DNA of 64,000 nucleotides from Acidobacteriota bacterium (GTDB taxonomy: Bacteria > Acidobacteriota > Terriglobia > UBA7540): the NCBI GenBank assembly GCA_902812465.1, contig CADDZE010000002.1, positions 1 to 64,000 on the forward strand, written 5' to 3'. Below are positions 1 to 64,000 of the stretch, piece after piece; position 1 is the first letter of the stretch, and every line of letters starts with the position of its first letter. The position numbers were made by a program, and so were the translations under genes. The notes beneath the pieces were generated by a model. That model was not told the DNA's origin. It did no database searches and saw only the letters and a list, made by a program, of their open reading frames with translations.

Positions 1-222
1 CCAGACGATCTCCTCAGGAACCAGCGTTCCGAGTCCGCGAACCTGGAGGTCCATCGCCCCGCGCTTCACGGTGTCACGCCAGACCGTCCCGGCATCGACG
101 CCGGGGGCCGCGGGTTTCAGGCGGCTCAACCCCAGACTGATCAGCAATACCGCCGAAAGCCCGAGAACGGCGTAGAGGATCCGGCGGAAGCGCTTGCCTT
201 GGGTCTTGCGTGGAATATCCAT
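1..222 (-). CDS. Efflux RND transporter periplasmic adaptor (HlyD/MdtA type), N-terminal fragment
   Basis: Only the first 74 codons are in the window; the gene runs off the left edge. Reading leftward from the ATG at 222-220, the protein starts MDIPRKTQGKRFRRILY. It then has one membrane segment (about residues 17-34) and a short stretch ending GLGTLVPEE, the usual start of the adaptor's first beta/lipoyl region. A good Shine-Dalgarno (GGGAGGA) precedes the ATG. Such adaptors link an inner-membrane pump or ABC exporter to an outer-membrane channel. The family call rests on the basic N-terminus, single anchor and following motif; the diagnostic hairpin and barrel domains lie outside. A perfect 20-bp palindrome at 371-390 lies upstream. 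Confidence 0.6.
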   Translation of the reverse strand, partial: MDIPRKTQGKRFRRILYAVLGLSAVLLISLGLSRLKPAAPGVDAGTVWRDTVKRGAMDLQVRGLGTLVPEEIVW

Positions 223-370
223 CGGTTCGCAATCCTCCCAGGGACAGCATAGAGCAAGGCGCAACCGCAATACCACTGCCGACTTGGTCTCTAACTCCCG
301 GGAATAAAAGGCGTTGCCGACTTCCGGGGCCTTCCCCTGGCGGGGGTAGGATGTTCGCTTGTGGGATGCA

Positions 371-390
371 GCTGTCCGCATGCGGACAGC
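371..390. promoter_or_regulatory. Perfect 20-bp palindrome, candidate operator
   Basis: GCTGTCCGCA is followed directly by its exact reverse complement TGCGGACAGC. It sits in the 229-bp gap between the efflux adaptor gene (start 222, leftward) and the 3' end of the leftward gene ending at 452. That places it about 150 bp upstream of the efflux start codon. There is no T-tract, so a terminator is less likely than a dimeric regulator site, for example of TetR type. No regulator gene is visible next to it. Confidence 0.5.
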
Positions 391-451
391 GATTCAAGCC
401 GCTGGCCGAAGAGACACGCCTAGACCGCTTAGTGCACCGAGGCCAGGCAGG

Positions 452-1135
452 TCACTGATTCTGCAGCTGCTGGAGGATGTCCTGCGCCCGGGCTTGCGCC
501 AGATGAAGGAAGTGAGGGTTGTGAGCAATCTCCTCGAGGGTAGAAACCATCAGTTGGGGGTCAGCCAGCGCCTTGTTGTTAAGGTCGATTTGGATCTGCA
601 GCAGCTCACGCGGCAGGCCGAGGTGGTCGTACTTCATCGAGTATTGCAGTGCTTCGACGTGGCGCTCCACAGAAGCGATGCGCTCAAAAAGATCGGTGAG
701 TTCCTGCGCTTGCCGGTTGAGGGTGTAGTTGAACTGGCAGCGGTTTTTTTCGTTCCCCTCCTCGTACGTCAGGGTCTTCTCGCCGAGGTTCGCCACCCGC
801 TTGTGGCTCTCCAGGTCAATGAAACGGAAATTGTTCAGTTGATGCGCGAGGTCAAAGAGCTGGCGCGTGGTGGCTGCACTCAGCTTGAGTTGCCGGGGGT
901 CGGGAGGATCCTTCAGCTCGCGTCCTTCGTAAGTGCCGGTACCGTCCGCATGCACGGTGATGGAAAGATACTCCGGCACGCTGCCCTTCAGCACGCGCGT
1001 ATAGGAAATGATGGGTGATCCCTGCGAAGCGGCGGGCAGCGCCTGCTCCGCCGCCTGCGCCGGGCCCGCGGCGAGAAGCAGGAAAGCGGCCGCGATCAAA
1101 CGTTCAGCGGTGGATCGGAAAGGCGTGCGCTTCAT
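452..1135 (-). CDS. Secreted protein of unknown function
   Basis: A protein of 227 residues with a clear signal peptide (MKRTPFRSTAERLIAAAFLLL, cleavage likely after AQA near residue 29). The mature part has no domain I can name. It holds a beta-rich stretch with charged turns, including ITVHADGTGTYEGRE, then a helical half ending in a Gln-rich tail (DILQQLQNQ). Two cysteines at most are present, so no redox or haem motif. It probably acts in the periplasm. It shares its direction with yebC, which ends up to 57 bp away upstream, but no strong Shine-Dalgarno is seen, so co-transcription is uncertain. Confidence 0.75.
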   Translation of the reverse strand: MKRTPFRSTAERLIAAAFLLLAAGPAQAAEQALPAASQGSPIISYTRVLKGSVPEYLSITVHADGTGTYEGRELKDPPDPRQLKLSAATTRQLFDLAHQLNNFRFIDLESHKRVANLGEKTLTYEEGNEKNRCQFNYTLNRQAQELTDLFERIASVERHVEALQYSMKYDHLGLPRELLQIQIDLNNKALADPQLMVSTLEEIAHNPHFLHLAQARAQDILQQLQNQ

Positions 1136-1191
1136 GACTAGCAGAACCCATCCGGGCTGGCAAACCGCCAGGGCTCCCCACTCGTCGCAGG

Positions 1192-1947
1192 CTACTTAGC
1201 CTGAGCAAGCGCCTGCAGCTCCGATTCCTCAATATCGAAGTTCGAGTAGACGTGCTGGACGTCGTCGTGGTCCTCTAGCTCTTCCATCAGGCGCATCAAC
1301 TGGCTGGCTTCTTTGCCGGACAATTTCACATAGCTCTGGGGAATCATCGACACCTCGGCGGCCGCTGGTGTGATGTTGGCTGCCTTGAGGCGGTCCACCA
1401 CCGCCTGGAGCTGCGAGGGCGAGCAGAATATCTCCCAGTTGCTGCCGTCTTCCGACATGTCGTCGGCGCCCGCTTCGGTGATGAGGTCGAGTAACTGAGC
1501 CTCGTCGGCTTTATCCTTCTCGACTACCACATATCCCTTCTTGCTGAACATCCAGGCAACGCAGCCGCTCTCGCCCAAGCTACCACCGTGCTTGGAGAAG
1601 ATGTGCCGGATCTCCGAGATGGTCCGGTTCTTGTTGTCGGTGGCCACCTCCACCATCATGGCCACGCCTCCCGGTCCATAACCTTCGTAAACGGCTTCTT
1701 CGTAGGCCCCGCCCGGTAGTTCACCCGTGCCCTTCTGGATGGCCCGCCGGATGTTGTCGGCCGGCATGTTTTCCGCCTTGGCCGCCTGGACCGCGCTCCG
1801 CAGGCGGGGGTTCGCGTCAACGTCGCCTCCGCCGATCCGCGCGGCTACTGTGATTTCCTTGATCAGCTTAGTAAAGATCTTGCCACGGCGCGCGTCCGCC
1901 GCGCCCTTCTTGTGCTTGATGGTGGCCCACTTCGAATGCCCGGACAT
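1192..1947 (-). CDS. yebC: YebC/PmpR/TACO1 family protein
   Basis: This 251-residue protein has the family's normal length and signature start, [19 protein letters not shown], followed by [11 protein letters not shown] and the conserved [15 protein letters not shown] segment. The three-domain fold is recognisable, with the acidic [18 protein letters not shown] segment near the C-terminus. Family members were first described as DNA-binding regulators. More recent work on bacterial YebC and mitochondrial TACO1 supports a role in translation, easing ribosome stalling at proline stretches. A strong Shine-Dalgarno (AAAGGAAGG) lies 8 bases before the ATG. It is cytoplasmic. Confidence 0.95.
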
Positions 1948-2090
1948 GGCTGTGCCTTCCTTTCAGAGCCTTACATCTGGCCGAATAAGACGGAATGCCT
2001 TACTTCGGAGGGAATCTTACCACAACCTGAAAATCGCTGGCCACGCCTCGCCCGCCCAGGACGCTGCCGTACGGAAGCCAGGAGGCAGAT

Positions 2091-2834
2091 TCAGGATGCT
2101 TCAGCCTTTACCCACGCCAGCAATGTGCGCATTCGCACGTAATGTGATCCCTCCCAATAGACGCGCTGGCAGGTGGGGCAAAGGCGAAAGGCATTCCTTC
2201 CCCGCACGCCGGGCGGCACGCGCTCCCGCACGGCTTCCCAGCCCGCTTCCCGGAGGGCCGTGCCGCACTTCAGACAACGCGTGAAGGGCCGCATCGAGCC
2301 CCCCAGGTCAAACCATTTGACGACTTCAAGCAATTGCTGCCGCGGCTCCGTGGAACGCACCCAGTATCCACGAGACACTTCGGCGCGCATAAGCAGATAA
2401 CGGTCCCGGGTCAGCAGCACCCGCCCCTCGCGTGCCACCACCCGGGCCAGTTCAGCGTCAGAAGCCGAGTTGCCATAGCGAACGTCGAAGCCGGCCAGTC
2501 GCAGATAGGCTGCCAGTCTTCCCAGGTGCACGTCGGCCACGAACCGCAAGTCGCGCAACGGCTCCCGGCGCACCCGCGAGACGGATGAGATATCCAAGGA
2601 TTCGAAGACGGGATAAACACTCACCCGATCCCCATCGCGTACGGTATACGAAAAGTCGACTGGATGGCCGTTGACCAGCACCAAGTCCACTTCCGTATGG
2701 GGTACCCCAAAGCTCTCGATGAAGTCCTTCACGGAACCGCCTACATCGAATTGGCGCACCTGTTCCCTGCTCTCCTCCTTGTCCGAGAGAAAGTCATTGA
2801 GCTCAGCATAGAAGCGAAAGCTTGCGACACTCAT
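2091..2834 (-). CDS. Mut7-C RNase domain protein with N-terminal ubiquitin-like domain
   Basis: Two parts are visible. Residues 1-85 resemble a ThiS/MoaD-like beta-grasp domain (FRFYAELNDFL, later VLVNGHPVDFSYTVRDGDRVSVYP). The rest is a Mut7-C domain, a PIN-like fold with RFVADVHLGRLAAYLRLAGF and RVLLTRDRYLL carrying the conserved Asp residues. It ends with a CxxC...CxxC zinc ribbon (CLKCG, later CPTCQRVYW). The family is predicted to be an RNA nuclease; substrates are not established. The open frame extends to 2930, but the start at 2834 (MSVASFRFY) begins exactly at the beta-grasp domain and gives the usual 247 residues. A second candidate ATG is at 2867. Confidence 0.85.
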   Translation of the reverse strand: MSVASFRFYAELNDFLSDKEESREQVRQFDVGGSVKDFIESFGVPHTEVDLVLVNGHPVDFSYTVRDGDRVSVYPVFESLDISSVSRVRREPLRDLRFVADVHLGRLAAYLRLAGFDVRYGNSASDAELARVVAREGRVLLTRDRYLLMRAEVSRGYWVRSTEPRQQLLEVVKWFDLGGSMRPFTRCLKCGTALREAGWEAVRERVPPGVRGRNAFRLCPTCQRVYWEGSHYVRMRTLLAWVKAEAS

Positions 2835-3146
2835 CGGGCTCGTCCCGTCCGCCCCCAAACCGGTCATACTTCCAGTGCCCGCGGGCGCCTTGGACCACGG
2901 CGAGAGGCGGCGCTGGCTGAAATCCACCATCTGCGGCCGAAACCCACCAAACCGTGTGCGCGGATGGGTGCCACAGTGGGTTCCCCTGAGTAATTGTATC
3001 GCGTTGAATATACGGACGATAGCAGGGAGCTAGCCCAGGCGGGCGAGTTTGGCGCGAGGCTTGCCTACTCGGGGGATGGGCGAACCGGAAGGTTCGGCCC
3101 GGACTAATGCCCATGAGCTTATGCCATGCTCAGCGCGAGGACAGCC

Positions 3147-5492
3147 ATGAGAAACAAACTCTGGACGAGTCTCGCAACGCTTGTGCTTGCTCTCGCCTTC
3201 TTTTCAGCGGCCGCACGGGCCGATGATGCCTCCGAGAATGGTCCGGGAGCGGCAAGGATCAGCAACCTGCAAGGCGAGGTCTCGCTGCAGCGAGGCGACT
3301 CGGGCGACTGGGTAGGTGCAACACTGAACGCGCCCGTGATGCAGGGAGACACAGTGGCCACCGGAGCGCGCTCGCGGGTGGAGCTCGAACTCGATTACGC
3401 CAACGTCCTGCGGCTGGCGTCGCAGTCCCAGGCGAAGATTGCCAACCTCAGCCGCAACCAGATCCAGGTGCAGGTCGGGCAGGGGCTCGCCGAGTACGTG
3501 GTCTACAAGGGCAACGAGGCCAGCGCAGAGATTGATACACCCAACGTCGCTGTTCGGCCGCTCTCCGAAGGCAGCTATCGCATCCAGGTGGACTCCGACT
3601 CCCAAACGGAGCTGATCGTTCGCAAGGGTGAGGCGGAGGTCTCCACTCCGCAGGGCAGCACCCGCGTCCAGAGGGGACAGCTCATTACGATACGCGGCAG
3701 GGACAACCCAGAGTACCAAATCGGTGAGGCTCCCGGGCACGACGACTGGGACCGCTGGAATTCCGAGCGTGACCGCCGCATCCGCGAGGCGCAAAGCTGG
3801 GCACACACCAACCGCTACTACACGGGAAGCGAGGATCTCGACCGCTACGGCCATTGGACTTATGTTCCCGGCTACGACTCCGTCTGGGTTCCCGATGAGC
3901 CCCCAGGCTGGACTCCTTATAGCTGTGGGCGCTGGGTCTGGGAGCCCTACTACGGATGGACTTGGCAGCCTTGTGAACCCTGGGGCTGGGCTCCCTACCA
4001 CTACGGCCGGTGGTTCTGGTGGGGAGATGCCTGGGTTTGGTGGCCAGGTCCCGTCACGCCTGTCTATTACCCGGTGTGGGCACCCGCTTACGTGACCTTC
4101 TTCGGGTTTGGCTTTGGTCACTTCAGCTTTGGCTTTGGCTTTGGATCGATTGGCTGGCTGCCGGTGGGACCGTGTGATCCGTTCTTCCCTTGGTGGGGCG
4201 GGTTTGGGTTTGGTCGAGGGTTTGGCTTCAACTCGGTCAACATTACCAATATTACCAACATTACCAATATCGCCAACATCCAGAACATTACCGGCGGGCG
4301 TGTGCCAGTCGTGCCGCCGCTTGCTGGAGCAGGCCGTCCTGTGATCTCCAACGTGCAGGCTCTCGGAAGCAATATTCACGTTCGGCAGGCACTCGCTACC
4401 ATGCCAGCCAGCCAATTTGGCAAGGCTCCCGTGGCTCGAAACCGAACGCCGATCAGCCCCTCCCAGATCAGGCAGGCGCAGCTCGTGGCTGGGAGAGTCC
4501 CGGCTGTGCCGACACGGCAGAGCCTATTCCCCTCTGGCCGTCCGGCAAGCCGTGCGTCCCTTCCGGCACGGTCGATCGCGAATGAGCGGTTCGTCTCCAA
4601 GGTCAAGCCACCCTCCGGACCCGAGCCGTTCAATCGGCAGGTGGCCGAGGTACGGCAGATACTGCAGAGTCAGCGGCCCAGGCAATCAATCACGGCAAAG
4701 GCTATTTCCCATTCGGTCCCCGGATCCGGCGCCGCTCCCGACAGGGGTAACCTGGCTCTAGCGCCGCATACCGGTGCCGTTCCTGCCAAGCAGGCTCCGA
4801 CGGCCAACAGCGCCGGAGGCAATCCGAACGCGGGGTGGCGATCGTTTGCCGCGCCGGGGCGGGCCCATACGGGTACTTCCGCTGCACCTGACCGCGGAGC
4901 CGCGCCGGCCCATAACCTTCCCTTGAATACGGCTCGCTCCGGGGTTCAGGGAGAGGGCGAGCGGGCAGGCGGCTGGCACCAGTTCTCCGGCAGCGGGGGG
5001 ACGGCCGAGCATACGATTGCTCCCGAGCGCGGCAGTACCCCCGGCCTCGGCCAGGCGCCAATCCGAGCCAACACTCTGCCCGCCGAGCGGCAGAACGGCT
5101 GGCGCAGCTTCAGCGGCCGTGCGGCGGGTGAACCGGGCATCCGCGCCGCATCACCCAATCGCCCGGCGACTCCCAGCGTCCGGCTGACTCCCAACGTGGA
5201 GTCCCGCCCAGGATGGAGCCGGTTTTCGCCGCCCCCTGCCGGCTCTGGCGGACCACCTCGCTGGGAGGAACCAGCTAGCCGAGCCTGGCAGCCGCCCGTC
5301 TACCGGTCTTCCCCCAGCTACCAGCGGCCGCCGCTTAACCTCAGCAAGCCGATCGAGCGCGCTCCGCGCAGCGGCGAATGGTTCGGCGGGGGCCGGGCTA
5401 GTTATGGCAGCAGAGGTTACCGCGGAGGTGGCGGGGGAGGACACTCGGCTCCATCGCACTCCGGCGGAAGCAGTTCGCGCGGCCACCATTGA
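3147..5492 (+). CDS. Secreted FecR-domain / DUF6600 protein (paralogue 1)
   Basis: A 781-residue exported protein. A signal peptide (MRNKLWTSLATLVLALAFF) is followed by a FecR-like domain (about residues 30-190, with GEVSLQRGDSGDW and YRIQVDSDSQTELIVRKGEAEV). Next comes the Trp/Tyr/Pro-rich DUF6600 core (about 215-330, repeats such as GRWVWEPYYGWTW and EPWGWAPYHYGRW). Then a Gly/Phe-rich stretch, a run of Asn-Ile-Thr triplets (near 4240-4275) and a long low-complexity tail with spaced GW-(R/H/S)-x-F motifs and a Gly/Ser/His end. The start at 3147 has a Shine-Dalgarno (GAGGA); another ATG at 3126 is in frame. Function is unknown; unlike sigma regulators it has no transmembrane anchor and stands beside no sigma factor. 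A second paralogue follows 77 bp on. Confidence 0.85.
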   Translation: MRNKLWTSLATLVLALAFFSAAARADDASENGPGAARISNLQGEVSLQRGDSGDWVGATLNAPVMQGDTVATGARSRVELELDYANVLRLASQSQAKIANLSRNQIQVQVGQGLAEYVVYKGNEASAEIDTPNVAVRPLSEGSYRIQVDSDSQTELIVRKGEAEVSTPQGSTRVQRGQLITIRGRDNPEYQIGEAPGHDDWDRWNSERDRRIREAQSWAHTNRYYTGSEDLDRYGHWTYVPGYDSVWVPDEPPGWTPYSCGRWVWEPYYGWTWQPCEPWGWAPYHYGRWFWWGDAWVWWPGPVTPVYYPVWAPAYVTFFGFGFGHFSFGFGFGSIGWLPVGPCDPFFPWWGGFGFGRGFGFNSVNITNITNITNIANIQNITGGRVPVVPPLAGAGRPVISNVQALGSNIHVRQALATMPASQFGKAPVARNRTPISPSQIRQAQLVAGRVPAVPTRQSLFPSGRPASRASLPARSIANERFVSKVKPPSGPEPFNRQVAEVRQILQSQRPRQSITAKAISHSVPGSGAAPDRGNLALAPHTGAVPAKQAPTANSAGGNPNAGWRSFAAPGRAHTGTSAAPDRGAAPAHNLPLNTARSGVQGEGERAGGWHQFSGSGGTAEHTIAPERGSTPGLGQAPIRANTLPAERQNGWRSFSGRAAGEPGIRAASPNRPATPSVRLTPNVESRPGWSRFSPPPAGSGGPPRWEEPASRAWQPPVYRSSPSYQRPPLNLSKPIERAPRSGEWFGGGRASYGSRGYRGGGGGGHSAPSHSGGSSSRGHH

Positions 5493-5569
5493 GGTGGACG
5501 AACGGATCCTAAATGGAGGAAAACTATAAGGTCTTGATTCGCCACAGCCGAATTCGAGGTGAAGCCAAC

Positions 5570-7507
5570 ATGCAGCGACGCTTATCCCTTACCCTTGCCG
5601 GTATCTCTATCGGCTTCCTTTTTCTGAGCAGTCCCCTTCGCGCGGATTCGCCGCGCCCGGGAGTGGCTTCGGTGAGCCTTATCCACGGCAACGTGGCCAC
5701 GATGCGGGGCGACTCCGGAGATTGGGTGGCAGCGGTGATCAACGCGCCGATGGTGACGGGCGACGCCCTCTCGACGGGGCCGGACTCGCGCGCGGAAGTC
5801 CAGCTCGACTACGCTAACATCCTGCGGCTGGCGGACCAGACCCAGGTCAGGCTCGCCAACCTGACTCCCTTCCAGGTGCAGCTCCAAGTGTCCCAGGGCT
5901 TAGTCGATTTCGTCACCCTGCACCACTCCGAAGCACAGGTGGAAATCGACACGCCAAACGTGGCCGTTCGTCCTCTTGCTGATGGTGTCTATCGCATCCA
6001 GGTGAAATCGGACTCCGAAATGACGTTGGTGCTGCGCCGGGGAGAGGCAGAAGTCTCAACGCCCGACGGAAGTACCCGCGTCGAGGCGGGGCAAATGATC
6101 ACCGTTGAGGGAACCGACCATCCCGAATACCAGGTGACGGAGGCCCCGCCACCCGATGATTGGGACAACTTCAATGAACACCGCGACCAGCAGATTCTGC
6201 AGGCCCACAGCTGGCAGTACACCAATTTCTACTACGCGGGCGCGTACCAACTGGATGCCTACGGGCGCTGGGTGGAAGTGCCCGGCTACGGATGGTGCTG
6301 GGCCCCCGCAGTAGCCCCCGGTTGGGTTCCTTACTCCTACGGCCGCTGGGTCTGGGAGCCCTACTGGGGTTGGACCTGGGTTTCCTACGAACCTTGGGGC
6401 TGGGCGCCCTACCATTACGGGCGGTGGTTCATCATCGAATTAGGATGGGTGTGGTGGCCGGGACCCGTCTTCCCCGCTTACCGTCCCCTGTACGCGCCGG
6501 CGTACGTCGCCTTTTTCGGAATCGGTGGTCGCGGCGTGTCCTTCGGCTTTGCATTCGGGACGATCGGCTGGCTGCCGATTGGTCCGTCGGACGTCTATCA
6601 CCCATGGTGGGGCTACCGCAACACTTACAATGCCGTGAACATCACCAACATTACGAACATCACGAATGTGACCAATGTGCGCAATGTGGAAGTCATCCAG
6701 CCGCTGGCGCGGCCGGGGCAGCCCGTGCACTCGAACCTTCAGGCGGTCATCACCGACGCCCGAGTGCGGCAGGCCATGGTGACCGTCTCCGCACAGGATT
6801 TCGTGGCCGGACGGATTCCCGCCAGGCCTCGACCGCTGAATCTGGCCACGTTGCGCCAGGCGCATCTGATCCAGGGCACGCTGCCCGTGGTGCCGACCCG
6901 GCAGAGCTTACAGCCAGCCAACCGTCCGGTCAGCGCCGCGGCCATCCCCAGCCGCCCGATCATCAGCCAGCGCTTCTACGCCAAGACCCTACCCCCGGCC
7001 GGTCCGCGTCCTTTCAGCGAGCGCGTCAACGAACTGCAGCAGATGGTGCGCCAAACGAGCGCCGGTGCTTCCACAGCGCCTTACTCAGGCCGTTCAGCAC
7101 CCGCCAGCAAACCAGTGTTACATGCTGCCGGACCCTCAGGGCGCCCCGATTGGGAACGGCCTGAGGCAAAGGAAAGTGCCGACGCAGCGAAACCATCTCC
7201 CGGTTGGCACAGCTTCGGAGAAGTTCAGCCGGGTAGCGCACCGCGCGGTGGGACCCCCCCTTCAGCGGTGAAAGGGCCTTTCCGCACGGGCACTAGCCAG
7301 AGTACGATGGCCAACGCCACGCCGCCCTATTCGCGAGCCTCCTCAAGTCCAGAGACGAGCCGGCAGACTGGTCCAACGCAAGCCACTTCTTCCGCTCCTT
7401 CCAGGCCGGGATGGCATCGGTTCGGCGAAGAAAAAGGCCAATCAAAGCCGGCCACGAAGCATGAGCTCGAACAAAAGCGGCAAGGCAAGCTCGACAAACA
7501 GATATAG
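5570..7507 (+). CDS. Secreted FecR-domain / DUF6600 protein (paralogue 2)
   Basis: A 645-residue paralogue of the preceding protein in the same order: signal peptide (MQRRLSLTLAGISIGFLFL), FecR-like domain with GDSGDWVAAVINAP and YRIQVKSDSEMTLVLRRGEAEV, then the DUF6600 block (GRWVWEPYWGWTW, EPWGWAPYHYGRW). An Asn-Ile/Val-Thr run lies near 6637-6690, and a low-complexity tail carries PGWHSFGE and PGWHRFGEE. The chosen ATG at 5570 has a GAGGTGA Shine-Dalgarno; the frame is also open from 5513. The tail lacks the Gly/Ser/His end of paralogue 1 and instead ends in a charged Lys/Gln segment. The pair is probably one operon from a tandem duplication. Role unknown; a surface or matrix role is a guess. 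Confidence 0.85.
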   Translation: MQRRLSLTLAGISIGFLFLSSPLRADSPRPGVASVSLIHGNVATMRGDSGDWVAAVINAPMVTGDALSTGPDSRAEVQLDYANILRLADQTQVRLANLTPFQVQLQVSQGLVDFVTLHHSEAQVEIDTPNVAVRPLADGVYRIQVKSDSEMTLVLRRGEAEVSTPDGSTRVEAGQMITVEGTDHPEYQVTEAPPPDDWDNFNEHRDQQILQAHSWQYTNFYYAGAYQLDAYGRWVEVPGYGWCWAPAVAPGWVPYSYGRWVWEPYWGWTWVSYEPWGWAPYHYGRWFIIELGWVWWPGPVFPAYRPLYAPAYVAFFGIGGRGVSFGFAFGTIGWLPIGPSDVYHPWWGYRNTYNAVNITNITNITNVTNVRNVEVIQPLARPGQPVHSNLQAVITDARVRQAMVTVSAQDFVAGRIPARPRPLNLATLRQAHLIQGTLPVVPTRQSLQPANRPVSAAAIPSRPIISQRFYAKTLPPAGPRPFSERVNELQQMVRQTSAGASTAPYSGRSAPASKPVLHAAGPSGRPDWERPEAKESADAAKPSPGWHSFGEVQPGSAPRGGTPPSAVKGPFRTGTSQSTMANATPPYSRASSSPETSRQTGPTQATSSAPSRPGWHRFGEEKGQSKPATKHELEQKRQGKLDKQI

Positions 7508-7545
7508 CAGCCCAATGGACGTGCGCCTCCGTTGGCGTTGATCGG

Positions 7546-7710
7546 GATGCAAGCGGAATTTCACTTTACGACGAGATGACTGGCGAGCGGCAAACGGACT
7601 ACGCGCTGCCTGCGGAATGAGGCGCGCTGGCCTGTTATAGTGCGAATGGTTTCACCTTCGTTACAGCCCGCCACGGGCAACTCGCCCTAGTCCACGCAGC
7701 TCCCCGTTGA
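7546..7710 (+). pseudogene. 3' remnant of the beta-propeller gene at 8734-9849
   Basis: In one frame this matches the last 56 codons of the intact gene (9682-9849): DASGISLYDEMTGERQTDYALP against DATGFSLYDAMTGERQADYALP, and FTFVTARHGQLALVHAAPR against FTFVTARNGQLAIVHAAPR. A 3-base loss turns the Leu-Gly codons into an in-frame TGA after DYALPAE. Similarity may extend left to a TGG codon at 7516, only 8 bases after the DUF6600 stop. There is no start codon or 5' part, so it is a dead fragment. Confidence 0.85.
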
Positions 7711-7752
7711 GCCCCTTCCTGTGACCCTCTGGTACGCGCCGTCGCCCCCACC

Positions 7753-8157
7753 TCATTGGCTTCTGAGAAATTCCTCGATGCTTGATGCCTGTTCCGGCGC
7801 CATAGGGATTAAACCCATAGCGGTCCTCAGCCAGGCGGCGTACCGGGTGCGTTGTTTTTCGGCAACGAGGGCGCACACCATCAGGGCTGTGGCCTGCGCG
7901 TGGGTGCGCACTCGGGCCTCCGGGTCGTGCGCCATTCGCGGCAGCGCAGATAGAACCTCAGCGGCTGGGATTTCGCCACGAGCGGCGAGCAGCTCAAGGT
8001 CGCCGGCGAGCGCCAGGCGCTCCGGCTCGGTGAGTTCTTCATATCCTTCTCTGAGGAGCGCATTCAGCAGGGCGGGCGCCAGCGCGGACCGGTAGTAACC
8101 GCTTCCATGGCTGTTCGGCCATATCCAGGCCGGAGACGCACGGACAGGAATCTCCGT
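7753..8157 (-). pseudogene. C-terminal remnant of the M1 aminopeptidase gene at 9916-11877
   Basis: About 130 codons match the C-terminus of the intact aminopeptidase. They share SPAWIWPN, SGYYRSALAPALL, GYEELTEPERLALAGDLEL and WLRTAMGLIPMAPEQASS. About four residues in five agree by eye and the frame stays open, so divergence looks moderate or constrained. The frame stays open to 8205, but homology stops near 8157 and the extra N-terminal residues (MANSGSRYSHRQSYI) are unrelated. No catalytic HExxH part is present. Together with 7546-7710 it is a second copy of the junction at 9682-10317. Confidence 0.85.
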
Positions 8158-8211
8158 GCGAATGTATGACTGCCGGTGGCTGTAGCGCGAACCTGAGTTC
8201 GCCACATCTTT

Positions 8212-8230
8212 CGGCGATCACCGATCGCCG
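8212..8230. promoter_or_regulatory. Inverted repeat upstream of the Cys-rich protein gene
   Basis: CGGCGATC and GATCGCCG form perfect 8-base arms around a 3-base spacer (ACC). A consensus -35 hexamer TTGACA stands at 8276-8281, followed by an uninterrupted run of 12 T. A -10 at the right distance is weak (GGCATG region). The element could be an operator or a short hairpin. Confidence 0.35.
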
Positions 8231-8335
8231 CTTCGGAGAGAAAGTGTAAGTATGGTTTCCAATCCTCACGGCCCCTTGACAACCCGTTTTTTTTTTTTGG
8301 CATGCTGCCTGCCAAATGAAGTCCGCAGGTCAACC

Positions 8336-8713
8336 ATGATGAGGCTGCCACTTGCGCTGGCGGCGATAGCGGCACTGGCCCTGCTTGCAGCGCCGCGCGC
8401 TAGAGCCGCTTGCGCGTGCTACCGTGTAATTTCGCACCAAGTCGACTGTACAAACGATGCGGGCACTTGCCACCACACTGTCACCGTTAACGGGTGCGGC
8501 GGCATCGATAATTCGTGCCAGTACTGCGATGACTGCTTCACTTACAAGTATTGCTGCGGCGACATCATCTGCAACGCGAGAGCAACCGAACCCTGCACAG
8601 GAGCGCCCATCGGTTCGTTGACTCTATTGCACGGCGAGAGTTCCCCTTCAGCATTGCAGGTGTGGGTGCCGAGTTGTTCCGGTGGCTTAGCACCCGCGAC
8701 TGTCAGCAGGTAA
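8336..8713 (+). CDS. Small Cys-rich secreted protein, unknown function
   Basis: A 125-residue protein starting MMRLPLALAAIAALALLAAPRA, a clear signal peptide with cleavage after ARA. The mature part of about 100 residues contains 13 cysteines, mostly in its first 65 residues (ACACY, then SCQYCDDC, then YKYCCGDIIC), suggesting a disulphide-knotted fold or metal binding. I do not recognise a family. The frame is open from 8252, but the signal peptide fixes the start at 8336 (or 8339), preceded by GCAGGT. It ends 20 bp before the propeller gene, which has its own Shine-Dalgarno, so the two are probably co-transcribed and exported together. A second, unrelated-looking Cys-rich exported peptide lies at 12450-12662. 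Confidence 0.7.
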   Translation: MMRLPLALAAIAALALLAAPRARAACACYRVISHQVDCTNDAGTCHHTVTVNGCGGIDNSCQYCDDCFTYKYCCGDIICNARATEPCTGAPIGSLTLLHGESSPSALQVWVPSCSGGLAPATVSR

Positions 8714-8733
8714 GGCCAGAGCGGGAGGTCACT

Positions 8734-9849
8734 ATGAGGTCTTGGCTGAACTGTGCCATTCAGACGCTTTCGACCGCGGCGCTCATCCTTGTGTGCCCCC
8801 TCACAGCGCAGCCCCGCCTCGACCAGGATGATGTGCCCAAACTCACCCTGGCAATAAAGGACACGGTGCTGGTCACCAACCAGCGCCGCGCTCTCATCAT
8901 CGAGCCAGTCAGGTGCGACAGCAGCGGTAACGTTTATTTCCGCGGCTACCAGCCGCCGCGGCTTTTGGCCTCACCCGTGGTGAAGGTCTCTGCTGACGGG
9001 AAGACGGTAACGACCTTCTCGCTTGCTGCCGCGCCCGGCTTTGCTAAGGACGCTCCGTTCGATGTTTTCACCGTAAGTCCCAAGGGAGAGGTCTTCATCC
9101 TGGCTTTCAAAAGCAAGGATGACCTTGAGCTGGTTGCGTTCCGTGACTCAGGGGAATTTGACTATGACGCCAAGCTGGAATCGCGCTTTCTGCCTGCTCA
9201 GTTTGCCGTCTTCCCGACCGGCGAGTTGCTAGTGACAGGAACCGAAGCCCCCGAGCGGGAAGGTCAGTCTCCGGAAGGAGCGTTCACCGCGCTGTTCGAC
9301 AGGAACGGCAAGTTCCTGAAGAGAGTCAGCTTGCCCGGCGACATCAGCCTCAAGAACCCTATGGCGTCCTGGCAACCTCGAAGCTCAGCTCAGCAGCGTG
9401 GTGCTGCGTCAGGCGGCGCCGCGGAAGCGGGAGACCGACCTCAACCGGACGATCGTGCCAGTCCGATCTCGCTGGGCAGGACGGAAGTGGGGGAGGATGG
9501 AAATGTCTACGTTGTGCGTGCGACAGCAAAGCCGCTCATCTACGTGTTATCCCCCGCCGGTGAAGTAGTCCGCAGACTGGAACTAACTCCTCCCTCGCCC
9601 AAGGGCAAGCCCTGGACGTTCAAGGTGGGAGGGGGCATGGTTGTAGTCGAGTGGACCGAGGAAGCCTCAACCGGTTATGAAGATGCAACCGGCTTCTCCT
9701 TGTACGACGCAATGACCGGTGAGCGGCAAGCCGACTACGCGCTGCCTCCGGAATTGGGAGGCGCCGTCGCTTGCTACAACGCCGGCGGCTTCACCTTCGT
9801 CACGGCCCGGAATGGCCAACTCGCCATCGTGCATGCGGCACCGCGCTGA
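8734..9849 (+). CDS. Secreted beta-propeller-like protein
   Basis: A 371-residue protein with a signal peptide (MRSWLNCAIQTLSTAALILV) and an all-beta mature part. Repeating blade-like units are visible: CDSSGNVYFRGYQ, KVSADGKTVTTFSL, VSPKGEVFILAFK, LFDRNGKFLKRVSL, VGEDGNVYVVRAT and VLSPAGEVVRRLEL. The pattern is that of NHL/6-bladed propellers, with no enzyme signature. An insert of low complexity (about residues 210-245) interrupts two blades. The start at 8734 has a GGGAGGT Shine-Dalgarno. A broken copy of its last 56 codons exists at 7546-7710. It converges with the M1 aminopeptidase gene 66 bp away. Confidence 0.7.
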   Translation: MRSWLNCAIQTLSTAALILVCPLTAQPRLDQDDVPKLTLAIKDTVLVTNQRRALIIEPVRCDSSGNVYFRGYQPPRLLASPVVKVSADGKTVTTFSLAAAPGFAKDAPFDVFTVSPKGEVFILAFKSKDDLELVAFRDSGEFDYDAKLESRFLPAQFAVFPTGELLVTGTEAPEREGQSPEGAFTALFDRNGKFLKRVSLPGDISLKNPMASWQPRSSAQQRGAASGGAAEAGDRPQPDDRASPISLGRTEVGEDGNVYVVRATAKPLIYVLSPAGEVVRRLELTPPSPKGKPWTFKVGGGMVVVEWTEEASTGYEDATGFSLYDAMTGERQADYALPPELGGAVACYNAGGFTFVTARNGQLAIVHAAPR

Positions 9850-9915
9850 GTCGCGAACGGCTGCTCTTGCGGTTTGACACCTGCCGCCGGCAAAAGACGT
9901 GTTCGGCGGACTGCG

Positions 9916-11877
9916 TCATTTCGACCGGAGAAACTCTTCGAGGCTGGACGCCTGCTCCGGGGCCATCGGGATGAGGCCCATGGCAGTCCTCAGCCAAAGG
10001 GCGTACTTCGCACGTTGGTTTTCCGGCAGCAAGATAGAAGCCGCCAGGGCCGTTGCCAGGGCGTGCCCTCGCACGCGAGCTTCCGGATCGTGCGCCATTC
10101 GGGGCAGCGCAGGCATGACGTCTGCAACGGGGATTTCGCCGCGGGCGGCGAGCAGCTCCAAGTCGCCTGCCAACGCCAAGCGCTCCGGTTCGGTCAGCTC
10201 CTCGTAGCCTTGCTGGAGAACTGCCTTGAGCAAAGCCGGTGCCAGCGCCGATCGGTAATAGCCGCTAGCGTGGCCGTTGGGCCATATCCAGGCGGGCGAT
10301 CCCGCAAGGGGAATCTCCGCCAGCGCGCCACTCACCACCTGGCATTGGCCTTCGCCTGAGGCCGGGTGAAAGCAAACGGGAACGACCCACGGGCGGCCCG
10401 GTTGCTCGATGCGCAGACTTATCGGCCCTGCCCCTGAGCTCAGGCTGATGCGCAGCAGAGGCGCGCCGGGCCGATCGAGAAAGCTGGAAAGAATGGGGGC
10501 AGCATCCGCTTTGGATTCCTGCTGGATGGCACGCGCGAGGTCCGCAGTGGTCGCGTTGCCGAAGCGGTGTTCGGCCAGATACCGGTGAAGTGCTCGCTGG
10601 AAGGTTGGGCGTCCGATCCAATCCTCCATCATCTCGAGGATGGCGGCTCCCTTCTGGTAAACCACGCCGCTGTACACCTGTTCCATTTCCTGGCGCGAGT
10701 GCATGGCCAAACGCACCGGGCGCATCGCTAGCGTGTCCACGGCCATCATGCGGTCCCGCGCCTCGGTCATGGCCAGGCCGCGCTCGAAGGAGGGCAGTTC
10801 AAGGTCGCTGATCTTGGTGCCCAGCCAGGTGGCGAATCCCTCGCTTAGCCACACATCGTCCCACCACGCTTGGGTCACCAGGTTGCCGAACCACTGGTGT
10901 GCTAACTCGTGCGCCATAATCTCGCGCATGGCGCGGTGCCTTTGCGGCTTATCACGCTCCGGCGGAGCCAGCAGGATCCTGTCCCGGTAGGTGATCAAAC
11001 CTGGATTCTCAATGGCTCCGAAGGGCATATCGAGCACGGCGAGGTGGTCTAGCTTGTCCCAGGGATAGGGAATGCCAGTGTAGTCTTCGAGGCGGGCCAG
11101 GATTTCCGGCGTGGCATCCCGGGCTGCCCGGGCCTCGCGCGCCCGGCCGCGCGGGGTGAGGATGCGCACAGGGACGCGTTGCCGGCCGGCCACGCCCGCG
11201 TCGACCACGTCAAAGGGCCCGACGGCAAAGGCGACCACCTCGGAGGCCAGGGGCAGCGTGGGCGCAAATACCACGCGCTTCATGCCCTCGCCTTCGTCAG
11301 TCTGGGAGAGGGCACGGGCATTGGCCACGGCGACGTCGTCGCGCGGAACGTGCAGCGTGACCTCCCAGGGGGCTTTGTATTCTGGCTCATCAAAGCAGGG
11401 GAACGCGCGCCGGGCGTCAATGGGAGTGAACGACGTGTAGACGTACCAGTCGCCGCCTGCCTGTTTGCGGTAGGCACCCACGTTGGACTTGTCGTCTAGC
11501 CTGCCGGTGTAGCGAATGCGCAGCCGGAGACTTCCGGGACCGGACTCCTCGGGTAGATGCACTTCCAGGAATTCATCCCGGGCCGACCATCTTGCCGGCC
11601 GCCAGGTGCCGCGCGCCAGCACGCTTGCCTCCTGAATCCCAAGGTCCTTCGCGTTCAGCCACACCGAACGGGTGGGCTCGCGCATCTCAACATCGATCGT
11701 CACCGTCCCTTGAAAGGACGGTTTTCCTGGCACAAGGGTGAGATCCAGTTGGTATCGAGCGGGCCGGGCAATGGGCGGCAGGCGAAACGAAGACGGCTCG
11801 GCTGCAAACATTCCCTGCACGGCCAGCAGCGCCACAGCCAACTTGGTCGTGAGCCCCGGTAATGAGCGTTCACCCAT
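9916..11877 (-). CDS. M1 family metallo-aminopeptidase, secreted
   Basis: A 653-residue zinc aminopeptidase. The substrate-binding loop appears as GAIENPGLITY (GxMEN-type with Ile), and the zinc site HELAH (His323, His327) is followed by Glu346 in LSEGFATW. A signal peptide (MGERSLPGLTTKLAVALLAVQ) suggests export. The N-terminal beta-domain has the usual YQLDLTLVPGKPSFQGTV start; the helical C-terminal domain ends EEFLRSK. The ATG at 11877 is chosen; a GTG at 11895 is in frame. It would remove N-terminal residues from peptides, feeding uptake along with the other peptidases here. A remnant of its C-terminus lies at 7753-8157. Confidence 0.93.
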   Translation of the reverse strand: MGERSLPGLTTKLAVALLAVQGMFAAEPSSFRLPPIARPARYQLDLTLVPGKPSFQGTVTIDVEMREPTRSVWLNAKDLGIQEASVLARGTWRPARWSARDEFLEVHLPEESGPGSLRLRIRYTGRLDDKSNVGAYRKQAGGDWYVYTSFTPIDARRAFPCFDEPEYKAPWEVTLHVPRDDVAVANARALSQTDEGEGMKRVVFAPTLPLASEVVAFAVGPFDVVDAGVAGRQRVPVRILTPRGRAREARAARDATPEILARLEDYTGIPYPWDKLDHLAVLDMPFGAIENPGLITYRDRILLAPPERDKPQRHRAMREIMAHELAHQWFGNLVTQAWWDDVWLSEGFATWLGTKISDLELPSFERGLAMTEARDRMMAVDTLAMRPVRLAMHSRQEMEQVYSGVVYQKGAAILEMMEDWIGRPTFQRALHRYLAEHRFGNATTADLARAIQQESKADAAPILSSFLDRPGAPLLRISLSSGAGPISLRIEQPGRPWVVPVCFHPASGEGQCQVVSGALAEIPLAGSPAWIWPNGHASGYYRSALAPALLKAVLQQGYEELTEPERLALAGDLELLAARGEIPVADVMPALPRMAHDPEARVRGHALATALAASILLPENQRAKYALWLRTAMGLIPMAPEQASSLEEFLRSK

Positions 11878-12449
11878 AACCGCGCAATATAACACACGCC
11901 CGCCGGACTACCAGCAGCACTTCCTATCCCGGTGGCAAAGCCGGTGGCCGCTTCGGATCGACAACAAGAAGAGCCCCCCAGCCCCGGCAAACTCGGGTTC
12001 CGTCAGCCGTCGCGGAGCATCAGAAGCATCCTGGCGAACTTTTTTCTGCCCGGAAGCACCCTGGCAACACTATAATCGTCCGCGCTCCGTTCGTGGTTAC
12101 CGACGCGGATGGTTTGCGGAGGCCTAACGCTTCCTTCCCGAGCCGGGGCGAGCTGATAGGGGGAGGCAGCGGATTCGCTAAAGGCCCACAGCGCAAGATG
12201 TCTGTTCAAACGAACGATGTTTGGGACAATGGCAGGAGGCGGACCGAAGCGGAAGGCAAGGCAGGCAGCGGGACTAGGCCAAGACAGATTAACGCCTAGA
12301 GACTCGCGCCTTTGGACGTCAACCTGACGGCTTTCAGTTTTCTGGGAGAAAGCCTGGCCATCTTTCTGAGAAGGCCCGTGGCCCCTCCTCTCCAATGTGC
12401 CGCCGGAAATGCTCCGGGCTCGTCCATTGATCAAGTTAGCCCATAAAAG
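11878..12449. other. 572-bp gap without a supported gene
   Basis: It lies between the leftward M1 aminopeptidase start and the 3' end of the leftward Cys-rich peptide gene. A TATAAT occurs at 12071-12076 on the + strand without a convincing -35. An open frame at 12003-12434 on the minus strand has no signal peptide, domain or ribosome site, and its residue mix looks random. I see no structured RNA I can name. Confidence 0.5.
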
Positions 12450-12662
12450 TTACTGAGAGCAGCCTACAACGATCACGCAGCCTCCCGGAGGGCTGATGTA
12501 GCACGCGTTACACGCCGGGCAATAGGTGCCATCAAAACTGCAAGCGCAACACTTCGCGTAAGCTGATGCAGGGTTCAGAACCATCCACAACGTGACAGCC
12601 GTTACCGCCAGGGTACCACAGCCGAATAACGCCGCAACTAATTTTCTTGCTTTCTGCAGCAT
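12450..12662 (-). CDS. 70-residue exported Cys-rich peptide
   Basis: From the ATG at 12662 the protein has a basic start (MLQKARK), a long hydrophobic stretch with one Cys (about residues 8-30), PASAYA as a likely cleavage site, and a 34-residue mature peptide. That peptide holds eight cysteines in KCCAC, YCPACNAC and GGC...GCSQ. The frame is open to 12833, but the upstream part overlaps a consensus -35 hexamer and a perfect palindrome, so the short form is preferred. Shine-Dalgarno is weak. It could be a secreted metal-binding or knotted peptide, or a processed precursor; no maturation enzyme is adjacent. Family not recognised. Confidence 0.55.
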   Translation of the reverse strand: MLQKARKLVAALFGCGTLAVTAVTLWMVLNPASAYAKCCACSFDGTYCPACNACYISPPGGCVIVVGCSQ

Positions 12663-12701
12663 GTTTCTGCGCTCGTTTCTTCTATGGTACAAGTCTCTGG
12701 C

Positions 12702-12731
12702 GGTGCTATTTAGCACCTCGGGGGGTGTCAA
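12702..12731 (-). promoter_or_regulatory. Candidate promoter with operator palindrome for the Cys-rich peptide
   Basis: Reading leftward, TTGACA (12731-12726) is followed by GGTGCTAAATAGCACC (12717-12702), a perfect inverted repeat with 7-base arms around AA. The palindrome covers the -10 position (TAGCAC at 17-base spacing, a weak match), as expected for repressor control. It is about 40 bp from the start codon and within the 177-bp region shared with the divergent M28 peptidase gene. Confidence 0.45.
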
Positions 12732-12839
12732 GAGGAATTTTTTGAGCCCATTTTTCTCTCGAAGGTTCTGCATGCGGATGGCATAATCGTGGTCCTTGGG
12801 TAACACCAGCATCGCAACCGAAGTGGAGGCCATCCGCGT

Positions 12840-14348
12840 ATGAAAACGGGATTTCGCCGATGTGGTATCACCGTCCTCTTAACCGCGCTCACGCTGCTTC
12901 TCGCTGCACGGGAGCGCGCCCAGAACCCCGCCGCGGGCAGTGAAGCAGACCGCGCCTATCGCACCGCGATGGTGGCGGCGGATCAGCAGATCGCCGGGGA
13001 GGTGAAGGCGCATTCCGAATTGATGAAGAACCTCGAGTACCTCACTACCCACATCGGTCCGCGCCTGACTGGCTCGCCGCAAATGCAGGCGGCTAGCGAA
13101 TGGACCCTGCAGCGCTTTCGCGATTACGGGATCGACGCCCACCTGGAGACGACACAGGTCGCGCACGCCTGGTACCGCGGAGCGGACACGGCTGAGATCG
13201 TGAGTCCCATCCACCGCCGCATCGACATCCGGTCGGCCGGATGGAGCAAGGCGACGAGCGGTGAAGTGACGGGGCCGGCGATATTCGTCGAATTCAACTC
13301 AGCAGCGGAAGCGGAGCAGTATAGAGGCAAGCTGAAAGGAGCCGTCGTTTGTCTGGGGAAACCCACCACCTTACCCCCGGCGTCCGAGGTCCCTGCGAAT
13401 GCCTATGACGCCGTTATCCAGCCCTCGCGGCGCGGAGCCCAACCACAGGGCCTGCCGTTTCAGGAGCGGCGCAGAATTCTCGAGGAATTGGCCAAGGAGC
13501 AACCCTTGGCCTTCCTGCGCGACAGCGCCAAGACGGACAGCCTTTTTAACATGGGCGGCGCCGGACAGGCCTACCAGCCATCCCGGATTCCTACCGCCTT
13601 TCTCACCCATGAGGACTACGCTCTACTTTACCGCCTGGCGCAGAGCGGTCCGGTCTCCTTGAAGCTCAACCTTTGTGGCACCTTTAGCCCCGGCCCGGTG
13701 CCCGCTTCCATCACGGTGGGCGAGATAAAGGGCAGCGAGCACCCGGAGGAACGCGTCATTATCGGCGGCCACCTGGATTCCTGGGACCTAGGCCAGGGGG
13801 CGCTGGATAACGGGACCGGATCCATGGCGGTGCTCGAGGCGGCGCGCACCCTGAAGGCGCTAGGCTGGAAACCCAAGCGCACGCTGACGTTTATCCTTTT
13901 CACCGGCGAGGAACAGGGCGGCGTGGGTGTGGAAACGTTCCTGAGGAACCATAGCAGTGAGATTCCCAAGATCGACGCCGTTCTGATTCACGACACGGGG
14001 ACAGGACGCGTCTTCAGCATCGCCCTCGAAGGTCTCTATGAGACCGGACCCTTTCTGAGCAAGATCTACCAGCCTCTTCAGGAAGTCTTCGACCTGGAAC
14101 CTCTCAGCACGCGAACCTTCGGCGGCTCCGATCACGTCGCCTTCCTGAATGCCGGCGTTCCCGCGTATTTCTGCATCCAGGCACCAGCCCACTACCGCGA
14201 AGCGCACCACAGCCAAACGGATACGTTCGATAAGGTGATTCCCGAGGAGATTAACGAAGGCGCCGCAGTCCTGGCTGCCTGGGCGTGGAATACCTCGGAA
14301 TTGCCCGAGGTCTTGCCACACCATCCTCCGCGGCAACGAGAACCCTGA
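12840..14348 (+). CDS. Secreted M28 family metallopeptidase (carboxypeptidase Q-like)
   Basis: A 502-residue protein with an N-terminal signal segment (about residues 1-27). A protease-associated-like insert lies in the first half, and the M28 catalytic core in the second. Zinc ligands and catalytic residues are visible: His311 in IIGGHLDSWD, Asp323 in GALDNGTGS, the Glu pair of FTGEEQGG near 357-358, and a late His in AHYREAHHSQTD. The domain order matches plasma glutamate carboxypeptidase / carboxypeptidase Q relatives that hydrolyse dipeptides or C-terminal residues. Export places it in the periplasm or outside. It is divergent from the Cys-rich peptide gene. Confidence 0.9.
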   Translation: MKTGFRRCGITVLLTALTLLLAARERAQNPAAGSEADRAYRTAMVAADQQIAGEVKAHSELMKNLEYLTTHIGPRLTGSPQMQAASEWTLQRFRDYGIDAHLETTQVAHAWYRGADTAEIVSPIHRRIDIRSAGWSKATSGEVTGPAIFVEFNSAAEAEQYRGKLKGAVVCLGKPTTLPPASEVPANAYDAVIQPSRRGAQPQGLPFQERRRILEELAKEQPLAFLRDSAKTDSLFNMGGAGQAYQPSRIPTAFLTHEDYALLYRLAQSGPVSLKLNLCGTFSPGPVPASITVGEIKGSEHPEERVIIGGHLDSWDLGQGALDNGTGSMAVLEAARTLKALGWKPKRTLTFILFTGEEQGGVGVETFLRNHSSEIPKIDAVLIHDTGTGRVFSIALEGLYETGPFLSKIYQPLQEVFDLEPLSTRTFGGSDHVAFLNAGVPAYFCIQAPAHYREAHHSQTDTFDKVIPEEINEGAAVLAAWAWNTSELPEVLPHHPPRQREP

Positions 14349-14396
14349 CCTCTTTGCCTCTGGCGCTCCATGAAAGGCGACCGTTCGCCCCTGCGC

Positions 14397-14425
14397 TTGA
14401 CCCTAGAACAAGCCTTTCTTAAGAT
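14397..14425 (+). promoter_or_regulatory. Sigma-70-type promoter for the MerR gene
   Basis: TTGACC (14397-14402) and TAAGAT (14420-14425) are separated by exactly 17 bases, a strong match to the housekeeping consensus. Transcription would begin about 30 bp before the MerR-family ATG at 14462. Confidence 0.6.
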
Positions 14426-14461
14426 GAAAGGCGGAATAGTGCACGCAAACAGCTTTGGACG

Positions 14462-14869
14462 ATGCAGCGAAGCCGCAGGTCCCGTAGAGTTCGGCAACTC
14501 CCCGCGTCGCCCGCCGAGGTTCCTATCCCAGACAAGGCCTATTTTCGTATTGGCGAGGTAAGCCGGCTAACTCGCACCAAGCCTTACGTTCTCCGGTACT
14601 GGGAGACGGAGTTTCCCACCTTAAGGCCCGCCAAGACTCCTTCCGGGCACCGCCTCTACCGGCGCGACGACGTTGAAACCGTGATGACCATCAAGCGGCT
14701 GCTCTACCAGGAAGGCTTCACCATCGAAGGTGCCCGCCGGCAACTCTCCACCGCTTCCGAGCCTGGCGCGCCGCGTGAGGCTGAGGCGAGGACTCCCAAT
14801 CCCCAGTACCTCAGCGCCGTGAAGCGCGAGTTGCAGGGTATCCTGACGATTCTTTCTCGCAAGACCTAA
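14462..14869 (+). CDS. MerR family transcriptional regulator
   Basis: 135 residues. The MerR winged helix-turn-helix occupies about residues 24-95: YFRIGEVSRLTRTKPYVLRYWETEFP, then SGHRLYRRDDVETVMTIKRLLYQEGFTI. The LRYWExEFP motif is typical of the stand-alone MerR proteins often found near ihfA, and no Cys metal-binding loop is present. The tail (EARTPNPQYLSAVKRELQGILTIL) is a short helix, probably for dimerisation. The first 20 residues are basic and disordered, and the Shine-Dalgarno is poor, so the start is not certain. A good promoter lies at 14397-14425. Targets cannot be told from the sequence. Confidence 0.85.
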   Translation: MQRSRRSRRVRQLPASPAEVPIPDKAYFRIGEVSRLTRTKPYVLRYWETEFPTLRPAKTPSGHRLYRRDDVETVMTIKRLLYQEGFTIEGARRQLSTASEPGAPREAEARTPNPQYLSAVKRELQGILTILSRKT

Positions 14870-14965
14870 CCGATTTATTCAGAGGGCCGCTTGGCCCCTC
14901 CCGCCGCGCGGACCGACGCGTGGTGTCCTCAGAACCCCTTCGAGGAAGCCATCCCGATCGCAGCT

Positions 14966-17464
14966 TTACTTCCTCCCCAGCAGCCTGATTCGGCCGGTGA
15001 GGACGCGCCCCTGGATGGCGCTAAAGGTCATGAAATGAGGCGAGTCGATATTGTTATCCACAGCAAAGGGATTATGCCGATTCGTCACGTCATCGACCCC
15101 GGCGCGCAGAGCCCATTGATAACCGAATAGCGTGAACCGACGCTCGATGGCGAGGTTCAGCGAGAAGAAGGTGGGAAAACGGCCCGAGCCTGGAGGTCCG
15201 ACGAGCTGCTGGTTTTGGTTGACAACGTTGAAGGGAAAGCCGCTCCGGGCATCGGCGATGTAGGCCAGATCGAAGCCGCGCACCAAGGGCAAAAAGCCCC
15301 AGGAAATAAACCGGTTAGGAGCATCCCAAGGCAGAGGCCCGGGCTGCTGGGGGCTGAAGACGGGGTTATCCAGACTGAAAAACATGGCTGCGTTCGTGCG
15401 CGCTGAGGAGCGCGTGTAGGAGGCGAACAGCATGTGGTCACTGCCTATGCTGCGGCGGACCGTCAGCGTCAAGGCAGTGTACCGGTCGCGTTCAATGCTC
15501 GCACCCTGAAAGATGCCGCCGTAGCACGCCCGCGCGCTGCTGCAGCCGTTGACAAAGGTCAGTCCTTCACTTCCCCGCTTTTCAAGAAACTCCAGCCTGG
15601 AATAGATCGAACCAGGAAGCTTACGCTCGACGCCGGCGCTCCAGTTGAGGAAGCGCGCAGCCTTTAACTGCCCGGGGCCGATCTGGAACGCCGTTAACCC
15701 CGGGGGAGCGATAAGGTTGGTTCCGGTACGGTCATAGAAATAGTCGGTGCGCTGGCCAGCGAGCGGAAGCGTGACGAGTACCAGATTCGTGGCGTCGTAG
15801 TAGCGGCCGAGACCCGCAACCAGTTTGGTATCGCCCCGAAGAGCTAGCAGATAGGTGGCGGCGATGCGGGGCGAAAAGAAAACCGACCGCACGAGGTCAT
15901 CCCTGTCCAGGCGCAGGCCCGGCTCCACCAGTAGCCGGTCGGAGAGGGACCACCGATCCTGTGCGTACACGGCGGCCGCGAAGTTGTCCTTGGCAAAGGG
16001 CGGGCTATCGGTGAATGCGACCCGCCGTGACAGGGTGCCATCCTCGCGCACAATCTGGAACGGGTTTCGGTGGTACGACTGGTGATAGCTGACGCTCTCG
16101 AGGTCGGTGCCCAGTTTCAGCTCGTGCTTGCCCCAGGCCCGCCACGGAGGCACCACCAGGTTGGCCAGTCCTTCCACCCGCTTCGAGTGCCCGGCAGCGG
16201 CCTCGAAGAAATTGCCCTTAGTTCCCTCTGGACTGATGACATAGGTCTGGTTCCCGAGAGGATTCTGAATGACGCGGAAACGGCTCACCGCCAGACCCGC
16301 TTCGAGCAGCAGCCCGCTGGCTAAGCGAGTTTGGTCCTTCACACTCAAGAAGTCAGCGCTCTGGTCCAGATTGAGTGTGGTCTCGACTGGATTGAAGCGA
16401 GACAGGCCGGCATGGTCCGCGTCAAAGCGGTTCACTAGCACGGTGGTGGTGAGAATGTTCGACGGCGTCAAGTTCACTTGCGCCTTGGCCAAGTTGCCAA
16501 ACCGCCAGGCACTGTTGCGATCGGCGCCGGGAGGAAGCTCGGGGATAACCGTGAGGTCGTACTCGGCCTCGGGCGCCACCAGGAACCACGCCCTGCCCCT
16601 GCGCAGGGGGCCAGCGAGGCTGCCTCTGGGGGTCCAGTTGTTCACGTGAAGCCCTCCGCGGGTTTGGAGGGAGGGCAGAAAATCGGTACCAGAAAAGCGA
16701 AAGTGGTCGTCGCCCATACCGGTGGTGAGACTCAGTACGCCTCCCGACCCCTTGCCAAACTCCGCCGGGCAGCGGCTGCTATCGATTTCGATAGCGCGGA
16801 TGGCATCGACGTTGAGGCGCAGGGTGAGTAGGCCGCTGGCCGGAGCATTGATCTGAAAGCCATCGAGGGTGTCGAAAGTCTCGCGTGTGTCGGAGCCCGC
16901 CACGTGCACCTGTCCTGTGGCATCCTGAAGCACCTGGGGAAGCAGCGGCAGCCCGTAGCGAAAGTCGCGCGGCACCTGAAACGGCAGGTCGATAATCTCC
17001 CGGCTGCCGAGCTGGTCACTGGAAGCCGTCTTCTGCGGGTCAATAGCTGGAGGGGAAGCGCTGACCTTGACGTGCTCGATGAACTCGCGCTGGTGATTGA
17101 GAGTCACTTCCAAAGTGCCGTGCCCAGCCACCACCACGTTGTCAACCAGCGCGTAGAATCCCTCTTTTTCGACACGTAGCGTGTAGCGCCCGGGGGCAAC
17201 GGAGTTGAATTCGCAACGTCCCGCATAGTCGGTCTCGCTCTGCAGGGGCGTTGCACCGGCTACGGCACCAGAGGAAACGAGCCTCACCCAGGCCGACGGC
17301 ACGGGAACCAGGTTCTCGTCCAGCACGGTGACGGTCAGCGTGGCCGGCGGAGGTTGGCCGAAAGTGGCGCCCGGCAGAGCCAACAGCAACGCCAAGAGGA
17401 AGACCAGCGTGTGAGGGAAGCTTCCGGACGGTTGGGGGAAGGACACCAACTTCGAACCGACCAT
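14966..17464 (-). CDS. TonB-dependent receptor with carboxypeptidase-regulatory-like N-terminus
   Basis: An 832-residue outer-membrane protein. A signal peptide (to about residue 37) precedes a carboxypeptidase-regulatory-like domain (TLTVTVLDENLVPVPSAWVRL to GRYTLRVEKEGFYALV). A plug domain follows (GSREIIDLPFQ, TLDGFQINAPASG, then the GxGGVLSLTTG region), then a 16-22 strand-type barrel with alternating aromatic residues. No TonB box is obvious. The C-terminus (LTGRIRLLGRK) lacks the usual final aromatic residue. Such receptors import siderophores, sugars or peptides; this one lies 109 bp downstream of a LacI-type regulator in the same direction, which suggests sugar control. Confidence 0.88.
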   Translation of the reverse strand: MVGSKLVSFPQPSGSFPHTLVFLLALLLALPGATFGQPPPATLTVTVLDENLVPVPSAWVRLVSSGAVAGATPLQSETDYAGRCEFNSVAPGRYTLRVEKEGFYALVDNVVVAGHGTLEVTLNHQREFIEHVKVSASPPAIDPQKTASSDQLGSREIIDLPFQVPRDFRYGLPLLPQVLQDATGQVHVAGSDTRETFDTLDGFQINAPASGLLTLRLNVDAIRAIEIDSSRCPAEFGKGSGGVLSLTTGMGDDHFRFSGTDFLPSLQTRGGLHVNNWTPRGSLAGPLRRGRAWFLVAPEAEYDLTVIPELPPGADRNSAWRFGNLAKAQVNLTPSNILTTTVLVNRFDADHAGLSRFNPVETTLNLDQSADFLSVKDQTRLASGLLLEAGLAVSRFRVIQNPLGNQTYVISPEGTKGNFFEAAAGHSKRVEGLANLVVPPWRAWGKHELKLGTDLESVSYHQSYHRNPFQIVREDGTLSRRVAFTDSPPFAKDNFAAAVYAQDRWSLSDRLLVEPGLRLDRDDLVRSVFFSPRIAATYLLALRGDTKLVAGLGRYYDATNLVLVTLPLAGQRTDYFYDRTGTNLIAPPGLTAFQIGPGQLKAARFLNWSAGVERKLPGSIYSRLEFLEKRGSEGLTFVNGCSSARACYGGIFQGASIERDRYTALTLTVRRSIGSDHMLFASYTRSSARTNAAMFFSLDNPVFSPQQPGPLPWDAPNRFISWGFLPLVRGFDLAYIADARSGFPFNVVNQNQQLVGPPGSGRFPTFFSLNLAIERRFTLFGYQWALRAGVDDVTNRHNPFAVDNNIDSPHFMTFSAIQGRVLTGRIRLLGRK

Positions 17465-17562
17465 CGCGTCTATTGTCGCTCAAGTCGGTAGGAATGTGGA
17501 TTGCGGAAACCATCCGGTACGCGACGGCGATTCGAAGCCGACCGATGTCAGGGGTAATGGCC

Positions 17563-17574
17563 GCAACCGGTCGC
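17563..17574. promoter_or_regulatory. Candidate LacI-family operator
   Basis: GCAACCGGTCGC is a near-perfect palindrome centred on CCGG (one mismatch). It has the AACCGGTT-like core seen for several LacI-family repressors. It lies at the very end of the LacI gene, about 100 bp upstream of the TonB-dependent receptor start. Confidence 0.3.
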
Positions 17575-18602
17575 TACCGCGGGGCGGGCCCAGTGGACTG
17601 GCCCACCACCAGGTCAATCTTGATCACGTGCTCTTGCGCGCGGGGCTCCGTTTCAGTGGAAGCTTCGTGGAGCGCTGTGGCCGCGGTGCTCCCGAGCACA
17701 TCGGGATGCATGTCCATGGTAGTGAGCCGCGGGATGAAGTAGGCGGCGAGATAGGTGTTGTCAAATCCCGTGACCGAGATATCCCCTGGAACCCGCAGGC
17801 CGTGGTCGGTGAAGGCCTTGATCAAGCCCACCGCGGTAAGGTCATTCATAGCCACAACCGCCGTCGGGCGCGGAGAGGCCCGCAGCAGTGCCAGGCCCGC
17901 TTGATATCCTCCGTCGGGCCGCTGGTTGCCGATCACGATCGGCTGCGGATCGAGCCCCAGCGCCTTCATGGAAGCAATGTAGTTCTCCTGGCGTAACAGG
18001 ATATTCTTGAATGCCTGCCGGCCGCCGACAAAGCCGATGCGCCGGTGCCCGAGGTGGTACAGGTGCTCAATCACCTGCTTCATGCCGGAGGCGTAGTCGA
18101 CTTTAATGTTCGTAGCCCGCTCGCTTTGGAAGTCGAGATCAAAGCAGGCGAGTGGAATGCCCCGCCGGTCAATTTCGGCGAGCCAGGCGGGATTCATCTC
18201 CGAAGTGAGGATGGCGACGCCACGCACCTTCTGTTCCAGCATGCGTTCTGTAGCGCGCCGCATCAGCGCCACCTCGTAATTCGTCTCGCTGACGATCACT
18301 TCGTAGCGATGGCGCTGGGCAACCGCCTCGAAGCTGCGGATAGCCACGGCGAAGAAGGGGTTTTGGATATCCGAGACGATCACGCCCAGGGTGCGGCTGC
18401 GATGCGAGGCGAGGGCGCTGGCATGGCGATTGGGATAGTACTGCAACCGGCGCGCAACGCTGAGGACATGTTGCCGTGTCTTTGAGGTGATACGACCCGT
18501 GGCATTGAAGGCATGGGAAACGGTTGCCGTCGAAACCCCTGCGGCGCGCGCGACGTCATGAATGGTAGTGTGTTTCTGCAGCACCGGACCCTGAAGGTTC
18601 AA
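17574..18602 (-). CDS. LacI family transcriptional regulator
   Basis: A 342-residue repressor. The N-terminal helix-turn-helix and hinge are textbook: TIHDVARAAGVSTATVSHAFN, then ALASHRSRTLGVIVSDIQNPFF. A periplasmic-binding-protein-like effector domain follows (RRIGFVGGRQ, AVVAMNDLTAVGLIKAF, VTGFDNTYLAAYFIPRLTT). The GFDN...LTT segment is the family's standard dimer and ligand region. It binds DNA in the cytoplasm and responds to a sugar or nucleoside ligand. The gene is directly upstream of the TonB-dependent receptor gene, the likeliest target. Confidence 0.93.
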   Translation of the reverse strand: MNLQGPVLQKHTTIHDVARAAGVSTATVSHAFNATGRITSKTRQHVLSVARRLQYYPNRHASALASHRSRTLGVIVSDIQNPFFAVAIRSFEAVAQRHRYEVIVSETNYEVALMRRATERMLEQKVRGVAILTSEMNPAWLAEIDRRGIPLACFDLDFQSERATNIKVDYASGMKQVIEHLYHLGHRRIGFVGGRQAFKNILLRQENYIASMKALGLDPQPIVIGNQRPDGGYQAGLALLRASPRPTAVVAMNDLTAVGLIKAFTDHGLRVPGDISVTGFDNTYLAAYFIPRLTTMDMHPDVLGSTAATALHEASTETEPRAQEHVIKIDLVVGQSTGPAPR

Positions 18603-18668
18603 ACTTTAACACTGCGCGCCTTCCTTCTCAAGAGGAAGAGCCACGGCGGACGCCCGCTGGGCAGGTCA

Positions 18669-19811
18669 TCAGCGCCGCATTGGTCCGAGAATGCGGTAGT
18701 AGAACGCCTCGGTGCGCTCCGCTTGTAGCGCTATGGAGAACGCCTGCGCGTGGTTCCAGGCACGGGCGGCGTATGCTCTCAGTCCCACCGGGTCCGCAGC
18801 GGCGCGGGCAATAGCGTCAGCCAGCGCCTCCGCAGAACCGGGGGGCACCAGCCACCCAGTGACTCCCTCCTCCACAACCTCAGGAAGACCACCCACCCGG
18901 CTGGCGATGACCGGCAACCCATGCGCCATAGCCATCAGCGCCGAAGAGCCGAGCCCTTCGATGCGCGAAGGCATAATGTAGACGTCCAGCGCCGGGAAAA
19001 ATTCCTCGGCTGGGTTGGCGATACAGCCTGGCACTAGGACGCGACCCGCGAGTGCTGCCGCCGGGCGTGCCACCTCGCCTGCTACGTCAGCCGGCGCCAT
19101 GCCAGCGAGCACAAGCCGCAGGCGCGGCATCCGTCCCGCTAGCAGAGCGGCTGCCTTCAAGGCGACCTCATAGCCCTTCTCCGGGGCGGAGGCGCCGAGC
19201 ATGCCCACAACGAAGTCATCCTCGGTGAGGCCCCAGCGGGCACGCGCCTCCCGGCGTAACTGACCGCCTGCGGGCGCTGGCGGCAACTCGACGCCGTCGC
19301 CTATCACCTCGATCCGTTCGGCCGGCACACCCGTTTGAACCAGCACCTGGCGAACTGAATTGGAGACGGCCACGACGCCATGAGCAAGCCAGCCATACTG
19401 GAGACGATGGAGAAACCCGCGGCGCGGGAGAAAGGCTACGCGGCGGCTGGCAATGCGGCGTGGGGAAAGGCCACGGGAAGCCAGCCAGGCGAGGGTCTGG
19501 GCCCGGCCGTCGTGAGCATGGAGGATGTGGGGCTGCCTGCCTTGCACTTCCTGGCGGAGTTGCAGGCTACCGTGCAGGTAGCCAAGGTCGTGGGTAGATA
19601 GAGCGAAGACGTCGAAGCCATCGATCCGGGCGGATGCTTCGAGCGGGCTTCCGGCAGGCGAGACAAGGAGCTGCTCGTGCCCCCGCTGCCGGAGGTATCG
19701 TGCGAGCAGCAGGAGCTGGTGCTGCCCACCCCGCAGCTCTTCTCCCGTATCGATGTGGAAGACGCGTAACGGTCGCTCCCCCATCTTGAAAGCGTTGGGT
19801 TCAGCGCCCAT
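18669..19811 (-). CDS. Glycosyltransferase family 4 protein
   Basis: A 380-residue GT-B fold glycosyltransferase. The N-terminal half has GGQHQLLLLARYLRQRGH and ILHAHDGRAQTLAWLAS. The C-terminal half has the nucleotide-sugar site: VVGMLGASAPEKGYEVALKAA, PSRIEGLGSSALMAMAHGLPV with the EGLG/S Glu, and GGLPEVVEEGVTGWLVPPG. It would transfer a sugar from an NDP-sugar to lipopolysaccharide, a polysaccharide or a glycolipid. It overlaps the upstream glycosyltransferase gene by 11 bp, so the two are coupled. An alternative ATG is at 19784. The acceptor is unknown. Confidence 0.9.
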   Translation of the reverse strand: MGAEPNAFKMGERPLRVFHIDTGEELRGGQHQLLLLARYLRQRGHEQLLVSPAGSPLEASARIDGFDVFALSTHDLGYLHGSLQLRQEVQGRQPHILHAHDGRAQTLAWLASRGLSPRRIASRRVAFLPRRGFLHRLQYGWLAHGVVAVSNSVRQVLVQTGVPAERIEVIGDGVELPPAPAGGQLRREARARWGLTEDDFVVGMLGASAPEKGYEVALKAAALLAGRMPRLRLVLAGMAPADVAGEVARPAAALAGRVLVPGCIANPAEEFFPALDVYIMPSRIEGLGSSALMAMAHGLPVIASRVGGLPEVVEEGVTGWLVPPGSAEALADAIARAAADPVGLRAYAARAWNHAQAFSIALQAERTEAFYYRILGPMRR

Positions 19812-20556
19812 GAGCCTGTTCTTGCAGGAGCGCTAGCTTGGCGTACTTCCTGCGGACATAGCGAGCGGCCATGCGCGCAATGTGAAGGCCTTGGACACCA
19901 TCTAGGACACCGAGGCGAAGGATATAGCTCCGGAAGAACTCCCAGGGTACCAGCAAGGGCACCCAGGCCCGGCGGCGCTCACCTCGCTCGAACATTTCGC
20001 GTGCCGCAAGGTCGGTATAGAACTCGATGCGCTGGCGGTGCTCTTCCAACGAGTCGCAGGTGTAGTGCAGGATTTCGCCGAACATCGTCCCCACAGGGCC
20101 GCGAACGGCAACCGACTCGTGGACATAGCGGCCCTCGAAGCAAGCCTGGCGGCGGTCAAATAGCCGCACCTTGTAGTCGGGATACCAGCCGGAGTGCAGG
20201 ATCCAGCGGCCCTGGTAGTAGGCGCGGCGCGCGAAGCGATAACCGACCGCGGAAGGCTGGGAGGCCTTCCACCGGGCGATGGCGGCTCGGGCCTCCGCGT
20301 CCAGCTCTTCATCGGCGTCCAAACTCAGAATCCAGTCGTGCTGCGCCTGATTTGAGGCGAAATTTTTCTGAGCGGCGAAGCCTTCCCACCGGTGGACGAT
20401 CACGCGAGCGCCAAGGCTGGCGGCGATCTGCGCCGTCTCATCGCTAGAACCGGAGTCGACCACCAGGATTTCGTCAGCGAAGGGAAGCGACCGGATGGCA
20501 CGCCCGATGTTCGGCGCCTCGTTGTAAGTGATGATGGTGGCAGAGACTGCCGGCAT
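19801..20556 (-). CDS. Glycosyltransferase family 2 protein (WaaE-like)
   Basis: About 251 residues with the GT-A fold markers ATIITYNEAPNIGRAIRSL, ILVVDSGSSDETAQIA and DWILSLDADEELDAEA. The last holds the DxD-like metal site. The set of motifs and size match the KdtX/WaaE group that adds a sugar to the lipopolysaccharide inner core, though the exact product is not certain. It is membrane-associated at most; no transmembrane segment is evident. It starts 20 bp after the M28 peptidase stop and overlaps the next glycosyltransferase gene. The frame is also open from 20565. Confidence 0.9.
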   Translation of the reverse strand: MPAVSATIITYNEAPNIGRAIRSLPFADEILVVDSGSSDETAQIAASLGARVIVHRWEGFAAQKNFASNQAQHDWILSLDADEELDAEARAAIARWKASQPSAVGYRFARRAYYQGRWILHSGWYPDYKVRLFDRRQACFEGRYVHESVAVRGPVGTMFGEILHYTCDSLEEHRQRIEFYTDLAAREMFERGERRRAWVPLLVPWEFFRSYILRLGVLDGVQGLHIARMAARYVRRKYAKLALLQEQAHGR

Positions 20557-20576
20557 GGTCAGCAACAGGAGGGTGG

Positions 20577-21971
20577 TCAGTTACCACCAGGCTGCTCCCG
20601 CCCTTGCCGCGCCGCCGACCCTTTGGGGAGGGCAGCCACGGCGATCGACCGCGCTCCGTTCTTGCCGACGGCACGGACAGCGAAAAAGTAATTGTCCGTG
20701 GAAATGCCGGCCAGAACGTGCTCTCCAGCGGTGGGGGTGAACTCCAGCACCGACCACCGCGGATCGGTGGTCTCCCGCCACAGGATCTCAAAGCCGGCAC
20801 GCTCTGGGTCATCAGGGCCCGACCAAGCCAGTTTGGCGTCGGGCGAAACGGCTCCCGACAGCGTGACCTCCGAAGGCGGGGCTGGGGCCAGGGCGAGCAC
20901 GCGCAGCACCTCCGCGTTGTCCCGTACGACGTTGCGCAGAAACGAAAGATTGAGAAACTCGATGAGGTCTCCGTAGTGGATGCCCTTCTCGACGCGTGGC
21001 GTCTGGTGCTGGTGATGATAGTCTTCGAGCGGCTCGGTGAACCGCACGGCGGGAAGGCCGGCGGCGATAAAGGGCAGGTGATCGCCGCCACGGCCCAACC
21101 GGTCCGGCCGGAAGATCAAGCGTATGGCGCTGCGGCCGTCAATCTCCTCGATGGAGCGGGCCAATTCGCGAGAAGGCGAGTCCGCGCCCTCCGGTCCGCC
21201 GCCGCTGAACACCCGCACGCGATGGGGCGCACCCGGAGCAAAATCGGCGCCCACAATGTCGTTGTTGAGGAACCCGCCCACCGTGTAGCCATTCTGCTGC
21301 AAATAGGCGAGCAGCCGCTTTCCACCTAGTAACCCTTGCTCTTCGCCGGAAAGCGCCGCGAACAGCAGCGTAGCGCGGTACCGCCCCCCAGCCAGCAGCC
21401 GCGCACACTCGAGCGAGACCGCCGTACCCGAAGCGTCGTCGTCTGCGCCAGGAGCATCAGTCTCAGCGTCCATCACGTTCGAGGGTATGGAGTCAAAATG
21501 TCCCGAGACGAGGAAAACCGTCTTCGCCAGCGCCGGATCGGTTCCCGGCAGGATGGCGTAGACATTCTCCAAATGGGCCGGCTTGTTAGCTGTGCGCGGT
21601 GAGGTGGCCTCGAAGGAATCCACTACAACCTGCAATCTTCTATGGGTCAGCCTCGCGAGGTCCCGGAACTGTCCGGCAAGATAGTTGCGTGCACACCCGA
21701 TGCCGCGCCGCGGATCGGTCCACGAGGAGAGCGATGACCGTGTACCGCAAGCCACCAACTGCTGGATGGTGCCCAGTAGCAGGCGCGGGTCGACCGCCTC
21801 CATGGGGATGGCACCCGGTGGCGACGCGGGGACCACTGGCTTCGGAGCGGGCGACCAAGCGCCGGCATTCGCGGGCTCGGCAGGGTCTTGCATGGCCGCG
21901 CTCGCCGCGCCGAGTAACATCAGCCACCCAAAACTATAAGTCAGCCAAACAGCACGTGTCTTCATCTGCAC
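20577..21971 (-). CDS. Secreted M28 family peptidase with C-terminal fibronectin-like domain
   Basis: 464 residues. A signal peptide (MQMKTRAVWLTYSFGWLMLLG) is followed by an M28 zinc aminopeptidase core. Motifs seen are VFLVSGHFDSIPS (zinc His), APGADDDASGTAV (bridging Asp), FAALSGEEQGLLGG (catalytic Glu) and LGRGGDHLPFIAAG (late His/Asp region). The final 95 residues form an Ig/fibronectin III-like domain (KLAWSGPDDPERAGFEILWRE). It would cleave N-terminal residues from peptides outside the cytoplasm. It is the first gene of a leftward operon with two glycosyltransferases, an unusual pairing. A fingerprint difference in the insert separates it from the M28 protein at 12840. Confidence 0.9.
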   Translation of the reverse strand: MQMKTRAVWLTYSFGWLMLLGAASAAMQDPAEPANAGAWSPAPKPVVPASPPGAIPMEAVDPRLLLGTIQQLVACGTRSSLSSWTDPRRGIGCARNYLAGQFRDLARLTHRRLQVVVDSFEATSPRTANKPAHLENVYAILPGTDPALAKTVFLVSGHFDSIPSNVMDAETDAPGADDDASGTAVSLECARLLAGGRYRATLLFAALSGEEQGLLGGKRLLAYLQQNGYTVGGFLNNDIVGADFAPGAPHRVRVFSGGGPEGADSPSRELARSIEEIDGRSAIRLIFRPDRLGRGGDHLPFIAAGLPAVRFTEPLEDYHHQHQTPRVEKGIHYGDLIEFLNLSFLRNVVRDNAEVLRVLALAPAPPSEVTLSGAVSPDAKLAWSGPDDPERAGFEILWRETTDPRWSVLEFTPTAGEHVLAGISTDNYFFAVRAVGKNGARSIAVAALPKGSAARQGREQPGGN

Positions 21972-22134
21972 TCCCCGATTTGCGGCGCGGAGGGCAAGGT
22001 TACTCCCGCGGCGTTCTGGGCTCCTGGTAGGGGATCACTACCCACCATCCGCTGAGCCTAAAACCCGCTATCCGATCACCCAGTATAGCTTAGGGCGGTC
22101 ATTCGGCTCCGAGCCCAGACCCTGATGAGCAAAA

Positions 22135-22892
22135 ATGGTCTCACGCTTTTCGCCCTGGCTGCCGCTACCCTGGGTGAACGTCGCAGAGGCTCACGGAAAC
22201 CCGGATGAATGCGGATCACGCTTCAGAAGAAGAGCTATTTTCAAGCTTGTGCCAAGACTGCTGATGGTCGTGATCTTCACCCTGCCCGCGGTGGCCCCAG
22301 CAGGCACCTGGACGGAGCAAGGGGATGCTGGCAAGGTTCCGGCCGCAGCTCAAGTTACTGCGGGAGTGGGCGGCTAACCGCCATCACCGGGAGCGTGACG
22401 GCGGCCGATCCTGCCGACTTGTACAAGGTCTACCTTCCCGCCTACGCGGACTTCTCCGCCACGATGGTGGGCGGCGTGACTTTCGATTCCGTGTTGTTTC
22501 TGCTGAATGACCAGGGGCTAGGCGTGGTGGCTAACGATGATACGAGCGGGTTTTCCGCGCCGTCGACCATCGTCGCCAGCGGGCTGCTGGCCGGCTTCTA
22601 TTTTCTCGGTGTTGAGCAGTGCTGCCTGGATCCGGCGAGCAGCGGGGGCTCGATCTTTGAACAGTCGCTGTGGAGCACCCACAATAACCTCCAAGGGCCT
22701 GTGGGCCCCGGCGGAAACCTACCGATGACCGGGTACGTGGATATTACCGGCTACGGCACCTACCAGAACGGCGGCTTCTATACGATCCGCCTCGCGGGAG
22801 CACGATTTGCCGCACCCGAGCCCACGACCCTGGCCCTCGTTGGCGTGGGCCTGCTTAGCATCGGCGCGGGTGCACGCAAACGGACAGCCTGA
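22135..22892 (+). pseudogene. PEP-CTERM sorting-domain protein with a frameshift
   Basis: Two overlapping frames make one protein. Frame 1 (from about 22135 or a GTG at 22249) gives a signal peptide, RLLMVVIFTLPAVAPAGTW, ending AAAQVTAGVGG then stop at 22376. Frame 3 continues directly with LTAITGSVTAADPADLYKVYL and runs to a clear PEP-CTERM signal (PEPTTLALVGVGLLSIGAGA plus Arg/Lys tail) ending 22892. One missing base near 22370 (GGCGGCTAACC where GGCGGNCTAACC is expected) explains the break; it may be a real mutation or an assembly error. The mature domain resembles the DVUA0089-like secreted group. PEP-CTERM tails are processed by an exosortase, not present here. The 5' end is uncertain. 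Confidence 0.7.
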
Positions 22893-23236
22893 AGACTTAT
22901 ACTTCACCCCAAACCACCGTTAGCTATGACCGCCCGAGTCAGGCGGAGGCAACGACTTCTGCCCTACCAATCCTGAAGTCCCCTTCCTGGCTTTGTTTGC
23001 CCCGTGTGTTGTCCCCCGGCTTGTGCAGCGTAACCGGCAAAGGGGCTGCGGAAACTAACGCTTGGTCAAAGGTCGCTAACTGCGCCCGCGGAAGCAGGGG
23101 TGTGCGGCAATTCAGGCGAGGGCGGCGGCCAAAGCGCGCGCGAACGGCGCCTTGCGAGCCGAGAGGTTGGACTCCGTTGCGCCGGGCCCCCAGTATTACC
23201 GCGACCCCTATTGCCCCGCTCAATGCTACTTGCTAA
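22893..23236. other. 344-bp gap without a supported gene
   Basis: This lies between the 3' end of the PEP-CTERM gene and the 3' end of the leftward TonB-dependent receptor gene, so it is a convergent region. Short open frames on both strands have no ribosome sites or recognisable domains. I see no clear terminator with a T-tract. Confidence 0.5.
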
Positions 23237-26200
23237 TCAGAAGAGCACCTTCAGGGCGAACTGAAGAATTCTGGGATCGCGCGCGGAAGTAATCTGGCCG
23301 ACGGTCGAATCAGCCACGCTGTTGTCCGGCTGGCCGAAATTGACGTTGTTAAACAGGTTGAAGAACTCGGCGCGAAACTGAAGCGTGGTGCGTTCAGTCA
23401 AACGCGTGTCCTTAATCAGCCCGAAATCCATGTTGAAATACCCAGGACCACGCAAAATGTTCCTTCCTGTGTTGCCAAACGTACCCACGGCGTTCGGGAC
23501 AAATAGCGCTGTATTGAAGTACTCCTGGATGAGCGCTCCATGCGAGCGGTTGGGGTCCAGTTTGGCCTGACCTAGGTTGGTGCCGATGAAGTCCGCGCGG
23601 TCGAGGCCGATACCGCTGAAGGAATTGTCCGACCCGCTGTAGATCTGGAAAGGAAAGCCGCTGTGCCAGGTAACAATAGCCGTGGTCTCCCAGCCGTTTA
23701 CCAACCCGCCAGCGATGCCGCGGAGTGGGGATTTGCGCAGGTCCCAGATCCCCGAAACGTGGAGGACGTGGGAGACGTCATCGTTCGAAACGGAGCGGTC
23801 GAAATTCGGATTGAACGGATTGGTGTTCTCGCCGCCGAAAGGTCCGAAGTTGTCGATCATCTTCGACCACGAGTAATTGGCAAGGAGCGACAGCCCGCGG
23901 CTGAACCGCCTTTCTAGACCAAGCTGCAAAGCGTTGTAGCTGGAATTGTAGAGAGAGCCGTAAATTCCGACTGAGCCGAAATTCGGGTTGATGCGGCGAT
24001 CTTGCGTGTTGTCCGCCGTCGATCGGCCCGGGATATAGAGCGCCGGATTGCCTTCGTTCGCCCCACCGTCCACCGCGGTGGAAAGGTGCGTTCCCTTGTT
24101 GCCGGCGTACGCACCCCGGATGAGCCAGTTGTTGCGGAACTGGCGCTCGAGGACAAGGTTCCAGGTGGCGACTTGAGCCATCACGCAGTGGCGCTCGAAC
24201 GTCCCGTAAATCGAGACGGGAAGCGTAAAGGCCACGTCCCGCCCGGGAAGCGAAGGTCCGTATTGAGCCGGGAAGGGATTGGGGGATATTCCCTGGCTGC
24301 CGAAGGGATCAACGAAATCCACGTCGCCCTTGAGGTCGAACCGGGGCCCGAACGGCGCCGTATCCACAAAGCCGTTTGAAGCCACCGTCGAAGGCGGGAT
24401 GTAGTAAATCCCGGCTCCCCCGCGCAATGCCGTTTGCGAGCCCAGCTTGTAGGCAAGGCCGAGGCGCGGGGCAAAATTACCGGCATTACTGTTGACGCCA
24501 AAACCCGCGGGGCAGCCCGGGTCATGGTTTGGACCTCCAAAGAGCATTCCCGCAGGAGCATTCGGGAATCTCAAAGACTTCGCTCCGGGCACGTAGCAGA
24601 CGACGCGCCCCTTCTCCTCGGTGTACGGGAAGAATGGGTCCCAGCGAAGGCCAAGATTCAGCGAGAATCTCGATGTACCGTGCCAGTTGTCCTGGACATA
24701 AAGACTGTAGAGCACGCCGTGCATATCCTTGAACTCTCCACCGCCTTGCAGGAACTCCGAGGCATGGCCCAGGATGAAGTCCGTCAGATTGTTGCCAGAC
24801 AACTGATTGCCGAAGGTGAATTCACCGGACATGGTGTACTCATTCACCAGGTGGTTATTCAGCCGCACGGCTTCGCCTCCCAGGTGAAGCTCGTGATGGC
24901 CGCGCTGCCGCGTCACATCCTCGCGCAGCGTCCAGTCACCCCGGTTGAAATCACCCAGATGGTTGGTGCCGACCGCAAAGAAACCACCGACAGAAAGCGA
25001 CAGCTCCGGAGGCGTCGGGGCGGCGATCTGAACCCCAGCGTCTGGAAAGCCGAACGGTGCACCCGAAAGGGAGCCGCCGGTCTGCGAGTCCCATCCGAAC
25101 CAGGTGTTGAACAGAAGTGTAGGCGAGTAAGAGTAAGTGTGGTTCAGCGAAAGGTTCTGGACCTTCACGCGGTTGCCGTTGCCGTCGGCGGCCAGAATGT
25201 TGGCCCGCGCGGCCGCAATATCCGGAGGTTCGTGGAACCTGGTCCAGAAATAGCTGCCGCTCCACTGGCTCTTGCCGTGGATCCAATCCATCTTGGTCAT
25301 CCACTGGTCGTCATTTTGGCTGATGGCAGGACCCGCGTAGGTTAACTGGCGGCCGGGACCGTTCGGAAGCGGAATGTGCGACAGGAAGAACTTGGCCGGG
25401 CCGCTAAAATCGGAGGTTGGAATCTGATGGTTGGCGTAAGGAACCCCCGTTGAAGGGTTGACGATCTGGTTGGGAATATCGGAGAAATCGCCGTTTCGCT
25501 CCGCCGCGGTGGGAACAAAAGCGATCTGGCCCTGCGCGGCGCTGCGAATGCGCGTTCCCTGGTACGTGCCGAAATAGAAGAGCTTGTCTTTCACGACCGG
25601 CCCGCCGATGCTGCCGCCGAACTGGTTGCGCTTCAACGTGTCCTGGGTGGGAGCAAAGAAGTTCCGGGCGTTCAAGGCTCCGTTGCGCAGAAACTCAAAC
25701 ACATCGCCACGGACTTCGTTTGTGCCTGACTTCGTCACGATGTTGACCACGGCGCCGCCGCGGCCGTATTGCGCCGAGAGGTTGTAATCTTCAACGTTGA
25801 ACTCCTGAACGGCATCGGGATTGGGAAAGGGTAAATTCGCATTCACATAGGTATCATTGTGGCCCGCTCCGTCCATCTGATAATTCACGCCGCGCGTGCC
25901 CAGCCCGCTCACGCTCGCGTCCTGCTCGCCGGGGTAGACGCCACCCTCGCAATTGGCAAGGCAGTAGTTCGGCCCGACGCCGGTTTCATTCACCGTCCCG
26001 GCCGCCAGGAACAGCAGCGACTGCGTTTCGCGGCCATTCAAAGGCAGGTCAACGATTTGCCGCTGGTTCACAAGCTGGCCCACCGTCGCCGTGCGTGTGG
26101 TGAGGAGCTCGGCGTTCGCCGAAACATTAACTTCTTGCGTGACGGCGCCCACCTTCAACGTAACGGTGAGGTTGGCGGCCTGGTTGACCGTCAACACGAT

Positions 26201-26524
26201 GCCCGTCTGGACGTAAGTGGTGAATCCAGCCTTGTTTACGACCAGCTTATACTGACCGACAGGTAACGACGGAAAGAGAAATTCACCGCTGGGCGACGCG
26301 GTGACGGTTCTAGTGAGACCGGTTCCTTCGTTCTGGACCGTGACCACGGCTCCCGGAATAACGGCACCCGCCGGATCTTGGACTGCCCCTCCCAGGCTGG
26401 CCGTGGTGTACTGAGCCGCCAGTGGGTTGTCCACTAGCACCGCGGCTAGAGCAACGCCGATCCAGAAGGTTTTCCGAAGTCTGCCACCCGAGAGCCGGCC
26501 CTCAACAAGCTTGGAGGAACTCAT
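23237..26524 (-). CDS. Large TonB-dependent receptor, Oar-like, with carboxypeptidase-regulatory-like domain
   Basis: 1095 residues. A signal peptide (MSSSKLVEGRLSGGR, then FWIGVALAAVLV, cleaved after LAAQ) leads to a carboxypeptidase-regulatory-like domain (SLGGAVQDPAGAVIPGAVV to AGFTTYVQTGIVL). The plug follows (QIVDLPLNGRETQSL, YQMDGAGHNDTYVN, NIVTKSGTNEVRGD), then a long barrel ending in LQFALKVLF with the terminal Phe expected for BAM insertion. The size and order match the Oar-like receptors expanded in Acidobacteriota. The ATG at 26524 is chosen because GGAGGT lies 7 bases ahead; upstream in-frame ATGs lack it. Ligand unknown. A candidate promoter is at 26629-26657. Confidence 0.92.
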   Translation of the reverse strand: MSSSKLVEGRLSGGRLRKTFWIGVALAAVLVDNPLAAQYTTASLGGAVQDPAGAVIPGAVVTVQNEGTGLTRTVTASPSGEFLFPSLPVGQYKLVVNKAGFTTYVQTGIVLTVNQAANLTVTLKVGAVTQEVNVSANAELLTTRTATVGQLVNQRQIVDLPLNGRETQSLLFLAAGTVNETGVGPNYCLANCEGGVYPGEQDASVSGLGTRGVNYQMDGAGHNDTYVNANLPFPNPDAVQEFNVEDYNLSAQYGRGGAVVNIVTKSGTNEVRGDVFEFLRNGALNARNFFAPTQDTLKRNQFGGSIGGPVVKDKLFYFGTYQGTRIRSAAQGQIAFVPTAAERNGDFSDIPNQIVNPSTGVPYANHQIPTSDFSGPAKFFLSHIPLPNGPGRQLTYAGPAISQNDDQWMTKMDWIHGKSQWSGSYFWTRFHEPPDIAAARANILAADGNGNRVKVQNLSLNHTYSYSPTLLFNTWFGWDSQTGGSLSGAPFGFPDAGVQIAAPTPPELSLSVGGFFAVGTNHLGDFNRGDWTLREDVTRQRGHHELHLGGEAVRLNNHLVNEYTMSGEFTFGNQLSGNNLTDFILGHASEFLQGGGEFKDMHGVLYSLYVQDNWHGTSRFSLNLGLRWDPFFPYTEEKGRVVCYVPGAKSLRFPNAPAGMLFGGPNHDPGCPAGFGVNSNAGNFAPRLGLAYKLGSQTALRGGAGIYYIPPSTVASNGFVDTAPFGPRFDLKGDVDFVDPFGSQGISPNPFPAQYGPSLPGRDVAFTLPVSIYGTFERHCVMAQVATWNLVLERQFRNNWLIRGAYAGNKGTHLSTAVDGGANEGNPALYIPGRSTADNTQDRRINPNFGSVGIYGSLYNSSYNALQLGLERRFSRGLSLLANYSWSKMIDNFGPFGGENTNPFNPNFDRSVSNDDVSHVLHVSGIWDLRKSPLRGIAGGLVNGWETTAIVTWHSGFPFQIYSGSDNSFSGIGLDRADFIGTNLGQAKLDPNRSHGALIQEYFNTALFVPNAVGTFGNTGRNILRGPGYFNMDFGLIKDTRLTERTTLQFRAEFFNLFNNVNFGQPDNSVADSTVGQITSARDPRILQFALKVLF

Positions 26525-26628
26525 CGATGACCTCCGCCAATCCATCAGTAAGCGACTTGACTGGTTCGGACTCAGATGTGTAATCCTCGGGATGCATCCA
26601 CGGAAAAGCCCAAGTATCAATCTGCGCC

Positions 26629-26657
26629 ACCCTAAGACTCTTCGAGAGAGATGTCAA
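26629..26657 (-). promoter_or_regulatory. Candidate promoter of the large TonB-dependent receptor
   Basis: On the minus strand TTGACA (26657-26652) is followed after 17 bases by TAGGGT (26634-26629), a perfect -35 with a partial -10. It is about 105 bp before the receptor ATG. Confidence 0.4.
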
Positions 26658-26947
26658 GCACTTCTCGCGCTCCGCGAGCGCGTTCGAAGGCGGCTTGGTC
26701 GCTTTCCCAAGGACACCATGCGCCGCAGTAAATGGCTCAAGGCCGGAGAAGTTAGCGAGGTGCGGCCTCTGCTCTATGCTTCCGGCACGGATGGCGACAA
26801 CCGGCAAGGCACAGGTTCGTACTCCTCAGCCGATAAGCTGAGCATTGCGACGAGTGTGTCGATGAGCGAGACGTAGCTTCCTTGTGCTGTCGTTGGAAGC
26901 CAGCCCGAAGCGGTTCGAACGCCAGGACCGTGCGAAGGAAAGCATGC

Positions 26948-26975
26948 TTGAAACTGCCACAATCTCTGGTACAGT
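26948..26975 (+). promoter_or_regulatory. Candidate promoter of tRNA-Leu
   Basis: TTGAAA (26948-26953) and TACAGT (26970-26975) stand 16 bases apart, about 52 bp before the tRNA. The -10 lies within a tandem TCTGGTACAG repeat, which supplies a second TACAGT at 26980. Confidence 0.4.
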
Positions 26976-27027
26976 CTGGTACAGTAGAAAGAGCAGCGCG
27001 GCAGATTGGCTCCCCTAGCATCGAGAA

Positions 27028-27115
<88 letters not shown>

Positions 27116-27206
27116 CCCGCGGACTAGTGCTCGCAGGTACACCTTGATCCCGCCAGACTCCCGGAAGGCTTTCGCCGTCTATTCACAGACGCGCTACAGG
27201 GGGCAC

Positions 27207-27896
27207 CTAGGTTGCGCCCTTGCGGGCGGTCAACGAGGACAGGAGGCGCTTGGCGCGGAGTAATTCGTCCTGGTTGATGGTGTGAAGCAGGCCCGGATAC
27301 CGCCGCAAGGTCACGGCGCCTCCGAGCGCCGACAACACGGACGCCGATTCCTCGATCCGCAGCCAAGGAACATGAGGATCAGCATCACCGGCGCCGAGAA
27401 AGCACTCGGTGCCGGAAAGATTGCCGGAGTAGCTGAACCGAGTCCCAGGCGGACCCATCAACCCTCCGGTAAACGCAATCAAGCCGCCGTAGCGTGCAGG
27501 GTTTCGGGCGATATATTCCGTGGCCAGACAAGCCCCTTGTGAGAATCCAACGAAGGCGATCTTGTCGCGGGGCAGCCCGGCAGCCAGGGCACGCTGCAAC
27601 ACGGTCTGGACCAGGTTCAAAGCCGAGTTGAGCCAGGGCTGATTCTGCTCGATCGGCGCCAGGAACGAGTACGGGTACCAAGTGTGGCGGGCGGCCTGCG
27701 GAGCAAGATACGCTAGTTCGGGAAGCTCCCACTCGTCAGCCAGCGCCAGAATATCCTCGGCCGACGCGCCGCGGCCATGGACCAAGATGGCAGCGGCGGC
27801 AGCGGCCCCCAGAGGACAGCCATGCTCCAGCACCCGCTGGCCCGCGTGAGGGTCATCGTCCCGGCGCAATCCCGTTAGGGGCAGGCTGCCGTTCAT
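27207..27896 (-). CDS. Alpha/beta hydrolase, phospholipase/carboxylesterase family (MhqD-like)
   Basis: 229 residues with the alpha/beta-hydrolase nucleophile elbow GFSQG (Ser of IAFVGFSQGACLA). The oxyanion loop is ILVHGRGASAEDIL, the acidic residue sits in GAGDADPHVP, and the catalytic His is in PGLLHTINQDEL. It is cytoplasmic, with no signal peptide. The start overlaps the stop of the upstream dioxygenase by ATGA, so translation is coupled. In Bacillus, MhqD (carboxylesterase) and MhqO (ring-cleaving dioxygenase) are co-regulated against methylhydroquinone and related thiol-reactive quinones. This pair has the same two families fused into one operon, so a quinone or aromatic detoxification role is inferred. 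Confidence 0.88.
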   Translation of the reverse strand: MNGSLPLTGLRRDDDPHAGQRVLEHGCPLGAAAAAAILVHGRGASAEDILALADEWELPELAYLAPQAARHTWYPYSFLAPIEQNQPWLNSALNLVQTVLQRALAAGLPRDKIAFVGFSQGACLATEYIARNPARYGGLIAFTGGLMGPPGTRFSYSGNLSGTECFLGAGDADPHVPWLRIEESASVLSALGGAVTLRRYPGLLHTINQDELLRAKRLLSSLTARKGAT

Positions 27897-28861
27897 CCGC
27901 CCTCCTTCACCGGCTTGCGCAGTTGCAGCGGAGGAAGAACACGCTCGATCCGCTGCCGGTATGGTTCAAGCCAGGGCGGTAGCACGAGCGTTTCGCCCAG
28001 CTCTTCGATGGATTCGTCGATGCCGAAACCCGGCGGATCAGTGGCCAGCTCGAACAAGACGCCGCCCGGCTCGCGGAAGTAGATCGAATGAAAGTAGCAG
28101 CGGTCGATGACGGGCGTGACGTCGAGATGTTTGCTCACGAGGCGCTGCCGCCAGGAACGCTGTGAAGCGTCGTCGGCTACACGCCAAGCGACATGATGGA
28201 CGATTCCAGCAGCGATCCTTCCGTACGGAGCCTCCGAAACGCAAAGGACCTCGACGCTCGCCCCTGGCCCACCCTCACCGACCTCGAAACGAAACCGGTT
28301 CGCCTGCTCGGCCGTCTTCCGAAACCCCATCATCTCCAGCACTTCAACGGTGCTCTCGTATCCCTGCTCACATAAGGTAACGGAATGGAAGCCCTGGATC
28401 GCATGGCGGGTGGGAACGCTCGCGTCCTGCCAGGGGCGCGACGCACCTCTGCCCTCCTCTTGCGGCGTCGCAACCAGCTCGAGTTTGAGGCCATCCGGAT
28501 CGGCAAAGGTGAGGACCTCCTCATTGAACCGCTTTCCAGACAGCTCTACCGGCACGTCGGCGGAACGCAACCGGTCTTCCCAGTAGCTGAGTGACTGTTC
28601 GGGAACGGCCAGGGCTGTGACGTCGACCTGCCCCACGCCGCGTCTCCCGCGGCCGGCCGTCGGCCAGGGAAAGAACGTCAGAAGAGTCCCGGGAAGGCCG
28701 GTCTGGTCACCGAAGTAAAGGTGATACGTCCCGGGGTCATCGAAGTTGACGGTCCGCTTCACCAGGCGCAAGCCTAATACGCCGGTATAGAAGTCCAAAA
28801 GGCGCTGGGGATCAGAGGCAATCGCCGTGACGTGATGAATACCGAGGATTGGCTGCTCCAT
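27893..28861 (-). CDS. Ring-cleaving dioxygenase, VOC family (MhqO-like)
   Basis: 322 residues made of two vicinal-oxygen-chelate halves. The first has GIHHVTAIASDPQRLLDFY and the second GFHSVTLCEQGYESTVEVLE. Metal ligands are the two His of those motifs and a Glu in GGVLFELATDPPGF. It is the size and layout of MhqO/MhqA-type ring-cleavage dioxygenases that use Fe(II) or another divalent metal. The protein is cytoplasmic. It is the first gene of a two-gene leftward operon with the esterase, which overlaps it by four bases. The start ATG at 28861 agrees with family length; the preceding bases carry only a weak Shine-Dalgarno. Confidence 0.9.
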   Translation of the reverse strand: MEQPILGIHHVTAIASDPQRLLDFYTGVLGLRLVKRTVNFDDPGTYHLYFGDQTGLPGTLLTFFPWPTAGRGRRGVGQVDVTALAVPEQSLSYWEDRLRSADVPVELSGKRFNEEVLTFADPDGLKLELVATPQEEGRGASRPWQDASVPTRHAIQGFHSVTLCEQGYESTVEVLEMMGFRKTAEQANRFRFEVGEGGPGASVEVLCVSEAPYGRIAAGIVHHVAWRVADDASQRSWRQRLVSKHLDVTPVIDRCYFHSIYFREPGGVLFELATDPPGFGIDESIEELGETLVLPPWLEPYRQRIERVLPPLQLRKPVKEGG

Positions 28862-28945
28862 AGAAAACCCCGCTCATGCCCTCACAAGGTGTGATTGTGC
28901 CGGGCCCTTACAATCGGATGAAATGAGGTGATCGTGTGTTCCGTC

Positions 28946-28951
28946 TATAAT
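28946..28951 (+). promoter_or_regulatory. Candidate -10 element ahead of the ccm cluster
   Basis: A consensus TATAAT lies about 190 bp before the ccmE start, in the 278-bp gap with the divergent dioxygenase gene. The -35 position (ATGAGG) is a poor match, so the assignment is tentative. Confidence 0.3.
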
Positions 28952-29139
28952 GAAACTGTGCGGGCTTAAGGGAAAGAGTCGCACGCCGGTCTCCTTTAGT
29001 CGTGGGCGGCGGCTACCCGCCTGAGGCACTTGCCGAGCCAGCCGTTACGCGGGTCGCTGTCCAGGGAAGGGCTACGGATTGACTCCATCTGCGGGCGGAT
29101 GCACAATTCAGACTCACCGTTAAATCATCGAGGTCGTTC

Positions 29140-29547
29140 GTGGGGAACAAGCGGCTTAAATTCGGGATCGGAATCGGCATCATCCTGGTTGTCGTTGCCT
29201 GGGAAGCGATCACTGGCTTTCAGCAGAGTAAAACATACTACGTGACGGTAAGGGAGTTGCTCAGCGGCAAAGCAGCCCGACACCGGGTGCGGGTGGGAGG
29301 GGTGGTCGCCCCGGGATCAATTGACCGGCGCAACGGAATGGTCACGTTCCGCTTGACGCAAGATTCCGATTCGGTGCCGGTTACCTACGTGGGTACCGAC
29401 CCCCTTCCAGATACCTTCGTGGGCGGAGCCCAGGCGATCGCCGAGGGCGATTATACGGCCGACGGCGTTTTTCGCGCAGATCATATCCAGGCCAAATGCG
29501 CCTCTAAGTATCAAGCGGCGCCTCCGTCACCCGGGAAGAAGGGTTAG
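29140..29547 (+). CDS. ccmE: CcmE haem chaperone, Cys-type variant
   Basis: A 135-residue periplasmic haem chaperone anchored by one N-terminal segment (LKFGIGIGIILVVVAWEAI). The OB-fold domain has the usual YYVTVRELL and HRVRVGGVVAPGSI strands and ends with ADHIQAKCASKY. Classic CcmE binds haem covalently through a His in an HxxxY motif; here the equivalent is Cys120-xxx-Tyr124. This is the CxxxY type known from other bacteria and archaea. The start is GTG at 29140, with GAGGT upstream. It receives haem from CcmABCD and passes it to CcmF/H. It leads a co-directional block reaching 36610. Confidence 0.92.
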   Translation: MGNKRLKFGIGIGIILVVVAWEAITGFQQSKTYYVTVRELLSGKAARHRVRVGGVVAPGSIDRRNGMVTFRLTQDSDSVPVTYVGTDPLPDTFVGGAQAIAEGDYTADGVFRADHIQAKCASKYQAAPPSPGKKG

Positions 29548-29630
29548 CGGGTGGGAACGGACGCTGATTTTTTGCGGGAACGAAGCCGCCAAGTTGGTGA
29601 AAACAAACGAGCGGGCCCGAAGGACGCGAC

Positions 29631-31643
29631 ATGAACCAGCTAGGTAGCATCGGCCTGATTGCTGGCTTTGCCTTTGCCCTCTACGGCTCAGTGGCGGGAG
29701 CTGTAGGAGGAAAGCTGCGCAGCCTACGGGTTACGCGGAGCGCAGAGCGGGCGGTATTAGCCTTTACGGTGATGATCACGGTAGCCGTCGCGGCACTCGA
29801 ATACCTGATCCTCACTGACGATTTTCACGGCGCCTACGTGGCCTCGCACTCGAACCGCGACCTTCCACTTTATTACAAAATTCCCGTACTCTGGGCAGGC
29901 CAGGAAGGGTCGCTGCTTTTTTGGACCTGGCTGCTTTCCCTTTACAGTGCTCTGGTAGTGTGGCTGAACCGCAAGAAGAACCGACAGCTGATGCCTTACG
30001 TCGTGGCTGTGCTGATGGGCACCGGCGTCTTTTTTTCCTTGGTCACCCTCCTGGCGGCTAACCCGTTTTCTGAGTTGTCGCTAGCGAATGGGGCCGCGTT
30101 CCGCCCGCCGGATGGCAACGGTCTGAACCCCGCGCTGCAGTATCCCTCCATGGTCATCCATCCACCGATGCTCTACCTCGGTTATGTGGGTATGGTGGTG
30201 CCCTACGCGTTCGCTATGGCGGCGCTGCTGACCAGACAGCTGGGCGACCACTGGATTCGTGCTACCCGCCGCTGGACCATCGTCCCCTGGATGTTCCTCG
30301 GATTCGGCATTTGCCTGGGCGGCCATTGGGCTTACGACGTCCTCGGCTGGGGCGGTTATTGGGCCTGGGATCCGGTTGAGAACGCCTCGCTGCTGCCCTG
30401 GCTGGCGGGTACCGCGTTCCTGCATTCGGTTTTGGTACAGGAAAAACGCGGCATGCTCAAGGTGTGGAACATCGCGCTGGTGATGACCACGTTCTTTTTG
30501 AGCATCTTCGGCACATTCCTGACGCGCAGCGGCATTGTCAGCTCCGTGCACGCCTTCGCGCAGTCGAGCATTGGTCCGTACTTTGCGATATTTTTGGCCA
30601 TCATCGTCTTCTTCTCGCTCACGCTCCTGTTCCTACGCCTCGATGCCCTGAAGAGCGAGAACCGCCTGGACTCGGTTATCTCCCGCGAGAGCGGCTTCCT
30701 CTTCAATAACTGGGTGCTGATGGCGGCCGTGTTCGCCGTGCTGTGGGGAACAGTGTTCCCCATTATTTCGAAGGCCGTCGAGAACCAGACGGTGACGGTT
30801 GGCGCATCCTTCTACAACAAGACCACGGTGCCGATGGGCCTGCTGTTGCTCTTTCTCACCGGCGCGGGGCCGCTGCTGGCCTGGCGCAAGACCTCGTTTC
30901 AAAGCCTGAAGCGAAATTTTGCCGTGCCGCTCGCTGCAGCCGGTGTGGTTGGCATCACTCTGTTCTTTGCCGGAATCCGAAACCTTTACGCCTGGATGAG
31001 CTTATTCCTCAGCGCCTTCGTAGCCACCTGTGTACTCAGCGAGTTCTACCGTGGCGCCCGCACGCGGCAAAAGTTTTGCCGCGAAAGCTTTATCTGGGCT
31101 CTTTACAACCTGACGATGCGCAACACCCGGCGCTATGGTGGCTATATCGTGCATCTGGGCCTTGTCCTGTTATTCGTGGGTTTTTCCGGCCTGGCCTTTA
31201 AGAGCGAAGGCAAGGCTTTGATGCAGGAGGGCGACCTGCTGCGCGTGAAGAATTACTTGTTGCGTTGCGAGAGCCTGACCTCCGGCGACACGCCGAACTA
31301 CACTTATTTGCGCGCTAGCCTCTCCGTCTTAAAGGATGGGCGCGCGCTGGGCACGGTTGAGCCAGAGCGGCGCTTCTATAAGGCCAGCCAGCAACCCATC
31401 ACCCACGTTGCCTTGCGCAGCTCGCTCGCCGAAGACCTCTACACGGTGCTGGCAGGCCAGGACCCCGAGTCGGGCAAAGCGGTGATTCAGGTCTTCGTGA
31501 ATCCGCTGGTGGCCTGGGTATGGCTGGGTGGTATCGTGATGCTGTTGGGCACGCTGCTCGTGCTGGTGCCGAGCCGCGTGGACCGGGAGATGGATTTGCT
31601 CCAGGCGCAGCCGCAAGCGGCTGAGGAAACACAGTGGCTGTGA
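29631..31643 (+). CDS. ccmF: CcmF haem lyase subunit
   Basis: A 670-residue polytopic inner-membrane protein with the tryptophan-rich WWD-type motif in WGGYWAWDPVENASLLPWLA. The conserved haem-handling His residues lie in nearby loops (HPPMLYLGYVG, HSVLVQEKRG). About 14-15 hydrophobic segments can be counted, which fits the family length of 640-680. The periplasmic C-terminal part (about 540-640) precedes a last membrane segment (VAWVWLGGIVMLLGTLLVL). CcmF ligates haem from CcmE to the CxxCH cysteines of apocytochromes. It follows ccmE by 83 bp; its last 10 bases overlap the next frame. Confidence 0.96.
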   Translation: MNQLGSIGLIAGFAFALYGSVAGAVGGKLRSLRVTRSAERAVLAFTVMITVAVAALEYLILTDDFHGAYVASHSNRDLPLYYKIPVLWAGQEGSLLFWTWLLSLYSALVVWLNRKKNRQLMPYVVAVLMGTGVFFSLVTLLAANPFSELSLANGAAFRPPDGNGLNPALQYPSMVIHPPMLYLGYVGMVVPYAFAMAALLTRQLGDHWIRATRRWTIVPWMFLGFGICLGGHWAYDVLGWGGYWAWDPVENASLLPWLAGTAFLHSVLVQEKRGMLKVWNIALVMTTFFLSIFGTFLTRSGIVSSVHAFAQSSIGPYFAIFLAIIVFFSLTLLFLRLDALKSENRLDSVISRESGFLFNNWVLMAAVFAVLWGTVFPIISKAVENQTVTVGASFYNKTTVPMGLLLLFLTGAGPLLAWRKTSFQSLKRNFAVPLAAAGVVGITLFFAGIRNLYAWMSLFLSAFVATCVLSEFYRGARTRQKFCRESFIWALYNLTMRNTRRYGGYIVHLGLVLLFVGFSGLAFKSEGKALMQEGDLLRVKNYLLRCESLTSGDTPNYTYLRASLSVLKDGRALGTVEPERRFYKASQQPITHVALRSSLAEDLYTVLAGQDPESGKAVIQVFVNPLVAWVWLGGIVMLLGTLLVLVPSRVDREMDLLQAQPQAAEETQWL

Positions 31644-32293
31644 GGGCGATCTGGCGATCTAACAAGCTGCGGCGTCACTCCGGGAGCGATGCCGCTTGGA
31701 AAGCTGGAGGCCAGGGACGGCCACTTCAACTTCCTGCCTTCGAAACCGCCGTTCCCCCCGCGAACGGGGCGCAACACCCCCAGGATTTGTTTCACGCCAG
31801 AGCCAAAGCCGTTGAGGCATGGTTCGCTGTCTGCCTCGTGGTCGCTTCCGCACCGGGGCGCCTCTTCTCAGGTCATGATGCGGGTCTGCGCGCCAGACCG
31901 AGCCTCGAATCCGTCGGCGATAAGGTTTACTGTCTGTGTGGTTGCGTTACCACGCTCAACCGATGTCCGCACCTGCCCTCCGAGTGCTGGAGCCGCAGAC
32001 AGACGGAAGAGGCCATTCGCACCGACATCGCCCAAGGCAAAGATGAAGCGGCCATCCTGCAGGATCTCATGCAGCGTTATGGCGTGCAGGTGCTGGCGGC
32101 GCCGCCGGTCAAGGGGTTCGATCTAGCAGCGTGGCTGCTGCCTGGTTTCGGGCTGGTAATAGGCTTGATTCTTGTCGTATGGGTCGTGCGACGCTGGCAC
32201 CACCCAGCGGGCCGTCCGCCCGAGCCGCCCGTCGCAGTCGATCCCAAGCTAATGATGGCGATCGAAGAGGAGATGAAAACACTGGAGGATTGA
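31634..32293 (+). CDS. ccmH: CcmH-type apocytochrome thiol-reductase subunit
   Basis: The recognised part is the second half: SVGDKVYCLCGCVTTLNRC, three helices with EEAIRTDIAQGKDEAAILQDLMQRYG, then one membrane segment (AAWLLPGFGLVIGLILVVWVV). That is the CcmH layout; the family's LRCxxC site appears as CxCxC, as in other Acidobacteria-like members. A GTG at 31634 with GAGGA ahead overlaps ccmF by 10 bases and gives 219 residues. The first 95 residues look unlike a normal signal peptide, so the true start may be internal or the 5' part may carry an error. It presents reduced haem-site cysteines to CcmF. Confidence 0.8.
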   Translation: MAVRAIWRSNKLRRHSGSDAAWKAGGQGRPLQLPAFETAVPPANGAQHPQDLFHARAKAVEAWFAVCLVVASAPGRLFSGHDAGLRARPSLESVGDKVYCLCGCVTTLNRCPHLPSECWSRRQTEEAIRTDIAQGKDEAAILQDLMQRYGVQVLAAPPVKGFDLAAWLLPGFGLVIGLILVVWVVRRWHHPAGRPPEPPVAVDPKLMMAIEEEMKTLED

Positions 32294-32372
32294 ATCATTG
32301 ACGCGCGGAAAAGGTTTCGCTACCTGAGCCGGTGGCGCGTTATGATCCGGTCACTCCATGGGCTAAAAGGCC

Positions 32373-32819
32373 ATGCCCGTAGTTATTGCCCTTCTTATTA
32401 CTGCGTCGCTGCTGGTGTTTGTGGCGTACCCCCTGCTGGCAGGGGAAGAAGCATCGGCACACCTGAGCACGCTGCCGGTGGACGTTACGCCGCAGGTGGA
32501 TTTGAAGAATCGCCGTTTGGTACTTTACGAGAACATGCGCGACCTCGAGTTCGAGTACCAGGCTGGCAAGATCGCCCAGGAGGATTATGAAGCGCTCCGC
32601 GAGGAATACACCGCCCATGCAGCCCGCTTAATGGCTGCCTCCCAAGGGCTGTTGCGAACCAGTCCGGAGGATGCACTCATCGAGCAGGAGGTGGCGCGGC
32701 GGCGTAACCGGCGGCGCCAGGCGACAACTGACTACGTCTGCCCCAAGTGTGGCTACGAGAATCCGCTGCCCGTCAAGTTCTGTGGCGAGTGCGGACAGAA
32801 ATTGAAAAGCCGCAGTTAG
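32373..32819 (+). CDS. CcmI-like membrane protein with zinc ribbon
   Basis: 148 residues. An N-terminal membrane helix (VVIALLITASLLVFVAYPLL) precedes a helical hairpin, ENMRDLEFEYQAGKI then EDYEALREEYTAHAARL, that matches the short cytoplasmic region after the first helix of CcmI. It lacks the TPR domain of full CcmI. The C-terminus is a zinc ribbon (CPKCGYENPLPVKFCGECG). CcmI holds apocytochrome for CcmF/H; a shortened form in this cluster suggests a scaffolding role. Its neighbour at 32895-34160 carries a similar hairpin (DLDELFAAGKIAERHYWRER). Confidence 0.75.
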   Translation: MPVVIALLITASLLVFVAYPLLAGEEASAHLSTLPVDVTPQVDLKNRRLVLYENMRDLEFEYQAGKIAQEDYEALREEYTAHAARLMAASQGLLRTSPEDALIEQEVARRRNRRRQATTDYVCPKCGYENPLPVKFCGECGQKLKSRS

Positions 32820-32894
32820 ATTGTGAAGGCTGAAGCAGCGAGCTCGGCGAAGCCGCCTTCTTCCCTGATGCTTTATAGTTCTGCGTGACCCAAG

Positions 32895-34160
32895 ATGAAT
32901 GCGACCTCCCATCCTGGGATGCGTGCCTTTCTGGCCATCGTGGTGTCCGTGTTGGTCCAGCCTCAGGCGTATGCTCAGGCGCGCATTCACGGGCAAGTGG
33001 TGAATGGAACCAGGCGCCAGCCGGTGGCCGGCCAGGAAGTGCGGCTGCTTCAGCCACGGGGCGGCATGCAGCAAGTCGGCGTTACCACCACGGACGCTAA
33101 AGGCCGGTTCGAGTTCAGCCAGGTGCCGGCGGATCCGAGTTCCTTTTATCTCGCTTCGACCGTCTTTGCCGGTGTTCCCTACAACGCGCCCGTACAGTTT
33201 GACTCTTCCGGCCAGGCAGGCGCGGACCTGACCGTTTACGATGCCACCCATTCCCCGCTGGCCCTGCGCGTGAAGGTGCTGCGCGTGCTCGCCCTGGCGC
33301 ACGGATCGAGAGTGAGGGTGCGCGAAGAATACGAAGTCGAAAACGCGAGCCGGCCGCCACGCGCCTATTCTCAGGCTGGGGGAACCTTCCACTTTCGCCT
33401 GCCCGCTGGCGTAAACCAGCCGAGCGTGGCGGTGACGGGCTTGATGAACATGCCGCTGCCTCAGGACGCCGAGGCCGACCAGCGAGGCTTTTTCATCCGC
33501 TATCCGCTGAAGCCGGGCACGACCGAAGTGGCCATCCAGTATGAGTCCGACTACAATCCCTCAGGCTACCGGTGGACCAGCGGCACCGACTACCCCATCG
33601 ACCGCGTCGAGTTCTACTTGTCACCCCCCACGCTCCGTGTGGATTCGCCCGACCTCAAGCCAGCGGGCAAGGACGATGCTCACCAGATCGTGAAGTACGA
33701 AGCTGGAGCCATTCCGGCCGGTGCGGAGCTCGTGGCGCGGCTCAGCGGTGAAGCCGCACCCCCGGCCGCCGGCGAGCCCTCGGACGAAGGCGGAAGCGAC
33801 AATGGGGAGGGCCAGGATACAGTGAAAGTGGTCCCCGACGCCATGACGCGCCTCCGCTGGCCGCTCGCTGGTTGCTTCCTGCTGGTACTCTTATGGGCAC
33901 TCGGCGTGCGCGTTGCTAAGGAATGGCCGCAACGCGCCGCGGCCCGCCCTACCGCCCAGGTTCAGCAGCAACTGCAAGCCAAGGCAGAAAAGCTGCTCAA
34001 CTCCCTGGCCGACCTCGACGAGCTCTTCGCCGCTGGCAAGATCGCTGAACGGCACTATTGGAGGGAGCGTCTGGAGCTGAAGGCCAAGCTGGTGGCGCTG
34101 CTAAAGAAGAGCCCGCCCGCGCTGCTCGAGTCTTATGCCTCGCGAAGCCAGCCCCGCTGA
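32895..34160 (+). CDS. Exported carboxypeptidase-regulatory-like protein of the ccm cluster
   Basis: 421 residues. A signal peptide (MRAFLAIVVSVLVQPQAYA within the first 28 residues) is followed by a carboxypeptidase-regulatory-like beta domain (RIHGQVVNGTRRQPVAGQEV to STVFAGVPYNAPVQF) and further beta strands. A membrane segment near residues 318-336 (WPLAGCFLLVLLWALGV) ends the periplasmic part. The cytoplasmic tail carries LADLDELFAAGKIAERHY, like the CcmI-type hairpin of the preceding protein. The frame overlaps ccmA by 26 bases, so translation is coupled. Not a known Ccm subunit; a role in haem or apocytochrome handling is inferred from position only. Confidence 0.75.
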   Translation: MNATSHPGMRAFLAIVVSVLVQPQAYAQARIHGQVVNGTRRQPVAGQEVRLLQPRGGMQQVGVTTTDAKGRFEFSQVPADPSSFYLASTVFAGVPYNAPVQFDSSGQAGADLTVYDATHSPLALRVKVLRVLALAHGSRVRVREEYEVENASRPPRAYSQAGGTFHFRLPAGVNQPSVAVTGLMNMPLPQDAEADQRGFFIRYPLKPGTTEVAIQYESDYNPSGYRWTSGTDYPIDRVEFYLSPPTLRVDSPDLKPAGKDDAHQIVKYEAGAIPAGAELVARLSGEAAPPAAGEPSDEGGSDNGEGQDTVKVVPDAMTRLRWPLAGCFLLVLLWALGVRVAKEWPQRAAARPTAQVQQQLQAKAEKLLNSLADLDELFAAGKIAERHYWRERLELKAKLVALLKKSPPALLESYASRSQPR

Positions 34161-34863
34161 GCACGCGCTCGAAGCCCGCCATATCTCCAAGTACTTCGGC
34201 GACCACGTAGCGCTTAGAAACATCTCTTTGCGGGTGGCTGGGGGCGACTGCGTGTTGCTCTACGGTCCGAACGGCGCGGGCAAAACCACTTTGTTGCGCG
34301 TCCTGGCGTCTTTGGCGCGTCCAGACCGGGGAGAGGTTCTGCTGGACGGGAAGAAGGTGCGGCACGACGCCTCCTCGAAGTTCGAAATCGGCTTTGTCTC
34401 TCACGCGTCGCTGCTCTACGGTGACTTGACCGTTCGCGAAAATCTGCGGTTTACCGCTCACCTCTTCGGCCTGCGCCACGCCGAGGCCAGGATCAACGAG
34501 GCGCTCGATCTGTTTGCCGTGCGCGATCGCCAAGCCCAGCTGGTGCGGAGTTTGTCGCGCGGCTTGCAGCAGCGCGTCACGCTCGCTCGCGCCTTGCTCC
34601 ACCGGCCTCGCTTTCTGCTGTTGGATGAGCCCTTCACCGGCCTGGACGCGGCATCAGCCGAAAGCCTGACCAGCCGGCTACAACACTGGACGGACAAGGG
34701 CATCATCTTCTCCACTCATAGCTTCGAGCAGGGAGCGGCGATCGCCCGCCGGCTCGTGGTCCTCGAAGGGGGACGGCTGCGCTACGATGGCCCGTTCCGG
34801 CACGCCCCGCTGGCGGCGCTCGGCATCAGGCCGTCGACCGAGGCGCGGGGCAGTAAGCTGTGA
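34135..34863 (+). CDS. ccmA: CcmA, haem exporter ATP-binding subunit
   Basis: A 242-residue ABC ATPase with Walker A GPNGAGKTT, signature LSRGLQQRVTLARALL, Walker B FLLLDEP and a downstream switch His (STHSF). The short N-terminal half EARHISKYFGDHVALRNISLRV is typical of CcmA. With CcmB and CcmC/D it drives release of holo-CcmE from the CcmC complex. It overlaps the upstream gene by 26 bp and is followed 81 bp later by ccmB. Cytoplasmic face of the inner membrane. Confidence 0.95.
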   Translation: MPREASPAEHALEARHISKYFGDHVALRNISLRVAGGDCVLLYGPNGAGKTTLLRVLASLARPDRGEVLLDGKKVRHDASSKFEIGFVSHASLLYGDLTVRENLRFTAHLFGLRHAEARINEALDLFAVRDRQAQLVRSLSRGLQQRVTLARALLHRPRFLLLDEPFTGLDAASAESLTSRLQHWTDKGIIFSTHSFEQGAAIARRLVVLEGGRLRYDGPFRHAPLAALGIRPSTEARGSKL

Positions 34864-34944
34864 GCCAGCGAGCCATGGGCTGCTGAAGTCCCGGGGGCAG
34901 GCTGCGGCCGGCGGCTGTCGCTCGCCAATGGCCCTCTGACTTCC

Positions 34945-35613
34945 GTGAACGTTATCTGGACGATGTTCGTGAAGGACCTGCGCGTCGAGTGGCGCAACCG
35001 CGAGACGCTGGCACTGATGTGTGTCTTCGGGCTGCTGGTGGTTTTCTTGTTCAACTTTACGCTGGAAACCGGGCGCGAAGAGGCTCTGCGCGGCCTGCCC
35101 GCACTCCTTTGGGTGGACTTCGCATTCGTAGGCATTTTGGGTTTCAACCGTTCCTTTGCCGCCGAGCGTGAGAACGCGTGCCTCGAAGGCCTGATGCTGG
35201 CCCCCGTCGACCCGGGCCTCCTTTATCTCGGCAAGATGCTGTCCAACCTGGTGTTCCTGGGAGTGGCGGAAGGGATCGTGGTGTTTGCCGCCTCGCTTTG
35301 GTATAACTTTTCCTTCTTGCCAGCTTTCCGCAGCTTCTTCTGGATCGCTTTTCTCGGCACGGTGGGGTACGTGGCTGTGGGAACGGTGTTCGGCGCGATT
35401 GCGGCTAATACTCGGATGCGGGAGGTGATGCTGCCCGTGCTGCAATTCCCGGTGGCCGTGCCGGTCCTGATCGGAGGCATCGAGGCCACCGGCGGGGCGC
35501 TGCGCGGCGACGCTCCAAGCTCCTACGCCTGGGCGGTAAGGCTGCTTGTGGCGTTCGACGTCGCTTTTATTGTTCTGTCGTACTTGCTATTTGAGTATGT
35601 GTTGGAGGAGTAG
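34945..35613 (+). CDS. ccmB: CcmB, haem exporter membrane subunit
   Basis: 222 residues with six hydrophobic segments, beginning VIWTMFVKDLRVEWRNRE, the usual ABC-2-type start of CcmB. The conserved cytoplasmic stretch FNRSFAAERENACLEGLMLAPVD is present, and later helices include LVFLGVAEGIVVFAASLW and AVGTVFGAIAANTRM. The start is GTG at 34945; an in-frame ATG follows six codons later. It pairs with CcmA as the membrane part of the CcmAB transporter. Confidence 0.93.
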   Translation: MNVIWTMFVKDLRVEWRNRETLALMCVFGLLVVFLFNFTLETGREEALRGLPALLWVDFAFVGILGFNRSFAAERENACLEGLMLAPVDPGLLYLGKMLSNLVFLGVAEGIVVFAASLWYNFSFLPAFRSFFWIAFLGTVGYVAVGTVFGAIAANTRMREVMLPVLQFPVAVPVLIGGIEATGGALRGDAPSSYAWAVRLLVAFDVAFIVLSYLLFEYVLEE

Positions 35614-35716
35614 ATGTGGGCCGGCTGTTCCCAGTCTCCGTCGCCTTCGGCGCCGCGCTGCTTGCGGTCAGACGGGTGATTGAGGCCAGCCCTGGGAAGC
35701 GTGGTGAACCGCCAAA

Positions 35717-36400
35717 ATGCCGAAGCTCTCACCCACACTGCATCTGGCTATCTGCACCGCTTGGACCGTGGCAGCGCTGTACATGATTTTTCTCTACGCT
35801 CCAACGGAGCTCACCATGGGCGAGGTGCAGCGCATCTTCTATATCCACGTCTCGACGGCCATCACCGCACTGCTCGCTTATATTCTGGTCTTCCTGTGCA
35901 GCATAGTATTCTTGTGGAGGAGGTCGCCGGCTGCCGATGAACTGGCCCACGCGGCCGCCGAAGTTGGCTTCGTCTTTTGCAGTTGTGTTCTGGTCACGGG
36001 ACCGCTGTGGGCTAAATCCGTGTGGGGCATCTGGTGGACGTGGGATGCGCGGCTGACGTCAACGTTTGTTCTCTGGCTGCTCTTCATTGCTTACCTGATG
36101 CTGCGCAGCTACCTGCTTGATCCGGCCCGTGCCGCCGTGCTGGCCGCGGTGGTGGGAATCGCCGGAGGCGTAGACGCTCTGTTCGATTACATGGCCATCC
36201 GCTGGTTCCGCACGCAGCACCCCCAGCCGGTGATTCTGGGTGGGCCGAATGCGGGACTGGACCCCCGCATGGGCTGGACTCTTCTACTGACCTGGGGCGC
36301 TTTCGTCTGTTTATTTCTCTATCTGCTGCGGCTGCGGGTGGCGCTGGCGCGCTCACGCCGCGAGGCCGTTGCGGTGCGCCGGGAGGAACTGACACCGTAG
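35717..36400 (+). CDS. ccmC: CcmC, haem handling protein
   Basis: 227 residues and about six membrane segments. The WWD-type haem motif is present as WGIWWTWDARLTSTFVLWLL. Conserved His residues are found in FYIHVSTAI and the last loop (DYMAIRWFRTQHPQPVI). These are the haem ligands used to load CcmE. Start ATG at 35717. It comes between ccmB and ccmD, the usual order, and shares the CcsA/CcmC fold with CcmF. Confidence 0.93.
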   Translation: MPKLSPTLHLAICTAWTVAALYMIFLYAPTELTMGEVQRIFYIHVSTAITALLAYILVFLCSIVFLWRRSPAADELAHAAAEVGFVFCSCVLVTGPLWAKSVWGIWWTWDARLTSTFVLWLLFIAYLMLRSYLLDPARAAVLAAVVGIAGGVDALFDYMAIRWFRTQHPQPVILGGPNAGLDPRMGWTLLLTWGAFVCLFLYLLRLRVALARSRREAVAVRREELTP

Positions 36401-36448
36401 GGAATAGCCGCGGCCGCCGGGCGCTTAGCCTGGTGCCAAGGAGAGTCT

Positions 36449-36610
36449 GTGGGGAACCGCTTCCTTTTTCTGGCTTATGCCCTCGTGTGGATCATCTTCA
36501 TGCTTTACGCGTGGAACCTGGCCCGGCGTCAGGCACGGCTGAGCAAAGAGATCGAGGAATTGAAAGCGCGGCAGGCGGAGGCAGCCCGCGAAGCGAAGGA
36601 GTCGCGCTAG
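36449..36610 (+). CDS. ccmD: CcmD, short membrane protein of the haem exporter
   Basis: A 53-residue frame begins with GTG at 36449, preceded by AAGGAGAG. It gives one membrane helix (FLFLAYALVWIIFMLYAW) followed by a basic and then charged helical tail (NLARRQARLSKEIEELKAR). Size, topology and position right after ccmC match CcmD, the small subunit that helps release holo-CcmE. It is the last gene of the cluster. CcmD is only weakly conserved, so the call leans on context. Confidence 0.85.
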   Translation: MGNRFLFLAYALVWIIFMLYAWNLARRQARLSKEIEELKARQAEAAREAKESR

Positions 36611-36794
36611 TAATATCTTGAGGTGCCGGCAAGGCCCGGGGCCTGCGTGTGGCCTTCTGCCCGCGCACATCAGGCTTCGATCTGCCATCGATGTCGCGCG
36701 CCTGCCTTGCCGCTCCGAAGGCCAAGCCATCCAACTCTGTGCCCCAATTTGCATCGAACTAAGCAGAGCTTGCCCGATGGGTAGGAATTTCTCT

Positions 36795-36824
36795 TTGACG
36801 GCCTCGTGGCTCGCGTGATGAAAT
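36795..36824 (+). promoter_or_regulatory. Candidate promoter for the secreted protein at 36909
   Basis: TTGACG (36795-36800) and TGAAAT (36819-36824) are 18 bases apart and about 85 bp ahead of the start codon. The 298-bp gap from 36611 to 36908 holds nothing else I can name. Confidence 0.4.
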
Positions 36825-36908
36825 AGGCAGTCGAGCACCGCGTGTTTCGCCGGGAGTCGTGAGGGCCCCCGTTTGGTGGCTCGGGCCAATCGAGATCGGA
36901 AGGCGCGA

Positions 36909-37589
36909 ATGGGCCGCAGAATTCTCGTCACGGTGTTTGCGGGCGTGCTGGCAGCCAGCTGGATGCCCGCGGCCTGGGGCCAGGACCAGGAGACGCAGGA
37001 GAACCAGGAACAAGCTGCCAACCAGATCACCATCCCTGAGGGAACGGAATTCAAGCTCCAACTGCACACCACGATTAACTCCAAGACTTCCCGGCCAGGC
37101 GACAGAGTGCTGACAACTCTCCTCGATCCAGTTAGCGTCGAGGACCTCAACGTGCTCCCTAAGGGAGTCCGGATTGACGGGCACATCGGCGAAGTGAAAG
37201 CGGCGGGCCGCCGCGGCAAGGGTGGTTACTTGACAATTGTTTTCGACAGCCTCGAAATGCCCAATGGCGAAAAGGTAGCCATCCTCGGCTCGCTGACCGA
37301 AGTCTTCTCCAGCGAGACCGGCGGCGATCCCAACGTGGGCCCAGAAGGCGAGCTGAAGGGGAAGGGTCCTTCGCGCAAGAAGCAAGCTGCGATCGTCCTC
37401 ATTCCGACGGCGGCCGGCGCGGCGGGTGGCGTCGGTCCCGGAATCGCTGCCGCGGCCGCGGCCACGGCGGTGGCCATTCTTGTACCTCGCGGGCACGAAG
37501 CAGAACTCTCTGCCGGATCGTTGATTGGCATGCGCCTGGACCGCGACGTCACCTTGAACCTTCCTCCCTCCGCTTCCGCACCAAAATGA
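36909..37589 (+). CDS. Secreted protein with VirB10/TrbI-like beta-barrel segment, function unknown
   Basis: 226 residues. The signal peptide is MGRRILVTVFAGVLAASW (cleaved near AWGQD). The mature part contains IPEGTEFKLQLHTTINSKTS, then LPKGVRIDGHIGEVKAAGR and YLTIVFDSLEMPNGEKVAI. This run of strands resembles the TrbI/VirB10 C-terminal barrel used in secretion channels, but the protein is short and not in a secretion gene cluster. An Ala/Gly-rich low-complexity stretch lies near residue 180, and the last strand has LSAGSLIGMRLDRDV. The start at 36909 is chosen by the signal peptide; the frame is open from 36873. I cannot assign a function. Confidence 0.7.
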   Translation: MGRRILVTVFAGVLAASWMPAAWGQDQETQENQEQAANQITIPEGTEFKLQLHTTINSKTSRPGDRVLTTLLDPVSVEDLNVLPKGVRIDGHIGEVKAAGRRGKGGYLTIVFDSLEMPNGEKVAILGSLTEVFSSETGGDPNVGPEGELKGKGPSRKKQAAIVLIPTAAGAAGGVGPGIAAAAAATAVAILVPRGHEAELSAGSLIGMRLDRDVTLNLPPSASAPK

Positions 37590-37710
37590 ACTTCTGCGCG
37601 TAGATGTCACACGAGAAGCAGCGGAAGGAATGGCTTTTCTCACCCCAAACCCCGCCCTGCGGGGCCGCTGGGGAGCGGAGCGGAAACACGAAGAGCATAA
37701 CGAGGTTCGG

Positions 37711-39273
37711 TTGTTCCGCAAGATTCTGATCGCCAACCGAGGAGAGATTGCCGTTCGCGTGATACGGGCCTGCCGCGAGCTGGGTATCCGTTCGGTCGCC
37801 GTCTATTCGGACGCAGACCGCCGGGCGCTGCACGTGCGCTACGCCGACGAGGCCTTTCGGGTGGGTCCTGCGCCGTCCGTCGAAAGTTACTTGCGTATCG
37901 ATCGCATCGTGGACACGGCTCGGCGCAGCGGGGCGGAAGCGGTTCACCCCGGTTATGGCTTCCTGGCCGAGAATCCCGATTTCGCGCGCGCCTGCCAGGA
38001 CGCTGGCCTGGTTTTCATCGGACCCTCGCCGGCCGCCATGGAGCTGCTAGGCTCCAAGACGGCTGCACGCCAGCTCGTGATGAGTGCAGGCCTGCCAGTC
38101 GTTCCGGGCACCGAGCGCAGCGTTGAGAGCCTGGAAGAGTTGCGCGCCGTGGCAAGCCGAATCGGCTTTCCCTTGATGCTGAAAGCTTCGGCGGGCGGCG
38201 GGGGCAAAGGAATGCGGCTGGTTCACAACCAGGCGGAGCTGGAATCTGCCTACCGGAATGCGCGTTCAGAGGCACAGAACGCGTTCGGCGATCCCGCGGT
38301 CTACGCGGAGAGGTACATCGAGCGGCCGCGGCATATCGAGGTGCAGATCCTGGGCGACCGCCATGGCAACCTCGTCTATCTCGGTGAGCGCGAATGCTCG
38401 CTGCAGCGGCGGCATCAGAAGGTGGTGGAAGAGTGCCCATCGCCCATCGTCGACGAAGGCCTCCGCCGCCGGCTGGGCGAGACGGCGGTGCGCATCGGCC
38501 AGCTGGCAGGCTACTGGAACGCGGGGACAGTCGAGTTCTTGGTTGGCCAGGATCGCCAATTCTACTTCCTGGAAGTAAACGCCCGCCTGCAGGTGGAGCA
38601 TCCGGTTACCGAAATGGTTTTCGGTGTGGACTTAGTGAAGGCACAGCTCAGGATCGCGGCCGGCGAGCCGCTACCCTGGCGCCAGGAAGAGTTGCGGATG
38701 CGGGGCGCGGCCATCGAATGCCGCATCTGCGCCGAGGATCCAGCTAACAACTTCTTTCCCTGCCCCGGCCTGATCACCGGTCTCAAGGTTCCTTCGGGCG
38801 GAGGGGTGCGGGATGATAGCGGGGTCTTCGAGGGATGGACGGTCCCGGTCGAGTACGACCCCCTACTCTCCAAGCTCATCGTTTGGGGGACGGACCGTGC
38901 GGAGGCGATCGCGCGCATGCGCCGGGCCTTGGAGGAATACAGCGTCGCCGGCATTGAGACCAATCTTGGCTTCCTGCGCCGCTTGCTGGCTCATCCGGAC
39001 TTTGCCGCCGGAGAGCTGCACACCGGCACCATCGAGCGCTTGCTCGAGGCAGGACTACTGTCCTTGCCCGGGCCAGAACCCACATCCGAGGCGGAAAAAG
39101 CACGAACCGTGGCCCTGCTAGCCGCCGCCCTTCAGGCCGTCCAAGGCCAACGCCGAGGCCTTGACGTGGATGCATCGCGAGACGGCACGGGACCGGCACG
39201 AATGAGCCCGTGGAAGGCCGCCGGCCGGCGCGAAGCGCTGCGGCGCTGGCCACAGCCAGCGCGTCCCTCATGA
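37711..39273 (+). CDS. accC: Biotin carboxylase subunit of acetyl-CoA (or related) carboxylase
   Basis: 520 residues from the TTG at 37711. The ATP-grasp markers are present: FRKILIANRGEIAVRVIRA, AVHPGYGFLAEN, KASAGGGGKGMRLV, ERECSLQRRHQKVVEECPS and FLEVNARLQVEHPVTE with the catalytic Glu/Arg set. It carboxylates the biotin of a carrier protein using bicarbonate and ATP. TTG is preferred because the family's N-terminus (LFRKIL) begins there with GAGG 7 bases ahead. The frame stays open to 37630 but adds 27 atypical residues. About 50 extra residues at the C-terminus resemble none of the known domains. No accB or carboxyltransferase gene is nearby, so the exact carboxylase cannot be fixed. Confidence 0.92.
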   Translation: MFRKILIANRGEIAVRVIRACRELGIRSVAVYSDADRRALHVRYADEAFRVGPAPSVESYLRIDRIVDTARRSGAEAVHPGYGFLAENPDFARACQDAGLVFIGPSPAAMELLGSKTAARQLVMSAGLPVVPGTERSVESLEELRAVASRIGFPLMLKASAGGGGKGMRLVHNQAELESAYRNARSEAQNAFGDPAVYAERYIERPRHIEVQILGDRHGNLVYLGERECSLQRRHQKVVEECPSPIVDEGLRRRLGETAVRIGQLAGYWNAGTVEFLVGQDRQFYFLEVNARLQVEHPVTEMVFGVDLVKAQLRIAAGEPLPWRQEELRMRGAAIECRICAEDPANNFFPCPGLITGLKVPSGGGVRDDSGVFEGWTVPVEYDPLLSKLIVWGTDRAEAIARMRRALEEYSVAGIETNLGFLRRLLAHPDFAAGELHTGTIERLLEAGLLSLPGPEPTSEAEKARTVALLAAALQAVQGQRRGLDVDASRDGTGPARMSPWKAAGRREALRRWPQPARPS

Positions 39274-39384
39274 GCCTGCCCGTCGGAGCAGCGATTCGGT
39301 CATCGGTGGTTGCACGCAGCCTCCTCGTGAGATACCGTATGACCTCCCAGAGACTTGCCGTTTGCCTGGCAATAGAGCATCCTT

Positions 39385-39399
39385 CATACTCGAAGTATG
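39385..39399 (+). promoter_or_regulatory. Inverted repeat overlapping the site-2 protease start codon
   Basis: CATACT and AGTATG are perfect 6-base arms around CGA, and the right arm contains the ATG at 39397. In mRNA it would place the start codon in a hairpin. No strong Shine-Dalgarno precedes it. Confidence 0.3.
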
Positions 39400-40521
39400 C
39401 GCTGGTCGTGGAAAATCGGACGCGTGGCGGGCATCAACATCTACATGCACGCCACCTTTCTACTTCTGCTCCTCTTCATCCTGCTCGCCTACTGGTTCCA
39501 GGGGCACAATCTGGCCACGGCGCTGGCTGGCGTGTTCTTTATCCTGGTGACCTTCGCCTGCGTCATTTTTCATGAGCTTGGCCATGCTCTGACCGCCCGC
39601 CGCTACGGCGTGCGCACGCGCGACATCATTCTGCTACCCATTGGGGGCGTGGCCCGTCTCGAACGCATGCCGGACCAGCCCCTGCAGGAACTGTGGGTGG
39701 CGCTGGCAGGTCCTGCAGTGAATCTGGTGATCGCCGCAGGATTGTGGCTGCTACTATCCGCACAAGGCATCCATCCGGCGCTGGGGAGCGTCCGCTGGGC
39801 AGCCGGCAGCTTCCTCGATCGCGTCATGGTAGTGAACCTCTGGCTGGTGGGCTTCAATTTGCTCCCGGCCTTCCCTATGGACGGGGGCCGAGTGCTGCGT
39901 GCACTGCTGGCCATGCGCACCGACTACGTCCACGCCACGCAAATGGCGGCGCACGTCGGCCAGGCCATGGCGCTGGTTTTCGGCTTCATCGGGCTCTTCA
40001 GCAATCCCTTTCTCCTGTTCATCGCCCTGTTTGTCTGGATGGGTGCGGAAGCCGAAGCCGCCGCCGTGCAGGTTCACACCTCGCTCGGCACGATTCCCGT
40101 CCAGCGCGTGATGCTCACGAACTTCCGCACCCTGCAGCCGGACGATACCCTGGCGCAAGCCGTCGACCACATCCTGGGGGGCTTCCAGCACGATTTCCCG
40201 GTGGTCTTCGGTGATCGGGTGCTCGGGGTCCTTACGCGCGAGGACTTGATAAGTGCCCTGGCTCAGCGCGGCCCCGAGGTCCATGTGCGGGACGCCATGT
40301 GCCGGGAATTTCAGATCGCCGACTCGCACGATATGCTGGAAAGGGCGCTCGGTCTGCTGCGTGATTGCCGCTGCCGATCGATTCCCGTGCAGCACGACGG
40401 CCGCTTGGTCGGCATGCTGGACATAGAGAACGTAGGGGAGTTCTTAATGATCCAGTCAGCCCTGCGGCAACAGGGGGCGCGGGAGAAGGCGGAAAAGGCA
40501 GCGGTCACCCACACGGGCTAA
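39397..40521 (+). CDS. Site-2 protease family membrane metalloprotease with CBS domains
   Basis: A 374-residue M50 protease. The zinc site HELGH is at His59-Glu60-His63 (VIFHELGHALTARRYG), and the third ligand Asp162 lies in NLLPAFPMDGGRVLRALLA. About five membrane segments enclose them. The C-terminal 120 residues form two CBS modules (VMLTNFRTLQPDDTLAQAV and DAMCREFQIADSHDMLERAL), a combination seen in stand-alone M50B enzymes, where CBS domains sense adenosine nucleotides. It cleaves membrane-embedded substrates, not known here. The frame is open only from the ATG at 39397, whose codon lies in a short inverted repeat. Confidence 0.93.
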   Translation: MRWSWKIGRVAGINIYMHATFLLLLLFILLAYWFQGHNLATALAGVFFILVTFACVIFHELGHALTARRYGVRTRDIILLPIGGVARLERMPDQPLQELWVALAGPAVNLVIAAGLWLLLSAQGIHPALGSVRWAAGSFLDRVMVVNLWLVGFNLLPAFPMDGGRVLRALLAMRTDYVHATQMAAHVGQAMALVFGFIGLFSNPFLLFIALFVWMGAEAEAAAVQVHTSLGTIPVQRVMLTNFRTLQPDDTLAQAVDHILGGFQHDFPVVFGDRVLGVLTREDLISALAQRGPEVHVRDAMCREFQIADSHDMLERALGLLRDCRCRSIPVQHDGRLVGMLDIENVGEFLMIQSALRQQGAREKAEKAAVTHTG

Positions 40522-40853
40522 GGGCCCCACCCATCGAGACGGGTCTATTTCGGCAATGCCATTTTTCCTCTAGCCGGGAAGCCCTTACCGAGGGAGCCTC
40601 CGGCCGCGAGCAGTCAACCAGCTTTTGCTGCCGCGCTGAGGCCCGACCTCAGCAACAAGTTCCCAGACACCGGACCGGAGACGATCGGTCCCCTAGGCGT
40701 GCTTCCTCGATCGCGAGGGTACGAGTCTCCATACCTGCTAGACTAGAGAGTTTCGTCCAGCGTTCCGTTTCTGGCACCTTAACGCCAGGACAAAAGGAGA
40801 GCCAGCGAGGCGTCAGCAACGCGCAGCCGACGCTGCAAACCGAGGGTCAGACC
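40522..40853. other. 332-bp gap between the site-2 protease and argS
   Basis: An open frame continues here in the argS reading frame from 40365, but it has no family similarity before the GTG at 40854, so this is treated as leader. No T-box, terminator or clean promoter pair is seen; TAGACT near 40741 is a possible -10 with no good -35. Confidence 0.45.
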
Positions 40854-42833
40854 GTGCTGCTTGAGCAAATTCAACGCCGCATCAAAAAGGACTTCCGAGA
40901 ACGGGTTAAGGAGCTCTTCGCGGTGGAGGTGGCGGAGCCGGCGATGAGCGTGCCGCCCTCGCTCGAGCTCGGAGATCTGTCCATCACAGCGTGCTTCGAA
41001 CTGGCGAAAACGTTGCGTCAGCCTCCCCGCAAGATTGCGGAGCAGATAGCCGCCTGTCGCTTTGAAGGGGTGGAGCGCGTCAGCGTCGCTGGCGGCGGCT
41101 ACCTGAATTTTCACCTGGACCGCGCAGGCTTCGCCGTGTCACTCTTCGACTCGCGCTCCAGCCGCGACGCCGCTCCCCGCCCCACGCCTCAGGCCGGGAA
41201 GATCGTCGTCGAGCACACCAGTATCAATCCGAACAAGGCGGCCCACATCGGTCACCTGCGCAACGCCGTCCTAGGCGATACCTTCGCACGCCTGCTGCGT
41301 TTCCGCGGGCACTGCGTCGAAGTGCAGAACTACATCGATAACACGGGTGTCCAGGTGGCAGATGTGGTAGTCGGCTTCCGCAACCTCGAGGGAAGAAGTG
41401 TGGAAGAGGTTCGGCAACTGGCGGCCTCGGAAGGCAAACGGTTCGATTACTACTGCTGGGACCTTTACGCGAAGGTCTTTGAGTGGTACGAGCGCGAGCC
41501 GGCCGCGCTCGAGTACCGCACCAAGGCTTTACATGCCATCGAAGAGGGCCGCGGAGAGATCGCGGAAATTGGGGCTGTAGTTTCCGACGCGATTGTGCGC
41601 CTGCACCTCCGGACCATGCGGCGTATCAACGTGGCCTACGACCTGCTGGTGCGCGAGAGCGAGATTCTCCAGCTCAAGTTTTGGAGCATCGCCTTCGAGC
41701 TGATGAAGCAGCGGGGAGCCATCCGCCTTGAGTCTGCAGGCAAGAACCGCGGCTGTTGGGTGATGGATTTAGATCCTGAAACAACGGAGCCGAAGGAGGA
41801 CACCGGGGAGGACACCAAGGTGATCGTCCGGTCGAGCGGAACAGTCACCTACGTGGGCAAAGACATCGCCTACCACCTCTGGAAGTTCGGCCTGCTGGGC
41901 CGCGACTTTCACTATCGCCGCCTCGACATTTCGCTCAATGGAAGCCCCGTTTGGCAGACGGCCACCGAGGGCGACCCGGACGCGCCGCCGTTCGGCCGGG
42001 CCACGGCAGCCTATGCGGTGATCGACACGCGCCAGTCCTACGTACAGCATGTGGTCGCCACAGCCTTTCGCGCCCTCGGCTACCACGAACAAGCGGCTAA
42101 CCTGCATCATTTCGCCTACGAGCTCGTCAGCCTTTCGCTCGATTGCGCGCGCGAACTGGGACTGCCAGTCGGCGAAGAGGAACAGCAGAAGGGCGCGGTG
42201 GACGTCTCCGGGCGGCGCGGGTGGGGCGTGAAGGCGGATGATTTCATTGACACCCTGACTGCTCAAGCCATTGCCGAAGTGCACCGGCGCCAGATGGCTG
42301 AGGGTCCCGAGCAGGAACAGGAGTACGGACGCCAAATCGCCGTCGGCGCCTTGCGCTATTTCTTGTTGCGTTTCACCAGGCGCACGATGATCGTTTTCGA
42401 TTTCAAGGATGCACTGGCTTTCGAGGGCGAAACCGGGCCGTACCTGCAGTATACCGTGGTCCGAGCCCAGAATATCCTGCGGAAATATGCAGAAGTGCAC
42501 CCAGAATTCCACGCCTCGGAGCTGAAGACCCTTGTCGCCGAACATCAGCTCAAGTCATTCCTGGCGGAAGGGGCATTCTGGGAGCTTGTCTTCCTCGCGG
42601 GGCAGCTCGAACTTACCGTGGACCAGGCGATTGCGGCTGAAGAACCAGCCATGCTGGCCAAATATGCCTTTCGCCTAGCCCAGGAGTTTAACAATTTCTA
42701 CCACCGGCACCGCGTCCTAACGGAGCCCGACGAGGTCCGCCGGTCTTGCTTGCTCTACGTGGTCTATCTCGTCGCCGAAACCCTGCGCCGGGCGCTCGAC
42801 CTGATGGGCATCGAAGTGCCGGAGCGGATGTAG
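40854..42833 (+). CDS. argS: Arginyl-tRNA synthetase
   Basis: 659 residues from the GTG at 40854, which carries GAGGG 9 bases ahead and starts the family N-terminus (LLEQIQRRIKKDFRERV). Domain order is the Add1 RNA-binding N-terminal domain, the class I catalytic core with HIGH at residue 131 (NPNKAAHIGHLRNAVLGD), and the anticodon-binding helical domain (residues about 540-659). The KMSK equivalent appears as SGRRGWGVKADDFID near residue 455, the usual degenerate form. It charges tRNA-Arg with arginine. Insertions of about 80-100 residues compared with E. coli ArgS (around the YYCWDLYAKVFEWYE stretch) match the longer bacterial form. Confidence 0.93.
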   Translation: MLLEQIQRRIKKDFRERVKELFAVEVAEPAMSVPPSLELGDLSITACFELAKTLRQPPRKIAEQIAACRFEGVERVSVAGGGYLNFHLDRAGFAVSLFDSRSSRDAAPRPTPQAGKIVVEHTSINPNKAAHIGHLRNAVLGDTFARLLRFRGHCVEVQNYIDNTGVQVADVVVGFRNLEGRSVEEVRQLAASEGKRFDYYCWDLYAKVFEWYEREPAALEYRTKALHAIEEGRGEIAEIGAVVSDAIVRLHLRTMRRINVAYDLLVRESEILQLKFWSIAFELMKQRGAIRLESAGKNRGCWVMDLDPETTEPKEDTGEDTKVIVRSSGTVTYVGKDIAYHLWKFGLLGRDFHYRRLDISLNGSPVWQTATEGDPDAPPFGRATAAYAVIDTRQSYVQHVVATAFRALGYHEQAANLHHFAYELVSLSLDCARELGLPVGEEEQQKGAVDVSGRRGWGVKADDFIDTLTAQAIAEVHRRQMAEGPEQEQEYGRQIAVGALRYFLLRFTRRTMIVFDFKDALAFEGETGPYLQYTVVRAQNILRKYAEVHPEFHASELKTLVAEHQLKSFLAEGAFWELVFLAGQLELTVDQAIAAEEPAMLAKYAFRLAQEFNNFYHRHRVLTEPDEVRRSCLLYVVYLVAETLRRALDLMGIEVPERM

Positions 42834-42864
42834 TAGGGCCTTTACCCGACTTCCGAACAGCCGC

Positions 42865-42902
42865 AGTATATACTACGTTGACAATATATCATAATATATG
42901 AT
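42865..42902 (+). promoter_or_regulatory. AT-rich palindromic promoter region of the response-regulator gene
   Basis: AGTATATACT (42865-42874) is a perfect 10-base palindrome. TTGACA stands at 42878-42883, and ATCATA/TATGAT arms around ATA (42888-42902) form a second inverted repeat. The -10 position is not clear, so the palindromes may be operators overlapping the promoter. This 40-bp AT-rich island stands out against the GC-rich surroundings. Confidence 0.4.
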
Positions 42903-42938
42903 TTCCTGGGGGAAGCGAGTGCCCCTCGCCCCAGGCGT

Positions 42939-44036
42939 ATGGCCAAGACCGCCCCTAAGCCGCGTGTCCTTATTGTCGACGACGAAGTCGCCGTGCTCGA
43001 GCTGCTGCGGGAAAGATTGCGCCTGGAAGGATTCGTCTGCGCGGCCGCGCGCAGCGGTGACGAGGCGGTCCAGCTCATTGACCGCCACCGCTTCGACGCT
43101 GTCATTTCGGACTTGCGAATGCCCGGTCTTTCCGGCATGGCCTTACTGGAGCGGGTCGTTAAGCAGCTTCCCCACTGCGCCTTCCTAATGGTGACCGGCG
43201 AAAGCGACGTGCGGATCGGCATTCAGGCTATGCAAGAAGGAGCGGCGGACTATCTCGTGAAGCCGTTTCAACTTGACGCGGTAGTGCACAGCGTCCGTCG
43301 CGCCCTCGAGAAGAAGCGCCTGGAAGCGGAGCTGGAGCGCTACCGCGCTCGCCTGGAAGAGATGGTCGAAGAGCGGACGAGGCAATTGCAGCAAGCCCTC
43401 CAAGAAATCGAGGATACCTACGCTTCGACGCTCGAGGCGCTAGCGGCGGCTCTCGACCTGCGCGACTCGGACACCGCCGGTCACTCCATCCGGGTCACGG
43501 AGTATTCGCTCGAGATCGCAAAGGCGATGGGCTGTTCAGAAGAAGAGTTGAAACAGATCGGGCGGGGCGCGGCGCTGCACGATATCGGCAAGATCGGTAT
43601 TCCCGACGGCATCCTGCTGAAAAAGGACAAGCTCACGCCTCAGGAGCGGGCAGTGATGGAAACGCACGCCCGCGTGGGCTACGAACTCGTCAGCCGCATC
43701 GCTTTTCTGGCCCCGGCGGCGGAGATCGTCCTGACCCACCAGGAACGGTACGATGGCACGGGATATCCGCAGGGCCTGCGGGGTGAAGAGATTCCACTCG
43801 GCGCGCGCATCTTCGCGGTGGTCGATACACTGGACGCAATGACATCGGACCGGCCCTACCGGCGCGCGGTGCCGTTTCACGTGGCCCGGGAAGAAATTGC
43901 GCGGCAGGCGGGAAAGCAATTTGATCCGGAGGTTGTGCGCGTCTTTCTCTCGTTACCCGAGCAGGTGTGGGACAAGGTGAGGAAACGGGCGGCCAGAGCG
44001 GCAGACGCAAGGGGGCGCACGGCGATTGTGGCATAG
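42939..44036 (+). CDS. Response regulator with HD-GYP output domain
   Basis: 365 residues. A receiver domain (residues 1-120, phospho-acceptor Asp58 in VISDLRMPG, acidic pair VDDE, conserved Lys in LVKPF) is followed by a coiled coil (about 128-170, ALEKKRLEAELERYRARLE). An HD-GYP domain completes it, with HD at 214-215 (LHDIGKIGIPDGILLK) and the GYP motif in HQERYDGTGYPQG. HD-GYP proteins hydrolyse cyclic di-GMP, coupling a histidine kinase signal to second-messenger decay. Partner kinase not adjacent, but an Hpt protein follows 61 bp downstream in the same direction. Start ATG at 42939. Confidence 0.92.
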   Translation: MAKTAPKPRVLIVDDEVAVLELLRERLRLEGFVCAAARSGDEAVQLIDRHRFDAVISDLRMPGLSGMALLERVVKQLPHCAFLMVTGESDVRIGIQAMQEGAADYLVKPFQLDAVVHSVRRALEKKRLEAELERYRARLEEMVEERTRQLQQALQEIEDTYASTLEALAAALDLRDSDTAGHSIRVTEYSLEIAKAMGCSEEELKQIGRGAALHDIGKIGIPDGILLKKDKLTPQERAVMETHARVGYELVSRIAFLAPAAEIVLTHQERYDGTGYPQGLRGEEIPLGARIFAVVDTLDAMTSDRPYRRAVPFHVAREEIARQAGKQFDPEVVRVFLSLPEQVWDKVRKRAARAADARGRTAIVA

Positions 44037-44097
44037 CCCCCCACCACCGGCTGCGATCGCCGACCGCCGGAAGAACCGGTGAGGCGAAGGAGGAACC

Positions 44098-44472
44098 ATG
44101 GAAGAGAACCAGGATCCGGTGGTGCTGGATCAAGAGGCAGCGTTGGCCAACGTGGATGGCGATGTCGAGCTGTTAGCCGAGACGGCGGCGCTTTTCCTCG
44201 AGGAGTATCCCCGACAACTATCAGCGTTACAAAAAGCCGTGAAGCAGGGGGATGCGAGGGCTACGATGCACCACGCGCACACCCTGAAGGGGTCCGTTGC
44301 GAATTTTGCCGCGCGCGAGGCGCAGCAAGCCGCGTTCGAGCTGGAATCCATGGGCCGTCAAGGCGACCTCCATGGCGCCATCCTGGCACTCGAGGCGCTC
44401 GAGCGTGCACTGGCGCGCCTGCATCCGCTGATCGCCAGACTGGCGGAGAAGCGCGCCGTCACCGGCCCATGA
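44098..44472 (+). CDS. Hpt domain histidine phosphotransfer protein
   Basis: 124 residues, all helical. The phospho-accepting His61 lies in MHHAHTLKGSVANFAARE, the canonical Hpt motif, and the acidic and Leu/Ala helices around it give the four-helix bundle. It passes phosphate between a receiver and a kinase or another receiver. The natural partner is the HD-GYP response regulator just upstream. Start ATG at 44098 with GGAGGAACC before it. No other domain. Confidence 0.9.
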   Translation: MEENQDPVVLDQEAALANVDGDVELLAETAALFLEEYPRQLSALQKAVKQGDARATMHHAHTLKGSVANFAAREAQQAAFELESMGRQGDLHGAILALEALERALARLHPLIARLAEKRAVTGP

Positions 44473-44503
44473 TTTCGTCGCCCGGTCTGCCATCTGGGAC
44501 TAT

Positions 44504-46021
44504 TCACTCCATTGCGAAGCTGGATGATCCGGTCGGAAGAGTGGTCAACAAATGCACTAAGGTCCGCACCGGGTGACCCGTGGGCCCCTTGGCGCGGTAA
44601 GGCTTTTCCTCGTTCGACCAGCGGGTTCCCGCGATATCAAGGTGGACCCAAGGCGTCTCCCCAGCGAACTCACCCACGAACATGGCTCCGGTGATAGCTC
44701 CGGCGTAGCGGCCGCCGGTGTTGGCGAGGTCAGCGATCGAGCTTTTGTAGAGCTCACGATATTCGTCATCGACAGGCAATTCCCACATACGCTCGCCCGT
44801 GGCCCGAGCGCTGGCCAGCACGCGCGCCACCCACTCCTTGTTGCGGCCGAACACCCCCGTGGTAATAGTGCCGAGGGCAATCATGACCGCGCCCGTGAGC
44901 GTGGCGGCGTCGATGAGCACGTTGCAACCGAGCTGCTGCGCATAAGTCAGAGCGTCGGCAAGCACCAGGCGACCCTCCGCATCCGTATTGAGGATCTCGA
45001 CGGTCTTCCCCGACATCGAGGTAATTACGTCCCCAGGTTTGTAAGCCTTGCCGCTGGGCATGTTCTCAGTCGCTGGAACCAAAGCCATCACGCGAACATT
45101 CGGCTTCAGCTGGGCAATCGCCTGCATCACCCCGAGCATCGTGGCTCCGCCTGCCATGTCTGTCTTCATCTCGTGCATATCGGTCGCAGGTTTGATGGAG
45201 ATGCCGCCGGTGTCAAACGTGATGCCCTTACCCACCAGCCCGATCAGCGGCGAGGCGGGAGCCTGGGGTGGAAGATATTTCAACACGATCAGCCGAGGCG
45301 GCTCGTCGCTTCCCTGAGCCACTGCCAAGAAGGCCCCCATCTTCAGCTCGCGAATCTGCTCCGGGCCAAGCACCTCGCAGTCGAGCCCATAGTGTCGCGC
45401 CATCTCCTGGGCGCGAGCGGCGAGGATGGCAGGAGTCATGCGATTCGAAGGCTCGTTCACCAGGTCGCGGGTGAAGTTGGTGGCCTCAGCAATGATTCGT
45501 CCGCGCTCGGCCGCTGCCTTCTCGGACTCCGTCGGAGGCCCGGCGATGGCCGCCAACTCCAACGTGTCGATGCGGCGGTCGCGTTCCCGGTCCGTCTTAT
45601 AGCGATCGGCATCGTAGTCCGCAAGGATCGCCCCTTCGACCACCGCCTGGATCTCGCCGCTACAATCTTGTTGTGTCTCCGGCAGTACCCAGCAAAGCCC
45701 GTGCAACCCTCGCGCCCGGACGGCACGCGTCGCCGCGCCCGCCACATTGCGGAGAAGATGGGTGTCGAATTGATCCTGCTTGCCTGCTCCGGCAACCAGC
45801 AATCTTGACGTCGCGAGGCCAGGCGGCTTAGGGATCCACGTGCAGTCGTACGCCTTTCCCGTAAGCTCGCCGCTATTCCGCATCTCTTCGAGAAGGGTCC
45901 GCACCGTGGCCGGGAGGTGAGCTACCGTTCCGCTCGAGGCTGCCTGCCCTTCAAAGCTGAACACCGCCAGGACGTTGGCTGCAAGCGTCGCCAAAGGCTC
46001 TTCACGAAATCGAACGACCAA
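44504..46021 (-). CDS. pepA: Cytosol (leucyl) aminopeptidase, M17 family
   Basis: 505 residues. The catalytic domain has KGITFDTGGISIKPATDM (metal ligands and Lys region), then EILNTDAEGRLVLADAL with Asn345 beginning the signature, and VLIDAATLTGAVMIALG. The N-terminal domain is about residues 1-165. It removes N-terminal residues from peptides in the cytoplasm and, in E. coli, also binds DNA at cer sites. The start is TTG at 46021 with the strong Shine-Dalgarno AAGGAGG 9 bases upstream. It is the last gene of a leftward operon with ridA and the thioesterase. Confidence 0.95.
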   Translation of the reverse strand: MVVRFREEPLATLAANVLAVFSFEGQAASSGTVAHLPATVRTLLEEMRNSGELTGKAYDCTWIPKPPGLATSRLLVAGAGKQDQFDTHLLRNVAGAATRAVRARGLHGLCWVLPETQQDCSGEIQAVVEGAILADYDADRYKTDRERDRRIDTLELAAIAGPPTESEKAAAERGRIIAEATNFTRDLVNEPSNRMTPAILAARAQEMARHYGLDCEVLGPEQIRELKMGAFLAVAQGSDEPPRLIVLKYLPPQAPASPLIGLVGKGITFDTGGISIKPATDMHEMKTDMAGGATMLGVMQAIAQLKPNVRVMALVPATENMPSGKAYKPGDVITSMSGKTVEILNTDAEGRLVLADALTYAQQLGCNVLIDAATLTGAVMIALGTITTGVFGRNKEWVARVLASARATGERMWELPVDDEYRELYKSSIADLANTGGRYAGAITGAMFVGEFAGETPWVHLDIAGTRWSNEEKPYRAKGPTGHPVRTLVHLLTTLPTGSSSFAME

Positions 46022-46081
46022 GACTAAGCCTCCTTGTCTGATGGTTGAGACTCGCGGACGGGCTCGTCCGCAGCCGTGGGC

Positions 46082-46471
46082 TCAATGCACGGCCACCGCC
46101 TCAATCTCTACTAGCATCTCCGGATCGACCAGCCTCGTGACACCGATCAGGCTCATTGCCGGATGAATTTCACCGAAGAACTCCGCATGGGCCTTGGCCA
46201 CTTCCTGCCAGCGCTCGATGTCTGTCAGGTAGACGCGGGTGCGCACTACATGCTCAAGGCCCAGCCCGAGCCGCTTGAGGGCATTCTCGATGTTGCGAAT
46301 CGCCTGCACCGTTTGGGCATAAGCGTCACCCGGATTGAGGACCTTGCCGGAAGGGTCTGTGCCCGTGGTTCCGGAGACGTAGACCATTTCGCCTGCTTGT
46401 ACGGCACGCGCGTACCCGGCCAACGGTTCCCACGGGGTGCCAGAAAAGATTTTAGTGCGCTTGATCTTCAT
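46082..46471 (-). CDS. ridA: RidA family reactive intermediate deaminase
   Basis: 129 residues, the standard RidA/YjgF size. Motifs seen are YARAVQAGEMVYVSGTTG, GLEHVVRTRVYLTDIE (catalytic Arg) and PAMSLIGVTRLVDPEMLVEIEAVA. RidA removes 2-aminoacrylate and related imines made by PLP enzymes, and some members have other deaminase substrates. A perfect AAGGAGG site precedes the ATG. It lies between the thioesterase and pepA genes in one direction, gaps of about 60 bp each. Confidence 0.93.
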   Translation of the reverse strand: MKIKRTKIFSGTPWEPLAGYARAVQAGEMVYVSGTTGTDPSGKVLNPGDAYAQTVQAIRNIENALKRLGLGLEHVVRTRVYLTDIERWQEVAKAHAEFFGEIHPAMSLIGVTRLVDPEMLVEIEAVAVH

Positions 46472-46531
46472 AAAGCCTCCTTGTCGGTCCTCAAAACCGC
46501 GCCTCTGCAGCTGGCCCTGCGGTAAGCTGAC

Positions 46532-47044
46532 TCACGGTTTGGAATGCGTGCGAAACTTGCGGTGGGCTCGCCCGGCGAGGGCCAGCCGCCGCCGCCGCCT
46601 CTCGAGGGCCTCACGGTACCGGCGGCGCTCGTCGGCCGTCCGAGGTATAAGCGGCGGAACGGGGGTGGGCTGGCCGTGCTCGTCCACGGCCACGTAGGTG
46701 ACGAAAGCGGAGCTGGTCTGACGGCGTTCGCCGGAGATGAAGTCCTCGAGGAAGACGTTGACCTCGACCTCCATGGAAGTGTTGAAGGCGCGTGTGACGT
46801 GAGCACGCAAAAGGATGATCTGGCCGACGCGGATGGGGTACATGAAGTCCAAGCTGTCTACCGCCACGGTCACCACATGGCGACGGGAATGACGGTGCGC
46901 GGCGACGGCTCCGGCAATGTCAATCAGGTGCATCACCTTGCCGCCGAGAATGTTACCCAGCGGGTTGGCGTCATTGGGCAGCACCACCTCGAGCATCTCG
47001 GTACTGGATTCAAGTACGGTCCGGCCGCGCTGCCGCTCACGCAT
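46532..47044 (-). CDS. Acyl-CoA thioesterase, hotdog fold
   Basis: 170 residues. The hotdog core has the catalytic Asn/Asp region DANPLGNILGGKVMHLIDIAG and the CoA-side strands VVTVAVDSLDFMYPIRVGQIILLRAHV. It matches the YciA/BFIT-type thioesterases that hydrolyse acyl-CoA to free acid and CoA. The C-terminal 35 residues are Arg-rich and probably disordered. Start ATG at 47044 with GAAGAG ahead. First gene of the operon with ridA and pepA. Confidence 0.88.
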   Translation of the reverse strand: MRERQRGRTVLESSTEMLEVVLPNDANPLGNILGGKVMHLIDIAGAVAAHRHSRRHVVTVAVDSLDFMYPIRVGQIILLRAHVTRAFNTSMEVEVNVFLEDFISGERRQTSSAFVTYVAVDEHGQPTPVPPLIPRTADERRRYREALERRRRRLALAGRAHRKFRTHSKP

Positions 47045-47244
47045 TCAGTGTCTCTTCTTTGGATTCCTTTCCCGCCGCTGGCGTCGGGCCTTCCGCCTGC
47101 CCCTCCCGGGTAGCTAGCCGACTGCTCTCCTCCTGGCAGTGGACCGGTCGCCTATAGTATTGTAGACGGTGCGCTAATGCAACCTTTATGAGACGCCTGG
47201 GAAGCCATCCTGGTCTTTCGAAGGCTCCGCTAGCGACAGCTTCG

Positions 47245-47565
47245 ATGGACAAGCAACGCGTGGAATTCTCGCAGCAAGCCCTCCAACAAGACGCGGACAA
47301 CACGTTTGTCCGCTACGCCCTGGCCCTGGAGCTGGCAGGCTCGGAGCGTCCGGAAGACGCTTGGCCCCACTTCGGCTACCTTCTCGATCGCCATCCAGAG
47401 TACGTGCCCACCTACTACCATGCCGGTAAATGGCTGGCAGCTCGCGGACAGATCGAGGAGGCGCGAAGGGTGCTGAGCCGGGGCATCCAGGTCAGCAGCC
47501 ACCAGAATAATGTGCATGCCCGCAGCGAGCTGGAAGCGGCACTGGAGGACCTGGCTGTACCTTGA
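47245..47565 (+). CDS. Short TPR protein
   Basis: 106 residues from the ATG at 47245 (the frame is also open from 47188). Three tetratricopeptide-like helix pairs are seen: FVRYALALELAGSERPEDAWP, YVPTYYHAGKWLAARGQIEEA and NVHARSELEAALEDL. Such small TPR proteins act as adaptors. No Shine-Dalgarno is convincing for either start. Its last 74 bases overlap the 3' end of the convergent terC-like gene on the opposite strand. Confidence 0.75.
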   Translation: MDKQRVEFSQQALQQDADNTFVRYALALELAGSERPEDAWPHFGYLLDRHPEYVPTYYHAGKWLAARGQIEEARRVLSRGIQVSSHQNNVHARSELEAALEDLAVP

Positions 47566-48556
47566 GCTTTTCAGTGCTCTCACTTTGCGGATCCTCGGCC
47601 TTCGACCCGTCGACGGGTTTTCCCCCGTCACCGCCGGGCGCCGGTGCTCCTTTCTCGGGTGCCGCTCGGAGGGAGGCCAGGATCGTCAGCAGAAGCACGG
47701 CGCAGATAACAGCAAGAGAAACGGCAAGGGGCACTTCCAGAAAAGAACCGACGAGCATCTTGCAACCCACGAAGATGAGGATAGCCGCCAAACCAGCATG
47801 TAAATAACGCAGTTTTTTCATGACTCCGGCGAGAACAAAGTATAGCGACCGCAAACCCAGAATGGCCAAGACATTCGAGCTAAACACGATGAAAGGGTCA
47901 CGCGTGATAGCGAAAACCGCGGGAATGGAGTCGAGCGCCAATACCAGATCGGCGGCCTCCACCATGATGAGCGCCAGCAATAAGGGTGTGGCAAACCACC
48001 GGCCATCCCGCCGCAGCAGAAAGGCGCCGCCGCTCTCGGCGGCCAACGGGAAAACCGACTGCACTCGGCGAACCAGGGGATTGCGCTCTGGGTCGGGGGC
48101 CTTTCGCCCGTGGCGCAGCAGGCGAACACCGGTCATGATCAGGAACGCGCCGAAAATGTAAAGAACCCAGTGGAAGCGCGAGATCAGCGCGGCACCCGCA
48201 GCGATGAAGAGTCCGCGCATAACCAGTGCACCTACCACACCCCAAAAAAGAAGCTTGTGCCTGTACAAGGGCGGTACACCGAGCGAGCCAAGAATGACGG
48301 TAAAGAGGAAAATGTTATCCAAGGAGAGGGTTTTTTCGAGCAGGTAGCCGGCGAAGAATTGAATGCCACTCTCCGGTCCCCTCCAAAGGAAGATTCCGAT
48401 CCCGAAGGTGATCGCAAGCCCGATCCATACAGCGCTCCAGGCGGCGGCTGCGCGCGTCGAGACGGCGTGCGGCCGGCGGTGAATCACGCCCAAGTCGAGG
48501 GCCAACATGCCCAGGACCAACAAGGTAAAAAGGCCTATGGAAAGCCACTCGCTCAT
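47492..48556 (-). CDS. TerC family membrane protein (metal ion exporter)
   Basis: 354 residues with about nine membrane segments. The TerC signature is present as GYLLEKTLSLDNIFLF and VEAADLVLALDSIPAVFAIT, with the paired Asp residues in helices. Members (TerC, Alx, YoaE-related) export manganese or affect tellurite resistance and secreted metalloenzyme loading. The start at 48556 (MSEWLSIGLFTLLVLG) begins with the first membrane helix; the frame is open to 48637. The C-terminal 50 residues are Gly/Pro/Ser-rich, ending with a His/Cys-containing tail. Divergent from the NhaR-type regulator, with a T-N11-A box between them; convergent overlap with the TPR gene. Confidence 0.92.
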   Translation of the reverse strand: MSEWLSIGLFTLLVLGMLALDLGVIHRRPHAVSTRAAAAWSAVWIGLAITFGIGIFLWRGPESGIQFFAGYLLEKTLSLDNIFLFTVILGSLGVPPLYRHKLLFWGVVGALVMRGLFIAAGAALISRFHWVLYIFGAFLIMTGVRLLRHGRKAPDPERNPLVRRVQSVFPLAAESGGAFLLRRDGRWFATPLLLALIMVEAADLVLALDSIPAVFAITRDPFIVFSSNVLAILGLRSLYFVLAGVMKKLRYLHAGLAAILIFVGCKMLVGSFLEVPLAVSLAVICAVLLLTILASLRAAPEKGAPAPGGDGGKPVDGSKAEDPQSESTEKLKVQPGPPVPLPARCGHAHYSGGC

Positions 48557-48673
48557 AGGTGATACCTGGGCCAGCCCCGTCATCGATCCCGGCTCGCGCT
48601 TACTGGCCGGAAGCCGCTGTCCTGGCCACCCTTCCATTGAGGCATGCGCCGGGTGTTTTAAAAAGTAGAAAGT

Positions 48674-48705
48674 TTGATAGTCATACTTCAGTTTTTTCTA
48701 AGTAT
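48674..48705 (+). promoter_or_regulatory. LysR-type operator with promoter ahead of the NhaR-type gene
   Basis: ATACTT (48683-48688) and AAGTAT (48700-48705) are perfect inverted arms separated by 11 bases, giving the T-N11-A box of LysR regulators. TTGATA (48674-48679) and TCTAAG (48697-48702), 17 bases apart, form a candidate promoter overlapping it. The box lies within the terC/nhaR divergent region, so it may control both genes. Confidence 0.6.
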
Positions 48706-48716
48706 TATCGGCTCTT

Positions 48717-49634
48717 ATGGAGTGGCTCAACTACCATCACCTGCTCTACTTCTGGACCGTCGCAAGGACGGGAAGCATCGCCAACGCCTCGAAGGAGCTG
48801 CTGCTCGCGCCTCCGACCATCAGCGCGCAGATCAAGCGACTGGAAGCGACAATGGGCGAGAAATTGTTTGCCCGCCCCGGGCGCCGCCTGGTTCTCACAG
48901 AAATGGGCCGCGTGGTGTTCCGCTACGCGGAGGAGATTTTTGGGCTGGGCCGCGAGTTGCTCGACACCCTCCAGGATCGTCCTACGGGGAGGCCACTGCG
49001 GGTGCAAATCGGGGTTGCGGACGTTCTGCCCAAGCGCATCGCCTGCTTGCTGATTGAACCGGCATTTCATCTGGCCAGGCAGGTGCGGGTGATATGCCGA
49101 GAGGATCGGGGCGACCGCTTGCTGGCGGACTTGGCCCTGAACGAACTGGACGTGGTGCTGGCCGACGCGCCTATCGGACCGGGGGTCAAGGTGCAGGCCT
49201 ATAACCACCTGCTGGGCGAGTGTGGCGTCGCCTTTTACGGCCAGCCCAAGCTGGCCGCCGCCCACCGCGGGCCCTTTCCGTACTGCCTAGACCGCGCTCC
49301 TATGCTGTTACCTACCAACCACAACGCCCTTCGACCGGAGCTAGACGAGTGGTTCAGCGCCAGCGGCATTCGTCCACTGGTGATTGGGGAGTTCGACGAC
49401 TTCTCACTCCTCCGAACTTTTGCCGAAGCGGGATTGGGTTTTCTGCCGGCTCCCCTGGTTCTCGACCAGGAGATGCGTCGCCGCTACCGTTTCCAGCGAA
49501 TGGGGCGAGCCGAGCAAGTTCAAGCGGCTTTCTACGCCATTTCTGTGGAGCGGAGGGTCAAGAACCCTGCCGTGGCCGCCATCTGTGAACGGGCACGTCA
49601 GAAGGTATTCCGATCTGGACGGACCGGGAGTTAA
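48717..49634 (+). CDS. nhaR: LysR-type regulator of the NhaR group
   Basis: 305 residues. The N-terminal winged helix starts MEWLNYHHLLYFWTVARTGS, the typical NhaR opening, and continues IANASKELLLAPPTISAQIKRLE and GEKLFARPGRRLVLTEMG. A two-lobed effector domain follows. In E. coli NhaR senses sodium and controls nhaA. In this locus it faces a TerC-type exporter and is followed 47 bp on by a CDF exporter, so control of cation balance is the simplest reading. No start alternatives; a strong operator precedes it. The target set is not proven. Confidence 0.9.
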   Translation: MEWLNYHHLLYFWTVARTGSIANASKELLLAPPTISAQIKRLEATMGEKLFARPGRRLVLTEMGRVVFRYAEEIFGLGRELLDTLQDRPTGRPLRVQIGVADVLPKRIACLLIEPAFHLARQVRVICREDRGDRLLADLALNELDVVLADAPIGPGVKVQAYNHLLGECGVAFYGQPKLAAAHRGPFPYCLDRAPMLLPTNHNALRPELDEWFSASGIRPLVIGEFDDFSLLRTFAEAGLGFLPAPLVLDQEMRRRYRFQRMGRAEQVQAAFYAISVERRVKNPAVAAICERARQKVFRSGRTGS

Positions 49635-49681
49635 CCCAGCTTACCAGGAGAGGGCCTTACAATGAAGGCCAGCATCTTCCC

Positions 49682-51136
49682 ATGATCTCGCGGGTGAAAT
49701 CATTGCGACGGCGAAAGACGGATTTGGATCCGGCGCTGGAGAAGCAATCCGTCGCACTCGGCTCGCTGCTGGCGGCTATGGTCCTGACGCTGCTGAAGAT
49801 TGCGGTGGGAGTGCTGACCGGCAGCCTGGGGATACTATCTGAAGCAGCCCACTCCGGGCTGGACCTCGTGGCCGCGGCGCTCACCCTGGTCTCCGTCCGC
49901 GCCGCTGACAAGCCCGCCGATCCCTCGCACCCTTTCGGTCATGGCAAGATCGAGCACCTTTCCGCCTTCGTTCAGACGGCGCTGCTGCTGGCCACGTGTG
50001 CCTGGATTATCGTCGAGTCCATCCGCCGGCTCTTCTTCGCGCCGGTGCGCGTCGAGCCGAACGTCTGGGCGTTCGCGGTGATGTTCGTCTCCGTCTCCAT
50101 TGACACGTGGCGCTCGCGCGAGCTGTTCCACGTGGCGCGTAAGTACAACAGCCAAGCCCTGGAGGCCGACGCGCTTCACTTCTCGACGGACGTCTACAGT
50201 GCCAGCGTGGTGATTTTCGGCCTGACCCTGGTCTTCATCTCCCGGCAGCGAAACCTCTCCTGGCTGCGTAATGCGGACACAGTGGCGGCCTTGGCGGTAG
50301 CCGGCATCATTGTTTACGTGGGCCTGCGGCTGGGCCGCCGGACCGTAGCGGCCCTGGTGGACGAAGCTCCTGAAGGCCCTCCCCGCAGTATCGCCGAGGC
50401 CGTGGCTCGCGTGCCCGGCGTGTTGAACCAGGAGCGCATCCGGGTGCGGCAGAGCGGCGGCCGGCTATTCGTGGACCTGCGCCTGACCTTGCCAGGCAAC
50501 ATTCCCTTCGAGCACGCTCAGTCCGTCGTGAACTTGGTGGAATCGAAGGTCCACGAGCTTTTCCCCACAGCGGACGTGGTTATTCACGCCACCCCTCAAG
50601 AACCGCCCACGCATGATCTGGTAGAGCGTGTGCGTGCCATCGCACACCGCAGCGCCTTTCAGGTTCACGATGTGACCGCCTACCAGGTGGATGGACGGGT
50701 GAATGTCAGCCTAGACCTGGAGGTAAATCCGGCTTTGACGCTTGAGCTGGCACACCGTCAGGCCACCGCTCTAGAGGAGGCCATCAAGCGAGAGCTCGGC
50801 ACGGTAAACGCGGTGAATGTCCACATCGAACCTCTCCGGAGGCGCATAGAGACGGCCGCCGCCAGTGAAGTACGGCAGGACCTGGAGCGGGAACTAGTTC
50901 GCCTCGCCCGCCAGACTCCGGAGGTAGTCGATGTTCATTCCCTCGAAGCCCACCGTGTGGGCAAGGACATTCTCGTTAGCCTTCATTGCACCCTCGAGCC
51001 ACACCTGCCGATTGCCCGGGTTCATGAAATCACGGACCAGCTGGAGCTACGCTTCCGCGAAGCCTTCCCCCAGATTTCCAAGGTGAGCATCCACGCTGAG
51101 CCAAAGGGAGAGGACAAACAAGAGATCAAACCCTGA
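49682..51136 (+). CDS. Cation diffusion facilitator exporter with an extended cytoplasmic part
   Basis: 484 residues; the usual CDF length is about 300. The membrane part (to about residue 215) has the two HxxxD-type metal sites SEAAHSGLDLVAA and ALHFSTDVYSASVV. The C-terminal half consists of three similar dimerisation-domain units, starting near GVLNQERIRVRQSGGRLFVDL, AFQVHDVTAYQVDGRVNVSL and EVVDVHSLEAHRVGKDILVSL. Standard CDFs have one. CDFs exchange Zn, Mn, Fe or Co for protons. It follows the NhaR-type gene in the same direction. Shine-Dalgarno is weak. Confidence 0.92.
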   Translation: MISRVKSLRRRKTDLDPALEKQSVALGSLLAAMVLTLLKIAVGVLTGSLGILSEAAHSGLDLVAAALTLVSVRAADKPADPSHPFGHGKIEHLSAFVQTALLLATCAWIIVESIRRLFFAPVRVEPNVWAFAVMFVSVSIDTWRSRELFHVARKYNSQALEADALHFSTDVYSASVVIFGLTLVFISRQRNLSWLRNADTVAALAVAGIIVYVGLRLGRRTVAALVDEAPEGPPRSIAEAVARVPGVLNQERIRVRQSGGRLFVDLRLTLPGNIPFEHAQSVVNLVESKVHELFPTADVVIHATPQEPPTHDLVERVRAIAHRSAFQVHDVTAYQVDGRVNVSLDLEVNPALTLELAHRQATALEEAIKRELGTVNAVNVHIEPLRRRIETAAASEVRQDLERELVRLARQTPEVVDVHSLEAHRVGKDILVSLHCTLEPHLPIARVHEITDQLELRFREAFPQISKVSIHAEPKGEDKQEIKP

Positions 51137-51194
51137 CGGCGAGCTACAGCTTCCCCCCTGGGCCATCAGCCACACATGAGCCGGGCACGGGCCG

Positions 51195-51830
51195 TTAAGG
51201 ATGGGGCGTCGCGGGCTTCGAGGCTGTGGACTTGGGAGCCGGGGTGGTTTCCGCCGCGCCGCCGGCCACCGGATTGGCCGCGTCGTATAGCTTCACGATG
51301 GCCTGGGTGATGTCGATGCCGTTGGCCGCGTAGTAGACAGGCATATTGACGGCGGCGGGGTCAAAAATCACCGCAAAGCCGTTCTTCTGGGCGTAATCGT
51401 TGATCACCCGCACCATCTTCTGGCCGATACGCCGCACGACTTCCTGGCTGTCGTTCTGGAAGTCAGCGTTGTCATCTTCTTGCGTGCGCTTGAAGATGCG
51501 CTGCTTTTCATCCAGCTCGCGCTGCAGCCGGACTCGCTCTTCGTCACTGAGCGTCGCAGCCTGCTTCTGCAGTTGATCATTGAGCGCGTTAATTTCCTGG
51601 TCCAGCCGCTGGAGTTCATTTCGCTTGGGCTCATACTTCTTCTGGATGTCCCCCAGCGCCTTCTTGCCTTCCTGCGTACTGGCGATCGCTTCCTGAATAT
51701 TAATCAGGCCTACTTTGCCGACCGCTCCCGTGCCCGCCGTGGGGCTAGCGGCAGGGTCCTGGCCATGCGCCGGACCTGTCCCGGCAAGCAACCACAACGC
51801 CGCCGCAAGTGTGAACAACCTTGGTTTCAT
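51195..51830 (-). CDS. OmpH/Skp family periplasmic chaperone
   Basis: 211 residues. A signal peptide (MKPRLFTLAAALWLLAG) is followed by GKVGLINIQEAIASTQEGKKAL, the OmpH start, then a long coiled coil (NELQRLDQEINALNDQLQKQ, EERVRLQRELDEKQRI). A C-terminal NAFAVIFDPAAVNMPVYY-like strand ends the fold. The last 40 residues are Ala/Pro-rich. It holds unfolded outer-membrane proteins for delivery to BamA, whose gene is just upstream in the same direction (148 bp gap). Strong GGAAGGAG Shine-Dalgarno. Confidence 0.92.
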   Translation of the reverse strand: MKPRLFTLAAALWLLAGTGPAHGQDPAASPTAGTGAVGKVGLINIQEAIASTQEGKKALGDIQKKYEPKRNELQRLDQEINALNDQLQKQAATLSDEERVRLQRELDEKQRIFKRTQEDDNADFQNDSQEVVRRIGQKMVRVINDYAQKNGFAVIFDPAAVNMPVYYAANGIDITQAIVKLYDAANPVAGGAAETTPAPKSTASKPATPHP

Positions 51831-51978
51831 GCAGACTCCTTCCGAAATCGGTCTTCGATGAAACTATTGTAGCTCAAACTGCTCGTGGCCGCCATGCCAC
51901 CAGCCAGGCAGCCGGCTGAGCCTCGGGCCAGCTCTCGATACTCTACGGCCTCACCCGCTGTCTGGCCCTGCGCCACGC

Positions 51979-54900
51979 CTAAAAGGTGCGACCCACGGTA
52001 AACCCCACCATTCCCCTGCGATCTTTGAGGGTCAGTGGCTGGAAGAAGCGCAGGGCGTCATTATACGTCTGGACGTTTGGGAACAACGACACCGGCGGCA
52101 GAGCGCTTCCCTGGGGCGGCGTAATCACCGAATTCAGCCGCAGCCAGTTATAGCCGTAATAGATGCGAAACGGCGCGTGCACCACGGGGAGCATCACGAA
52201 GAGCTCAAAACCGGTGGAGCTGCGCGGGTGAAAGTTAGTGACGCCCACCGGCTGCAGGTGGTTGGGAGTCGGGAAGTAGGGAAATTGCGTGCTAATGTTT
52301 GAGAGCGCCTCCGGCTGGAAGCGGAGCTGGCCAGGCCGCAGGATGAAGGCGCTGCCGGCGTCCACGAAGTAGGCCAGCGTCACCGGACCCGCGATCGGAA
52401 TGCGGTACTCGAAGTTGGTCAACAGCGACGTATCCCCTCCCACAAACTGCACGGCGTTATAAGGAAAGCTGGTGCTGGAGCCGCAAGCGCCGGCGACGGG
52501 TTTGCCATTACCACCGATCAGCGGAATGATGTTCCCGTTCGCGTCGCGGTTGCATACCGAGCCAATCACCGGAAAGAAGCCGACGGGGCTGATGGTGTAG
52601 ATATCAAAACCGCGGATGTCATATTCGCCACCCATGTAAAAACGGGCGTAGGGCGGGGGCACCCGGCCGCCAAAACCCGTGATCGTTGCGGCGCGAAAGT
52701 GAAACGCCAGCACGTTGCGATGGTGGTTCACGGGATGAAAGTACTTCGCTTCGATCGTCGGCTGAATGGTGTTCACATTGCCGCCCAGAATGCCGCCGGA
52801 GACACCCAGAGAGGCGGAAAGGTAGCGGCCGCGCGTCGGGCTCAGATCGCTGTCCGTCGTATTGTAGAGAATAGTGGGGGTGATCTGGCTCTGGGTAATG
52901 CCGCTCAGCTGGTTCGGGCCAGCGAACTGTCGGAAGGCCAGAGCATTGAAATAGGCCTGCGACGCCTGGCTGAAAGGAATCACGCTGCTGACCGTATATC
53001 CATACGTCAGGCCGACACGGGCAAAGGTGCGGCGCAGCGGGTACTGGGCAAAGACGGTGAAGCCTGACTGGTTCTGCTGGAAGTTCTGGAAGAAGGTCTG
53101 GCCGAAGAGACTCTGCTCGGTCTGCTGCAGGGCCGCCTCGGTGACGCCGGCGGCGGCCAGGGTGGTGCGCAGCTGGTCGAAGTGGTAGTTGCTCTTAAAG
53201 ACCGTGAATCCGGTAGTGATGGGACGGTCCAGCAGGTACGGCTCAGTAAAGCCGAAGGAGTAAAGTTTCTCAAAGGTCCCGAATTCTGCCTGAATGCTGA
53301 GCGTCTCGCCGAGTCCGAGAAAATTGTTGGTGGCATAATTGAGCCCGACGAAGTTGCCAGCCAGCCCGCTCACGCCGCCCGAGAAGCCGATCGAGTTTTT
53401 GCCTTTCTCCTTCACCTTGACCGTGATATCGACGGTTCTGTCCTTGGTGTTCTGCTTGATGTCGTAGTCTTCCTTCTTAATGGGATCGAAAAAGCCCAGC
53501 TGGTTGATGCGGAGGATGCTGAGGTCCCAGTAGTTCGTGTTAAACACATTGCCTTCGTCTACCAGCAGCTCGCGGCGGATCACCTTGTCGCGCGTCTTGG
53601 TGTTGCCGCTGAACTCGATGCGGTGGACGAAGAACTGTTTGTCCTCCTCGAAATCCAGAGCTAAGTTGACGACGTGGCGCCGGCGGTCGGGTTCAATGTC
53701 GGGCGTGGCGGTAAAGTTGATGTAGCCGAACTGCCCATAGAGCTTGGTGTAGGTCTCGATGCTCTTGGTCACCTTGGAACGATCAAAGACGTCGCCCGGC
53801 TTCATGGGCATAAAGCGCTTCAGGAACTCCTCCTTGAAGAGCTTATTGCCACGGATCACGAAGCGGCCCAGGCGGTACTGGTCGCCTTCCTCGATAGGAA
53901 TGGTCAGGTCCACACGCTTGCCGCGGCCGCGGCCTAGGAAGAACAGTAGCGGGGAGCGCTGAGTATCGACCATTTTCACCTGCGGCTCCTTGGGCAGGGC
54001 GAAGAAGTATCCGTGGTTCTGGTAGAATTCGCGGATCTTTTCCAGATCATAGTCCACCTTGTCCTTGTCGTAGGTTTGATGGAACAAATAAAAGAACGGC
54101 GGAGCCCCGAGCGGTTTCGAATACTTCATCTGGCGCACCAGGGTACGCCCAGAGAAGACGTTGTTGCCGGTGAAGCGAATGGAACCAATCTTGACTTTGG
54201 GCCCTTCGACGACGATAAAAGTGAGCGCGACCGAATTAGGAGGGATGTTGCGCGTCCGGGCGCGGACGGTGGCAAACTGCCGGCCGTGCTCAGCCAACAT
54301 CTCCTCGATGACCACCTCTGCCCGCTTGACCACCACCGGATCGTATTGCGATTCGATGGAAAGCCCTACTTTGCGCTCCTTGAACCGGTCCAGGACGTCG
54401 GAAGTGCTCACCGTGCTCAGCCCCTTGTACTCGATCGTCCGGATCAGCTTCTTTTCCTGCACCCGGAAAACCACAATCTTGCCCTCCGGCGTGTCGGTCA
54501 CCTCGATGCGAAGGTCGTCGAAGAAGCCAGTGTTCCAGAGGGCGTGGAAATCGCGTTCAAGCGCATTCTCGTCGTAAGCGTCGCCGGCGTGGGAGAAGAT
54601 GCGCGCCCGGAGGGTTGAGGAGGGAATTCGCCGGTTGCCACGAAACTGGATCTCCTTGATGATGTTGGCGTTGCCCTCCGCGGGAGCGGCTGGCTTGGGC
54701 TTTTCTTCGGTCGGGGCTACAGGAGGAGCCTCCAGCTGGATTTGACCTGGCTGCTGTGGAGGCGGATTCTGCTGGCCGGATGGCGGGGGCTGCCGGTTTT
54801 GCTGCCCCTGGGACGGTTGATTGTTACCCTGGGCAGTCGCCGAAGGCGGAGAGAGAGACTGGCCTGCGAGCTGGCTGACCGCACCTTGGGGCTGCCTGTG

Positions 54901-55032
54901 CTGCGTCCCTGGCGGATTGGACGAAGGGCTCGCTGGAGCGGACGCTTGAGGCGTTGCGTGCGCCCATCCACCCAACAGCAGCACGATGGCCAGTGCTCTC
55001 AGCGTGTGGTATCCATGCCCGCAGGACCCCAT
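51979..55032 (-). CDS. bamA: Outer membrane protein assembly factor BamA
   Basis: 1017 residues from the ATG at 55032. Order: signal segment (TLRALAIVLLLGGWAHA), a Pro/Gln/Ser-rich region of about 85 residues, then five POTRA-like units (for example IIKEIQFRGNRRIPSSTLRAR and VKIGSIRFTGNNVFSGRTLV). The 16-stranded barrel follows and ends GMVGFTVGRTF with the terminal Phe. The barrel includes the conserved YMGGEYDIRGF-like region (RFYMGGEYDIRGFDIY). It folds and inserts beta-barrel proteins. The frame stays open to 55149 from TTG, but the ATG at 55032 sits at the signal peptide; a GGAGGGGG lies farther away than usual. The upstream partner of ompH. Confidence 0.93.
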   Translation of the reverse strand: MGSCGHGYHTLRALAIVLLLGGWAHATPQASAPASPSSNPPGTQHRQPQGAVSQLAGQSLSPPSATAQGNNQPSQGQQNRQPPPSGQQNPPPQQPGQIQLEAPPVAPTEEKPKPAAPAEGNANIIKEIQFRGNRRIPSSTLRARIFSHAGDAYDENALERDFHALWNTGFFDDLRIEVTDTPEGKIVVFRVQEKKLIRTIEYKGLSTVSTSDVLDRFKERKVGLSIESQYDPVVVKRAEVVIEEMLAEHGRQFATVRARTRNIPPNSVALTFIVVEGPKVKIGSIRFTGNNVFSGRTLVRQMKYSKPLGAPPFFYLFHQTYDKDKVDYDLEKIREFYQNHGYFFALPKEPQVKMVDTQRSPLLFFLGRGRGKRVDLTIPIEEGDQYRLGRFVIRGNKLFKEEFLKRFMPMKPGDVFDRSKVTKSIETYTKLYGQFGYINFTATPDIEPDRRRHVVNLALDFEEDKQFFVHRIEFSGNTKTRDKVIRRELLVDEGNVFNTNYWDLSILRINQLGFFDPIKKEDYDIKQNTKDRTVDITVKVKEKGKNSIGFSGGVSGLAGNFVGLNYATNNFLGLGETLSIQAEFGTFEKLYSFGFTEPYLLDRPITTGFTVFKSNYHFDQLRTTLAAAGVTEAALQQTEQSLFGQTFFQNFQQNQSGFTVFAQYPLRRTFARVGLTYGYTVSSVIPFSQASQAYFNALAFRQFAGPNQLSGITQSQITPTILYNTTDSDLSPTRGRYLSASLGVSGGILGGNVNTIQPTIEAKYFHPVNHHRNVLAFHFRAATITGFGGRVPPPYARFYMGGEYDIRGFDIYTISPVGFFPVIGSVCNRDANGNIIPLIGGNGKPVAGACGSSTSFPYNAVQFVGGDTSLLTNFEYRIPIAGPVTLAYFVDAGSAFILRPGQLRFQPEALSNISTQFPYFPTPNHLQPVGVTNFHPRSSTGFELFVMLPVVHAPFRIYYGYNWLRLNSVITPPQGSALPPVSLFPNVQTYNDALRFFQPLTLKDRRGMVGFTVGRTF

Positions 55033-55661
55033 CGTCAAGCGAACGTTTGCCCCCTCCTTAAGGGGTGCAGGCTTCCTGATAAGGCCGAGAGAACCGTCCG
55101 TGAAAACCTCAGCGCTGGTAACGCTCTGCGATGAATCCAGTTTGCGCAATGCCTATCAATGGCTGCCGCAAGTTGCTTCGACTGCCGCGCCGCACGCTCA
55201 ACGCGCCAGCGGTGGGCCCTCGCGAAGGCCCACACCCCCGCAGCAGGAGTTAAGTTTTGACCAGTCGGATGCCCAGGGCACCTTCAGAGTTGGCCGGAAA
55301 TGACCGGGTCGATCCGTAGCATTAAGAAGGCCACCGGGTTTTAAAATCGCCATGATAGCAAAACAGCCCGACGCTTATGCTGATCCCGCCCCGCCGCGGG
55401 CGATGGTTTCCTCTCGTATTCTGGCTTCGCCCCGCCCTGAGCGGAGTCGTGTTCTCTGGGGACGCCAACCTGGGTGCGCTGTACTCGATAAGTTTTTTCT
55501 TTTCAGCTAAATAGGTCCGAATCGCGCTTATTTTCTCATGACGGCCTGTCTTCCATCACTCGCTCGCATCGCACGCAATGCGCTACTGCCTTCTTGATAA
55601 CTTGGTGATAGCAGGACACTTCCGGCTTCGACCTTGCATTCCGAGTACCCCAGTTGGGAAC
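55033..55661. other. 629-bp gap without a supported gene
   Basis: It lies between bamA and the 3' end of the leftward membrane-protein gene. It contains a hairpin with GTGGGCC/GGCCCAC arms (55212-55218 and 55227-55233) but no T-run. A 53-codon + strand frame from 55352 has no signal or domain. An open minus-strand frame from 55528 overlaps the next gene and looks like a shadow. Nothing here is convincing as a gene. Confidence 0.5.
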
Positions 55662-56201
55662 TCAGCGGCGGGTCATCAGCCCTAGTGCCAGCAACCCCAG
55701 CACGACAAAGAAGGCCGCTCCCAGCAGCCAGTTCAACCATTTCTTGGCAGGATGATTGACCCAGTAACAAAGCATCGCCGAAAACAGCAGCACTTGGGGA
55801 ACTAGCTCGATCCAGCCTCTGAGCTGAGACCGGACCGGTACCCGCGTGTAGATCAAGCCTTCGAGCGATCCGGCAGCCGGGCCAAAGGTGGATAGAATGC
55901 CGAGAGCGACAGGCGTCCATCCCATAAGGACCCAGCCATTCTTCCGGCCAAACAGGCAGGAGCGGAGCGGATAGAACACGAGCGCAAAGATGAGCCCGCG
56001 AACCGGCTGGAACAGCGGGCCGGCCATCACCCAAGGGTTGGTGATCGGACGCATGCCGGACTCGGGCTGGGCCATCAGCGCCGCATAATTAAGAAAGTGA
56101 GCTGCCAGAGCTCCCATGAGGACGTAGGTGACAGTGTGGCAAACGATGGCCTTGGCGGCCAGCGTGGGAAAGTGAATCGAAGGAGGATCTCTAGAGACCA
56201 A
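55662..56201 (-). CDS. Integral membrane protein of unknown function
   Basis: 179 residues with four or five hydrophobic segments (AIVCHTVTYVLMGALAAHFL, GLIFALVFYPLRSCLF, VLMGWTPVALGILSTFG, VLLFSAMLCYWVNH, AAFFVVLGLLALGLM). No family is recognised. The first codon of the frame is TTG at 56201, and TATAAT (on this strand) lies at 56215-56210, which would make the message almost leaderless; the start is uncertain. It follows ClpC in the same direction with a 69-bp gap. Confidence 0.6.
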   Translation of the reverse strand: MVSRDPPSIHFPTLAAKAIVCHTVTYVLMGALAAHFLNYAALMAQPESGMRPITNPWVMAGPLFQPVRGLIFALVFYPLRSCLFGRKNGWVLMGWTPVALGILSTFGPAAGSLEGLIYTRVPVRSQLRGWIELVPQVLLFSAMLCYWVNHPAKKWLNWLLGAAFFVVLGLLALGLMTRR

Positions 56202-56270
56202 GCATGCAATTATAGAGTCAAATCACCGGACGTGACGAGCCCGTCAGTATAGCGGAAAATCGGAGCCGCC

Positions 56271-58703
<2,433 letters not shown>

Positions 58704-58838
58704 AGTCCCTAGCCCCGTCCGGAGTCACCGAGTCCTGGGGCGGAGAGCTTCAAGCTAATCGCTCAGCCGTCCCTCGTCCCGCGACTCCATCTTCAAGCCC
58801 TATCCGCGACCCTGCCACCCCAGGCACCGAACGCCCGA

Positions 58839-59516
58839 TCATAGCAAACTCCCGCCCGCAAGTCTTAGCGTCCTGTCTGCGCGCTGTGCCAGCTCCAAAC
58901 TGTGCGTGGCGATAATGGAGGTGAGGCCGTGGGAGTGGTGCAATTGCTTCAACAGATCGATCACTCTGCTGGCGGTGCGGTGGTCCAGGCTGCCAGTTGG
59001 CTCGTCAGCCAGCAGCAGAGACGGCTGGTTGGCAAGGGCACGCGCCAAAGCGACGCGTTGCTGTTCCCCGCCGGAGAGTTCCCCCGCCCGCCGCGAGGCG
59101 GCCTCCGCCAACCCAACTTCGGAGAGCAGCTGGCGCGCCCGCGCCTCGCTGGCCTCGAATCCTTGCCCTCCGATCAGCTGCGGCAGCATGACATTTTCCA
59201 GGGCGCTGAACTCCGGCAGCAGATAATGCATTTGCCAGACAAAACCTATTTGCCGGTTCCGGTATTTCGCTCGCCGGCCGGCATCGAATTCGCTGACCCG
59301 CTGCCCATTGAAGTATACCTCACCCGCCGTTGGAGTGTCTAGCGCCGCCAGCATGTGCAGCAGCGTTGTCTTGCCAGCTCCCGATTCGCCGACCACCGCC
59401 ACGAGCTCGCCCGGCTGAATCTCGAAGGTGACGTCCTCGAACACGACCACCTGCTCCTCACCGGAGCGGAAGATCTTGGTGAGACTTTCGGCGCGCAAAA
59501 GGGGCGCGGGGCCCAT
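58839..59516 (-). CDS. lolD: LolD-type ABC transporter ATP-binding protein
   Basis: 225 residues from the ATG at 59516 (GAGGAG site 6 bases ahead; the frame runs open to 59657). The ATPase has Walker [10 protein letters not shown], signature [15 protein letters not shown] and Walker [13 protein letters not shown], the MacB/LolD hallmark. With LolC/E it extracts lipoproteins from the inner membrane for delivery to LolA. The membrane partner is directly upstream in the same direction, 186 bp between them. Confidence 0.92.
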
Positions 59517-59702
59517 CACTGGCTCCTCGTTCCCAGCCTGGGACGAAGGGTGAAGCACGAAGGGTGAGTCCAACCAGAAATCAGGAGGAGAGGCGTCATC
59601 CGGCGGCCGGCTACGGACACTTTTCTCCCCCGCCCGGCTTCCGGCTCTTTGAAACATTCAACCCTCACTACGCGTGGCTGCGTCTCAACCGCCCGTCGGC
59701 CA

Positions 59703-60932
59703 TCACTCATAGCGAAGCGTCTCCGCCGGGTTCAGCCGCGCCGCCGCGAGAGACGGATAGAGCGTGGCCATCAGGCTGATGGTCAGTGCAGCTAGGGCAA
59801 TCCAGACGCCGTCCCAGGGACGCGGATGAAAGGGGACGTAGGATAGCGCGTAGACATCCGCCTGCAGGTGGATGAGCTTGTACCGGTCACCCAGCCACGA
59901 GAGGGCGTAGCCTAGCGCCAGGCCCAGCCCCGTGCCCAGTGCGGCGATCAACAGGCCGTGCAGCGTAAAGACAGACCAAATCTGCGCTTTGGTCGCGCCC
60001 ATGGACATCAGCACCGCAATGTCGCGGTTCTTCTCCATCACCATCATGGCCAGAGTGATGAAAATATTGAGAGCCGCCACGAGCACGATCAGGCCGATGG
60101 TTAGCATGGTGACCAGGCGCTCCAGGCTGAGGGCACTGAAGAGCGAGCGATTTTGCTCCATCCACGTGGTGGTCTCAAATCCGGGGCCGGCAGCCTGGCG
60201 AATGGCTTGGGCTACCGCCTCAGCTCGGTAAATCTGGTCGATCTTGAATTCGATCACCGAGACCACGTTGGCCAGGTCAAAAAGGCGTTGCGCGGCAGCA
60301 AGGTTAGTGAAGGTCCAGGTGGAGTCGAAATCATAAAAGCCCGAGTCGAAGATGCCCACCACCCGGAAATGCCGGAACTTGGGCACGATCTCGAGCGGCG
60401 TCAGATACCCTTGGGGACTCGTGACCATCACCGTGTCGCCGACCGTTACCCCTAACGACTTGGCCAGCTCGCTGCCGATGATGATCGGGTCAGCTTCACG
60501 AAACGTCTGCGTTAACCCATCGAGCGATCCCTGCTTCAGGTGCAGGAGGAGGTCGCCCACCTGGACCTCCCGGCGAGGATCAACGCCCTTAAGAATGATG
60601 CCGTCCGCGCGCTGCTTGCTCGAGATCAGCACCTTCTCGTAGAGAGCGGGCGCGTTCGCCACCACGTGCGGCAGCCGTGCCAGGCGGTCAGCAAGCTCTT
60701 CGTAGTGCGGGATGCCATCGTTCTTCGACCGGAGAAGGTTGATGTGAGCTGTCGCGCCCAACAGCCGCTGTTCAAGGTCCTCGCGGAAGCCGTTGTTAAT
60801 GGCCAAGGCGACCACCAGCGCGCAAACCCCCGCCAACACACCCAGCACAGAGATGAGCGTAACGATGGAAATGGCCGTCTGGCGCCGCTTGGCTTTCAAA
60901 TAGCGCAACGCGACAAAAAATTCGAAGCGCAT
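59703..60932 (-). CDS. lolC: LolC/LolE-type lipoprotein-releasing permease
   Basis: 409 residues: one membrane helix (ISIVTLISVLGVLAGVCALV) after a short basic start, a large periplasmic domain (residues about 45-270), then three helices near the C-terminus (MLTIGLIVLVAALNIFI, AALGTGLGLALGYAL, IALAALTISLMATLY). This is the FtsX/LolE architecture. N-terminus MRFEFFVALRYLKAKRRQ is characteristic. In organisms with one such gene the permease acts as a homodimer (LolF-like), which is likely here since no second copy is visible. The start ATG at 60932 has a weak Shine-Dalgarno. Confidence 0.92.
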   Translation of the reverse strand: MRFEFFVALRYLKAKRRQTAISIVTLISVLGVLAGVCALVVALAINNGFREDLEQRLLGATAHINLLRSKNDGIPHYEELADRLARLPHVVANAPALYEKVLISSKQRADGIILKGVDPRREVQVGDLLLHLKQGSLDGLTQTFREADPIIIGSELAKSLGVTVGDTVMVTSPQGYLTPLEIVPKFRHFRVVGIFDSGFYDFDSTWTFTNLAAAQRLFDLANVVSVIEFKIDQIYRAEAVAQAIRQAAGPGFETTTWMEQNRSLFSALSLERLVTMLTIGLIVLVAALNIFITLAMMVMEKNRDIAVLMSMGATKAQIWSVFTLHGLLIAALGTGLGLALGYALSWLGDRYKLIHLQADVYALSYVPFHPRPWDGVWIALAALTISLMATLYPSLAAARLNPAETLRYE

Positions 60933-61510
60933 CGGCAGGCTACATTATTGGGGATACGCTTCGTTTCTGAAAAGCAAAATCATGTCGGGGCTGGGACGAC
61001 AAGCAACCCCGGGGGACGCCTGCTGATCGCGGAGAGGATCCCCGATGACGAGCTCGGCGCGAAGCGACCTTGCCGCTGCTGTTTGCCGTCCACATGCTCG
61101 CGATGACACCGAACGGGGACACCTTTACGTTGCCGGAGTACCGCCAATGGCTGCGTGCCGCCGGCTTCAGAGGTAGCCACCGTTGAGGCTCCAGCGCCGT
61201 CGCCCTTGATCCTGGCTCGCCGTCCGTGAAAAAGGGCAAATCCTGCCCGCCTCTCTAGCGCGCCCCGGGCAAGTTGTCTCCAGGCGCCCTGTCCGGATCG
61301 CATGCGGCTTTTGTTCACTCGCCCAGCCCGCGGTCAAGCCGAGGGGCGTTGTTTCTCCCTTCTTCCTTCCTTTTCTTTGCCGTCCAGCGAAAGCTGCGGG
61401 GCGGAAAACCAGACCTTGTGCTAGAAGGGTGCAAACCTAACTTTTGGACCTCAAGCTGCTCCCCGTTGGGTTGCTCTCCGCGGTTGGTCGTTCTCGGAGT
61501 GGAGAGGCTC
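60933..61510. other. 578-bp divergent gap between lolC and the SBBP gene
   Basis: It holds a broken O-methyltransferase tail (listed separately) and the leader of the SBBP gene. A stretch GTGCAAACCTAAC...GGACCTCAAGC (from 61428) recalls parts of a cyclic di-GMP riboswitch but does not match well enough to call. A T/C-rich run lies at 61350-61380. Confidence 0.5.
61003..61186 (+). pseudogene. C-terminal remnant of a SAM-dependent O-methyltransferase
   Basis: Two adjoining frames give NPGGRLLIAERIPDDELGAKR and then LPLLFAVHMLAMTPNGDTFT plus LPEYRQWLRAAGF, ending with TGA at 61186. This is the normal end of the acetylserotonin/hydroxyneurosporene-type O-methyltransferases (PPGGRLLIAE..., MTPEGDTYTxAEYRxWLxxAGF). 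A one-base shift near 61070 separates the halves and no 5' part exists. It is therefore a decayed fragment cut off upstream, where lolC begins 70 bp away. Confidence 0.65.
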
Positions 61511-64000
61511 ATGCGGACTTCCGGAGATTTATCACAGCGATTGAATCGCACTGCGGTCTCTCTTCTTTGCCTCGCCTTTGCGATGGTCGTCAGTCTGCCC
61601 ATCGCACTCTGTGGCGCCGAGCCGCCAGCGCCGCAGCTTCCCAATCCATCGCGCTTGCAGAAACTCGACCCTCAGCCGCTGCGCTTCGAACCTAACGTCG
61701 GCCAGGTCCGCGGGGGAGGTCGAGTCCAGTTTGTATCGCACGGAAAGGGCTATGCCGTGTTTTTGACCGGGGATGGCCGTTTGGTGCTGGCGCTGCGCAA
61801 ACCCTGGACTCCAAATTCGGAAGTCAGAAATTCGAAAGCGGAAGCCCCGGCCAGCCACAGAGAAGGAAGGCGCCGGCGGGGCGAGCCGGCAAAGGACGGT
61901 CGCCGGCGAGGGGACGCTGAAACCGTTCTCACCCTCAGATTGATGGGCGCCACCCAGGAGGCGCCAGCCACTGGCGCGCAACAGCTGCCCGGCTACAGCA
62001 ACTACTTTCTGGGCAATGATCCAGCGGGCTGGCGAACTCAGGTTCCAGGGTTCGGCCGGATTCGCTACCGCACGGTGTATCCGGGAGTCGATCTCATTTA
62101 TTACGGCAACCAGGGGCAGCTGGAATACGATTTTGTGGTTGCGCCAGGCTCCGACCCCCGAGCCATCCGCTTGGCGATTACCGTAAGCGAGTCCGCTGGC
62201 AAACGGCAGCCTGCCGCCGGGCGCCGCGAAGGCAACGCGTTCGCCTTTCGCGATCGGCAATCCCCAGTCGGCACACGGCTGCGGGTGGCTCGCAACGGCG
62301 ACTTGGTCGTCGCGCTGCATGATGGCGAGGTCCGATTCCACAAGCCAGTTGTCTATCAGCCGGGGCCGAGCTTCCCGCCGTCGGCTGTTCATAATCAACC
62401 AGCGACAAACCAAACACAAGGAAGCAAGACGTTCCTGGACGGCCAATTCGTCCTCAAGGGTCGCAATTGCGTCGCCTTTGACATTCCGCGCTACGACCGG
62501 ACGCGGCCCCTGGTTATCGACCCTTCCATCGCTTACTCAACCTACCTGGGCGGCACGGGAAGCGAGCAGGGCAGCGCCATCGCCGTCGATGCTTCGGGCA
62601 GCGCTTATGTGACCGGCTATACCGCCTCTACTGACTTCCCGCTGCAGGGCGCCGAGCAGGGAGCAAAAGCGGGCGGCAGAGATGTCTTTATCAGCAAGTT
62701 CAGCCCAGGCGGCAACACCCTTACCTATTCCACCTACCTCGGTGGCGGCTCCGACGACGTAGGGCTAGGTATTGCCATCGATGCAGCGGGCAACCCCTAT
62801 GTGACCGGCTACACGCAGTCGACCAATTTCCCCACCACGCCTGGCGCACTGCGAACCTCCAACGCCGGCCTGGAGGACGCTTTCGTCACGAAACTGAATG
62901 CCACCGGCGATGCCCTCGTTTACTCGACGTATCTCGGCGGCAGCAACCTGGACCAAGCGATGGGTATTGCCGTGGATGGCTCCGGTAACGCCTATCTGGC
63001 GGGCCTCACCTTCTCGACCGACTTTCCCACCACGCCGGGTGCGTACGGCAGGCAATGCGGCACCGACGGCACGTGCAACAGCGGCGTGGCGGACGCCTTC
63101 GTCAGCGAGCTGAACGCTTCCGGCAGCGCCTTGGTTTACTCCACTTACCTGGGCGGCAGCAACCAGGACCAAGGCCGGGCCGTGGCGGTGGATTCCGCCG
63201 GAAAAATCTATCTTACCGGCTTCACCTTCTCTCCCGACTTTCCCGTTACGCCCAACGCTCTCGCTGGTTCCTGCGGTTCCGACGGCCACTGCAATAGCGG
63301 TGTAGCGGACGCCTTCGTCAGCAAGCTCGATCCCGCACAGTCTGGCGCCGCCTCGCTTGTTTACTCAACGTACCTTGGCGGAAGCGGAACGGACAATGGC
63401 TTGGGCATCGCGGTGGACAGCGCGGGAAAAGCGTACGTGACCGGACTGACCACCTCGACCGACTTTCCCACCACGCCCGGCGCTTACGCCACAACTTGTA
63501 AGAGTTGCAGTGCGGGCTTCAACGACGCCTTCCTCAGCAAGATTGACGCCCAGCAGTCGGGTTCCGCTTCGCTCCTCTATTCGACCTACCTGGGCGGCAG
63601 CGGCAACGATCAGGGCAACGCCATCGCCGTGGACGCTGCGGGCAACGCTTACGTCGCGGGCGCAACCGACTCGACGGACTTCCCCACCGTGGATCCTGCG
63701 CAGGCGGCGAACGCCGGGGCTACGGATGCTTTCGTCACCGAAATGGCCGCGGCGGGCAACGCTCTAGTCACCTCGAGTTACCTCGGCGGCGGCGCCATCG
63801 ACGTGGGACTGGGGATTGCCGTGGACAATGCCTCCAACATCTACGTCACCGGCCAGACCTACTCGAACAACTTTCCCGTCGTCCATTCTCTTCCGCCTCC
63901 CAACAACATGCTGCAAGGAGCGAGCGATGCCTTTGTGGCCAAAATTGGGGCAGCCAGCGGCGTCCTCCTGTCTCCCGGCTCCCTGTCGTTTGGCAACCAG
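61511..64000 (+). CDS. SBBP-repeat secreted protein, partial at the right edge
   Basis: 830 codons are visible and the frame is still open at the window end. A signal peptide (RTAVSLLCLAFAMVVSLPIA) is followed by the region typical of SBBP proteins: LRFEPNVGQ, then GYSNYFLGNDPAGWRTQVPG and VDLIYYGNQGQLEYDFVVAPG. Seven SBBP beta-propeller-type repeats start at 62534, 62726, 62921, 63137, 63362, 63578 and about 63770, each opening YSTYLGG or a variant. It ends in LLSPGSLSFGNQ, the start of an Ig-like anchor-type domain. GGAGAGG precedes the ATG. A basic low-complexity insert lies at about residues 100-137. It is expected to be secreted or cell-surface; function unknown. Confidence 0.9.
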   Translation, partial: MRTSGDLSQRLNRTAVSLLCLAFAMVVSLPIALCGAEPPAPQLPNPSRLQKLDPQPLRFEPNVGQVRGGGRVQFVSHGKGYAVFLTGDGRLVLALRKPWTPNSEVRNSKAEAPASHREGRRRRGEPAKDGRRRGDAETVLTLRLMGATQEAPATGAQQLPGYSNYFLGNDPAGWRTQVPGFGRIRYRTVYPGVDLIYYGNQGQLEYDFVVAPGSDPRAIRLAITVSESAGKRQPAAGRREGNAFAFRDRQSPVGTRLRVARNGDLVVALHDGEVRFHKPVVYQPGPSFPPSAVHNQPATNQTQGSKTFLDGQFVLKGRNCVAFDIPRYDRTRPLVIDPSIAYSTYLGGTGSEQGSAIAVDASGSAYVTGYTASTDFPLQGAEQGAKAGGRDVFISKFSPGGNTLTYSTYLGGGSDDVGLGIAIDAAGNPYVTGYTQSTNFPTTPGALRTSNAGLEDAFVTKLNATGDALVYSTYLGGSNLDQAMGIAVDGSGNAYLAGLTFSTDFPTTPGAYGRQCGTDGTCNSGVADAFVSELNASGSALVYSTYLGGSNQDQGRAVAVDSAGKIYLTGFTFSPDFPVTPNALAGSCGSDGHCNSGVADAFVSKLDPAQSGAASLVYSTYLGGSGTDNGLGIAVDSAGKAYVTGLTTSTDFPTTPGAYATTCKSCSAGFNDAFLSKIDAQQSGSASLLYSTYLGGSGNDQGNAIAVDAAGNAYVAGATDSTDFPTVDPAQAANAGATDAFVTEMAAAGNALVTSSYLGGGAIDVGLGIAVDNASNIYVTGQTYSNNFPVVHSLPPPNNMLQGASDAFVAKIGAASGVLLSPGSLSFGNQ
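62534..63920 (+). repeat. Seven in-frame SBBP repeats
   Basis: Repeat starts are spaced 64, 65, 72, 75, 72 and 64 codons apart. Each unit has YSTYLGG, then GIAVDxxGNAYVTG, then STDFPTTPGA and DAFVSKL. Units three and four contain a Cys-bearing insert (CGTDGTCNSGVADAF and the matching CGSDGHCNSGVADAF), and unit five a CKSC pair, so these three look more closely related to one another. Confidence 0.85.

Follow-up and report, generated by a model that had tools for sequence, protein, structure and literature searches.

Gene organization of the ccm cluster

The window, by which we mean the entire 64,000-nucleotide stretch of DNA analysed here, comes from a Terriglobia-class acidobacterium and contains a ccm cluster for which Pfam and NCBIfam matches resolve the gene order ccmE-F-H-P0001-P0002-ccmA-B-C, with all genes on the forward (+) strand. 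The ccmE gene (29140–29547; Pfam CcmE, E = 5.4e-24) is of the Cys type, with the motif KCASKY replacing the haem-binding His, and is followed by ccmF, the haem ligase core (29631–31643; Pfam CcmF_C, E = 9e-65; Cytochrom_C_asm, E = 5.5e-39). The ccmH gene (31634–32293) matches Pfam CcmH in its second half (E = 2e-13), and the family alignment places its true start probably further in. Instead of LRCxxC, the window CcmH has the Cys pattern CLCGC-x6-C-x-H-x4-C, which is seen again, with variation, in relatives. Flanked by ccmH and ccmA are two open reading frames, P0001 (32373–32819) and P0002 (32895–34160). The end of P0002 at 34160 overlaps the start of ccmA at 34135 by 26 nt, and ccmA itself (34135–34863; TIGR01189, 142.4 bits with a cut-off of 131.6) is followed by ccmB (34945–35613; Pfam CcmB, E = 5e-28), ccmC (35717–36400; TIGR01191, E = 5e-37; Pfam Cytochrom_C_asm), and a small ORF with a GTG start (36449–36610) that is ccmD-like by sequence and position only, having one transmembrane (TM) helix and then a basic helix. 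The first-pass annotation of this DNA had placed both proteins between ccmH and ccmA with a 26-base overlap, and the coordinates and the Pfam/NCBIfam neighbours agree with it.

Because CcmE carries CASKY, in which Cys substitutes for the haem-binding His, we assign the cluster to System I*, the CcmE Cys variant of Desulfovibrio and others, for which the absence of CcmG and the dispensability of CcmI have been described (PMC3601427). The window resembles this system in the C-x-S-K-Y motif of CcmE and in having no CcmG in the cluster, but it differs in keeping a CcmH whose Cys motif is of the C-x-C-G-C type and in adding two hairpin proteins. In every fetched cluster that encodes the short protein and in which CcmE was detected, CcmE has C-x-[ST]-K-Y.

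Domain architectures of P0001 and P0002

P0001 is a 148-aa protein with an N-terminal TM helix (residues 2–22), followed by two helices (residues 40–63 and 69–96) that are predicted by AlphaFold to form a hairpin (pLDDT ~93–98). This CcmI-type hairpin (residues 40–96; 32490–32660) is matched by the P0001-family hairpin profile (A3), and the C-terminus holds a C-x2-C/C-x2-C zinc ribbon (approximately residues 119–145; 32727–32807; Pfam Zn_Ribbon_1, E = 1.1e-6). Against TIGR03142, the CcmI model, P0001 scores 19.7 bits with positions 4–70 matched, which is below the cut-off of 29.3. The same model is matched by 16 of 28 P0001-family members (E < 0.1), and three short relatives exceed the cut-off (G113, 35.8 bits; G075, 33.3 bits; G149, 32.3 bits), each encoded at a locus in which ccmF is present. 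A TIGR03142 match of 15.7 bits is also found among small TM-plus-helix ORFs with no relation to ccm (G000:C6).

With the CcmI-1 segment of CcmI/CycH, P0001 shares the N-terminal TM helix and cytoplasmic hairpin, the Gly-[basic/aliphatic]-[IL]-x3-[ED/Q]-[YF] turn within that hairpin, and the gene position after ccmF/ccmH. Unlike CcmI/CycH, which has a second TM helix and a periplasmic TPR domain, P0001 has a single TM helix in the AlphaFold model and no TPR match in Pfam (nor does P0002), and it carries a zinc ribbon and falls below the family cut-off. P0001 is thus a CcmI of which only the first half remains (TM1 and the cytoplasmic hairpin), with a zinc ribbon added. A Foldseek search of P0001 against the PDB returned nothing significant.

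P0002 (421 aa) begins with a signal peptide, which is followed by a CarboxypepD_reg domain (E = 1.8e-8) and then another beta domain; a TM helix spans approximately residues 321–350 and precedes two C-terminal helices (residues 353–379 and 385–405; AlphaFold). The latter form a second CcmI-type hairpin (residues 353–405; 33951–34109), which matches the A4 profile and, reciprocally, A3. The periplasmic part is predicted by AlphaFold to be all-beta, with two domains, and its top Foldseek matches are Ost1/ribophorin I (E = 6e-7) and also M1 aminopeptidase beta domains, in both cases with a low TM-score. Like ribophorin I/Ost1, a subunit of oligosaccharyltransferase, P0002 has exoplasmic beta domains followed by a TM helix and cytoplasmic helices, but with a TM-score of 0.28 and a very large rmsd, this is a loose fold-level likeness for which we claim no sequence relation. 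CarboxypepD_reg/transthyretin-like proteins (PF13620) match the first beta domain and so cover one domain of P0002, whereas the TM-plus-hairpin tail is a specific feature of the ccm-linked family. The domain content given in the first-pass annotation, a membrane helix with a zinc ribbon in P0001 and a carboxypeptidase-regulatory-like domain in P0002, is borne out by Pfam and AlphaFold.

Among 33 P0002 relatives, 8 match TIGR03142, and one relative (L161) matches the CcmI profile over the TM helix and hairpin (19.1 bits). In genomes of family f4, the gene in the place of P0002 encodes the TM helix and hairpin alone (~115 aa), and these short proteins score 46–50 bits with a profile that was built excluding the L036 and L050 sequences. 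This reduction at the same place implies that the hairpin can be the part of P0002 that is kept. Some other relatives retain the beta part and the TM helix and have lost the hairpin.

Specificity of the hairpin likeness

When the TM-plus-hairpin profiles are compared by hhalign, the P0001 and P0002 families align with a probability of 96.5% (E = 9e-10), and a canonical CcmI profile built from six sequences aligns with the P0001 family at 95% (E = 3e-8) and with the P0002 family at 85%. Searches of the whole 3.9-Mb genome are reciprocal: the P0001-family hairpin profile recovers P0001 (1.9e-24) and P0002 (8.6e-5), with the next match at 0.115, and the P0002-family hairpin profile recovers P0002 (3.5e-27) and P0001 (7.5e-6), with the next match at 0.17. 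In a background of 12,438 ORFs taken from 193 loci, the strongest non-family matches to the P0001-hairpin profile are nearly all P0002 relatives or proteins in the same ccm position. Given the reciprocal genome-wide matches and this ORF background, the likeness is specific, and at the level of these profiles, the hairpins of P0001 and P0002 are alike beyond chance. Basic residues come after the TM helix in both proteins, and the topology is consistent. The CcmI-like segment that the first-pass annotation had proposed as common to the two proteins is therefore real, but it extends over ~50 residues and also includes the TM helix just before them; the zinc ribbon that accompanies it in P0001 is not universal in the family.

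Two-helix hairpins are structurally generic and the pairwise identity here is low, so the likeness, including that to CcmI, could instead be convergent and functionally uninformative, with the hairpin serving as a generic coiled-coil adaptor of the SHOCT kind. Several results lean in this direction: the Foldseek structure search yields only generic hairpins, none of them significant; one P0002 relative has a weak SHOCT match; and the full-length A1 profile gives background matches near E = 1e-5 in many genomes. Hairpin-only profiles, however, are specific both ways in the whole genome, with background ORFs scoring lower, and SHOCT is matched by 1 of 33 members as compared with 16 of 28 and 8 of 33 for TIGR03142; neither P0001 nor P0002 matches the SHOCT profile at E ≤ 1. 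The strict co-occurrence with CcmF described below likewise argues against a generic adaptor, and we consider this explanation quite improbable and largely refuted. A generic coiled motif is the outcome that the first-pass annotation had itself named as contrary to its proposal, and we reject a generic coiled coil on the basis of the hairpin-only searches in both directions across the genome and of the 12,438-ORF background.

Distribution across Acidobacteriota

We surveyed 396 Acidobacteriota genomes for homologues of P0001 (E ≤ 1e-8) and P0002 (E ≤ 1e-12). CcmF is encoded in every genome with a strong P0001 homologue (150/150) and in every genome with a P0002 homologue (82/82), as compared with 235/396 overall (Fisher p = 8e-48 for co-occurrence of P0001 and CcmF, with relatedness ignored). 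Named relatives include Terriglobia/Acidobacteriia, Bryobacterales, and gp5/gp13 acidobacterial MAGs. Within the fetched loci, P0001 and P0002 homologues are almost always inside a ccm cluster, and in one fetched set, all phylum-level P0001 loci (20/20) have ccmF/ccmH on one side and ccmA on the other. Many families show the order ccmE-F-(H)-P0001-(P0002)-ccmA-B-C again, and phylum-wide, the P0001 gene holds the place of CcmI after ccmF/ccmH. A tblastn search of plasmids with P0001 and a short relative gave no homologue besides zinc ribbons.

The first-pass annotation had suggested looking for both proteins near ccm genes in other genomes, and this linkage recurs across many Acidobacteriota families. 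The exception is family f7, in which P0001 is unlinked from all ccm genes (L039, L046, and L053) and the P0002 relatives are grouped with ccmA and ccmC, away from both P0001 and ccmF (L069 and L070). The two proteins are also not strict partners: P0001 is kept while P0002 is missing or hairpin-less at L035, L037, L040, L044, and L051 and in families f26, f28, f30, f34, f63, and f68. Because several lineages keep P0001 without P0002 or its hairpin, the pairing is not obligatory. In three genomes of family f74 (G238, G377, and G400), a P0002 homologue is encoded on the strand opposite to ccmF, ~2 kb away from it, and there is no strong P0001 homologue.

The zinc ribbon is kept across the window's own P0001 family and is missing from many other families, and on this basis, we regard it as accessory. 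Its retention in the window's family, together with the unlinking of the gene from ccm in f7, could be taken to mean that P0001 is no substitute for CcmI and has a regulatory or metal-sensing role in the membrane, its zinc ribbon linking ccm activity to another cytoplasmic partner. The families that have lost the ribbon nevertheless keep the TM helix, the hairpin, and the place in the cluster, and a regulatory role of this kind is very unlikely.

The position of P0002 raises a different alternative, in which P0002 and perhaps P0001 work on the haem-export side, their hairpins docking on CcmA/CcmB/CcmC and aiding the loading of CcmE, with no part in haem ligation. P0002 lies directly before ccmA in relatives and overlaps it by 26 nt in the window, and the f7 arrangement, with P0002 relatives next to ccmA and ccmC and away from P0001 and ccmF, fits such a role. 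The hairpin itself, however, is common to CcmI, a partner of CcmF/CcmH, and the P0002 homologue of f74 is near ccmF, albeit on the opposite strand. We judge a role restricted to haem export to be unlikely, although it is the alternative to which we give the most weight.

Relation to full-length CcmI and to CcmG

Full-length CcmI, scoring over 100 bits, is found in only 6 of the 396 genomes. In the three full-CcmI loci that we examined, it belongs to clusters separate from those with the short form, and two of these clusters (L187 and L190) encode CcmG and a His-type CcmE (HDENY). Since the full and short forms occupy separate clusters, the short form appears to take CcmI's place in clusters of the Acidobacteriota type. 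In keeping with the alternative to full CcmI that the first-pass annotation had proposed, the short protein aligns with TM1 and the hairpin, three relatives pass the CcmI cut-off, and the gene place is kept. One genome (G160) has two ccm clusters (L188 and L189), one with full CcmI and the other of the Acidobacteriota System I* type. Our conclusion is that in the System I* cluster, full CcmI has probably been replaced by P0001 and P0002, membrane proteins that both contain the first half of CcmI.

The first-pass annotation also extended the replacement to the missing CcmG. Its expectation that the standard proteins would be absent is correct for full CcmI, which is rare and confined to separate clusters, and for the window's ccm cluster, in which there is no redoxin ORF, but membrane-anchored WCxxC thioredoxins (WCGPC/WCPPC; ResA/TlpA-like) and CcdA are encoded elsewhere in the genome. 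Apart from the lack of ccmG in the cluster, little suggests that P0002 or P0001 replaces CcmG, whether as a thiol reductant or as an apocytochrome holdase of the CcmG kind. The only thing in common with CcmG/DsbE is the expectation that such a function be encoded: CcmG/DsbE have a thioredoxin fold and a CXXC motif, whereas P0001 and P0002 have neither the fold nor a redox CXXC. P0002 has a single cysteine, located in the TM segment, and its family is devoid of CXXC apart from one match in a signal peptide, while the cysteines of P0001 are those of the zinc ribbon, which many relatives have lost. The redox role is refuted because the cysteines are lacking. Given also that System I* lacks CcmG in any case (PMC3601427) and that thioredoxins and CcdA are available elsewhere, we reject the replacement of CcmG, which is the least probable of the readings considered here; there is no need to assume it. 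One ResA/TlpA-like thioredoxin with WCGPC (L056; G000:C91, ~2467) has a C-terminal CDCGC-x6-C-x-H-x4-C motif with the same spacing as that of the window CcmH, and this protein, encoded away from the ccm cluster, may be a CcmG that bears a CcmH-type motif.

Proposed roles of P0001 and P0002

The N-terminal part of CcmI has two TM helices with a cytoplasmic loop (PMC3884852). In Rhodobacter, CcmI-1 is reported to act in haem ligation (Sanders 2007, as cited in PMC7676999) and CcmI-2 to have a role distinct from it (PMC7676999). Against this background, P0001 would be a minimal CcmI, with one out-to-in TM helix leading into a cytoplasmic hairpin that is part of Rhodobacter CcmI-1, and with a zinc ribbon standing where CcmI has its second TM helix and periplasmic TPR domain. 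The C-terminus of P0002 is a second copy of the TM helix and hairpin, joined to two periplasmic beta domains. Both proteins may bind CcmF/CcmH via the TM helix and hairpin and so act as a scaffold for haem ligation, as CcmI-1 is held to do, and their hairpins may also pair with each other on the cytoplasmic side. In lineages that have P0002, its beta domains may take over from the TPR domain by holding or steering apocytochrome, or a Ccm partner, close to CcmF. Neither protein carries out thiol reduction.

Homology and gene position make it most likely that P0001 provides the CcmI-1 function and that P0002, where it occurs, contributes a second docking hairpin with a periplasmic beta domain. 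The best reading of the locus, in which function is inferred, is a variant haem-ligation accessory module made of a short CcmI and a beta-domain partner. More tentative is the full proposal of a phylum-wide, two-protein CcmI substitute within a CcmG-free System I*, in which the TM helix and hairpin are used twice, in one case forming a minimal CcmI and in the other anchoring a periplasmic beta-domain protein that performs the TPR domain's handling of apocytochrome at CcmF/CcmH; we see this as possible but closer to a working model than to an expectation.

In the open-licence papers searched, we found no description of these proteins, and nothing relevant on a CcmI with a zinc ribbon or on CcmI in Acidobacteria. 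The parts are recognizable, and the architecture and its phylum-wide pattern appear to be undescribed. Debate continues over which parts of CcmI are needed and what each is needed for. That numerous lineages within a single phylum have kept the TM helix and hairpin but neither TM2 nor TPR suggests that the core element of CcmI is the cytoplasmic hairpin. For annotation, a name is gained for two families that standard models call "zinc ribbon" and "carboxypeptidase regulatory-like" proteins. The natural variants (the hairpin alone, with a zinc ribbon, or on a beta domain, and the beta domain without a hairpin) amount to ready-made test constructs. At six loci (L163, L165, L169, L171, L172, and L189), the P0001 relatives have two hydrophobic stretches ahead of the hairpin, and CcmF is ~820–850 aa long with CcmH fused at its C-terminus.
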